Source: Streptomyces coryli (lineage in GTDB: Bacteria > Actinomycetota > Actinomycetes > Streptomycetales > Streptomycetaceae). From it: a stretch of DNA of 40,816 bases. The translations under genes and the position numbers were made by a program. This document shows, in pieces, positions 1 through 40,816 of the stretch. Location of the stretch: contig NZ_JAAKZV010000046.1 of assembly GCF_011044975.1 (NCBI RefSeq), positions 1-40,816 on the forward strand, written 5' to 3'. How positions within the stretch are numbered: the stretch's first letter is position 1; each line of letters starts with the position of its first letter. Below the pieces are notes generated by a model. It was not told the origin of the DNA. It saw only the letters and a program-made list of their open reading frames with translations, and did not search any database.

Positions 1-190
1 CCCCGTGGGACGCCCGCCCACCGCCTAGCGGCTCCTCGCCGTCGACCGGCGCAGCCTCGCCCTGCGCCTCCTCCTCCGCCACGACCCCACCCCGCGCCCC
101 CGCGTCAGCGCTCTCCGCGCCCGGCTCCCGCGTGTCGTCCGGGGTGGCAGCCGGGGCCGCTTCCTCGGGCGGCTCGGTCGGTTCGGTCAC
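1..190 (-). CDS. Unidentified protein, N-terminal part (cut by window edge)
   Basis: An open frame runs from a GTG at 190-188 to the window edge, 63 codons without a stop. The GTG overlaps the TGA of the upstream aldo/keto reductase in a GTGA arrangement, which suggests translational coupling. The visible residues are rich in Glu, Ala, Pro and Gly and begin MTEPTEPPEEAAPAAT. This looks like an acidic, disordered N-terminal extension with no recognisable domain. I do not recognise the family; the folded part must lie beyond the left edge. Codon use is typical of the neighbours. Confidence comes from the open frame and the stop/start overlap, not from homology. Confidence 0.6.
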   Translation of the reverse strand, partial: MTEPTEPPEEAAPAATPDDTREPGAESADAGARGGVVAEEEAQGEAAPVDGEEPLGGGRASHG

Positions 191-1170
191 AGCGTGCTCC
201 AGTCCTGGTCCGGATAGCGGTGCAGCGGCGCTGATACGTCGTCCAGCGCCTGGCAGATCTCGACTGGAAGCGTAAGGCCCTCCACTGACAACGCCGCGGA
301 GAGCTGCTCGGCGTTGCGCGCGCCGATTACCGGGGCGGTGACACCGGGGCGGTCGCGGATCCAGGCCAGCGCCACCTCCAGCGGGGAGACCGCGAGGCCG
401 TCCGCCGCCGTGGCCACCGCGTCCACGATGCGGCTCGCGTCCTCGTCGAGATACGGGGCGACGAACGGCGCCATGTGCTCGGAGGCGCCGCGGGAGTCGG
501 GCGGGAGCTCGTCGTGGCGGTACTTGCCGGTGAGGACGCCGCGGCCCAGCGGGGACGACGGCAGCAGGCCGACGCCCAGGTCGAGGGCCGCCGGCAGCAC
601 CTCGCGCTCGATGCCGCGCTGCAGCAGCGAATACTCCATCTGCGTCGACGCCAGCTTCGTCCGGCCCGCGGCCGCCTGCTGCCAGGTGGCCGCCTTCGCC
701 AGCTGCCAGCCGCAGAAGTTGCTCACCCCTACATACCGCGCGCGCCCGCTCGCCACCGCGATGTCCAGCGCCTGCAGCGTCTCGTCCAGCGGCGTGGCGG
801 AGTCGAAGGCGTGGACCTGCCACAGATCCACGTGGTCCGTGCCCAGCCGCTCCAGCGACGCGTCCAGCGCCGCCAGCAGATGGCCGCGCGAGCCGTCGAA
901 GCGCCGGTGCGGGTCGGGCACGCTGCCCGCCTTCGTGGCGATGACGAGGTCGCGGCGCGGGACCAGATCGCCGATCAGCCGGCCGAGCAGATACTCCGCG
1001 CCGCCGTCGGAATACACGTCCGCCGTGTCGACGAGCGTGCCGCCCGCCTGCCAGAACGTCTTCAGCTGTGCCGCCGCGTCGCCCTCGCCCGTGTCCCGCC
1101 CCCACGTGAGGGTGCCGAGTCCTATCCGGGACACGCGAAGGCCCGTACGGCCGAGATGCCTGAGCTCCAT
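187..1170 (-). CDS. Aldo/keto reductase
   Basis: This 327-residue protein is a typical aldo/keto reductase, an NADPH-dependent cytoplasmic (beta/alpha)8 barrel. It opens with MELRHLGRTGLRVSRIGLGT. The catalytic tetrad can be placed at Asp48 and Tyr53 (DTADVY), Lys80 (IATKAG) and His120 (QVHAFD). The C-terminal half carries SPLGRGVLTGKY and the cofactor-binding stretch PVIGARNAEQL, both usual in the YajO/Tas-like branch. The physiological substrate cannot be deduced. There is no Shine-Dalgarno sequence. A TAATCT hexamer (minus strand, 1184-1179) lies 8 nt before the ATG, so the transcript may be leaderless. It is transcribed divergently from the F420-type oxidoreductase and overlaps the next minus-strand gene by 4 nt. 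Confidence 0.93.
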   Translation of the reverse strand: MELRHLGRTGLRVSRIGLGTLTWGRDTGEGDAAAQLKTFWQAGGTLVDTADVYSDGGAEYLLGRLIGDLVPRRDLVIATKAGSVPDPHRRFDGSRGHLLAALDASLERLGTDHVDLWQVHAFDSATPLDETLQALDIAVASGRARYVGVSNFCGWQLAKAATWQQAAAGRTKLASTQMEYSLLQRGIEREVLPAALDLGVGLLPSSPLGRGVLTGKYRHDELPPDSRGASEHMAPFVAPYLDEDASRIVDAVATAADGLAVSPLEVALAWIRDRPGVTAPVIGARNAEQLSAALSVEGLTLPVEICQALDDVSAPLHRYPDQDWSTL

Positions 1171-1318
1171 GTCCGCTGAGATTACTGGCCCGGGGCCCCG
1201 CCCCGCGCCGCCCTGTGGACAACTCCCTCTCCGATGACCCCTGACGCGGCCCCGCCGGGCGCGCTAGAGTCCGCCGGAGGAAACGTTACTCACTGGTAAG
1301 CAATGGCAAGGAACAGGG

Positions 1319-2383
1319 GTGCGCATGCGGCTCGGCATCAATCTCGGCTACTGGGGCGCCGGCATGGACGCGGACAATCTCGCGGTCGCCAAGGAGGCCG
1401 ACCGCCTCGGCTACGACGTCTGCTGGGCCGCCGAGGCCTACGGCTCCGACGCCGCCACCGTGCTCTCCTGGGTGGCCGCCCAGACCGAGCGCATCGACGT
1501 CGGCTCCGCCATCTTCCAGATCCCGGCCCGCACCCCGGCGATGACCGCGATGACCGCGGCCACCCTCGACAGCCTCTCCGGCGGCCGCTTCCGCCTCGGC
1601 CTCGGCGTGTCCGGGCCGCAGGTCTCCGAGGGCTGGTACGGGCAGAAGTTCGACAAGCCGCTCGCCCGCACCCGCGAGTACGTGGAGATCGTCCGTAAGG
1701 CCATGAGCCGCGAGCGCCTCACCCACGAGGGCGAGCACTGGACGCTGCCGCTGCCCGGCGGCCCGGGCAAGCCGATCAAGCTCATCGTGCACCCGGTGCG
1801 CGAGCAGATCCCGCTCTACATCGCCGCCATCGGCCCGAAGAACCTCGAGCAGACCGCCGAGATCGCCGACGGCGTGCTGCTGATCTTCTACGCCCCCGAG
1901 CACGCGGAGGAGACCACCCTCACCCACCTGCGGGCGGGCCGCGCCAAGGCCGGCAAGGACAGCGAGGGTCTTCAAGGCTTCGACGTCGTGCCCACCGTCC
2001 CGCTCGCCGTCGGCGACGACCCGCGCGCGCTCGGCGACCAGTTCCGCCCGTACACGGCGCTCTACGTCGGCGGCATGGGCAGCAAGAAGCAGAACTTCTA
2101 CAACCAGCTGGCGCAGCGCATGGGTTACGAGAAGGAGGCCGCCGAGATCCAGGAGAAGTACCTGGCCGGCGACAAGGAGGGCGCGGCGGCCGCAGTGCCG
2201 CACCAGCTGATCGACTCCACCACCCTGCTCGGCCCGGTCGAGCGCATCGCCGAGCGGATGCAGGCCTACGCGGCCGCCGGCGTCACCACGCTGTCGCTGG
2301 CCCCGGCCGGATTCTCGCTGGAGGAGCGGCTCGCCGGGCTGCGCGCGGGGGTGGAGGCGCTGGAGCGCGCCGGAGTGGCGTAA
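1319..2383 (+). CDS. LLM-class F420-dependent oxidoreductase (Rv3520c-like)
   Basis: This is a 354-residue luciferase-like monooxygenase fold protein of the F420-dependent class. These enzymes use reduced deazaflavin F420 for hydride transfer in the actinobacterial cytoplasm; the substrate is unknown. The N-terminus MRMRLGINLGYWGAGM, the central SGGRFRLGLGVSGPQVSEGWYG and the C-terminal LSLAPAGFSLEERL match my memory of the family containing Mycobacterium tuberculosis Rv3520c. Start choice: AAGGAA at 1308-1313 lies 5 nt before the GTG at 1319 and 11 nt before the ATG at 1325. I chose GTG; the ATG alternative shortens the protein by two residues. A weak inverted repeat TTAC-N6-GTAA (1285-1298) lies in the leader. 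Confidence 0.9.
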   Translation: MRMRLGINLGYWGAGMDADNLAVAKEADRLGYDVCWAAEAYGSDAATVLSWVAAQTERIDVGSAIFQIPARTPAMTAMTAATLDSLSGGRFRLGLGVSGPQVSEGWYGQKFDKPLARTREYVEIVRKAMSRERLTHEGEHWTLPLPGGPGKPIKLIVHPVREQIPLYIAAIGPKNLEQTAEIADGVLLIFYAPEHAEETTLTHLRAGRAKAGKDSEGLQGFDVVPTVPLAVGDDPRALGDQFRPYTALYVGGMGSKKQNFYNQLAQRMGYEKEAAEIQEKYLAGDKEGAAAAVPHQLIDSTTLLGPVERIAERMQAYAAAGVTTLSLAPAGFSLEERLAGLRAGVEALERAGVA

Positions 2384-2414
2384 AGCCGGCGAAGGAGCCT
2401 GGGGGAGGAAGTCT

Positions 2415-2457
2415 GCGGCCGTGGTGGGGGCTCGGGGGGTCTTCCCCGCCACGGCCG
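2415..2457 (+). terminator. Hairpin terminator after the F420-type oxidoreductase
   Basis: GGCCGTGGTGGGG (2417-2429) pairs with CCCCGCCACGGCC (2444-2456) as a 13-bp stem with one G-T wobble and a 14-nt loop. It begins about 30 nt after the oxidoreductase stop. There is no U-tract, as is common for Streptomyces hairpin terminators. Confidence 0.6.
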
Positions 2458-2600
2458 TCACCCAGCTCAACGCGCCATCGCCGGATCGGTTACGGCTTCG
2501 TCCTTTTGGCGGAGTACGCTTCCCGGCCTGTTGCGCCTTGCGGCACACCGTATTTGACTCGACATTCGGGTAGATGTTGTGCACCGCAAGGAGGCAGCGC

Positions 2601-3392
2601 ATGCTCTCGGCCAAGGCGATCTACCAGGAGATCCTCGACGACGACGAAGCCTTCCGGCTCTTCTGCTCGATCGCCGCCGCAGGCGAGGCGCAGGGGGGCT
2701 GGGAGAACGCCCGCATCGCCACCCTGGTCCCGGACTCGTACCGCGAGCTGGCCCCCAAGGTGGTCCGCCACGGGGCCGACGAGGACAAGCACGGCCGCAT
2801 CTTCAACGCCCTGATGAAGAAGCGCGGCCTGGAGCCCGTCACGGTCCCCGGCGAGACCGACTACACGATGCTCCTGGAAGGCATCGGCATCGGCCTGGCC
2901 CACGACCAGCTGCGCCGCGACGACCAGCTGAGCGAGCGCGACATCATCGTCTACCTGGCGCACAGCCGGGTCACCGAGCAGCGCGCCAGCGAGCAGATGC
3001 AGCTGCTGCTGAAGCTCTTCGGCGACCACCCGGACGTCGGCCGCGCGGTGCGCATGATCTCCCACGACGAGGACAACCACCTCGCGTACTGCAACGAGGA
3101 GCTGCTGAACCTCTCCAAGGCCGGGCACGCCCGCCTCATCCAGCGCACGCTGCGCGAGTCCGCGCTCGCCGAGATCCGCATCTACCGCGACGTCAGCCAT
3201 GCGGTGATGCAGCACATGGCGGGCATCCTGAAGTGGCCGGGCGCGAAGCGCGCCGCCGTCAGCGCGGGCATCGCCGGCGTCTACGGCTACGAGCGGTCCG
3301 GCGGCTGGCGGCGGATGGTGAAGCTGAAGATGCCCGAGCACCGCAACGCCCTCGGCGGACCGCCCCCGGCGGCCGAGCAGGTGCCCGCATAA
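2601..3392 (+). CDS. Ferritin-like di-iron protein
   Basis: This 263-residue helical protein carries the metal-ligand pattern of a ferritin-like four-helix bundle. There is a Glu at 29, ExxH at 61-64 (EDKH), Glu126 or Glu131 in the third helix, and a second ExxH at 157-160 (EDNH). It is therefore likely a cytoplasmic di-iron oxidase, storage or oxygenase-type protein; the reaction cannot be told from sequence. The start is the ATG at 2601, preceded by AAGGAGG at 2588-2594 with 6-nt spacing. An in-frame ATG at 2574 has no such site. It is convergent with corA, with only 32 nt between the stop codons. Confidence 0.85.
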   Translation: MLSAKAIYQEILDDDEAFRLFCSIAAAGEAQGGWENARIATLVPDSYRELAPKVVRHGADEDKHGRIFNALMKKRGLEPVTVPGETDYTMLLEGIGIGLAHDQLRRDDQLSERDIIVYLAHSRVTEQRASEQMQLLLKLFGDHPDVGRAVRMISHDEDNHLAYCNEELLNLSKAGHARLIQRTLRESALAEIRIYRDVSHAVMQHMAGILKWPGAKRAAVSAGIAGVYGYERSGGWRRMVKLKMPEHRNALGGPPPAAEQVPA

Positions 3393-3441
3393 GGCCCGCT
3401 GCAGCCGGTCCCGCTTAAGGCCCGCTACAGCCAGCCCCGCT
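3390..3441. repeat. Tandem 26-nt duplication across the convergent gene ends
   Basis: Copy 1 (3390-3415) and copy 2 (3416-3441) match at 23 of 26 positions. Copy 1 begins inside the stop codon of the ferritin-like gene. Copy 2 contains the last codons and the stop of corA (reverse strand). It looks like a small slippage duplication of the corA 3' end. Confidence 0.8.
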
Positions 3442-4441
3442 TCTTGAAGAAGCGGTACAGCAGCCCGACCACCACGACCATCAGCGTCAGCACCGCCGGA
3501 TAGCCCCACACCCACTTCAGCTCCGGCATGTGCACGAAGTTCATGCCGTACACGGATCCGATCACCGTGGGCGCGGCGGCCATCGCGGCGTATGCCGAGA
3601 TGCGCCGCATGTCGTCGTTCTGGCGCACCCCGGTCTGCGCCAGATGCGCCTGCAGGACGTCCGTGACCAGCCGGTCGATGGACTCCACATGGTCGGTGAC
3701 GCGGGTCAGATGGTCGCCGACATCGCGGAAGAACGGCCGCGCGCCCTCGGGCACATGCGGCACGCCCGCGCCCGCGAGCCGCTGCATCGGTTCGGCCAGG
3801 CCGGCGGTGACGCGGCGGAACTCCAGGGCCTGGCGCTTGAAGTTGTAGATCAGGGCGGCGGTGTTCTGGCTGTGGTTACGGCCGTTGTTGCCGGTCCCGC
3901 CGCCAGGCTCGAAGACCTGCTCTTCCACGTGCTCCAGGTCGTTGTGCAGGTCGTCCGCCACGTCCAGGTAGTTGTCGACGACGGCGTCGCTGACCGCGTA
4001 CATCACCGCCGTCGGGCCGTGCACGAGCACGTGCGGATCCTGCTCGAGGCGGGCGCGCACCGTGCCCAGCGGGTTGGCCGTGCCGTGCCGGACGGTGATC
4101 ACGAAGGAGTCGCCGATGAAGACGCTGATCTCGCAGACCTCCACCGTGTCGGTCCGCTCGTGGTACAGCACCGGCTTCAGCACCAGGTAGAGCGTGTCGT
4201 CGTAGACCTCGAGCTTGGGCCGCTGGTGGGCGGAGAGGGCGTCCTCGACGGCGAGCGGGTGCAGCCGCACCTGCCGCGTCACCGTGTCGAACTCCTCGCC
4301 GGTCGGCTCGTACAGCCCGAGCCACACGAACGCGTCCGGGTCCGTGAGCGCCGCGGCGTAAGCGGTGGCGAAGTCGGCCTTGCCGCCGCCTGTGCGGCGG
4401 CCCTCCCGGTACAGCGCGCAGTCAACGATCACACTGCTCAT
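3425..4441 (-). CDS. corA: CorA-family magnesium/cobalt transporter
   Basis: The 338-residue product is a CorA-type divalent cation channel. The long N-terminal cytoplasmic domain is acidic and helical. The signature YGMNF sits at residues 298-302, at the end of the first membrane helix (about 283-300). The second helix follows (PAVLTLMVVVVGLLYRF), ending in the basic tail FKKRGWL. Length and the two-helix C-terminus are standard. CorA proteins form pentamers in the plasma membrane and mediate Mg2+ (also Co2+, Ni2+) influx. It is divergent from the histidine phosphatase gene, with 47 nt between the two start codons. Confidence 0.93.
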   Translation of the reverse strand: MSSVIVDCALYREGRRTGGGKADFATAYAAALTDPDAFVWLGLYEPTGEEFDTVTRQVRLHPLAVEDALSAHQRPKLEVYDDTLYLVLKPVLYHERTDTVEVCEISVFIGDSFVITVRHGTANPLGTVRARLEQDPHVLVHGPTAVMYAVSDAVVDNYLDVADDLHNDLEHVEEQVFEPGGGTGNNGRNHSQNTAALIYNFKRQALEFRRVTAGLAEPMQRLAGAGVPHVPEGARPFFRDVGDHLTRVTDHVESIDRLVTDVLQAHLAQTGVRQNDDMRRISAYAAMAAAPTVIGSVYGMNFVHMPELKWVWGYPAVLTLMVVVVGLLYRFFKKRGWL

Positions 4442-4488
4442 CTTTCCGCTTTCCCGGCCGCCACGCCCGCCGTCGTACGCTGGCTGCC

Positions 4489-5187
4489 ATGCCCACCCTG
4501 CTCCTTCTCCGGCACGGCCGGTCCACCGCCAATACCCGGGGCGTGCTCGCCGGGCGCACCCCCGGGGTGCCCCTGGACGAGCGCGGCACCGAGCAGGCCG
4601 CCGCGCTGCCCGTACGGCTCGGCGGCATTCCGCTCTCCGCGATCGTCTCCAGCCCGCTCGAGCGCTGCCAGGAGACGCTGCGGCCGCTGCGCGCCGCGCT
4701 CCCCGGCACCCCCGTGCACACCGACGAGCGGATCAGCGAATGCGACTACGGCGAATGGTCGGGCCGCAAGCTCGCCGAGCTCGCCGAGGAGCCGCTGATG
4801 CGCACCGTCCAGGTGCACCCCTCGGCCGCGGCATTCCCGGGCGGCGAGTCGATGCGCGCGATGCAGGCGCGGGCGGTCGAGGCGGTACGGGACTGGAACG
4901 AGCGGATCGAGGCGGAGCACGGCGCCGACGCCGTCTACCTGATGTGCTCGCACGGCGACATCATCAAGTCCGTGCTCGCCGACGCCCTCGGCCTGCACCT
5001 GGACCTCTTCCAGCGGATCTCCGTCGAGCCCTGCTCGGTCTCCGCCGTGCGCTACACGCCGATACGTCCGTTCGTGGTCCGCGTCGGCGATACGGGCGAA
5101 CTGGCGGGCCTGGCACCCGCGGACGAGGGCCCCAAGGAGGGCGGCGAGTCGGATGCGGCCGTCGGCGGCGGGGCCGGCACATCGTGA
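4489..5187 (+). CDS. Histidine phosphatase family protein (MSMEG_4193-like)
   Basis: This 232-residue member of the phosphoglycerate-mutase-like superfamily has the phospho-acceptor motif LLRHGRSTAN with His9. The second active-site histidine is His155 in CSHGDIIKSV, and the ISECDYGEWSGRKL block is typical. These are cytoplasmic phosphatases; the substrate is unknown. The C-terminal 30 residues are Gly/Ala/acid-rich and probably disordered. There is no Shine-Dalgarno sequence. TACGCT ends 7 nt before the ATG, so the mRNA may be leaderless. It leads a same-strand run with the DUF3090 gene, the SCO1664-family gene and mshC. Confidence 0.9.
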   Translation: MPTLLLLRHGRSTANTRGVLAGRTPGVPLDERGTEQAAALPVRLGGIPLSAIVSSPLERCQETLRPLRAALPGTPVHTDERISECDYGEWSGRKLAELAEEPLMRTVQVHPSAAAFPGGESMRAMQARAVEAVRDWNERIEAEHGADAVYLMCSHGDIIKSVLADALGLHLDLFQRISVEPCSVSAVRYTPIRPFVVRVGDTGELAGLAPADEGPKEGGESDAAVGGGAGTS

Positions 5188-5271
5188 TCGACGGGCGCAG
5201 TAGGGTGGCTGAGCCAGTAAGCCGAGTGACAACGACACGTAGACGAGTACGACGAGCAATCGGAGCAGGAC

Positions 5272-5862
5272 GTGCCTCGTGAGGTGTACCTCTTTGACCC
5301 GCCGGACCGCTTCGTCGCGGGCACGGTAGGTCTCCCCGGTCGCCGCACCTTCTATCTGCAGGCGTCGAGCGGCACCCGGGTGACCAGCGTCGCGCTGGAG
5401 AAGGCCCAGGTGCAGGCGCTCGCCGAGCGCATCGATGAGCTGCTGGACGAGGTGGTACGGCGCACCGGCGGCTCCACCGCCGTCCCCGCCGTGGCGCCCT
5501 CGGAGCTGAGTGACAGCGCGCCGCTGGACAATCCCGTGGAGGAGGAGTTCCGGGTCGGCACCATGGCGCTGGCCTGGGACGGCGACGCGGAGCGGATGAT
5601 CGTCGAAGCGCAGGCTCTGGTCGAGCTGGACGCCGACTCCGACGAGGACCTGGCGGCCGCCGAGGAGGCGCTGCTGCAGGACGACGAGAACGGCCCGCCG
5701 ATGCTGCGGGTGCACCTCACCGGCCAGATGGCCCGGGCCTTCGCCAAGCGCGCCCACGAGGTGGTCAACGCCGGCCGCCCGCCCTGCCCGCTGTGCAGCC
5801 TGCCGCTCGACCCGGAGGGACACGTATGTCCGCGCCAGAACGGATACCGCCGGGGGGAGTGA
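5272..5862 (+). CDS. DUF3090 family protein with C-terminal zinc-ribbon-like motif
   Basis: The 196-residue protein begins with GTG and reads PREVYLFDPPDRFVAGTVG, as in the conserved actinobacterial DUF3090 family of unknown function. The C-terminus holds CPLC and, ten residues later, HVCP, a probable zinc-binding element. GGAG-type sequence lies about 8 nt before the GTG. TAGGGT at 5201-5206 could be a -10 element, giving a leader of about 60 nt. The 3' end overlaps the next gene by 37 nt. The DUF3090 and SCO1664-family genes are regular neighbours in actinobacteria, which suggests a shared but unknown job. Confidence 0.88.
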   Translation: MPREVYLFDPPDRFVAGTVGLPGRRTFYLQASSGTRVTSVALEKAQVQALAERIDELLDEVVRRTGGSTAVPAVAPSELSDSAPLDNPVEEEFRVGTMALAWDGDAERMIVEAQALVELDADSDEDLAAAEEALLQDDENGPPMLRVHLTGQMARAFAKRAHEVVNAGRPPCPLCSLPLDPEGHVCPRQNGYRRGE

Positions 5863-6674
5863 GCCCCGACCCGGCGGCACCCGAGACGACCGAGCTGCTG
5901 CGGCGCGGCGAGCTCACCGTCGTCGGCCGCATCCGCGAGTCGTCGAACTCGGCGCTGCTGTGCACGGTCGCGGACGGCGAGACCAAGGCCGAGTGCGTCT
6001 ACAAGCCGGTGGCGGGCGAGCGCCCGCTCTGGGATTTCCCCGACGGCACGCTCGCGCAGCGCGAGGTGGCGGCGTACGAGATGTCGCGGGCGACCGGCTG
6101 GAACCTGGTCCCGCCGACGCTGCTGCGGGACGGGCCGTACGGCGAGGGCATGTGCCAGCTGTGGATCGACACCGCCGAGGAGGGCCCGGGCAGTGAGCTG
6201 CTCGCCCTGGTCGAGGGCGAGGAGCCGGGCGAGGGCTGGAAGGCGGTCGGCTTCGCCGAAGTGGGGCCCGGTCGTACGGCGCTGCTGGTGCACGCCGACG
6301 ACATGCGGCTGCGGCGGCTGGCCGTACTGGACGCGGTGATCAACAACGCCGACCGCAAGGGCGGCCATCTGCTGCCGACCGCGGACGGCCGGCTGTACGC
6401 GATCGACCACGGGGTGACCTTCAACGCCGAGGACAAGCTGCGCACGCTGCTGTGGGGCTGGGCGGGGGAGCCGCTGCCGGAGGAGATCACGGTGGTGCTG
6501 CGCGCTTTGGCGGGCGAGCTGGACGACGGCGCCGCGCTCGCCACCCGGCTGGCCGAGCTGATCACGGCGGCCGAGCTGGTGGCCGTACGGGAGCGGCTGG
6601 CGGCGCTGCTCGCGACGGGGCGGCACCCGGAGCCGAGCGGAAACTGGCCGGCCATCCCCTGGCCGCCGATCTAG
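5826..6674 (+). CDS. SCO1664-family protein (PI3/4-kinase-like fold)
   Basis: This 282-residue protein belongs to the SCO1664 (TIGR03843) family of actinobacterial conserved proteins. The ATG at 5826 has GGAGGG upstream with about 7-nt spacing; an in-frame GTG at 5793 is less likely. It overlaps the DUF3090 gene in another frame. Sequence elements resembling lipid-kinase/HipA-type phosphotransferases include [17 protein letters not shown] near the N-terminus (possible nucleotide-binding Lys). [16 protein letters not shown] and [10 protein letters not shown] follow, resembling the catalytic and metal-binding loops of that fold. The target is unknown. It sits directly upstream of mshC. Confidence 0.88.
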
Positions 6675-6711
6675 GCCGAGGTCCGACGTGTAAGCCCCAC
6701 TACCTGGCGGT

Positions 6712-6717
6712 TAGGCT
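6712..6717 (+). promoter_or_regulatory. Likely -10 hexamer for leaderless mshC
   Basis: TAGGCT lies 7 nt before the ATG of mshC, and no Shine-Dalgarno sequence precedes that ATG. This fits transcription starting at or next to the start codon. No good -35 is visible. Confidence 0.45.
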
Positions 6718-6724
6718 CATAAGC

Positions 6725-7957
6725 ATGTATGCCTGGCCCGCTTCCGAGGTCCCCGCGCTCCCTGGCGCCGGCAAGGACCTGAGGATCCACGACACCGCGA
6801 CCGGCGAGCTCACGACGCTTGAGCCCGGCCCCGTCGCCCGCCTGTACGTCTGCGGCATCACGCCGTACGACGCGACCCACATCGGGCACGCGGCGACGTA
6901 CAACGCCTTCGACCTCGTCCAGCGGGTCTGGCTGGACAACAAGCGGCACCAGGTCGATTACGTGCAGAACGTCACCGACGTCGACGACCCGCTGCTGGAG
7001 CGGGCGATCCGCGACGGCGAGGACTGGACCGAGCTGGCGGAGCGGGAGACCGCGCTCTTCCGCGAGGACATGACGGCGCTGCGGATGCTGCCGCCGAAGC
7101 ACTACGTGGGCGCCGTCGAGGCCATACCGCGGATCGTGCCGCTGGTGGAGCGGCTGCGGGCGGCCGGTGCCGCGTACGACCTCGAAGGGGATGTCTACTT
7201 CTCGGTCGAGGCGGACCCGCACTTCGGTGCGGTGTCGGGCCTTGATGCGGCCGCGATGCGGATGCTGTCGGCGGAGCGGGGCGGCGACCCGGACCGGGCC
7301 GGGAAGAAGAACCCGCTGGACCCGCTGCTGTGGCAGGCCGCGCGCGAGAACGAGCCCTCGTGGGACGGCGCCTCGCTGGGGGAGGGCCGGCCGGGGTGGC
7401 ACATCGAGTGTGTGGCCATCGCGCTCGAGCACCTCGGGATGGGCTTCGACGTCCAGGGCGGCGGGTCCGATCTCGCCTTCCCGCACCACGAGATGGGGGC
7501 GTCGCACGCGCAGGCGCTGACGGGGGAGTTCCCGTACGCGAAGTCGTATGTGCACGCCGGGATGGTCGCCCTTGACGGCGAGAAGATGTCGAAGTCCAAG
7601 GGGAACCTGGTCTTCGTATCCCAACTGCGGCGGGACGGCGTGGACTCGGCGGCGGTCCGGCTGGCGCTGCTGGCGCATCACTACCGGGCGGACTGGGAGT
7701 GGACGGCGTCTGTGCTGTCGGACGCCGAGAAGCGACTCGCACACTGGCGCGCGGCGGTGTCCCGGCCGGACGGGGCCGCTGCGGAGGGCTGCGTGGAGGA
7801 GATGCGGGCGGCCCTGGCCGACGATCTGAACGCGCCGGCGGCGCTGGCGGCGGTGGATCGCTGGGCGGCGCTGCAGATCGAGTCGGGCGGCACGGATGCG
7901 GGAGCGCCCGGTCTGGTGTCGCGTGCGGTGGACGCGCTGCTGGGGGTCGCGCTGTAG
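6725..7957 (+). CDS. mshC: Mycothiol cysteine ligase MshC
   Basis: The 410-residue protein is L-cysteine:1D-myo-inositol 2-amino-2-deoxy-alpha-D-glucopyranoside ligase. It is the ATP-dependent step that attaches cysteine to GlcN-Ins in mycothiol biosynthesis. It derives from cysteinyl-tRNA synthetase: the HIGH signature is at 52-55 (THIGHAA) and KMSKS at 287-291. The Cys43 region and the later HIECV and FPHHEMG stretches match the zinc site. MshC is distinguished from CysS by its N-terminus ([14 protein letters not shown]), its length near 410 and the missing C-terminal anticodon domain. The ATG at 6725 fits the family start; the longer frame reading into the upstream gene is not used. It is convergent with the PAC2 gene across a hairpin. 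Confidence 0.96.
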
Positions 7958-7967
7958 CGGTTCTTAC

Positions 7968-8009
7968 CCACCCGCCCGCCCACTGCTGTGTGCAGCGGGC
8001 GGGCGGTGG
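7968..8009. terminator. Bidirectional hairpin between mshC and the PAC2 gene
   Basis: The left arm 7968-7986 and right arm 7992-8009 form an 18-bp GC-rich stem with one bulged C and one A-C mismatch around a 5-nt loop. It sits 10 nt after the mshC stop and 26 nt from the convergent gene's stop, so it can serve both. Confidence 0.7.
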
Positions 8010-8035
8010 CGTTCTGTGTGAGAGACGGGCGGGGG

Positions 8036-8977
8036 CTACTCGTCCTCGTCCGACTCCCGGCCCTCGTCCTTCTCCGACGTGCTCGGCCCCGGATCCCGGA
8101 AGTACGGGCCCGCCTGCCCAGGCCCGCCGTCCCGCCGGCGCAGATACCGCTCGAATTCGCGGGCGATCGCCTCGCCCGACGCCTCCGGCAGCTCCGCCGT
8201 GTCCCGCGCCTCCTCCAGCGACTGCACGTACTCCTGGACCTCGCTGTCCTCCGCCGCCAGCTGGTCCACCCCCAGCTGCCACGCCCGCGCGTCCTCCGGG
8301 AGTTCGCCCAGCGGGATGCGGACGTCGATCAGGTCCTCGAGGCGGTTCAGCAGCGCCAGCGTGGCCTTCGGATTCGGAGGCTGCGATACGTAATGGGGGA
8401 CCGCCGCCCACAGCGACACCGTCGGCACCCCGGCATGTGTGCACGCCTCCTGCAGGACGCCGACGATGCCCGTCGGGCCTTCGTAGCGGGTCTCCTCCAG
8501 GTCCATCGTCTCCGCGAGATCCGCGTCCGATGTCACGCCGCTCACCGGCACCGGCCGGGTGTGCGGCGTATCGCCGAGCAGCGCGCCCAGCAGCACCACC
8601 ATCTCGACGCCCAACTCGTGGGCGAAGCCCAGGAGCTCATTGCAGTACGAGCGCCACCGCATGCTCGGCTCGATGCCGCGGACGAGCACCAAGTCGCGGG
8701 CCTTGCCCTTGCCGTTCGAGTCCTGGATGCGCGCGTACGACAGTCGCGTGGTCGGCCAAGTGATCTTCCGGACGCCGTCCTCGAGGAACACCGTCGGACG
8801 ATTCACCTGGAAGTCGTAGTAGTCCTCCGCGTCGAGCGCGGCGAACACCTCTCCCTTGAACTCCCGGTCGAGGTGGCCAACGGCCGCCGACGCGGAGTCG
8901 CCCGCGTCGTTCCAGCCTTCGAAGGCGCAGATCATGACCGGGTCGACCAGCTCGGGAACCCCCTCCAGCTCGATCAC
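8036..8977 (-). CDS. PAC2 family protein
   Basis: The 313-residue product has the start of the PAC2 family, MIELEGVPELVDPVMICAFE followed by GWNDAGDSAS. The N-terminal domain spans roughly 1-220 and an acidic C-terminal tail ends in EKDEGRESDEDE. PAC2 is named after a eukaryotic proteasome assembly chaperone; the bacterial members have no established function. The start is a GTG at 8977 with GGGAGG 6 nt upstream. The open frame continues further upstream but lacks a better site. It is convergent with mshC and divergent from the sugar ABC operon. The proteasome genes lie about 30 kb away in the same window. Confidence 0.85.
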   Translation of the reverse strand: MIELEGVPELVDPVMICAFEGWNDAGDSASAAVGHLDREFKGEVFAALDAEDYYDFQVNRPTVFLEDGVRKITWPTTRLSYARIQDSNGKGKARDLVLVRGIEPSMRWRSYCNELLGFAHELGVEMVVLLGALLGDTPHTRPVPVSGVTSDADLAETMDLEETRYEGPTGIVGVLQEACTHAGVPTVSLWAAVPHYVSQPPNPKATLALLNRLEDLIDVRIPLGELPEDARAWQLGVDQLAAEDSEVQEYVQSLEEARDTAELPEASGEAIAREFERYLRRRDGGPGQAGPYFRDPGPSTSEKDEGRESDEDE

Positions 8978-9067
8978 CCAGTGCCTCCCTTTCCGTGCCG
9001 TCGCGTGCGGCCCCAGCCTAGAGCCTTCCCCACCCGGGGCCGCATCCCCCGTGCACGCCTCTGGACG

Positions 9068-9116
9068 TTGACCCGGGACCGCGGATATACATCGGATGAA
9101 TGTCAGGCCTCCGATG
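9068..9116 (+). promoter_or_regulatory. Putative promoter/operator of the sugar ABC operon
   Basis: TTGACC (9068-9073) could be a -35 box. The inverted repeat CATCGGA (9090-9096) and TCCGATG (9110-9116), 13 nt apart, lies just downstream, and CATCGGATG is itself palindromic. No convincing -10 is visible. The layout suggests a repressor site in front of the transporter. The regulator is unknown; the FadR-type gene at 15478-16149 is one candidate. Confidence 0.4.
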
Positions 9117-9185
9117 AATCCCCGGCCGTCGCAATCCGGCCGGTCCGGCGGAACACCCGACCACCAAGGGGAAGTGAGCCACCCG

Positions 9186-10229
9186 ATGAGAACCCTCCGA
9201 AGCACCGCCGCGGCGGGCTGCGCCGTGCTGCTGGCAGTGACGGCGCTGGCGGGCTGCAACCGCGGCAGCGACGACGGCAAGGGCGGCGGCGCGTCCGGCA
9301 AGGTCGGCATCGACATGCCGCGTACGGACAGCGACTTCTGGAACTCCTACCGGCAGTACATCGACAAGGGCGTCAAGGACGGCGTCGTCTCCGCGCTGCC
9401 CGTGACCAACTCCCAGAACGACATCGGCAAGCTGGTCGCCAACGTCCAGACCTTCACGGATCAGGGCGCGAAAGCTGTTGTCATGGCCCCGCAGGACACC
9501 GGCGCCATCGCCTCCACCCTCGACCGGCTCGCGGACAAGGACATCCCGGTCGTCAGCGTCGACACCCGCCCCGACAAGGGCGACGTCTACATGGTCGTAC
9601 GCGCCGACAACAAGGCGTACGGCACCAAGGCCTGCGAATACCTCGGCAAGCAGCTGAAGGGGAAGGGCAAGGTGGTCGAGTTCCAGGGCGACCTCGCTTC
9701 CATCAACGGGCGTGAGCGGTCGCAGGCGTTCAAGAGCTGCATGGACGACAAGTTCCCTGACATCAAGGTCTTCGAGCTGGCCACCGAGTGGAAGGGCGAT
9801 GTCGCCTCCGCCAAGCTGCAGAGCGTCCTCGCCAAGGAAAAGACCATCGACGGCATCTACATGCAGGCCGGTGGCGTCTATCTGCAGCCGACCCTCTCGC
9901 TGCTGAAGCAGAAGAAGCTGCTGAAGCCGGCGGGCGAGGACGGCCACATCACGATCGTGTCGAACGACGGCATCCCGCAGGAGTTCGACGCCATCAAGAA
10001 GGGCCAGATCGACGCCACGGTCTCGCAGCCGGCCGACCTCTACGCCAAGTACGCGCTCTTCTACGCCCAGCAGGCCCTCAAGGGCAAGAAGTTCAAGCCC
10101 GGCAAGACCGACCACGGCTCGACGATCGTGAAGATCCCGAACGGCCTCGAGGACCAGCTGCCCGCGCCGCTCGTCACCAAGGACAACGTCGACGACCCGA
10201 AGCTCTGGGCCAATCAGCTCGAGAAGTGA
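9186..10229 (+). CDS. Sugar ABC transporter substrate-binding lipoprotein
   Basis: This is a family-1/Peripla_BP_4 type binding lipoprotein, 347 residues from the ATG at 9186. The signal peptide MRTLRSTAAAGCAVLLAVTA is followed by the lipobox LAGC, so the mature protein would be tethered outside the membrane. Two Rossmann-like lobes follow, beginning VGIDMPRTDSDFWNSY, with AVVMAPQDTGAIASTLDRL and DIPVVSVDTRP typical of ribose/xylitol/rhizopine-type binders. An in-frame GTG at 9174 is an alternative start. AAGGGG at 9166-9171 is 14 nt from the ATG and 2 nt from the GTG, so neither spacing is ideal. The transporter ATPase follows after 14 nt. The sugar cannot be named. Confidence 0.9.
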   Translation: MRTLRSTAAAGCAVLLAVTALAGCNRGSDDGKGGGASGKVGIDMPRTDSDFWNSYRQYIDKGVKDGVVSALPVTNSQNDIGKLVANVQTFTDQGAKAVVMAPQDTGAIASTLDRLADKDIPVVSVDTRPDKGDVYMVVRADNKAYGTKACEYLGKQLKGKGKVVEFQGDLASINGRERSQAFKSCMDDKFPDIKVFELATEWKGDVASAKLQSVLAKEKTIDGIYMQAGGVYLQPTLSLLKQKKLLKPAGEDGHITIVSNDGIPQEFDAIKKGQIDATVSQPADLYAKYALFYAQQALKGKKFKPGKTDHGSTIVKIPNGLEDQLPAPLVTKDNVDDPKLWANQLEK

Positions 10230-10243
10230 CAGTTAGGCGGACC

Positions 10244-11788
10244 ATGCACGCAGCAGTACGGGCCGAAGGCGTCGTCAAACGCTTCGGCCCGACCACCGCA
10301 CTCGACGGCGTGGACCTGACCGTGCGCCCCGGCGAGGCCCACGCCCTCGTCGGCCGCAACGGCGCGGGAAAGTCCACGCTCGTGTCCGTACTGACGGGAA
10401 TGGCGCGACCTGATGCCGGGTCCGTCACCTTCGGCGGGGAGCCGGCACCTCCGTACGGGGACACTTCCGCCTGGCGCGCCAAGGCCGCCTGCGTCTACCA
10501 GAAGTCGATGATCGTGCCGGATCTGACCGTGGCCGAGAATCTGTATCTGGGGCGCTTCCCCGGTACGGGGCCCATCCGCTGGCGCGAGCTGCGCGCACGG
10601 GCGCGGGAGCTGCTCGCCGAGTACGGCGTGGACGTCGAGCCGGGGGAGCGGGCGAAGGATCTCGGCGTCGAGCAGCGGCAGTTCGTGGAGATCGCGCGGG
10701 CGCTGTCCTTCGGGGCGCGGCTGATCATCCTCGACGAGCCGACGGCGCGGCTGGACGCGGGCGGCATCGAGCGGCTCTTCGCGAAGCTGCGCGAACTGCA
10801 GGAGCAGGGGGTGGCGTTCCTGTTCATCTCGCATCACCTGCAGGAGGTCTACGAGCTCTGCGACACCGTCACCGTCTACCGCGACGCCCGGCACATCGTC
10901 ACCGCGCCGGTCGCCGAGCTGCCGAAGGCGGAGCTGGTGGCGGCGATGACGGGGGAGGGGGCGGTGGCCGACGGTGCCTCGGCGGCGCTCGTATCGCAGG
11001 CGGGCGAGCCGGTGGAGGAGCGGGAGCCGGTGCTGCGGACGGAGGGGCTCGCGCTGGCGGGCGCGTACGAGCCGGTGGACCTGGCGGTCAGGCCGGGCGA
11101 GGTGCTCGGCCTCGCGGGCGCGGCGGCGAGCGGCAACACGGCCATCGGCGAGACCCTCGTCGGCATGCGCGCGCCGGACGGCGGCCGGATCAGCGTGGGC
11201 GGGCGCGCGGTGCGCACCGGGAGCGTCCCGGACGCGCTGGAGGCCGGCATCGGTTACGTACCGGAGGACCGGCACCGGCAGGGGCTCGTGCTCACCCGGA
11301 GCGTGGCCGAGAACGCGACCCTGACGGTGGCCGACCAGCTCGGCCCGTACGGGACCGTACTCCCGTCCCGTACCCGGGAATTCGCGCAGGGAATGATCGA
11401 CTCGCTGGACATCAAGACGTCGGGCCCGGGACAGGAGGTCACCGGTCTGTCGGGCGGCAATCAGCAGAAGGTCGTGATCGCGCGGGCGCTGGCGCGGGAT
11501 CCGGGCGTGCTGGTGGCGATCCGGCCGACGGCGGGGGTGGACGTGAAGTCCAAGGACGCGCTGCTGGGGGTCGTACGGCGAGTGGCGGACGGAGGTGCCG
11601 CGGCCGTCATCGTCTCCGACGAACTGGACGACCTGCGGGTGTGCGACCGGGTGCTGGTGCTGTTCCACGGGCGGACGGTGGCGGAGTTCGGGAGCGGTTG
11701 GAGCGACCGGGAGCTGGTCGCGGCGATGGAAGGCTTTGTGCCCGGCGCCGGAGACGGCGTTGCGGCCGGAAAGACGGAGGAGTCATGA
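10244..11788 (+). CDS. Sugar ABC transporter ATP-binding protein (two ABC domains)
   Basis: The 514-residue protein has two tandem ABC domains, like RbsA/XylG. Domain 1 has Walker A GRNGAGKST (residues 37-45), a signature region LGVEQRQFVEIARAL and Walker B LIILDEPT with Asp164-Glu165. Domain 2 has a degenerate Walker A (LAGAAASGNTAIG, no Lys), a perfect signature LSGGNQQKVVIARAL and a divergent Walker B (VLVAIRPTAGVDV) lacking the Asp-Glu pair. ATP hydrolysis therefore probably rests on one composite site. The ATG at 10244 is preceded by AGGCGGA; a GTG at 10226 overlapping the previous stop is the alternative. It overlaps the permease gene by 4 nt (ATGA). Confidence 0.93.
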   Translation: MHAAVRAEGVVKRFGPTTALDGVDLTVRPGEAHALVGRNGAGKSTLVSVLTGMARPDAGSVTFGGEPAPPYGDTSAWRAKAACVYQKSMIVPDLTVAENLYLGRFPGTGPIRWRELRARARELLAEYGVDVEPGERAKDLGVEQRQFVEIARALSFGARLIILDEPTARLDAGGIERLFAKLRELQEQGVAFLFISHHLQEVYELCDTVTVYRDARHIVTAPVAELPKAELVAAMTGEGAVADGASAALVSQAGEPVEEREPVLRTEGLALAGAYEPVDLAVRPGEVLGLAGAAASGNTAIGETLVGMRAPDGGRISVGGRAVRTGSVPDALEAGIGYVPEDRHRQGLVLTRSVAENATLTVADQLGPYGTVLPSRTREFAQGMIDSLDIKTSGPGQEVTGLSGGNQQKVVIARALARDPGVLVAIRPTAGVDVKSKDALLGVVRRVADGGAAAVIVSDELDDLRVCDRVLVLFHGRTVAEFGSGWSDRELVAAMEGFVPGAGDGVAAGKTEES

Positions 11789-12828
11789 CCGATACGGCGG
11801 ATCGCGTGGAGAAGGAGACGCCGCCGACCGGGCCGCAACTGCGCGTCGCGGGAATGGAATTCGACCTGGACTTCGCGCGGTGGCGGGATTTCTCGCTGGT
11901 GCCGGTCATCTTCGTGCTCGGCGTCATCGGCTTCATCGTGTCACCGGCCTTTCTCACGTCCGACAACTTGATCGGTGTCGTGCAGCAGTCCACCGAGCTG
12001 GGCCTGCTGGTGCTCGGCGAGGCACTGATCCTGATCAGCGGCCGGATGGACCTGTCACTGGAGTCGACGATCGGCGTGGCGCCGGTCATCGCGCTGTGGC
12101 TGGTACTGCCGGCGAGCGGCCGCTTCACGGGACTCGAACTGCTGCCGTCGTGGATGTCGGTGCCGGTGTGCCTGGCGGTGGGCGGCTTGATCGGCCTGCT
12201 CAACGGCTTCCTGATATTGAAGCTACGGGTGAACGGCTTCATCGCGACGCTGGGCATGCTGACGATGCTGCGCGGCTTGCATGTCGGCATCTCGGAGGGC
12301 CAGTCGATCGTGACGGTCCCGGACTCGTTCGCGTATCTGGGACGGGCGGATTGGGTGGGGGTGCCGGCGGCTGTATGGCTGTGCCTGGGGCTCTTCGCGA
12401 TCGGTGGTGTGGTGCTGGGGTACTTCCGGCACGGGCGGGCGCTGTACGCGATCGGCGGCAATCCGGAGGCAGCACGGGCCGCGGGAATCCGGGTGGACCG
12501 GATCACGTGGGTGGTGCTGTGCGTGGGCGGCATGCTGGCCGCCTTTGCGGGTGTCCTGTACACGGGGCATTACGGGTCGGTCTCCGCGAATCAGGGAAAT
12601 GGGTGGATCTTCCAGGTCTTCGCGGCTGCGGTGATCGGCGGGATCAGCTTGCGGGGTGGTCGGGGGACGTTGTTCGGGGCGCTTACCGGCGTGCTGACGC
12701 TGCAGTTGGTCATCAACGTGATGACGCTGGGTGGGGTGCCTGCGCTGTGGACGCAGTTCATCAATGGGGCGATCATCATCGTCGCGCTGGTCATCTCGCG
12801 ATTCGCGAGCGGGGAGAAGCAGGACTGA
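11785..12828 (+). CDS. Sugar ABC transporter permease (BPD_transp_2/RbsC type)
   Basis: The 347-residue integral membrane protein is of the RbsC-like permease family. Hydrophobic segments start at LVPVIFVLGVIGFIV and continue through about eight to ten helices to IINGAIIIVALVIS-like sequence near the end. Family hallmarks are LILISGRMDLSLES, LINGFLILKLRVNGFIATLGM (split here by reading context) and the late GGISLRGGRGTLFGALTGV. It is coupled to the ATPase gene by an ATGA overlap and completes the lipoprotein-ATPase-permease operon. The substrate is probably a monosaccharide or polyol, as for the family. The large palindrome begins 25 nt after the stop codon. Confidence 0.92.
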   Translation: MTDTADRVEKETPPTGPQLRVAGMEFDLDFARWRDFSLVPVIFVLGVIGFIVSPAFLTSDNLIGVVQQSTELGLLVLGEALILISGRMDLSLESTIGVAPVIALWLVLPASGRFTGLELLPSWMSVPVCLAVGGLIGLLNGFLILKLRVNGFIATLGMLTMLRGLHVGISEGQSIVTVPDSFAYLGRADWVGVPAAVWLCLGLFAIGGVVLGYFRHGRALYAIGGNPEAARAAGIRVDRITWVVLCVGGMLAAFAGVLYTGHYGSVSANQGNGWIFQVFAAAVIGGISLRGGRGTLFGALTGVLTLQLVINVMTLGGVPALWTQFINGAIIIVALVISRFASGEKQD

Positions 12829-12853
12829 GGGCGGTGGACGGCGGGCGGCGGGC

Positions 12854-13149
<296 letters not shown>

Positions 13150-13194
13150 CCCGCCACCAGGCCAGCGGGTTGAGACCACAACGCGGTAGCGCAG

Positions 13195-14067
13195 CTAGGG
13201 ATTGGGCGCATCCCTGCATGACCTGGCGTCGATCGCTGCGTTAGTCGGCTTGAGGTGGTTCTGCCAGTCCGGCAATGTCTGAACAACCTTGGGGAGGTTC
13301 GCTTGGATGTCCGTGATCCATTCGGTGCCGTTCACGTACCGCTTCAGGTAATCACGTATCAGTTTGCAGCGCGCGCGGTCCTTCTTCGGCAATCCGATCC
13401 CATAATGCTGTGGAGCGCCGACCGTCAGTTTCGGCACGACTTTCAGCCCTTTCGAGGCGTACCGATCGGCGAACCCGTAAAGGAGTAGCTGGTCGGTGGA
13501 GAATGCGTCGACTTCATTCTTGGTAACTGCCGTTATGCAATCCGTCGCATCCTCCTTCTGTACCACTTCGACGTCAAGGCCCCTAAGCGGGGTGAGATTG
13601 GTGGTGTCGGCCCAAGCGCATATCCGTCGACCCTTGAGGTCATGGGCGGATCTAATGTTGGGGCTCTGTTTGCCAGTGAGGAATCCCTGGTATGTGGTTA
13701 TGTACGGTCCGGCGAAGTCTATCTTTTTCATTCGGTCAGCAGTGATCGAGAAGGCCGCGATCGCCAGATCGGCATCACTTTCTGTGAGCACCGTTACCCG
13801 ATCGCCTATGGGGATGTCGAGCGGATTCACTTTGGCGCCTAACTCTTCTCCGATGCGCTGCGATAACTGATGATCAAATCCGGACCGCTTGTAGCTGTTC
13901 GGCGGAACCCAGGCGATCCCAGGCAGGTTCTTTTGGGTTGCAACCGTCAGGCGCTCCTTTGTCTCGTCGGCCTCGTCTCCGCCGCAACTTACGATGATCA
14001 GGGCAATGGTCAAAGCCAGGATCATCGCTGTCGCCGCGAGCGAAAAGGGGCCGGGCCGATGTCTCAT
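13195..14067 (-). CDS. Orphan solute-binding lipoprotein, family 3
   Basis: The 290-residue protein resembles amino-acid-type (GluB/HisJ) extracellular binding proteins. A signal peptide with the hydrophobic stretch AATAMILALTIALIIVSC ends in a lipobox-like VSC. The SBP-3 domain follows, with GFDHQLSQRIGEELG, DLAIAAFSITADRMKKIDFA and GPYITTYQGFL. A transporter permease and ATPase are absent from its operon; the genes before it encode a membrane protein and a small helical protein. Two leucines (68 and 76) use TTA codons (13866-13864, 13842-13840), and other rare codons (ATA, CTA, CTT) occur, unlike the surrounding core genes. The ATG at 14067 has AAAGGGA 5 nt upstream; a GTG at 14070 is too close to that site. 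It could be a ligand sensor rather than a transport component. Confidence 0.88.
   Translation of the reverse strand: MRHRPGPFSLAATAMILALTIALIIVSCGGDEADETKERLTVATQKNLPGIAWVPPNSYKRSGFDHQLSQRIGEELGAKVNPLDIPIGDRVTVLTESDADLAIAAFSITADRMKKIDFAGPYITTYQGFLTGKQSPNIRSAHDLKGRRICAWADTTNLTPLRGLDVEVVQKEDATDCITAVTKNEVDAFSTDQLLLYGFADRYASKGLKVVPKLTVGAPQHYGIGLPKKDRARCKLIRDYLKRYVNGTEWITDIQANLPKVVQTLPDWQNHLKPTNAAIDARSCRDAPNP
13840..13866 (-). other. Two TTA leucine codons (bldA-type control)
   Basis: In the frame of the solute-binding protein, codons 68 (13866-13864) and 76 (13842-13840) are TTA. In Streptomyces TTA is read only by the bldA tRNA, so translation would be limited to later developmental stages. This consequence is established knowledge; it is not shown for this gene. 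Confidence 0.85.
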
Positions 14068-14085
14068 CACAATCCCTTTCGCCTC

Positions 14086-14904
14086 TCAGTCATGCAGTAC
14101 GGCTTTCAGCACGGACACTTCCATGTGACACCCGAGGTCCGTATGCACGGTGATCTGCGCGCGGACCTTGGTTGAACCGCCGAGGCGCAGGTCTACATGT
14201 TCACCGGAATCGACTCGCTCCGCTTGAGCCTTGCCATTTCCTCCCAGAAGTGCAACGCCCAATTGGGTTTCAGGTACGCAGAATTGCGACCCTGACCAGT
14301 CGCCTGGCGCATCCGCGGCCCGTAGGGTCAGCCGGAGTCGGTGGCGATTAGGTTGGCCTTCCAGGGTTACCGTCAGCGTGTCGCCGTTCTGCACGACCTT
14401 CGGGGAAATGTGGGTCCGGCCCGTGACATCCACTTCGCCTGTGTCCCGCACGAGCTCAGTCCAGATCACTCCGGCGATGAGTAGTGGGAAGGGGAGAGCG
14501 AAGGCGAAACTGCGAAATGTCTTGAATGCTTTGCCTGCTCGTAACCCAGTGGCCGGGGCGTCATTCTCGCTGCTCTGCCGAACCCAGATAAGTTGCCAGG
14601 TGGCGGCGGCAAATGAGACCACCAGTAAGGTGATTGCGCCGGCCAGGTCAAGCATGGGGACATCGGGTTTATTCACTCCGACGTAAACGGCTGCTGCGGC
14701 AGCCAGGATTACCGGTATGGAGCTGCCGACCCTTGCCCACTGCTCCGCTGTGGGCAAGGGTAATTCGACGTGCCACCAGCTATTTGTGACCCGTACGGAA
14801 GGCGTCTCCCCGACTGCGACTGCTCCGGCGCCCAACGCGTGGACACGTGCCAGAAGCCGTCGACCACGGCTCGACCCATCAGGCCTCGGGGCTGCATCGT
14901 TCAC
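14086..14904 (-). CDS. Three-pass membrane protein with N-terminal GAVAVG motif
   Basis: I do not recognise the family of this 272-residue protein. Residues 1-55 are cytoplasmic-type, with the basic stretch SSRGRRLLAR, then GAGAVAVGETPSVRVTN (25-41) and an aromatic NSWWHVELPL. Probable membrane helices lie at about 60-77, 84-107 and 132-151. The C-terminal 120 residues look beta-rich and contain just two Cys (209, 259), fitting an exported, disulfide-bonded domain. Positive-inside reasoning puts the N-terminus inside and the C-terminus outside. The GTG at 14904 overlaps the upstream stop as GTGA, indicating coupling. Leu93 is a TTA codon (14628-14626), a mark of bldA dependence. The solute-binding lipoprotein gene follows after 18 nt. 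Confidence 0.8.
   Translation of the reverse strand: MNDAAPRPDGSSRGRRLLARVHALGAGAVAVGETPSVRVTNSWWHVELPLPTAEQWARVGSSIPVILAAAAAVYVGVNKPDVPMLDLAGAITLLVVSFAAATWQLIWVRQSSENDAPATGLRAGKAFKTFRSFAFALPFPLLIAGVIWTELVRDTGEVDVTGRTHISPKVVQNGDTLTVTLEGQPNRHRLRLTLRAADAPGDWSGSQFCVPETQLGVALLGGNGKAQAERVDSGEHVDLRLGGSTKVRAQITVHTDLGCHMEVSVLKAVLHD
14626..14628 (-). other. TTA leucine codon (bldA-type control)
   Basis: Codon 93 of the membrane protein gene is TTA, checked in frame from the GTG at 14904. It is the third TTA codon of the operon. Confidence 0.88.
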
Positions 14905-15356
14905 TGCTCATCGTCCGAATGCGAGGTGCCGTGGCGCTCACTTTTCGACGGCCAGTTGTAGACATTTGCTTGCCCGGCAACGCCGATGGCCACTGCGCCG
15001 GGCCCCTCCGCACTGACCTCACCGCCCGACATGCTGGGACCATGGCCCCTGCGGTCACCGCTGTCCGTGCGCTCGATCTCACGTCGTAGCGCCTCAGCAG
15101 TCAGGTCGCCTGCCAGTAGCCAGCTGCAGATCGCCTCCGCCAGGGCGCGACGCGCTTCATCGGACAGATTGCGGATCTGCTCGGCGGCATCCCGGTCGCG
15201 TCGCCGGCCGCTGGAGCCGAGCCGGTCCGAGAGATAGGCCTCACCGGCGTTGACCACATGTTCGGCGATTCGCGTCTGGGCCACCGTGGTTACGGTGGCT
15301 GCACCCGCAGCCAGATACGGAACGATCTCGTTCGCAACAGCCAACAGCTCGGACAT
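14901..15356 (-). CDS. Small helical protein with C-terminal GAVAIG motif
   Basis: This 151-residue protein is first in the operon and of unrecognised family. Residues 1-98 are predicted helical: a hydrophobic start (LLAVANEIVPYLAAGAATV), then a charged stretch DRDAAEQIRNLSDEARRALA. A Gly/Ser linker follows, then GPGAVAIGVAGQANVYNW (118-135) and a polar tail. The motif aligns without gaps to residues 25-41 of the membrane protein encoded next. No signal peptide is convincing, so it is likely cytoplasmic or membrane-associated. The ATG at 15356 has GGAG 8 nt upstream; the open frame runs further upstream into the FadR gene, but that part is rejected. It overlaps the membrane-protein gene by 4 nt. 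No TTA codon is present here. Confidence 0.75.
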   Translation of the reverse strand: MSELLAVANEIVPYLAAGAATVTTVAQTRIAEHVVNAGEAYLSDRLGSSGRRRDRDAAEQIRNLSDEARRALAEAICSWLLAGDLTAEALRREIERTDSGDRRGHGPSMSGGEVSAEGPGAVAIGVAGQANVYNWPSKSERHGTSHSDDEQ

Positions 15357-15477
15357 CGGCAGCACTCCAACCGGTCTGGCCCCCGTGTAGCCGTCAACTT
15401 CCAGCAGCGGTGGGGAGTTACTGGGTCTGGTTGTCGCGCAAGCATATGGTTCCGGCGCGTCGCAGGGAACACAAACG

Positions 15478-16149
15478 CTAGAGGGTCCGCTTAAGCCAAA
15501 GCTCAACCCCCGCAATATGCACCGTCGACCACGACCGCGCAGCCTCCGCATCCCTCGCCCGCAGCGCCGCCAGGATCGCCCGGTGCTCCGTCAGGGTCCG
15601 GCTCACCGCATCCTCCTGCGTCAGCCCCCGCCAGATCCGCGCCCGCGCCGTAGGCCCCGACAATCCATCCAGCAGCGACGACAGCACCGAATTCCCCGAA
15701 GCCCGCACAATCCGCCGGTGGAACTCCAAGTCGCACGCGACCAGATCCTCCACCGAAGGCGCCGGACCCAGCTCCTCCAGCTCGGCCTCCAGCGCATCCA
15801 GCTCCGCCTCATCCACCGCCGCAGCAGCCAGCGCCGTAGCCGCCGGCTCCAGGATCCGACGCACGGCCAGCAGCTCCAGCACCGTGTCATCCCGATGGAA
15901 GTCGACCACGAAACCCAGCGCCTCCAGCAGCAGCTGGGAGTCCAGGCTGGTGACATACGTGCCGTCACCCTGTCGCACGTCAAGGATCCGCATCAGGGCC
16001 AGGGCCCGCACCGCCTCACGCAGCGAATTGCGCGAAAGCCCCAGGTCGGCGGCGAGCTCGGCCTCCTTGGGAAGCCGGTCGCCAGGCCGCAGCGCGCCGG
16101 TGACGATCATCCCCTTGATCTTCTCGATCGCCTCGTCGGTGACCGCCAT
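15478..16149 (-). CDS. FadR-type GntR transcriptional regulator
   Basis: The 223-residue regulator has an N-terminal winged-helix GntR domain, with LRPGDRLPKEAELAADLGLS and RNSLREAVRALALMRILDVR. A C-terminal all-helical FCD ligand domain follows, with DLEFHRRIV, the EHRAILAAL helix and VHIAGVELW, whose histidines usually bind metal plus an organic acid ligand. The start is the ATG at 16149 with GGGAGG 6-7 nt upstream; an in-frame ATG at 16191 would add 14 residues and has a poor site. It lies downstream of glpD but behind a strong terminator, so it is probably a separate unit. Targets could be the sugar ABC operon at 9-13 kb or genes elsewhere. Confidence 0.9.
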   Translation of the reverse strand: MAVTDEAIEKIKGMIVTGALRPGDRLPKEAELAADLGLSRNSLREAVRALALMRILDVRQGDGTYVTSLDSQLLLEALGFVVDFHRDDTVLELLAVRRILEPAATALAAAAVDEAELDALEAELEELGPAPSVEDLVACDLEFHRRIVRASGNSVLSSLLDGLSGPTARARIWRGLTQEDAVSRTLTEHRAILAALRARDAEAARSWSTVHIAGVELWLKRTL

Positions 16150-16219
16150 GTGCACCCTCCCAGTCCAGTCCCCTTGGACGTCCTCAGACATCCGAGGTCT
16201 GCGCACATTATGGGGTAAG

Positions 16220-16260
16220 ACTGAGGGGAGAGGCGCCCCCGTGGCGCCTCTCCCCTCAGT
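16220..16260. terminator. Strong hairpin after glpD
   Basis: A perfect 18-bp inverted repeat (16220-16237 with 16243-16260) encloses a 5-nt loop. It lies 21 nt beyond the glpD stop and insulates the glp operon from the FadR gene on the same strand. Confidence 0.85.
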
Positions 16261-16281
16261 CTGTCTTCCAGCGGTCAGGCC

Positions 16282-17895
16282 TCAGGACCGGCGAGCTGCC
16301 AGCACCTTCTCCACGCCGTCCCGCACGGCATCCGTGTCCAGGCCGCGGATCGTCAGCGTCGTACGGCGACGCAGCACGTCGTCGACCGTCTCCGCCCACT
16401 CGTGGTCGCGGGCGTACACCACCTGCGCCCAGATCTCCGGGCCGTCCGGGTGGATGCGCTCGCCGAGGTCCGGGTTCTCGTTCACCAGGCGGGCGATGTC
16501 GAAGGACAGCGAGCCGTAGTGGGTGGCCAGGTGGCGGGCCGTCAGCGGGTCCATCCGTGCGCCCGGGTCGCGGTCGACCAGCAGCCGGTGCGCGACCGCG
16601 TTCGGGTTCGCGATACCGGGCAGCGGGGTGCGGCGGACCAGGGACTTCACCGGCTCCATGTCCTCGGCGAGGAGGCTGCCGGGGAGCTGCGCCAGCTTGT
16701 TCATCACCACGCGGCCGATGTGCCGGTACGTGGTCCACTTGCCGCCCGCGACCGAGAGCATGCCGCCGGCGCCCTCCGTCACGACCGTCTCGCGCTTGGC
16801 CTTCTCGACACCCCCGGGGCCGCCAGGCAACACCCGCAGGCCCGCGAAGGCGTACGTCATCAGCGAGCGGTCCAGGTCCTCGTCCCGTACCGAGAAGGCG
16901 GCCTCGTCCAGGATCTGCTGGATGTCCTTCTCCTCGGCGCGGACATCCGCCGGGTCGCCCTCGTAGACCTCGTCCGTCGTCCCCAGCAGCAGCTGGTCCT
17001 CCCACGGCAGCGCGAAGGTGATGCGGAACTTGTCGATCGGGGTGGCCATCGCGGCCTTCCACGGCGACTTCCGCTTGAGGACGATGTGCGCGCCCTTCGA
17101 CAGCCGGATCGACGGGGCGGCCTTCGCCGACTCCATCTTCCGCAGGTGGTCCACCCACGGGCCGGTCGCGTTCAGCACCACCCGCGCGTTCACGCCGAAC
17201 TCGGTGCCGTCCGTGCGGTCCTTCAGCTCCGCGCCGGAGACCTTCCCGCCGCTGAAGCGCAGGCCGGTCACCTCCGCGTGGTTCAGCACCACCGCACCCG
17301 ACTCGACCGCCGCCCGGACCGTCATCACGGCCATCCGCGAGTCGTTCATCTGGTGGTCGTGGTAGACCGCGACGGCCTTCAAATTATCCGTACGCAGCGC
17401 CGGGTTCGCCGCCTGCGCCTTCGCCGGCGACAGCACATGCCCGACGCCATCCCCGAAGGCGGACAGCGCCGAGTACGCGAACACGCCCGCGCCCAGCTTG
17501 GCGGCGCCGACCGGGCCGCCCTTGTACACGGGCAGGTAGAAGGTGAGGGGGTTGACCAGGTGCGGGGCCACGTCCTTGGCCAGCACCCGGCGCTCGTGGT
17601 GGTTCTCCGCCACCAGCTTCACCGCGCCGGTCTGCAGGTAGCGCAGACCGCCGTGGACGAGCTTGGAGGAGGCGGAGGAGGTGGCGCCGGCGAAGTCGCC
17701 GGCGTCCACCATGGCCACCCGCAGACCCGACTGCGCGGCATGCCAGGCAACAGAGGTGCCCAGGATCCCGCCGCCGATGACCAGGAGGTCGTACGTCGCA
17801 CGCGACAGGAGCTCTCTGGTCTCGGCGCGGCTCGGGTTGGTGCCGGCAGCCGGGTGCGTCCCAAGGGCAGGGACTGCGCTCTGCGGGGTGCTCAT
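16282..17895 (-). CDS. glpD: Glycerol-3-phosphate dehydrogenase (FAD)
   Basis: The 537-residue flavoenzyme oxidises glycerol 3-phosphate to dihydroxyacetone phosphate, passing electrons to membrane quinone. The FAD dinucleotide-binding motif is DLLVIGGGILGTSVAWHAA near residues 36-54. Family blocks follow: SSKLVHGGLRYLQTG, the middle LLGTTDEVYEGDP and the later GGKWTTYRHIGRV. A C-terminal DAO_C-type domain with RDHEWAETVDDVLRRRTTL completes it. Length matches the actinobacterial GlpD type. The Shine-Dalgarno AAGGAG lies in the last codons of glpK, 9 nt before the ATG, and only 6 nt separate the genes, so they are one operon. Confidence 0.97.
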   Translation of the reverse strand: MSTPQSAVPALGTHPAAGTNPSRAETRELLSRATYDLLVIGGGILGTSVAWHAAQSGLRVAMVDAGDFAGATSSASSKLVHGGLRYLQTGAVKLVAENHHERRVLAKDVAPHLVNPLTFYLPVYKGGPVGAAKLGAGVFAYSALSAFGDGVGHVLSPAKAQAANPALRTDNLKAVAVYHDHQMNDSRMAVMTVRAAVESGAVVLNHAEVTGLRFSGGKVSGAELKDRTDGTEFGVNARVVLNATGPWVDHLRKMESAKAAPSIRLSKGAHIVLKRKSPWKAAMATPIDKFRITFALPWEDQLLLGTTDEVYEGDPADVRAEEKDIQQILDEAAFSVRDEDLDRSLMTYAFAGLRVLPGGPGGVEKAKRETVVTEGAGGMLSVAGGKWTTYRHIGRVVMNKLAQLPGSLLAEDMEPVKSLVRRTPLPGIANPNAVAHRLLVDRDPGARMDPLTARHLATHYGSLSFDIARLVNENPDLGERIHPDGPEIWAQVVYARDHEWAETVDDVLRRRTTLTIRGLDTDAVRDGVEKVLAARRS

Positions 17896-17901
17896 CTCGT
17901 A

Positions 17902-19434
17902 CTACTCCTTGCTGTCTTCTTCGATCCAGCCCATGGTCCGCTCGACGGCCTTGAGCCAGCTCTTGTATTCGCGCTTGCGGGTGTCGTCGTCCATCTGGGG
18001 AGTCCACTCCGCGGCACGGCGCCAGTTGGCCCGCAGCGCGTCGGTGTCCGGCCAGAAGCCGACCGCGAGGCCGGCGGCGTAGGCCGCGCCGAGGCAGGTG
18101 GTCTCGGCGACCAGGGGGCGCACCACGGGTGCGTCGAGGAAGTCCGAGAGGTTCTGCATCAGCAGGTTGTTGGAGGTCATGCCGCCGTCGACCTTGAGGG
18201 CCGTCAGCTCCACGCCCGAGTCCTTCGTCATGGCGTCGACGATCTCGCGGGTCTGCCAGGCCGTGGCCTCCAGCACCGCGCGGGCCAGGTGCGCCTTGGT
18301 GACGTACCGGGTCAGGCCCGCGATCACGCCGCGGGCGTCGTCGCGCCAGTACGGGGCGAAGAGGCCGGAGAACGCCGGGACGAAGTACGCGCCACCGTTG
18401 TCCTCCACCGAAAGCGCCAGGGTCTCGATCTCGGCAGCCGTCGAGATCAGGCCCATCTGGTCGCGCATCCACTGCACCAGCGAGCCGGTGACGGCGATGG
18501 CGCCCTCGAGCGCGTAGACCGGCTTGTTGTCGCCGATCTGGTAACCGACCGTGGTGAGCAGGCCGTTGTAGGAGTTCACCGGCTCGTCGCCGGTGTTCAT
18601 CAGCAGGAAGGTGCCGGTGCCGTACGTCGACTTGGCCTCGCCCTCCGCGTAGCAGGTCTGGCCGAAGAGGGCCGCCTGCTGGTCGCCGAGCGCCGAGGCG
18701 ACCGGGACGCCCTGCAGCGCGCCGGAGGCGGCCTCGCCGTAGACCTCGGCGGAGGAGCGGATCTCCGGGAGCACCGCGGCCGGCACGTCCATGGAGGAGA
18801 GGATCTTGTCGTCCCAGGCCATGGTGTGCAGGTTCATCAGCAGGGTGCGGGAGGCGTTGGTGACGTCGGTGACGTGCACGCCGCCGTTGACGCCGCCGGT
18901 CAGGTTCCAGATGACCCAGGAGTCCATGGTGCCGAAGAGGATGTCGCCGGCCTCGGCGCGCTCGCGCAGCCCGTCGACGTTGTCCAGCAGCCAGCGGATC
19001 TTCGGGCCGGCGAAGTACGAGGCCAGCGGCAGCCCGGTCTCGCGGCGGAAGCGGTCCTGGCCGACGTTGCGGCCCAGCTCGCGGCAGAGCTCGGCGGTGC
19101 GGGTGTCCTGCCAGACGATGGCGTTGTGCACCGGCTCGCCGGTGTTCTTGTCCCAGAGCAGAGTGGTCTCGCGCTGGTTGGTGATGCCGATGGCCTTCAC
19201 GTCGGCGGACGTGATGCCCGCCTTGCTGACGGCGCCGTCGACGACCTCCTGGACGTTGGTCCAGATCTCCTTGGCGTCGTGCTCGACCCATCCCGGCTTC
19301 GGGAAGATCTGCTCGTGCTCCTTCTGGTCGACGGCGACGATACGGCCGTCCTTGTCGAAGACGATGCAGCGGGAAGAGGTGGTGCCCTGGTCGATCGCGG
19401 CGATGAACGGGCCTGCGGTGTGTGCGTCGGTCAC
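17902..19434 (-). CDS. glpK: Glycerol kinase
   Basis: The 510-residue cytoplasmic enzyme phosphorylates glycerol to sn-glycerol 3-phosphate. The FGGY-kinase fold starts [18 protein letters not shown], with the phosphate-binding DQGTTSSR loop. [19 protein letters not shown] and WQDTRTAEL are substrate-site blocks. The second FGGY domain contains [14 protein letters not shown] and the ADxL-type end region. The GTG start at 19434 has GGAG 5 nt upstream. It lies between glpF (50 nt upstream) and glpD (6 nt downstream) in the glycerol operon. Confidence 0.97.
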
Positions 19435-19484
19435 GGTTTCTCCGAAACGTCGTTGTGTCGGTTGCTTGACGTATCTGCGATCGG

Positions 19485-20273
19485 TCAGGCGAAGGCGAGC
19501 TGGTAGATGCCGCCCGCGATCGCGCCGCCGATCAGCGGACCCGCGACCGGGATCCAGGCGTACGACCAGTCCGAGCCGCCCTTGTTCGGCAGCGGCAGCA
19601 GCGCGTGCACGATGCGCGGGCCGAGGTCGCGGACCGGGTTGATGGCGTAACCGGTCGGGCCGCCGAGCGAGAGGCCGATGGAGACCACGACGAAGGCGGT
19701 GATCAGGGCGCCGATGACGCCGAGGCCCTTGCCGTTGTCGCTCAGGCCCTGGGTGAGGATCGCGAGCACCAGGACGATGGTGGCGATGATCTCGGTGGCC
19801 AGGTTCTGCCAGGTGTTACGGATCTCCGGACCCGTGGAGAAGACGCCGAGCACCGGGCCCGCGCCCTTCTCCTGGGCCTCGACGGCCTTGAGGTCCTGGG
19901 CGCCCGGGCCGCCGACGACCTCGCGGTCGGTGAGGTGGGCGAGGAACTGGCCGTAGTAGGCGATCCAGACCAGGACCGCGCCGATCATGGCGCCGAGGAT
20001 CTGGCCGAGGAAGTAGAGCGGGACGTCGCTCCAGTCGTCGTCCTTGATGGCGATGCCGACGGTGACCGCCGGGTTCAGGTGCGCGCCGGAGACCGGGCCG
20101 GAGATGTACGCGGCGGTCATGACCGCGAAACCCCAGCCGAGCGCGATGGCGACCCAGCCCGCTTCAAAGGCCTTGGACTTTTTGAACGTAACCGCGGCAC
20201 ACACGCCGCCGCCGAGGAGGATCAGCACGGCAGTGCCGATCACCTCGCCGATGAAGATGTCGGAGCTGGACAC
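19485..20273 (-). CDS. glpF: Glycerol uptake facilitator (aquaglyceroporin)
   Basis: The 262-residue MIP-family channel has six membrane helices and two pore half-helices. The first pore motif is intact (HLNPAVTVG). The second reads [10 protein letters not shown], with Val in place of the usual Ala of NPA. The Asp after NPxR marks a glycerol-conducting rather than water-only channel. The GTG start at 20273 is preceded by AAAGGAG with 8-nt spacing. It is the first gene of the glpF-glpK-glpD operon and is read from the promoter/operator at 20354-20409. Confidence 0.95.
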
Positions 20274-20353
20274 CCGCGACTCCTTTGTCTGTCAGATCCA
20301 GATGAGTGATATCCGGTCCGCGGACGTCCATCCTACGACTAATGTCGTCAGGT

Positions 20354-20409
20354 GTTCGACAATGCCGACCGTCGAACGGCAGTTTTCCCCGCTGTAACCG
20401 GTGCGTCAA
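20354..20409 (-). promoter_or_regulatory. glpF promoter with candidate GylR operator
   Basis: On the minus strand, TTGACG (20409-20404), 17 nt and AAAACT (20386-20381) form a vegetative-type promoter. Immediately downstream lies a perfect inverted repeat GTTCGAC-N10-GTCGAAC (20377-20354), covering the expected transcription start. This is a classical repressor position. GylR represses the glycerol operon in S. coelicolor (established). Binding to this exact site is inference. A second palindrome, ACGAC-N4-GTCGT, lies at 20335-20348. Confidence 0.65.
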
Positions 20410-20445
20410 GAGGTGTGTGAGAGGTAACTCACTCGTGAAGATCCA

Positions 20446-21219
20446 CTAGAACCGGTCGGCGCCGAGATCGCGAGCAACGGCACGCGCACAGTCCCGTACG
20501 GCGGCCACCAGATCGGCCCTGAGCTCGGCGTTACCGGCGTCCGAACACACCCGCTCCACCGCCCCGGTGAGCGCGACGGCCCCCACCGGCATCCGCCGGC
20601 GGTCATGGATCGGCGCCGCGATCGACGCCACCCCGTCCCAGGTCTCCTCGACATCGCCGGCCCAGCCGCGGGCCCGGGTCAGATCGAGCTCCTTCTCGAA
20701 TTCCGCGGCGTCGGTCAGCGTGCGCGATGTCAGCTGCTCCATGCCGGCGTCGAGCGCCTCGGAGTGCGCCACCGGGTCGTACGCGGAGAGCACCTTGCCG
20801 AGCGCCGTGGAGTGCAGCGGCCGCATCGCGCCTATCTCCAGCACCTGCCGGCTGTCATCGGGGCGGAAGACGTGGTGCACGATCAGCACGCCCTGCTGGT
20901 GCAGCACCCCGAGGAAGACCGCCTCGCCGCTGGAGCGGGCCAGATCGTCGGTCCAGGGCAGCGCGCGGGCGCGCAGCTCGTGCACGTCGAGGTAGCTGTT
21001 GCCGAGGCGGAGCAGCTCGGCGCCGAGCTGATAGCGCCCGGAGACCGGCTCCTGCTCCACGAAGCCCTCCTGCTGCAGCGTGCGCAGCAGGCCGTGGGCG
21101 GTGCCCTTGGCGAGGTCGAGCGCGGAGGCGATCTCGGACAGGCCGAGTCGCCGCTCGCCCCCCGCGAGCAGACGCAGCACCGCAGCCGCCCGCTCGAGCG
21201 ACTGGATGGAACGTGCCAT
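20446..21219 (-). CDS. gylR: Glycerol operon repressor GylR (IclR family)
   Basis: The 257-residue regulator has an N-terminal IclR winged helix: SIQSLERAAAVLRLLAGGER, LGLSEIASALDLAKGTAHG and LLRTLQQEGFVEQEP. The C-terminal IclR effector domain includes MRPLHSTALGKVLSAY and VASIAAPIHDRRRMPVGAV. Position directly upstream of glpFKD on the same strand and the overall sequence match S. coelicolor GylR, the glycerol-3-phosphate-responsive repressor of this operon. The ATG has GGGAGG 9 nt upstream. A half-site resembling the glpF operator lies upstream (21279-21296), consistent with autoregulation. Confidence 0.95.
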   Translation of the reverse strand: MARSIQSLERAAAVLRLLAGGERRLGLSEIASALDLAKGTAHGLLRTLQQEGFVEQEPVSGRYQLGAELLRLGNSYLDVHELRARALPWTDDLARSSGEAVFLGVLHQQGVLIVHHVFRPDDSRQVLEIGAMRPLHSTALGKVLSAYDPVAHSEALDAGMEQLTSRTLTDAAEFEKELDLTRARGWAGDVEETWDGVASIAAPIHDRRRMPVGAVALTGAVERVCSDAGNAELRADLVAAVRDCARAVARDLGADRF

Positions 21220-21278
21220 CGGTGGAAGCCTCCCGTCACGGATGGCGGATGCGGATGATCATGCAAGGACAGTCATAC

Positions 21279-21296
21279 CGGTCGGCAATGCCAAAC
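21279..21296 (+). promoter_or_regulatory. Possible second GylR site upstream of gylR
   Basis: CGGTCGGCAATGCCAAAC matches the reverse strand of the glpF operator region (20371-20354, CGGTCGGCATTGTCGAAC) at 15 of 18 positions. It lies 60-77 nt before the gylR start codon, suiting autoregulation. Confidence 0.5.
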
Positions 21297-21439
21297 ACTA
21301 GCGGGCATTGCCGCCCGTGGCTCGCCCGGGCGGAAAACCGGCGCGCTCCCTGTGACAGGGGCCGAGTAGGCTGGCCCGCGTGCGCCGCCCCATGCGGCCG
21401 CGCATAGCCGACAGCCGTCGCACTCCAGGGAGACTCTCC

Positions 21440-24400
21440 ATGGCTTCGCAGCCGACCGTGCCCACCTCCAGCCCCAGCGCCGCCGCCGCCCAGCAGGCCC
21501 GCGCCAACGCCCTCCGCGAGGCTCTGGCCTCCCGGGTCGTCGTCGCCGACGGCGCGATGGGCACGATGCTCCAGGCGCAGGACCCCACCATGGAGGACTT
21601 CCAGCAGCTGGAGGGGTGCAACGAGGTCCTGAACGCCACCCGCCCCGACATCGTCCGCTCGGTGCACGAGGAGTACTTCGCCGCCGGCGTCGACTGCGTC
21701 GGCACCAACACCTTCGGCGCCAACTACGCCGCCCTCGCCGAGTACGACATCGAGGACCGCATCTTCGAGCTGTCGGAATCCGGCGTGCGGATCGCCCGCG
21801 AAGCCGCCGACGGCTTTACGGCCAAGGACGGCCGGCTGCGCTGGGTGCTCGGCTCGATGGGCCCCGGCACCAAGCTGCCGACCCTGGGCCACGCCCCGTA
21901 CACCACCCTCAGGGACGCCTACCAGCAGAACGCCGAGGGCATGATCGCCGGCGGCACCGACGCGCTGCTGGTGGAGACCACCCAGGACCTGCTGCAGACC
22001 AAGGCCGCCGTGCTCGGCGCCCGGCGCGCGCTCGACGCCACCGGCGCCGACCTGCCGCTGATCGTCTCCGTCACCGTGGAGACCACCGGCACGATGCTGC
22101 TCGGCTCCGAGATCGGCGCCGCGCTCACCGCGCTGGAGCCGCTGGGTATCGACCTGATCGGCATGAACTGCGCCACCGGGCCTGCCGAGATGAGCGAGCA
22201 CCTGCGCTATCTCGCCCGGCACTCCCGTATTCCGCTGACCTGCATGCCCAACGCCGGTCTCCCGGTGCTCGGCAAGAACGGCGCGCACTACCCGCTGACC
22301 GCGCCGGAGCTGGCCGACGCGCACGAGTCGTTCGTCAACGAGTACGGGCTGTCGCTGATCGGCGGCTGCTGCGGTACGACGCCTGAGCACCTGCGCCAGG
22401 TCGTCGAGCGGGTCCGCGACCTGACCCCGGCGGAGCGCGAGCCGCGCCCCGAGCCCGGCGCCGCCTCGCTCTACCAGACCGTCCCGTTCCGACAGGACAC
22501 GTCGTATCTGGCGATCGGGGAGCGGACGAACGCCAACGGGTCGAAGAAGTTCCGCGAGGCCATGCTGGAGGGCCGCTGGGACGACTGTGTGGAGATGGCC
22601 CGCGACCAGATCCGCGAGGGCGCGCACATGCTCGACCTGTGTGTGGACTACGTGGGCCGGGACGGCGTCGCCGACATGCAGGAGCTGGCCGGGCGCTTCG
22701 CCACCGCCTCCACGCTGCCGATCGTGCTGGACTCCACCGAGGTCCCCGTGATCCAGGCCGGCCTGGAGAAGCTCGGCGGTCGCGCGGTAATCAACTCCGT
22801 GAATTACGAGGACGGCGACGGCCCCGAGTCGCGGTTCGCCAAGGTCACCCGCCTCGCCCAGGAGCACGGCGCCGCGCTGATCGCGCTGACCATCGACGAG
22901 GAGGGCCAGGCCCGTACGGTCGAGAACAAGGTCGCCATCGCCGAGCGGCTGATCGAGGATCTGACCGGGAACTGGGGCATCCAGGAATCCGACATCCTCA
23001 TCGACTGCCTGACCTTCACGATCTGCACCGGTCAGGAGGAGTCCCGTAAGGACGGGATCGCGACGATCGAGGCGATCCGGGAGCTGAAGCGCCGGCGCCC
23101 GGACGTGCAGACGACGCTGGGGCTGTCGAATATCTCCTTCGGGCTGAATCCGGCCGCGCGGATCGTGCTCAACTCCGTCTTCCTGGATGAGTGCGTGAAG
23201 GCGGGCCTGGACTCGGCGATCGTGCACGCGTCGAAGATCCTGCCGATCGCGCGGCTGGAGGAGGAGCAGGTCAAGGCTGCGCTCGACCTCGTCTACGACC
23301 GTCGCGCGGAGGGCTACGACCCGCTGCAGAAGCTGATGGAGCTGTTCGAGGGCGCCACCGCCAAGTCGCTGCGTGCGTCGAAGGCCGAGGAGCTGGCCGA
23401 ACTGCCGCTGGACGAGCGGCTGCAGCGCAGGATCATCGACGGCGAGAAGAACGGCCTGGAGGCCGACCTCGACGAGGCGCTCGCCGAGCGCCCGGCGCTC
23501 GACATCGTCAACGACACGCTGCTGGCCGGCATGAAGGTGGTCGGCGAGCTCTTCGGCTCCGGGCAGATGCAGCTGCCGTTCGTGCTGCAGTCCGCCGAGG
23601 TGATGAAGACCGCGGTCGCCTACCTCGAGCCGCACATGGAGAAGGTCGAGGGCGACGAGGGCAAGGGCACCATCGTGCTCGCCACCGTGCGCGGCGATGT
23701 GCACGACATCGGCAAGAACCTCGTCGACATCATCCTGTCCAACAACGGCTACAACGTCGTCAACCTCGGCATCAAGCAGCCGGTTTCGGCGATCCTGGAC
23801 GCCGCCGCGGAGCACCGGGCCGATGTGATCGGCATGTCCGGGCTGCTGGTGAAGTCCACGGTGATCATGAAGGAGAACCTGGAGGAGCTCAACCAGCGCA
23901 AGCTGGCCGCCGACTTCCCGGTCATCCTCGGCGGTGCCGCGCTGACCCGCGCGTACGTGGAGCAGGACCTGCACGAGGTCTACGAGGGCGAGGTCCGCTA
24001 CGCCCGCGACGCCTTCGAGGGCCTGCGCCTGATGGACGCCCTGATCGCCGTCAAGCGCGGCGTGCCGGGCGCTTCGCTGCCCGAGCTCAAGCAGCGCCGG
24101 GTGCCGAAGCGGGACACCGCCGCCGTGCTGCAGGTCAGCGAGGACGAGGGCCCGGTCCGCTCGGACGTCGCCGTCGACAACCCCGTTCCCACGCCGCCGT
24201 TCTGGGGCACCCGGGTCTCCAAGGGCATCCAGCTCAAGGAGTACGCCTCGTGGCTGGACGAGGGCGCCCTGTTCAAGGGCCAGTGGGGGCTGAAGGAGAG
24301 CCGCAAGGGCGACGGCCCCTCGTACCAGGAGCTGGTCGAGACCGAGGGCCGGCCGCGGCTGCGCGCCCTGCTGGACGAGCTGCACACCAAGAACCTGCTC

Positions 24401-24979
24401 GAGGCCGGCGTCGTGCACGGCTACTTCCCCTGCGTCTCCAAGGGCGAGGACCTGATCGTGCTGCACGAGGACGGCTCGGAGCGCACCCGCTTCACCTTCC
24501 CGCGCCAGCGCCGCGGCCGCCGGCTGTGCCTCGCGGACTTCTTCCGGCCGGAGGAGTCGGGCGAGGTGGACGTCGTCGGCTTCCAGGTCGTCACCGTCGG
24601 CTCGCGGATCGGCGAGGAGACCGCGAAGCTCTTCGAGTCCGACTCCTACCGTGACTACCTGGAGCTGCACGGCCTGTCCGTCCAGCTCGCCGAGGCCCTC
24701 GCCGAGTACTGGCACGCGCGGGTCCGCGCCGAGCTCGGCTACGCGGGGGAGGACCCGGAGGAGATGGCGGGCATGTTCGACCTGAAGTACCGCGGCGCCC
24801 GCTTCTCCCTCGGCTACGGCGCCTGCCCCGACCTCGAGGACCGCGCCAAGATCGCGGCGCTGCTGGAGCCGGAGCGGATCGGCGTGAAGCTCTCGGAGGA
24901 GTTCCAGCTGCACCCGGAGCAGTCCACGGACGCGATCGTCATCCACCACCCGGAAGCGAAGTACTTCAACGCCCGCTGA
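21440..24979 (+). CDS. metH: Cobalamin-dependent methionine synthase
   Basis: The 1179-residue enzyme transfers a methyl group from 5-methyltetrahydrofolate to homocysteine through cobalamin. Domain order: homocysteine-binding barrel (about 20-330) with zinc cysteines in GMNCATGP and GGCCGTTPEH; pterin-binding barrel (about 350-620) with YLAIGERTNANGSKKF; B12 cap and Rossmann domains (about 640-880) with the cobalt-ligand motif D753-V-H755-D-I-G758; and a C-terminal SAM-binding activation domain with HGYFPC and YGACPDLEDR. The ATG at 21440 has AGGGAG upstream. An in-frame GTG at 21380, 7 nt after TAGGCT, could give a longer leaderless form. No cobalamin riboswitch is visible in the 220-nt upstream gap. 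Confidence 0.97.
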   Translation: MASQPTVPTSSPSAAAAQQARANALREALASRVVVADGAMGTMLQAQDPTMEDFQQLEGCNEVLNATRPDIVRSVHEEYFAAGVDCVGTNTFGANYAALAEYDIEDRIFELSESGVRIAREAADGFTAKDGRLRWVLGSMGPGTKLPTLGHAPYTTLRDAYQQNAEGMIAGGTDALLVETTQDLLQTKAAVLGARRALDATGADLPLIVSVTVETTGTMLLGSEIGAALTALEPLGIDLIGMNCATGPAEMSEHLRYLARHSRIPLTCMPNAGLPVLGKNGAHYPLTAPELADAHESFVNEYGLSLIGGCCGTTPEHLRQVVERVRDLTPAEREPRPEPGAASLYQTVPFRQDTSYLAIGERTNANGSKKFREAMLEGRWDDCVEMARDQIREGAHMLDLCVDYVGRDGVADMQELAGRFATASTLPIVLDSTEVPVIQAGLEKLGGRAVINSVNYEDGDGPESRFAKVTRLAQEHGAALIALTIDEEGQARTVENKVAIAERLIEDLTGNWGIQESDILIDCLTFTICTGQEESRKDGIATIEAIRELKRRRPDVQTTLGLSNISFGLNPAARIVLNSVFLDECVKAGLDSAIVHASKILPIARLEEEQVKAALDLVYDRRAEGYDPLQKLMELFEGATAKSLRASKAEELAELPLDERLQRRIIDGEKNGLEADLDEALAERPALDIVNDTLLAGMKVVGELFGSGQMQLPFVLQSAEVMKTAVAYLEPHMEKVEGDEGKGTIVLATVRGDVHDIGKNLVDIILSNNGYNVVNLGIKQPVSAILDAAAEHRADVIGMSGLLVKSTVIMKENLEELNQRKLAADFPVILGGAALTRAYVEQDLHEVYEGEVRYARDAFEGLRLMDALIAVKRGVPGASLPELKQRRVPKRDTAAVLQVSEDEGPVRSDVAVDNPVPTPPFWGTRVSKGIQLKEYASWLDEGALFKGQWGLKESRKGDGPSYQELVETEGRPRLRALLDELHTKNLLEAGVVHGYFPCVSKGEDLIVLHEDGSERTRFTFPRQRRGRRLCLADFFRPEESGEVDVVGFQVVTVGSRIGEETAKLFESDSYRDYLELHGLSVQLAEALAEYWHARVRAELGYAGEDPEEMAGMFDLKYRGARFSLGYGACPDLEDRAKIAALLEPERIGVKLSEEFQLHPEQSTDAIVIHHPEAKYFNAR

Positions 24980-25053
24980 GGCCTTGGAACGGTCCGCGAA
25001 AAAACTCACACCGCGCAATCCGGACACTCGGCTTACACTGGTCCGTCCGGAAC

Positions 25054-25081
25054 AGGCCGGTCGCCCCGCGGCGACCGGCCT
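25054..25081 (+). terminator. Hairpin between metH and the HAD gene
   Basis: A 12-bp stem, AGGCCGGTCGCC (25054-25065) with GGCGACCGGCCT (25070-25081), closes a 4-nt loop 75 nt after metH. TACACT at 25034-25039 just upstream could be a -10 box. In that case the hairpin would sit in the leader of the next gene as an attenuator. Confidence 0.65.
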
Positions 25082-25107
25082 TCGCGCCCCTTGTGGGAGG
25101 TGTACGG

Positions 25108-25815
25108 ATGACAAGCAGCATCCCGGCCGTCGACCCCCGTTCGGCGGCAGGCGCAGGACTTGAAGCTGTCCTGCTGGACATGGACGGCACCCTCGTCGAC
25201 ACCGAGGGCTTCTGGTGGGACGCCGAGTCCGAGGTCTTCGCCGACCTCGGTCACGTGCTCGGCGACGAGCACCGCGAGGTCGTCGTCGGCGGCCCCATGT
25301 CGCGCAGCGCCACGTACCTCATCGAGGCCACCGGCGCCGACATCACCCTGCCCGAGCTGACCGTCCTGCTCAACGACCGCTTCGAGGCCCGCATCACCCG
25401 CGGCGTCGAGCTGATGCCCGGCGCCCGCCGGCTGCTGAAGGAGCTCACCGCGCACGGCATCCCCACCGCGCTGGTCTCCGCCTCGCACCGCCGCATCATC
25501 GACCGGATGCTGCACTCGCTCGGCGCCGAGCACTTCCGCCTCACCGTCGCCGGTGACGACGCCGGGCTGACCCGTACGAAGCCGCACCCCGACCCGTATC
25601 TGATGGCCGCCGCCGGGCTCGGCGTGGACCCGGCCCGGTGCGCCGTGGTCGAGGACACCGCCACCGGCGTCGCGGCCGCCGAGGCCGCCGGCTGCCGGGT
25701 GGTGGCGGTGCCGTCCGTGGTGCCGATCGAGCCGGCCGCCGGCCGCCGCATCGTGGGTTCCCTCGAAGAAGTCGATCTGCCTTTTCTGCGCTCCGTGATC
25801 ACGCACATGCACTGA
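25108..25815 (+). CDS. HAD-superfamily phosphatase, phosphoglucomutase-like branch
   Basis: The 235-residue cytoplasmic hydrolase has HAD motif I LLDMDGTLVDT (nucleophile Asp24, acid/base Asp26), motif II VSASHRR, the motif III lysine in TKPHPDPYL and motif IV VVEDTATGVAAAEAAG. The alpha-helical cap inserted after motif I is the type found in beta-phosphoglucomutases and sugar-phosphate phosphatases. The substrate cannot be assigned. The ATG at 25108 has GGGAGG 7 nt upstream. It sits alone between metH and the tandem binding proteins. Confidence 0.92.
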   Translation: MTSSIPAVDPRSAAGAGLEAVLLDMDGTLVDTEGFWWDAESEVFADLGHVLGDEHREVVVGGPMSRSATYLIEATGADITLPELTVLLNDRFEARITRGVELMPGARRLLKELTAHGIPTALVSASHRRIIDRMLHSLGAEHFRLTVAGDDAGLTRTKPHPDPYLMAAAGLGVDPARCAVVEDTATGVAAAEAAGCRVVAVPSVVPIEPAAGRRIVGSLEEVDLPFLRSVITHMH

Positions 25816-25859
25816 GAATTCATCGGCACCACAGGCATCGCTTCAACAATTCGTCGGAA

Positions 25860-25892
25860 GCCTCCGGATGGCCGAATTCCGGCCCCAGAGGC
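25860..25892. terminator. Two-part hairpin after the HAD gene
   Basis: The outer arms GCCTC (25860-25864) and GAGGC (25888-25892) enclose an inner GGCCG-AATTC-CGGCC hairpin (25870-25884). It lies 45 nt after the HAD stop. Confidence 0.45.
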
Positions 25893-25897
25893 GGCTG

Positions 25898-25921
25898 TTG
25901 ACAAAGTGAGCTTTGTCACTT
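25898..25921. promoter_or_regulatory. Two overlapping palindromes at a TTGACA box
   Basis: TTGACA (25898-25903) runs into GACAAAG-TGAG-CTTTGTC (25900-25917), a perfect 7-bp inverted repeat. That is overlapped by AAGTGA-N6-TCACTT (25904-25909 with 25916-25921). This suits an operator over a -35 region. No good -10 is seen at standard spacing. The rest of the 25816-26153 gap shows no gene. Confidence 0.5.
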
Positions 25922-26153
25922 GCGGAGAGGTCGACAGCCGTGGTCGGCTATGGTCCTGCGCCGCATGCGAGGGTGCTGGGGCCTGCCATGTGTCCCGTTT
26001 GGTCACCATCCGCGAGGATGATTCCCCGGACGGGATTTCGCAGCGCTATCGCGTGTATTCGGGGAGTGATTTCCTCCAAGTTCACTGCGGCGTATTGCGC
26101 CTTCAGGGGCGCACTAAGGTCTGCGGGGAACTTGATGAGGGAGAAAGTCGACG

Positions 26154-27764
26154 ATGATCCGTAAGACGCTGGTGGTGCCCGCTGCCCTGATCGGACTTCT
26201 TGCCCCGGTGCTCGCCGCCTGCGGCGACGACAGCGGCTCCGACAGCGAAGGCGAAGCCATCCGCGTCGGCACCACCGACGGCCTGATGGTGTCGAAGGAC
26301 AACCCCGCGCCGCTCGACCCGGTGGCCGCGTACGACATCAACACGTGGAACGTGCTGCAGAGCACCTTCCAGACGCTGATGCGGATGCCCCGCACCGGCA
26401 CGGAGCCGGAGCCGGACGCGGCGAAGAGCTGCGAGTTCACCGACCGGCAGGGCGAGCAGTACCGCTGCGACCTGCGCTCCGGGATGAAGTTCTCCAACGG
26501 GCACGAGCTCACCTCCCAGGACGTGAAGTTCTCCTTCGACCGGATGCTCGGCATCCGGTACGAGAACGGCCCGTACTCGCTCCTCACCAACGTCGACAAG
26601 GTCGAGACCCCCGACGACAAGTCGGTCGTCTTCCACCTGAAGTCCCCGGACGCCACCTTCCCGTCGAAGCTCGCCACCCCCGCGGCCGCGATCGTCGACC
26701 AGGAGGTGTACCCGGCCAAGGGCTTCTACAAGGGCCTGAAGATCGTCGGATCCGGCCCGTACGCCCTGGATGTGCAGACCAAGGGCGGCAAGGCCGTGAA
26801 GTCGGTCTACTCCCGTAACAAGCACTACAAGGGCGCCCTGCAGGTCCAGAACGACCAGGTCGAGGTCAGCTACTACAAGACCGGCGTCGCGATGGAGAAG
26901 GCGCTCAAGGGCGACCGCATCGACCTGATGAGCCGCAGCCTGAACCCCTCCCAGGTCACCCGGCTGCGGGTGCGCGCCCCGAAGGACATCAAGTTCGTCG
27001 AGCAGGGCGGCCAGGAGATCCGCTACCTCACCTTCAACACCGACGACCCCTCGGTGAAGAACAAGGCGGTCCGCCGCGCCATGGCGCAGGTCATCGACCG
27101 CGACCAGCTCACCCGCGAGGTCTACCAGCGCACCGCCGAGTCGCTCTACTCCCTCATCCCGCGCGGCATGGGCGGACACAGCACCGCCTTCTACGACGTC
27201 TACGGCGACCCGGACCCGAAGAAGGCCGGCGACATCCTCCGCGGCGCCGGCATCGACAAGCCCGTCAAGGTCACCCTGAGCTACACCACCGACCACTACG
27301 GCACGGTGACCAAGCAGGAGTTCGAGCTGCTGCAGAAGCAGCTCAACGACTCGGGGCTGTTCGACGCCAAGGTCAAGGGCGTGCCGTGGGAGCAGTACAA
27401 CCCGGCGTCCAAGCGCGGCGACTACGCCGTCTACGGCATGGGCTGGTTCCCCGACTTCGCCGACCCGGACAACTACTCCGCGCCGTTCTTCGGCAAGGAC
27501 AACTTCATGGGCAAGGGCAGCCCGTACCGGAACTCCACCATCGACGGGCTGATCACCAAGACCCGCAAGCAGGTCCAGCGGGAGCGCACCACCAAGGACT
27601 TCGAGAAGGTCCAGGAAATCATGGCCGCCGACGTGCCGATCCTGCCGCTGTGGCAGGGCAAGCAGTATGTCGCCGCCCGCGACAACATCACGGGCGTCGA
27701 ATGGGCACTGAACGCGTCGTCGACGCTGCAGATGTGGGAACTCCGCCGCGGCATCGGTGAGTGA
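26154..27764 (+). CDS. Solute-binding lipoprotein, family 5 (first of a tandem pair)
   Basis: The 536-residue product is a peptide/nickel-type (OppA/DppA-like) extracellular binding protein. The signal peptide ends in the lipobox LAAC (residues 19-22), followed by an acidic Ser/Asp linker. The SBP-5 domain has GMKFSNGHELTSQDVKFSFD, KVVRRAMAQVIDRDQLT-type sequence and the late VPILPLWQGKQYVAARDNI. It is clearly paralogous to the next gene and nearly the same length. No permease or ATPase genes lie nearby, so transport subunits must be elsewhere or the protein has another role. Upstream lies a 338-nt gap with overlapping palindromes. Confidence 0.92.
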   Translation: MIRKTLVVPAALIGLLAPVLAACGDDSGSDSEGEAIRVGTTDGLMVSKDNPAPLDPVAAYDINTWNVLQSTFQTLMRMPRTGTEPEPDAAKSCEFTDRQGEQYRCDLRSGMKFSNGHELTSQDVKFSFDRMLGIRYENGPYSLLTNVDKVETPDDKSVVFHLKSPDATFPSKLATPAAAIVDQEVYPAKGFYKGLKIVGSGPYALDVQTKGGKAVKSVYSRNKHYKGALQVQNDQVEVSYYKTGVAMEKALKGDRIDLMSRSLNPSQVTRLRVRAPKDIKFVEQGGQEIRYLTFNTDDPSVKNKAVRRAMAQVIDRDQLTREVYQRTAESLYSLIPRGMGGHSTAFYDVYGDPDPKKAGDILRGAGIDKPVKVTLSYTTDHYGTVTKQEFELLQKQLNDSGLFDAKVKGVPWEQYNPASKRGDYAVYGMGWFPDFADPDNYSAPFFGKDNFMGKGSPYRNSTIDGLITKTRKQVQRERTTKDFEKVQEIMAADVPILPLWQGKQYVAARDNITGVEWALNASSTLQMWELRRGIGE

Positions 27765-27819
27765 CGCCGGCCCCGACCGGGCCGGTAGCAACAGGACAAC
27801 ACGCAAGGGAAACACGTAC

Positions 27820-29433
27820 GTGATCAATCGTTTGCCGCGTCTGGCCGCCCCGGCCGGCGTGACACTCGCGATAGCCCTGCTCGCCACCGGCTGCGGCTCC
27901 GACTCCGGTGAGGCCGCCGGCAGCGGCGACGAGGTCGTCATGGGGATGACCGACGAGGTCACCGCCATCGACCCGGCCTCCGGCTATGACGTGGGCTCCT
28001 GGCTGGTGTTCAACAACGTCTTCCAGTCGCTGCTCAGCTTCCCCAACGGCGGCACCGAGCCGGAGCCCGAGGCCGCCCAGTCCTGCAACTTCGAGGGCAC
28101 CGGCAGCAAGGTCTTCACCTGCAAGCTCAGGGACGGCCTGAAGTTCTCCAACGGCAACAAGCTGACCTCGAAGGACGTCAAGTACTCCTTCGACCGCACC
28201 GTGCGGATCGCGGACGAGGGCGGCCCCGCGTCGGCCATGCTCGCCTCCATCGGCACGGTGGAGACGCCGGACGCCAAGACCGTCACCTTCAAGCTGAAGT
28301 ACGCCGACGCCACCTTCCCCATGAAGATCGCGTCCGGCGCCGGCTCGATCGTCGACCACACCGAATACCCGGCCGACAAGCTCCGCAAGGACGGCAAGGC
28401 GGTCGGCTCCGGCGTCTACAAGCTCGACAAGTACGGCAAGAACGAGGCCGTCTTCTCGGTCAACCCGGACTACAAGGGCACGGCCGAGGCCCGTAACTCC
28501 GGCATGACGCTGAAGCTCTTCCACGGCGACACCGGCAAGCTCAAGTCCGCCCTGGAGAGCGGCGACGTCGACCTCGCCTACCGCGGTCTGGCCATGAAGG
28601 ACATCGCCGACCTGCAGGCCAAGCAGCTCGGCGGCGACGAGGGCGCCCAGAAGATCAACGTCGTCGAGGGCACCGGCGCCGAGGTCCAGCACCTGGTCTT
28701 CAACATGGACGACCCGGTCGGCGGCGACGCGTCCGTCCGCAAGGCGATGGCGTACCTCATCGACCGCAGCGCCCTGGTCCGCGACGTATACGAGCGCACG
28801 GCCGAGCCGCTCTACTCGATCGTCCCGGCGGGCATCGCGGGCCACAACACCGCCTTCTACGACACGTACGGCGGCCGCCCCGACGTCGCCAAGGCCCGGC
28901 AGGCGCTGCGCGGCGGCGGGCACAGCGGCAAGGTCAAGGTCACCCTGTACGCGCCGCCGGAGCGCTTCGGGCCCGGCACCGTGCCGTCGTTCAAGAAGAT
29001 CGCCAAGCAGCTCAACGCCAGCGGCCTCTTCGACGCCGACATGAAGTCCGTGCCGCTGGAGCAGTGGGACAAGTCCGTGAAGGACGGCAAGTTCGGCGTG
29101 TACGTGCGCGGCTGGGTGCCGGACTACCCGGATCCGGACAACTTCACCTCGCCGTTCTTCGGCAAGGACAACGTCCTGGGCAACAACTACGACCCGGGCG
29201 AGATCACCGACAGCCTGATCCCGGAGACCGCGGCCCAGCCCGACCGCGGCAGCACCGTCGGCGACTTCGGCAAGGTCCAGGACAAGGTGGCCGCCGACGT
29301 GCCGGTCATCCCGCTGTGGCAGGGCAAGCAGTACGCGGTGGCCAAGGAGAACATCCTCGGCCTGGAGAACACCATCGACGCCTCGACCGTCTTCCGCTTC
29401 TGGGAGATCGAGAAGGGCGAGGACGACGAGTAG
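27820..29433 (+). CDS. Solute-binding lipoprotein, family 5 (second of a tandem pair)
   Basis: The 537-residue protein is a paralogue of the preceding one. The GTG at 27820 has AAGGGA 9 nt upstream; the frame reaching back to 27757 lacks a ribosome site. The signal peptide ends in a lipobox ATGC, then GSDSGEAAGSGDE. Shared blocks with its neighbour include TEPEPEAAQSC, GLKFSNGNKLTSKDVKYSFD, HNTAFYDTYG, NFTSPFFGKDN and VIPLWQGKQYAVAKENI. The 55-nt gap to the first gene suggests co-transcription. Substrate specificity probably differs, since the ligand-facing middle regions diverge. It is convergent with the response regulator gene. Confidence 0.92.
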   Translation: MINRLPRLAAPAGVTLAIALLATGCGSDSGEAAGSGDEVVMGMTDEVTAIDPASGYDVGSWLVFNNVFQSLLSFPNGGTEPEPEAAQSCNFEGTGSKVFTCKLRDGLKFSNGNKLTSKDVKYSFDRTVRIADEGGPASAMLASIGTVETPDAKTVTFKLKYADATFPMKIASGAGSIVDHTEYPADKLRKDGKAVGSGVYKLDKYGKNEAVFSVNPDYKGTAEARNSGMTLKLFHGDTGKLKSALESGDVDLAYRGLAMKDIADLQAKQLGGDEGAQKINVVEGTGAEVQHLVFNMDDPVGGDASVRKAMAYLIDRSALVRDVYERTAEPLYSIVPAGIAGHNTAFYDTYGGRPDVAKARQALRGGGHSGKVKVTLYAPPERFGPGTVPSFKKIAKQLNASGLFDADMKSVPLEQWDKSVKDGKFGVYVRGWVPDYPDPDNFTSPFFGKDNVLGNNYDPGEITDSLIPETAAQPDRGSTVGDFGKVQDKVAADVPVIPLWQGKQYAVAKENILGLENTIDASTVFRFWEIEKGEDDE

Positions 29434-29451
29434 GCGCGGAGCGCCCGGACG

Positions 29452-30123
29452 CTACTGAGCGCCCGGGCGCACCAGCCCGCTTTCGTACGCATACACCGCC
29501 GCCTGCACCCGGTCGCGCAGGCCCAGCTTGGTCAGCACATGGCCGACATGCGTCTTCACCGTCGTCTCGCTGACGAACAGATCCGCCGCGATCTCCGCAT
29601 TCGACAGGCCGCGCGCCACCAGCTTCAGCACCTCGACCTCGCGCTCGGTGAGGGTGTGCAGCGTGTCCGGGACCTGCTCCTCGCCGGAGGGCAGCTTCCC
29701 CGCGTACTTGTCGAGCAGCCGCCGCGTGATCGACGGCGCCAGCATCGCCTCGCCGGCCGCCACCACCCGGATGGCCTGCACCAGCTCCGCCGCCGGCGCG
29801 TCCTTCAGCAGGAAGCCACTGGCGCCCGCGCGCAGCGCCTCGACCACATACTCGTCCAGGTCGAAGGTGGTCAGCACCAGCACCTTCGCCGGGCCGTCCT
29901 TCGCCGGGCCGGTGATCTGCCGGGTCGCCTCCACGCCGTCCATCCGCGGCATCCGGATGTCCATCAGCACCACATCAGGCTGCAGCGCCCGCACCTGGTC
30001 GAGCGCCTGCAGCCCGTCGCCGGCCTCGCCCACGACGGCGATGTCCTGCTCGGCTTCGAGGATCATGCGGAAACCGGTGCGCAGCAGCGGCTGGTCGTCG
30101 ACGAGCAGTACGCGAATGGCCAC
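29452..30123 (-). CDS. Orphan response regulator, NarL/LuxR type
   Basis: The 223-residue protein has a receiver domain with the phospho-acceptor Asp55 in VVLMDIRMPRMDG, the acidic pair VDDQ at 9-10, a conserved Thr (VLTTFD) and Lys (LLKDAP). The C-terminal LuxR-type HTH reads LTEREVEVLKLVARGLSNAE followed by VSETTVKTHVGHVLTKLGL. It acts as a cytoplasmic DNA-binding dimer. No histidine kinase gene is adjacent, which is unusual for this class; the kinase may be elsewhere in the genome. The GTG start at 30123 has AAGGAG with 6-nt spacing. Confidence 0.93.
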   Translation of the reverse strand: MAIRVLLVDDQPLLRTGFRMILEAEQDIAVVGEAGDGLQALDQVRALQPDVVLMDIRMPRMDGVEATRQITGPAKDGPAKVLVLTTFDLDEYVVEALRAGASGFLLKDAPAAELVQAIRVVAAGEAMLAPSITRRLLDKYAGKLPSGEEQVPDTLHTLTEREVEVLKLVARGLSNAEIAADLFVSETTVKTHVGHVLTKLGLRDRVQAAVYAYESGLVRPGAQ

Positions 30124-30141
30124 GAGAAGCTCCTTATTGCC

Positions 30142-31053
30142 TTAAGTCCCGCCCATTCTGCCCTGGCCATCCCCGCCGTCCTCGGCCGGGCGCGGCTGCG
30201 GCACCTGAGCACCGGGATACGGCGGCGGCGTGCCCCCGTACTCCGGGCAGAACTCCTGGAAGTCGCACCAGTCGCACAGCTTGGACTTCCGCGGCCGCCA
30301 CTCACCGGCCGCCATGGCCTGCTCGATCGCCTTCCACAGCGCGAGCACCTTGCGCTCCACGCCGAGCAGATCGCGTTCATCCGGGTCGTACGTCAGCACA
30401 TCGCCGCTGCCCAGATAGACCAGCTGCAGCCGCCGCGGCACCACGCCCTTCAGCCGCCACAGCACCAGTGCGTAGAACTTCATCTGGAACAGCGCACCCG
30501 ACGCGTACTGCTCCGGCGGGGCCTTGCCCGTCTTGTAGTCGACGACGCGGATCTCGCCCGTCGGCGCCACGTCGATCCGGTCGATCACCCCGCGCAGCCG
30601 CAGCCCCGACTCCAGCTCCGTCTCCACCCACAGCTCGCGCTCGGCCGGCTCGAGCCGCGCCGGGTCCTCCAGCGTGAACCACCGCTCGACCAGCGCCTCG
30701 GCCTCGGCCAGCCACGCCGCCATCTGCTCGGCCTCGCCGGCACCGGCGAACAGCTCCTTCAGCTCCGGCTTGGCGGCCAGCATCCGCTCCCACTCGGGCC
30801 GCACCAGACCTCGCGCCCGCGGCGCCGTCCGCTCGTCCGCCGGGGCATCGAAGAGCCGCTCCAGCACGGAGTGCACCAGCGTCCCCTTGGTGGCGGCCGG
30901 GCGCGGCTTCTCCGGCAGCCGGTCGATCACGCGGAAGCGATACAGCAGCGGACACGTCATGAAATCGCTCGCCCGGGAGGGCGACAGCGACGGCGCGGCC
31001 GGGTCCGGCGCGGGACGTTCCGGGTGATCCTCGGTGCCGGTGCGGGTACTCAT
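30142..31053 (-). CDS. RecB-family PD-(D/E)XK nuclease with predicted Fe-S cluster
   Basis: The 303-residue protein is a stand-alone RecB-like exonuclease domain. Family features are SLSPSRASDFMTCPLLYRFR at the N-terminus, GTLVHSVLERLF (His of motif I), GVIDRID and the catalytic DYKTGKAP. One Cys at 34 plus CDWCDFQEFC (Cys260, 263, 269) form the four-cysteine pattern that binds a 4Fe-4S cluster in AddB and Cas4. A Pro/Gly-rich tail ends the protein. It resembles mycobacterial Rv2119, also encoded beside trmI and the proteasome ATPase. TAGGGT lies 8 nt before the ATG and no Shine-Dalgarno is present, so it may be leaderless. It is divergent from the site-2 protease gene. Confidence 0.88.
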   Translation of the reverse strand: MSTRTGTEDHPERPAPDPAAPSLSPSRASDFMTCPLLYRFRVIDRLPEKPRPAATKGTLVHSVLERLFDAPADERTAPRARGLVRPEWERMLAAKPELKELFAGAGEAEQMAAWLAEAEALVERWFTLEDPARLEPAERELWVETELESGLRLRGVIDRIDVAPTGEIRVVDYKTGKAPPEQYASGALFQMKFYALVLWRLKGVVPRRLQLVYLGSGDVLTYDPDERDLLGVERKVLALWKAIEQAMAAGEWRPRKSKLCDWCDFQEFCPEYGGTPPPYPGAQVPQPRPAEDGGDGQGRMGGT

Positions 31054-31169
31054 GGTGTACGACCCTACGGCCCGCCACCGACAGCCGCGGCATACCATCG
31101 ACGGCAGGTGCCGGACCGCGGGTCGGCGCCGTACGGGGCTTGCTGCTTGAACAGCACGAGGGGAGACCA

Positions 31170-32345
31170 GTGGCCGAGGACCGCAAGGAGAGCCGCCCGG
31201 CAGAGCGCGGGGGCGGTATCCTCATGGGACGGCCCTTCGGGGTGCCGGTCTACGTGGCGCCCAGCTGGTTCCTCGTGGCGGCCCTCATCACCTGGGTCTT
31301 CGGCGGCCAGCTGGAGCGCGTGCTGCCGGGCATCGGCGGCGAGCGCTACCTCGTCGCGCTGTTCTTCGCGGTCGCCTTCTACGCCTCCGTGCTGGTGCAC
31401 GAACTCGCCCACACCATCGTCGCGCTGCACTACAAGCTCCCGGTCCGCCGCATCCAGCTGCAGTTCTTCGGTGGCGTATCGGAGATCGAGAAGGAATCCG
31501 AGACCCCGGGCCGCGAGTTCTGGCTCGCCTTCGCCGGGCCGCTGCTCTCTCTGGTCCTCTCCGGTGTCTTCTACGGCGCCCTGCAACTGGTCGAGCCGCG
31601 CACCATCCCGGCCGTGCTGCTCGCGGGCCTGATGGTCTCCAACCTGATCGTCGCCGTCTTCAACCTGCTGCCGGGCCTGCCCCTGGACGGCGGGCGGATG
31701 CTCCGCGCCGTCATCTGGAAGGTCAGCGGCAAGCCGATGACCGGCACCGTCGCCGCCGCCTGGGTCGGCCGCGCGCTCGCCCTCGCCGTACTGGTCGGCC
31801 TGCCGATGCTCACCCGCTCCCGCGGTGGCGACGACATCTCCAGCGCCGACTCCATCATGGACGCGCTCCTGGGCGCGATCCTGGCCGCGATCATCTGGAC
31901 CGGCGCCGGCAACAGCCTCCGCATGGCCCGCCTCCGCGAACGCCTCCCCGACCTCCGCGCCCGCGTCCTCACCCGCCGCGCCGCCCCGGTCACCTCCGAC
32001 ACGCCGCTGTCCGAGGCCCTGCGCCGCGCGAACGACGCCGGCGCCCGGGCCCTCGTCGTCGTCGACGGCCAGGGCACCCCGACCGGCGTCGTCCGCGAGG
32101 CTGCGATCGCCGAGATCCCCGCGCACCGCCGCCCCTGGGTGGCCGTCTCCGGCCTCACCCAGGACCTCAAGGACGGCATGCGGGTCTCGGCGGAGCTGAC
32201 CGGCGAGGAACTCCTGGAACACATGCGCGCATCGCCCGCGACGGAATACCTGGTGGTGGAGGAGACGGGCGAGATCTACGGGGTGCTGTCGACCGCCGAC
32301 GTGGAGAAGGCCTTCGTCCAGGCAATGGCGCGGCAGCCGCAGTAG
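31170..32345 (+). CDS. Site-2 protease family zinc metalloprotease with CBS domains
   Basis: The 391-residue integral membrane protease (M50B, Rip3/SpoIVFB-like) has HELAH at residues 77-81 inside a membrane helix. The distal zinc-ligand motif LPGLPLDGGRML lies near residue 172. About six hydrophobic segments cover residues 30-250, followed by a pair of CBS domains (about 260-385). The CBS pair is the usual regulatory tail in this subgroup. Such enzymes cut membrane-embedded substrates, often anti-sigma factors; the substrate is unknown here. The GTG at 31170 has GGGGAG about 6 nt upstream. The trmI gene starts 42 nt after its stop. Confidence 0.92.
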   Translation: MAEDRKESRPAERGGGILMGRPFGVPVYVAPSWFLVAALITWVFGGQLERVLPGIGGERYLVALFFAVAFYASVLVHELAHTIVALHYKLPVRRIQLQFFGGVSEIEKESETPGREFWLAFAGPLLSLVLSGVFYGALQLVEPRTIPAVLLAGLMVSNLIVAVFNLLPGLPLDGGRMLRAVIWKVSGKPMTGTVAAAWVGRALALAVLVGLPMLTRSRGGDDISSADSIMDALLGAILAAIIWTGAGNSLRMARLRERLPDLRARVLTRRAAPVTSDTPLSEALRRANDAGARALVVVDGQGTPTGVVREAAIAEIPAHRRPWVAVSGLTQDLKDGMRVSAELTGEELLEHMRASPATEYLVVEETGEIYGVLSTADVEKAFVQAMARQPQ

Positions 32346-32387
32346 CCCGTGGCGTCCGGCCCGTCCCCAGGCCTGTACGCTGGGACT

Positions 32388-33281
32388 ATGTCCGAACCGA
32401 CCGGTGCCGCCCGCCGACGTGGGCTCTTCCAGGTCGGGGACCAGGTGCAGCTGACCGACCCCAAGGGCCGCCACTACACGTTCACGCTCGAGGCCGGGAA
32501 GGCCTTTCACACCCACAAGGGTTCCTTCCCCCATGACGAGCTGATCGGCGCCCCCGAGGGCACCGTCGTGCGCACCACCGGGAACGTCGCCTATCTCGCG
32601 CTGCGCCCCCTGCTCCCCGACTACGTCCTGTCCATGCCCCGCGGCGCTGCCGTTGTCTATCCCAAGGACGCCGGGCAGATCCTCGCCTTCGCCGACATCT
32701 TCGCCGGCGCCCGCGTCGTCGAGGCCGGCGTCGGCTCCGGATCGCTGTCGATGTTCCTGCTGCGCGCCATCGGCGACCAGGGCATGCTGCACAGCTACGA
32801 GCGCCGCGAGGACTTCGCGAAAATCGCGAAGGAGAACGTGGAGCGCTACTTCGGCGCCCCGCACCCCGCCTGGCAGCTCACCGTCGGCGATCTCCAGGAC
32901 AATCTCAGCGACACCGAGGTCGACCGCGTCATCCTCGACATGCTCGCCCCCTGGGAGTGCATCGACGCGGTCTCGAAGGCGCTCGTCCCCGGCGGCCTGC
33001 TGTGCGCGTACGTCGCCACCACCACGCAGCTCGCCCGCACCGTGGAGACGATCCGCGAATACGGCTCCTTCAACGAGCCCGCGGCGTGGGAGACGATGGT
33101 CCGCAACTGGCACATCGAAGGCCTCGCGGTCCGCCCCGACCACCGCATGATCGGGCACACCGGCTTCCTGCTCACCGCCCGCCGCCTCGCGGACGGCGTC
33201 GAGCCGCCGATGCGCCGCCGCCGCCCCGCCCCGGGCGCGTACGGCGAGGACTACAGCGGTCCCAACAGCGGTAGAGGGTAA
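32388..33281 (+). CDS. trmI: tRNA (adenine-58-N1)-methyltransferase TrmI
   Basis: The 297-residue protein methylates A58 in the T-loop of tRNAs using S-adenosylmethionine. Residues 1-75 form the N-terminal beta domain, with RGLFQVGDQVQLTDPKGRHY and GSFPHDELIG. The Rossmann methyltransferase domain has motif I VVEAGVGSGSLSMFLL, motif IV VILDMLAPWE and TMVRNWHIEGLAVRPDHRM. It matches mycobacterial Rv2118c in layout. TACGCT ends 6 nt before the ATG at 32388 and no Shine-Dalgarno is present, pointing to a leaderless transcript. Confidence 0.95.
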   Translation: MSEPTGAARRRGLFQVGDQVQLTDPKGRHYTFTLEAGKAFHTHKGSFPHDELIGAPEGTVVRTTGNVAYLALRPLLPDYVLSMPRGAAVVYPKDAGQILAFADIFAGARVVEAGVGSGSLSMFLLRAIGDQGMLHSYERREDFAKIAKENVERYFGAPHPAWQLTVGDLQDNLSDTEVDRVILDMLAPWECIDAVSKALVPGGLLCAYVATTTQLARTVETIREYGSFNEPAAWETMVRNWHIEGLAVRPDHRMIGHTGFLLTARRLADGVEPPMRRRRPAPGAYGEDYSGPNSGRG

Positions 33282-33424
33282 CGGGGTCCGAGGGCGAAGC
33301 CCCCGGATTTCTTCTCCCGGCGCCACAGCGGAGCTGAACGGGTGGCGGTCCTTCCTTGGGCCGCCCCGTTCTGGCAACATGCTGGCCACCCCCACGGCCG
33401 CAGCTATCCCAGGAGACCCTCCGC

Positions 33425-34003
33425 GTGCAGCACCTGGAAGGCGCAGAACTCCCGCACACCCGCTTCCGCCCGGCCCACTGGATCGCGACCGCCGCTGCCC
33501 TGGCGGCCGTCGTCGCCGGCTCCGCGCTGATCCAGCCCGACGATGCCGGCGCCACCCAGGCCGCCGACGGCAAGCAACTACGCGGGCCCGACCCGAGTAC
33601 CGCCTTCTACCCCGGATTGCGCTGCGGCGGCGAGCACCGCCCCCAGGTCCAGGCCCAGGGCTCCGCCGACCTCGACCACGACGGCCGGCCCGAGACCGCC
33701 GCCGTGGTCCGCTGCCCCGCCGGCATCGGCACGCCGCCCAGCGGCGCGTACATCCTCGGCGAGCCGGCCGCGAAGGACGCGCCGCCGCGCGTGCTCGCCA
33801 CACTGGTCGATCCCAAGGACGGCATGACCGTGAGTCACTTCTCGGTCCGTGATGGTGAGATTTCGGCCACAATCCTCGGCTACTCCTCGAAGGACGTGCC
33901 GCGCTGCTGTCCCGATCAGCAGGCCAAGGTCAAGTGGGACTGGAACAACGGCAAGTTCGTCCGCCACGTCCTGCCCGCGCCAGGTGATACGGCCTCCGTC
34001 TGA
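33425..34003 (+). CDS. Small exported or membrane-anchored protein with DxDxDG repeat
   Basis: The 192-residue hypothetical protein begins at a GTG (33425) with AGGAGA about 8 nt upstream. An uncleaved-type hydrophobic helix lies near residues 18-36 (HWIATAAALAAVVAGSALI). The rest is likely outside the membrane. It contains DLDHDGRPE, a calcium-binding DxDxDG loop as in FG-GAP/VCBS repeats, and four Cys (CGGEH, VRCPAG, RCCPDQ). The mycobacterial locus does not obviously have it. The function is unknown. It lies between trmI and arc on the same strand. Confidence 0.75.
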   Translation: MQHLEGAELPHTRFRPAHWIATAAALAAVVAGSALIQPDDAGATQAADGKQLRGPDPSTAFYPGLRCGGEHRPQVQAQGSADLDHDGRPETAAVVRCPAGIGTPPSGAYILGEPAAKDAPPRVLATLVDPKDGMTVSHFSVRDGEISATILGYSSKDVPRCCPDQQAKVKWDWNNGKFVRHVLPAPGDTASV

Positions 34004-34208
34004 GACCCGTGGAGGGCCGCCGCGGCGCCGATCCGGCAGCTCGGCAAGCCCTCGGCGCGCCCGCTCCGAATCACGCCAGGAAGGGCACCGACCCGCCCGG
34101 CAACACATCCGTTCGCTTTCCGATGTTGCTGAGTGGGTATTCCCGTAGCGTGAGGACGTGCGCAAGGGTGATGATCAGAAACACCCCGACGTCTTTTTGA
34201 TCTAGGGG

Positions 34209-34236
34209 TTTCAACTGGGACGTCTCCAGGTAGGGT
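34209..34236 (+). promoter_or_regulatory. Putative arc promoter
   Basis: TTTCAA (34209-34214), 16 nt, TAGGGT (34231-34236), followed by a 38-nt leader to the arc start. This is the best vegetative-type match in the 34004-34274 gap, which has no supported gene. Confidence 0.4.
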
Positions 34237-34274
34237 CAGGAAGCGTCCAGCTCCCCTTGGAGGAGGTGAGGACC

Positions 34275-36038
34275 GTGGCAGCCCACGACGACGACATCAA
34301 CCGCGGCAACCGGAGCGGCCGGGGCGAGGACCCGACCGGTCAGATTGCCTACCTCGAGCAGGAGATCGCCGTCCTGCGACGCAAGCTCGCCGACTCTCCG
34401 CGTCACACGAGAATTCTCGAAGAGCGGATCGTCGAGTTGCAGACCAATCTGGCCGGAGTCTCCGCCCAGAACGAACGGCTTGCGAACACCCTCCGCGAGG
34501 CCCGCGACCAAATCGTGGCCCTCAAGGAAGAGGTCGACCGGCTAGCGCAGCCGCCGGCCGGCTTCGGGGTGTTCCTCCAGGCCAACGAGGATGGCACCGC
34601 CGACATCTTCACCGGAGGCCGGAAGCTCCGCGTGAACGTCAGCCCCAGCGTGGAACTCGACGAACTCCGGCGCGGACAAGAGCTCATGCTCAATGAAGCG
34701 CTGAACGTTGTCGAGGCCATGGAGTTCGAGAAGTCCGGGGACATCGTCACCCTCAAGGAGATCCTTGAGGACGGCGAGCGCGCCCTGGTGGTCGGGCACA
34801 CCGACGAGGAGCGGGTGGTGCGGCTCGCAGAGCCGCTGCTGGACATCACCATCCGCCCCGGCGACGCCCTGCTGCTCGACTCCCGCTCCGGCTACGTTTA
34901 CGAAATCATTCCCAAGAGCGAGGTCGAAGAGCTGGTCCTCGAAGAGGTCCCGGACATCGACTACACAAAGATCGGCGGCCTCGGCGGCCAGATCGAGATG
35001 ATCCGCGACGCCGTCGAGCTCCCGTATCTCTACCCCGATCTCTTCAAGGAGCACGAACTGCGGCCGCCCAAGGGCGTGCTGCTGTACGGGCCCCCCGGCT
35101 GCGGCAAGACCCTCATCGCCAAGGCCGTCGCCAACTCGCTGGCCAAGAAGGTCGCCGAGGTGACCGGACAGCCCGCGGGGAAGAGCTTCTTCCTCAACAT
35201 CAAGGGTCCCGAGCTGCTGAACAAGTACGTCGGTGAGACCGAGCGGCACATCCGCCTGGTCTTCCAGCGTGCCCGGGAGAAGGCGAGCGAGGGCACCCCC
35301 GTCATCGTCTTCTTCGACGAGATGGACTCCCTCTTCCGCACCCGCGGCTCCGGAGTCAGCTCGGACGTGGAGAACACCATCGTCCCGCAGCTGCTCTCCG
35401 AGATCGACGGTGTGGAGGGCCTGGAGAACGTCATCGTCATCGGCGCCTCGAACCGCGAGGACATGATCGACCCGGCGATCCTCCGCCCGGGCCGGCTGGA
35501 CGTGAAGATCAAGATCGAGCGTCCGGACGCCGAGGCGGCCAAGGACATCTTCTCCAAGTACCTCAAGAAGACCCTGCCGCTGCATGCCGACGATGTCGCC
35601 GAGCACGGCGACAACAGGGAAGCGGCCGTGGCCGGCATGATCCAGTCGGTCGTCGAGCAGATGTACGCCGAGTCCGAGGAGAACCGCTTCCTCGAGGTCA
35701 CGTACGCCAACGGCGACAAGGAAGTCCTGTACTTCAAGGACTTCAACTCCGGCGCAATGATCGAGAACATCGTCGGCCGCGCCAAGAAGATGGCCATCAA
35801 AGCCTTCCTCGAGCACAACCAGAAGGGTCTGCGCGTCTCCCACCTGCTCGCCGCTTGCATCGACGAGTTCAAGGAGAACGAGGACCTCCCCAACACCACC
35901 AACCCCGACGACTGGGCCCGTATCTCCGGCAAGAAGGGCGAGCGGATCGTCTACATCCGCACGCTCGTCACCGGAAAACAGGGCGCCGACACCGGCCGGT
36001 CCATCGACACGGTGGCCAACACCGGCCAGTATCTGTAA
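34275..36038 (+). CDS. arc: Proteasome-associated AAA ATPase ARC (Mpa)
   Basis: The 587-residue ring ATPase unfolds pupylated proteins and feeds them to the 20S proteasome. Residues 20-80 form the coiled coil ([16 protein letters not shown]) that binds Pup. A tandem OB domain follows (about 85-225). The AAA domain carries Walker A GPPGCGKT at 272-279, Walker [10 protein letters not shown] and the arginine finger region [10 protein letters not shown]. The C-terminus ends GQYL, with the penultimate Tyr known to dock on the proteasome alpha ring. The GTG at 34275 is preceded by GGAGGTGA; an in-frame start at 34257 is less likely. Confidence 0.97.
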
Positions 36039-36045
36039 TCCCCGC

Positions 36046-36090
36046 CGTCCGGCTGCGGACCCCCTGTGCGGGGGGCTCCGCAGCCGGACG
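36046..36090 (+). terminator. Terminator hairpin after arc
   Basis: The perfect 14-bp arms 36046-36059 and 36077-36090 continue inward as CCCCC/GGGGG with one bulged base. The hairpin starts 7 nt after the arc stop and separates arc from dop. Confidence 0.8.
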
Positions 36091-36296
36091 CTGCATAACG
36101 GGGGTAACCGCTACTGGACACCGTCATGGACCGGCACCGAAAGCCATACCAAAGCAATGACCGTAATGATCTCCCCACCGCCGCAAAGGCGTTCTAGGCT
36201 CTTCGGTACCGGTGCGCGAACCGCCAACGTGCCGGACACGCAGCGGTACTTGAGCACCGTCCCGGGCAGAGGGCGGTGCCGGGCAAGGAGGGCCGC

Positions 36297-37808
36297 ATGA
36301 CCGTACGGCGAGTAATGGGCATCGAGACCGAGTACGGAATCTCCGTCCCGGGCCATCCGAACGCCAATGCCATGCTCACCTCGTCCCAGGTCGTCAACGC
36401 CTATGCGGCGGCGATGCACCGGGCGCGCCGCGCCCGCTGGGACTTCGAGGAGGAGAACCCGCTGCGGGACGCCCGCGGCTTCGACCTCGCCAGGGAGGCG
36501 GCGGACTCCAGCCAGCTCACGGACGAGGACATCGGCCTGGCGAATGTGATCCTCACCAATGGCGCGCGGCTGTACGTCGACCACGCCCACCCCGAGTACA
36601 GCTCACCCGAAGTCACCAACCCCCGCGACGCCGTCCTGTGGGACAAGGCCGGCGAGCGCATCATGGCCGAGGCGGCGGAGCGGGCCGCCAACCTGCCCGG
36701 CGCCCAGCCGATCCACCTCTACAAGAACAACACCGACAACAAGGGCGCGTCCTACGGCACGCACGAGAACTATCTGATGAAGCGGGAGACCCCCTTCTCG
36801 GACATCGTGCGACACCTGACGCCGTTCTTCGTCTCCCGCCAGGTCGTCACCGGCGCCGGCCGCGTCGGCATCGGCCAGGACGGCCACGAGCACGGCTTCC
36901 AGCTGAGCCAGCGGGCCGACTACTTCGAGGTCGAGGTGGGCCTCGAGACCACCCTCAAGCGTCCGATCATCAACACCCGGGACGAGCCGCACGCCGACGC
37001 GGAGAAGTACCGCAGGCTGCACGTCATCATCGGCGACGCGAACCTGTCGGAGATCTCGACGTACCTGAAGCTGGGGACTACTGCCCTGGTCCTGTCGATG
37101 ATCGAGGACAACTTCATCGCCGTGGACCTGGCGGTGGACCAGCCCGTACGGACGCTGCACCGGGTCTCGCACGACCCGTCGCTCGAGCACCTGATCGAGC
37201 TGCGGAGCGGGCGGACGCTGACGGCCGTGCAGCTCCAGATGGAGTACTGCGAGCTGGCCAGGAAATACGTCGAGGACCGCTTCGGCGCGGACGCCGACGA
37301 GCAGACCAAGGACGTACTCAACCGCTGGGAGGACACCCTCAACCGGCTCGAGTCCGACCCGATGAGCCTGGCCGGCGAGCTGGACTGGGTCGCCAAGAAG
37401 AAGCTCCTCGAGGGCTACCGGCGCCGTGACAGCCTCGACTGGGACGCGGCGCGGCTGCACCTGGTGGACCTGCAGTACGCGGACGTACGGCCCGACAAGG
37501 GGCTCTACAACCGCCTGGTGGCGCGCGGCTCCATCAAGCGGATGCTCGAGGAGCCGGACGTGGAGCGCGCGAAGGGCGCGCCGCCCGAGGACACCCGGGC
37601 GTACTTCCGCGGCCGCTGCCTCGAGCAGTACGCGGACGACGTCGCCGCGGCCTCGTGGGATTCGGTCATCTTCGACCTGCCCGGCCGTGACTCTCTGCAA
37701 CGGGTGCCTACGCTGGAGCCGCTGCGCGGGACCAGGAACCACGTCAAGGAGCTCCTGGACCGGTGCCGCACGGCCGAGGACCTGGTCCGGGTGCTTTCGG
37801 GCGGCTGA
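36297..37808 (+). CDS. dop: Deamidase/depupylase Dop
   Basis: The 503-residue protein belongs to the carboxylate-amine ligase-like Pup family. Dop converts the C-terminal Gln of Pup to Glu and also removes Pup from substrates. Its start, [20 protein letters not shown], and the loop [14 protein letters not shown] separate it from the ligase PafA. Active-site blocks include [31 protein letters not shown] and [15 protein letters not shown]. Since this Pup ends in GGQ, Dop is required before ligation. The ATG at 36297 has AAGGAGGG 5 nt upstream. TAGGCT at 36195-36200 may be its -10. PafA is not in the window. Confidence 0.96.
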
Positions 37809-37955
37809 GCTGCGGCGAAGCAGGCCTGAAAAGGTGCCGGAACGGGAATCACAAGGGTGGTACTCGGACGTTGTAACAAGCGAGGGGCCTTTGTCGGACC
37901 CTCCTTGTAGGGTCTGATCTTGAGTACGTCGAACCGAGCGAGCGGGGTGAGGGAA

Positions 37956-38171
37956 ATGGCGACTAAGGACACCGGCGGCGGCCAGCAGAAGGCGCAGCGC
38001 CCGACTGAGGAAGTCGAGGAGGCGCCGGAAGCGCAGGCCTCCGAGGATCTCAAGGAGCGGCAGGAAAAGCTGTCGGACGATGTCGATGACGTTCTGGACG
38101 AGATCGACGATGTTCTTGAGGCCAATGCCGAGGACTTCGTACGTTCGTTCGTTCAGAAGGGCGGGCAGTAA
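37956..38171 (+). CDS. pup: Prokaryotic ubiquitin-like protein Pup
   Basis: The 71-residue, strongly acidic, intrinsically disordered protein ends in the diagnostic VQKGGQ. The helix-forming segment EKLSDDVDDVLDEIDDVLEA binds the ARC coiled coil. Gln71 must be deamidated by Dop before PafA attaches it to lysines. The ATG at 37956 follows GTGAGGGAA; an in-frame TTG at 37920 would add 12 residues not typical of Pup. TAGGGT at 37908-37913 may be a -10 and lies in a small palindrome, GACCCT-N6-AGGGTC. Confidence 0.97.
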   Translation: MATKDTGGGQQKAQRPTEEVEEAPEAQASEDLKERQEKLSDDVDDVLDEIDDVLEANAEDFVRSFVQKGGQ

Positions 38172-38193
38172 TCCGCGGCTGCCACGGAGTTGT

Positions 38194-38224
38194 CCCCGCC
38201 GCCCCCGCATGGGGGCGGTCGGGG
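38194..38224 (+). terminator. Hairpin between pup and prcB
   Basis: CCCCGCCGCCCCC (38194-38206) pairs with GGGGGCGGTCGGGG (38211-38224), with one bulged T and a GCAT loop, 22 nt after pup. It may terminate or attenuate, giving more Pup than proteasome mRNA. A TAGGGT at 38266-38271 could restart transcription for prcB. Confidence 0.6.
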
Positions 38225-38324
38225 CACCCGCCGCAGATGCATGTGGATCACGACCACGGTCCGGGTAGGGTCCGTGGCGTACTGAGCTTCAGCCTCCGGG
38301 CTGCAACTACGTGGAAGGAAACGT

Positions 38325-39170
38325 GTGGAAGCCAACCCTCGTAGCACCGGGCGGCTGCCGGCTGCCTTCCTGACGCCGGGCTCGTCGTCCTTCATGGAGT
38401 TCCTCGGGGAGCACGCTCCCGAGCGGCTTCCCGGCAATCGCGAGCTGCCTCCGGTCAAGGGCAAGGTCGAGGCCCCGCACGGCACGACCATCGTCGCCGC
38501 CACCTTCCCCGGCGGCGTCGTGCTCGCCGGCGACCGCCGCGCCACCATGGGCAACATGATCGCCCAGCGGGACATCGAGAAGGTGTTCCCCGCCGACGAG
38601 TACTCCGCCATCGGCATCGCCGGCACCGCGGGCCTCGCCGTCGAGATGGTCAAGCTCTTCCAGCTGGAGCTGGAGCACTTCGAGAAGGTCGAGGGCACTG
38701 TCCTCTCCCTCGAGGGCAAGGCCAACCGCCTCACCACGATGATCCGCCAGAACCTCGGCATGGCCATGCAGGGCCTCGCCGTGGTGCCGGTCTTCGCCGG
38801 GTGGGACCTCACCCGCGAGCGCGGCCGGATCTTCACGTACGACGTCACCGGCGGCCGCTCGGAGGAGAAGGGCTTTGCCGCCGTGGGCTCCGGTTCCGTG
38901 TTCGCCCGGGGCTCGCTGAAGAAGCTGTACCGCGACGACCTCACCCAGGAGCAGGCCGCCACCGCCGTCGTCCAGGCGCTCTACGACGCCGCGGACGACG
39001 ACTCCGCCACCGGCGGCCCCGACATGGCCCGCAAGATCTTCCCGATCGTCACCGTCATCACCGACGAGGGCTATCACCGGCTCACCGAGGCCGAGGTCAC
39101 GGACATCGCCCGCTCCGTGGTGGACGGCCGGCTGGAGCTGCCGGACGGCCCGCGGGCCGAGGTCCTCTAG
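38325..39170 (+). CDS. prcB: 20S proteasome beta subunit PrcB
   Basis: The 281-residue precursor of the proteolytic subunit has a propeptide of 53 residues before the catalytic Thr54-Thr55 in [27 protein letters not shown] follows, with the Asp and later Lys that complete the N-terminal nucleophile site. The propeptide is removed by autoprocessing when half-proteasomes join. The GTG at 38325 has AAGGAA 4-5 nt upstream; a GTG two bases earlier is out of frame. PrcA follows 66 nt downstream. Confidence 0.97.
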
Positions 39171-39236
39171 ACGGACGATGGCGAAGGTCATTCGGTATTA
39201 GCAGCAGTCACCAGGACAGAAAGGGACGGATAGCCG

Positions 39237-40028
39237 GTGTCCACACCGTTCTATGTCTCACCGCAGCAGGCCATGGCGGACCGCGCCGAGTATGCCCGCA
39301 AGGGCATCGCGCGCGGCCGGAGCGTCGTGGTCCTGCAGTACGCCGACGGCATCCTTTTCGTGGCCGAGAATCCGTCCCGCGCGCTGCACAAGGTCAGCGA
39401 GATCTATGACCGGATCGCGTTCGCGGCGGTCGGCAAGTACAACGAGTTCGAGAACCTCCGTATCGGCGGCGTCCGTTACGCGGACCTGCGCGGCTATACC
39501 TATGACCGTGATGATGTCACCGCGCGCGGCCTCGCCAATGTCTACGCCCAGACCCTCGGCACCATCTTTTCCTCCGCCGCCGAGAAGCCTTATGAGGTCG
39601 AGCTGATCGTGGCGGAGGTGGGGGACGCCCCCGCCGATGACCAGATCTACCGGCTGACGCACGACGGTTCGATCGTCGACGAGCACGGCTCGGTGGCGGT
39701 CGGCGGCAATGCCGACCAGATCAGCAGCCATCTCGACCAGCGGCACCGGGACGAGATGACCCTCGCCGAGGCGCTGAAGCTGGCCGTCGAGGGCCTCGCC
39801 CGCGATGCCAACGGCTCGGACCGCACCCTCACCGCCGACCAGCTCGAGGTGGCGGTGCTGGACCGGACCCGGTCGCAGCAGCGGAAGTTCAAGCGGGTTC
39901 TTGGGCGGCAGCTTTCCCGGCTGCTGGAGGGTGAGCAGCCCGCGCCGGAGCCCACCTCTGACAAGTCCAGCGGCGGCGCGGCCACCGCGCCCGAGGAAGA
40001 GGACCTCGACCTGCCCGACGAGGATTAA
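39237..40028 (+). CDS. prcA: 20S proteasome alpha subunit PrcA
   Basis: The 263-residue outer-ring subunit begins [20 protein letters not shown], the alpha-type N-terminus that gates the pore. The Ntn-hydrolase fold without the catalytic Thr follows ([38 protein letters not shown]). The last 25 residues are acidic and disordered ([11 protein letters not shown]). ARC docks between alpha subunits by its C-terminal tail. The GTG at 39237 has an AAGGGA-type site about 10 nt upstream. Confidence 0.97.
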
Positions 40029-40057
40029 GCCCTCAGTCATTTCCTTCGCTCGCTCAT

Positions 40058-40092
40058 TCCGCCCCGGTCGGCCTTCCCGCCGCCGGGGCGGA
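40058..40092. terminator. Bidirectional hairpin between prcA and the LacI-type gene
   Basis: TCCGCCCCGG (40058-40067) and CCGGGGCGGA (40083-40092) form a perfect 10-bp stem with a 15-nt loop. It lies between the two convergent stop codons. Confidence 0.65.
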
Positions 40093-40107
40093 GTCGTGCG
40101 CGGCCCC

Positions 40108-40816
40108 TCAGCGCCGCGGTGCGGCCGCCGTGGAGCCCCGTACGACGAGCGAGACCGGCACCGTCGTCCCGGGCGGCCGGTCGCCCTCCAGGACGGCACG
40201 CAGGGCGCGCATGCCCGCCGCGCCGACGGCCTCCGCGGGGAGCCGCACGGTGGTCAGCTCCGGCTCCACCGCCGTGGCGAGGGCCAGGTCGTCGAAGCCG
40301 GTGACCGACACGTCCTCGGGCACCCGCAGGCCCAGCCGCCGCACCGCCTTGCAGGCGCCCGCGGCGAGCACGTCGTCGTCGCACACCAGCGCCGTGGGCG
40401 CCCAGTCCCGCCCCTGCAGCGCGCGCTCGGCCGCCTCCCGGCCGCCGTCGACGCTGAGTTCTGCCGCCTCGGTGCGCACCATGGCGCCGTCCACGTGCCG
40501 CACCGCCTGCGACAGCGCCCGGGCGCGTACGGAGAAGGTCCAGGTCTCGACCGCCGCCGCGATGTGCGCGATACGGCGGTGGCCGCGGCGCAGCAGATGG
40601 GCCATCACCTGCTGCATGCCGTCGTCCAGGTCGAGGTTGACGGTGGCCGCGGCGGTGGGGTCGGCGGGATCGCTGTCGAGCATCACCAGGGGAAGGTCGC
40701 CGCCGCGGACGGTTTCCAGGGCGCTGGCGGCCATCGACGAGGCGATGATCCCGTCCAGCGCCGCCCGGCCCGGGTCGAAGGGGTCGGGGGCGGGCCCGGT
40801 GCTGTCTCTGATACAC
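40108..40816 (-). CDS. LacI-family regulator, C-terminal part (cut by window edge)
   Basis: The frame runs from the stop at 40108 to the window edge, about 236 codons. It shows the effector domain of LacI/GalR regulators: ATVNLDLDDGMQQVMAHLLR with RGHRRIAHIA, TALVCDDDVLAAGACKAVRR and VPEDVSVTGFDDLALATAVE, then the usual end TTVPVSLVVRGST. The N-terminal HTH lies beyond the edge. The last few codons at the edge are suspect: the final 15 bases resemble a sequencing adapter and include a rare AGA codon. The effector is unknown. It is convergent with prcA. Confidence 0.88.
   Translation of the reverse strand, partial: CIRDSTGPAPDPFDPGRAALDGIIASSMAASALETVRGGDLPLVMLDSDPADPTAAATVNLDLDDGMQQVMAHLLRRGHRRIAHIAAAVETWTFSVRARALSQAVRHVDGAMVRTEAAELSVDGGREAAERALQGRDWAPTALVCDDDVLAAGACKAVRRLGLRVPEDVSVTGFDDLALATAVEPELTTVRLPAEAVGAAGMRALRAVLEGDRPPGTTVPVSLVVRGSTAAAPRR
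40802..40816. other. Tn5 mosaic-end-like sequence at the window edge
   Basis: CTGTCTCTGATACAC matches the first 15 bases of the Tn5 mosaic end used in tagmentation libraries (CTGTCTCTTATACACATCT) at 14 positions. It is probably leftover adapter at a contig end, not genomic DNA. Confidence 0.6.

Follow-up and report, generated by a model that had tools for sequence, protein, structure and literature searches.

Three genes on the minus strand of the DNA analysed here, a stretch of 40,816 nucleotides from Streptomyces coryli (the window), probably encode a ligand-controlled membrane signalling complex, in which a relay of the Bell/BASS type leads through to a small effector protein, the product of gene A. 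In our best reading, the intracellular NLR of the Bell/BASS relay is replaced by a solute-binding lipoprotein (gene C) together with a multi-pass membrane receptor (gene B). The evidence from the window itself is modest (motif z 3.2-3.4; Bell match at E 0.005) and leans on the relatives of these genes.

The A-B-C operon and its conservation

Gene A (14901..15356, read 15356-14901 on the minus strand) encodes a protein of 151 residues with an N-terminal hydrophobic helical part and a C-terminal motif, a candidate for a Bell-like effector. Gene B (14086..14904, minus strand, 14904-14086) encodes a membrane protein of 272 residues, and gene C (13195..14067, minus strand, 14067-13195) a solute-binding lipoprotein of family 3, the amino-acid type. 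A sequence-only reading of this DNA had described three tightly linked minus-strand genes, and the coordinates confirm this: A and B overlap by 4 nt (GTGA), and the in-frame ATG of C at 14067 is located 18 nt past the stop of B, with a GTG at 14070, one codon upstream of the ATG, as an alternative start. The hydrophobic segments named in that reading were recovered by a simple hydropathy scan, namely one in A (residues 4-22), three in B (residues 59-77, 82-100 and 134-152, followed by 120 residues) and a single, N-terminal and signal-like one in C. The window operon holds A, B and C only, with no kinase among them, and A is without a kinase match. No match to an Rfam family and no promoter-like site was found, and one terminator-like site (1.4 expected) lies inside C. 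On the plus strand, positions 9096-12828 hold a separate ABC system, whose binding protein, ATPase and permease were recognised by eye.

Profiles from which the window was left out recover window A at E 6e-26 and window B at E 2.8e-45, with no other ORF below E 0.1 among the 456 ORFs of the window, which argues that both genes are conserved units and not products of chance. One relative that carries all of A, B and C in an operon comes from Streptomyces spongiae (L001). The B profile matches 38 of 392 genomes in a genus sample (E<=0.001), 42 of 394 in a family sample (E<=1e-5) and 11 of 394 in a class sample (E<=0.001); these samples and that of the A search overlap, and their percentages are not independent. 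After removal of duplicates, 72 distinct B genes remained. C is located downstream on the same strand at 71 of these 72 loci, the sole exception (L034) being a short locus of 2 kb, and A is detected upstream at 41 loci and undetected at 31. Because of these 31 loci, the core unit is B-C, with A as a frequent partner. Co-occurrence of the three families elsewhere, which the sequence-only reading had proposed as a check, is thus borne out for C and in part for A, which is not universal. Where the spacing of A and B was measured (35 operons), B overlaps A by 4 nt in 32 operons and by 17 nt in two, and begins 2 nt after A in one.

The weakly matching loci L093-L096 from the class sample and their refetched copies L105 and L106 were rejected as chance matches (18-26 bits, no C). 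Locus L107 is without B, and weak B-profile matches in two genomes of the genus search (G137, G247) lie outside the fetched loci. A tblastn search of plasmids and phages yielded no B homologue at 1e-5, and hence no sign of B mobility there.

The binding lipoprotein and the membrane protein

C matches SBP_bac_3 (PF00497) at E 1.9e-16, and its hydrophobic stretch is followed by a lipobox-like IVSC (by eye), in agreement with the solute-binding lipoprotein seen previously. The best solved relative of C is mycobacterial GlnH (6h1u/6h20/6h2t). Alignment of 69 C proteins shows R113 conserved in 38 of the 39 that are paired with A and in 27 of the 30 others, D193 in 39 of 39 and in 28 of 30, and four near-invariant cysteines; R113 and D193 fall on R and D of GlnH when the two proteins are aligned. 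Arginine and aspartate are the usual amino-acid-binding residues in family-3 solute-binding proteins. Family membership and the conserved R113 and D193 lead us to predict an amino-acid-like ligand for C. For these two residues the alignment replaced a crude pattern count, which for lipobox and ligand residues gave 50, 61 and 40 of 70.

Since C falls in the family of ABC-importer binding proteins and a separate ABC system is present in the window (9096-12828, plus), C and B may be thought to form a transporter that depends on a binding protein, or to assist such a transporter, with A as regulator or chaperone. We consider this quite improbable. Within the operon the binding protein is accompanied by neither ATPase nor permease (window ORFs and family searches), as had been claimed before, and the first two genes do not encode known transporter subunits, in that no transporter family is matched by A or B in Pfam, NCBIfam and PADLOC. 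Moreover, a binding protein is already part of the nearby ABC system, which is oriented the opposite way, and a transporter would leave unexplained both the pairing of motifs between A and B and the NLR-linked homologues of A that are described below.

Convincing matches for A and B were absent in Pfam, NCBIfam, PADLOC and solved structures; in Pfam searches, no NTPase domain was matched in B, and no CHASE3 or 4HB domain in 19 B proteins. For window B, simple hydropathy predicts an N-terminus inside the cell, three TM segments and a C-terminal domain (residues 153-272; 14089..14448, minus strand) outside. By the same approach, exactly three TM segments are present in 22 of 40 A-paired B proteins, four in 12, two in 5 and five in 1, and in the 22 three-segment proteins the count of lysine and arginine is 3.82 in the inner loop vs 1.00 in the outer one. 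The predicted outer domain contains C209 and C259, the former nearly invariant and the latter invariant in 19 aligned B proteins.

In the GlnH-GlnX-PknG system, a solute-binding lipoprotein and a membrane protein act as a sensor, and GlnH's own system senses Asp and Glu via the membrane protein GlnX (PMC6069109, PMC9769921). The A-B-C operon resembles this system of mycobacteria and corynebacteria in that a family-3 lipoprotein gene adjoins a membrane-protein gene, with a signal passing inward instead of transport, as is proposed here. The operon may therefore be read as a nutrient sensor of the same wiring and with a regulatory output, in which A would serve metabolism or development as an adaptor and the motif would act as an ordinary, non-amyloid segment for homotypic interaction. 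GlnH as the best solved relative of C, and the retention of R113 and D193 in 38 and 39 of the 39 A-paired C proteins, speak for such a sensor. We nevertheless regard it as rather unlikely: the window operon contains no kinase, PknG included, and its cytoplasmic partner is a small motif protein; B has three TM segments and neither CHASE3 nor 4HB, whereas GlnX has four TM segments and two periplasmic domains (PMC9769921); and A shares homology with proteins that overlap STAND/NLR-type genes.

A matched motif in A and B

A short Gly-rich motif recurs at the C-terminus of A and at the predicted cytoplasmic N-terminus of B. In the window, the A-side motif VSAEGPGAVAIGVAGQANVYN (A residues 114-134; 14955..15017, minus strand) pairs with the B-side motif VHALGAGAVAVGETPSVRVTN (B residues 21-41; 14782..14844, minus strand), which is located ahead of TM1. 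The pair displays a z of 3.2, with 2 of 500 shuffles as good, and a z of 3.4 in a second scoring. Across 23 operons, cognate local scores have a mean of 52.3 vs 33.2 for mismatched combinations. Control comparisons in the same operons gave mean z values of -0.26 (A C-terminus vs B outer domain) and -0.43 (A N-terminal part vs B N-terminus), and a further control, A C-terminus vs C (n 22), gave 0.09.

Over 39 A-B pairs, cognate scores average 54.4 vs 32.1 for mismatched pairs, and none of 20,000 permutations reaches the observed sum (best permutation 42.3). This scoring used a B N-terminus of fixed length and a reframed A for L069, and left out L120, in which A reads as truncated. A z of at least 3 is seen in 33 of the 39 pairs; the six pairs with z<3 include L007 (the S. 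spongiae copy, 2.2) and L116 (0.8). When a single operon per cluster was drawn (10 clusters, 50% B-body identity; 200 draws), the median p was 0.0005 and the maximum 0.001. An earlier scoring, with the B N-terminus cut by hydropathy and the A of L069 misframed, gave z>=3 in 30 of 40 pairs. L067, which is counted among the 41 A-bearing loci and stands outside the 39 pairs, was scored separately (z 3.2, reached by 13 of 1000 shuffles).

The two motifs also co-vary. Similarity among A motifs correlates with similarity among B motifs after regressing out both protein bodies (partial r 0.36; 0 of 2000 permutations), and the motif type differs by lineage, switching jointly in A and B: L070 carries GDNNIVIGSVGTFTQ in A and GDNNNIIGNAGTFNQ in B, L130 carries SYGDRTINGGTFGDKNTFNFG and SYGDRTINGGTFGDRSTFNFG, respectively, and L068 and L069 combine GDHNTVIGSVGTFNQ-like A motifs with B motifs of the HNTVVG and STVIG types. 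B proteins that occur with A, compared with A proteins of other clusters, reach a mean maximal z of 3.86, with 67% above 2.5 (n 39), and for B proteins without a detected A the likeness to A motifs has a mean maximal z of 1.35, with 20% above 2.5 (n 30). At three of these 30 A-less loci (L132, L133 and L090), a small gene of another kind lies upstream and carries at its end a motif that matches B, with z of 4.1, 9.1 and 6.5; the upstream protein of L132 is Bell-like (E 2.3e-7), those of L133 and L090 are not recognisably so. At L098 an alternative partner was considered and rejected, the motif match being unsupported (z 0.6). By eye, the N-terminus of B also resembles the motif at L030 and L121, where no partner was seen.

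The segments are short and Gly-rich, and their likeness may be taken for a functionless by-product of local duplication or of composition at the Gly/Ala-rich ends of overlapping genes. Identical motif residues share their codon in 308 of 458 cases (0.67) vs 0.57 expected from codon usage, a slight excess which leaves room for some copying at the DNA level. Composition-preserving shuffles, mismatched pairs and control segments, however, fail to reproduce the pairing, which persists over 10 clusters of B proteins (identity below 50%) and where the upstream partner is non-homologous, and we hold a by-product to be highly improbable. Nucleotide identity over the aligned motifs is just 0.63; together with the codon sharing, this suggests that the likeness is kept mainly at the protein level. 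Judged from these comparisons, a DNA-duplication origin of the motif does not account for the pairing.

Kinship of A and the proposed relay

The A profile matches 34 of 199 genus genomes at E<=0.01; matches in G012, G070, G076, G084 and G166 lie outside the regions read. Among 20 A-homologue regions fetched, nine have an NLR-type neighbour, four are A-B-C operons and one (L086) is a lone A copy, the remaining six (L077, L081-L085) being unassigned to any class. In the nine NLR-type regions the A homologue overlaps a large gene by 4 nt, and the N-terminal motif there matches with z of 3.3 to 9.3. A match to NB-ARC, nSTAND or AAA_16 at E<=1e-5 (Pfam) is found in six of the nine large proteins, in two of these (L071, L073) below the cut-off of Pfam; the other three (L074, L076, L078) display TPR arrays and, by eye, a P-loop motif. 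From the N-terminal domain of the nine NLR-linked small proteins, a Bell N-domain profile was built, which is not a published Bell profile. At E<=1e-3 it recovers 34 of the 39 A proteins; window A is matched weakly, at E 0.005, and the best of 400 shuffles reaches 0.13. By these profile matches, A has homologues among small proteins whose genes overlap STAND/NLR-type genes with a matching motif. A profile of the operon motifs finds the NLR-linked motifs only weakly (best E 0.047; unrelated ORFs from E 0.33 up). In a Pfam search of 10 A proteins, RHIM was absent among the listed families and HET-s_218-289 appeared in one protein at E 0.12.

Dyrka et al. 2020 reportedly described Bell/BASS/NLR amyloid signalosomes of multicellular bacteria. 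Such systems are the subject of PMC7889193, PMC8086366 and PMC9815663; in filamentous bacteria the Bell C-terminus and the NLR N-terminus carry the motifs and the genes are adjacent or overlapping (PMC7889193), an arrangement that the nine NLR-type regions above reproduce, and Bell is a proposed membrane-targeting death domain, for which direct proof is absent according to PMC7889193. The A-B-C operon shares with them a small helical protein with a C-terminal motif, an overlapping downstream gene whose product begins with the matching motif (39 operons), diverse motif types, and an effector domain with homology to Bell, for which the NLR-linked small proteins of this analysis stand in here. 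Unlike in Bell/BASS, the motif-bearing receptor B is a multi-pass membrane protein with a predicted outer domain and not an NLR (NB-ARC/NACHT/STAND), and a gene for a solute-binding lipoprotein adjoins the receptor gene.

A further relative is found on a Streptomyces plasmid (P0007), where a protein of 1033 residues links a caspase domain and nSTAND1, via what by eye appears to be a TM segment, to a related SBP domain with 36% identity over residues 90-287 of window C. An EACC1 gene adjoins this gene, and an EACC1-caspase two-gene conflict system with a PBP outer domain has been noted previously (PMC7159879). The two systems are alike in that a related SBP domain lies outside the membrane and belongs to a likely receptor in conflict or cell death, and differ in that the plasmid system has one fused caspase-nSTAND1-TM-SBP protein with EACC1 and neither A nor B. 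As far as PMC7159879 goes, the P0007 fusion suggests a role for related binding domains as the outer portion of conflict receptors. The sequence-only reading had called the operon possibly undescribed; this holds in so far as no report among the matches listed joins these parts, and is tempered by two precedents, GlnH-GlnX-PknG (PMC6069109, PMC9769921) and Bell/BASS/NLR (PMC7889193), as far as these sources go.

The same reading had let a signal pass from C through B to A. This path is suggested by the comparative evidence, and the matched motif pair as the link between B and A had escaped notice. In the relay that we propose, C would bind a small amino-acid-like molecule outside the membrane, and ligand-bound C would alter the state of B via its outer domain, probably by clustering B. 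Clustering may gather the N-terminal motifs of B inside the cell into a beta- or amyloid-like seed, which would recruit A by templating on the matching motif at its C-terminus. The clustered helical domain of A would then be the effector, most likely at the membrane. Its output is perhaps membrane damage or cell death, in line with proposals for Bell proteins, and regulation instead is also possible. More tentatively, and with some doubt, we suggest a transmembrane amyloid-gated death or membrane-attack receptor, in which the lipoprotein reads the ligand, B nucleates amyloid at the inner face and the Bell effector fires.

The biology of bacterial amyloid signalosomes is called open in PMC7889193, and as far as that source goes their triggers appear unknown. 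In the A-B-C operon the candidate sensor is a lipoprotein in its own right, and routine binding assays suffice to identify ligands in its family, so that the ligand of a bacterial amyloid-type system would be directly testable. Among the matches listed in the open-access literature, no report connects Bell or BASS with a receptor of the solute-binding or membrane kind. Motif relays of this kind are known from immune-type proteins inside the cell; in our best reading, what is new here is a Bell/BASS-style relay with a surface receptor in place of the NLR. If this is true, such motifs couple to surface receptors as well, and family-3 binding proteins would have, beside GlnH, a second non-transport role in actinobacteria. 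The receptor would have arisen when a surface sensor took the place of the NLR in a Bell/BASS pair, and the motif would allow effectors to be exchanged. An amyloid-gated receptor, if true, would represent an equivalent, in bacteria, of ligand-gated death receptors.

Sequences flanking the operon and its relatives

An inverted repeat lies immediately past the 3′ end of C, the gene of the family-3 solute-binding lipoprotein (window 12851-13152; arms of 96 nt, 84% complementary), and its spacer of 110 nt contains a (CCTG)9.5 run. One of the genes neighbouring the related operons L009, L010 and L013 resembles, by eye, the 2-oxoglutarate dehydrogenase E1 gene. 2-oxoglutarate dehydrogenase is the enzyme under control of the mycobacterial and corynebacterial GlnH-GlnX-PknG sensing pathway. 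The presence of this E1-like neighbour at the three loci may be simple locus conservation.

Plasmid-borne relatives of C

A plasmid of Streptomyces sp. NBC_00257 encodes a caspase-nSTAND1-TM-SBP fusion (L149:1532-4633), adjoined by an EACC1 gene (L149:1065-1526), and the solute-binding protein (SBP) domain of this fusion is a relative of C. Another SBP relative is encoded on a plasmid of S. anulatus (L150:2792-4687), where it comes after a cytoplasmic part unlike that of L149.

The shared motif outside complete operons

The genome of L025 holds a second, solitary copy of A, the small Bell-like candidate (L086:5881-6459), with no adjoining gene for the membrane protein B; its C-terminal motif is almost identical to that of A at L025. 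Motif-like sequence was also noted by eye in the B N-termini at L030 and L121, where no upstream partner gene for B was seen. At the B-C loci L090 and L133, the upstream partner protein is not recognisably Bell-like and its C-terminal motif matches B. These partners are possibly other effector types, plugged in via the motif.
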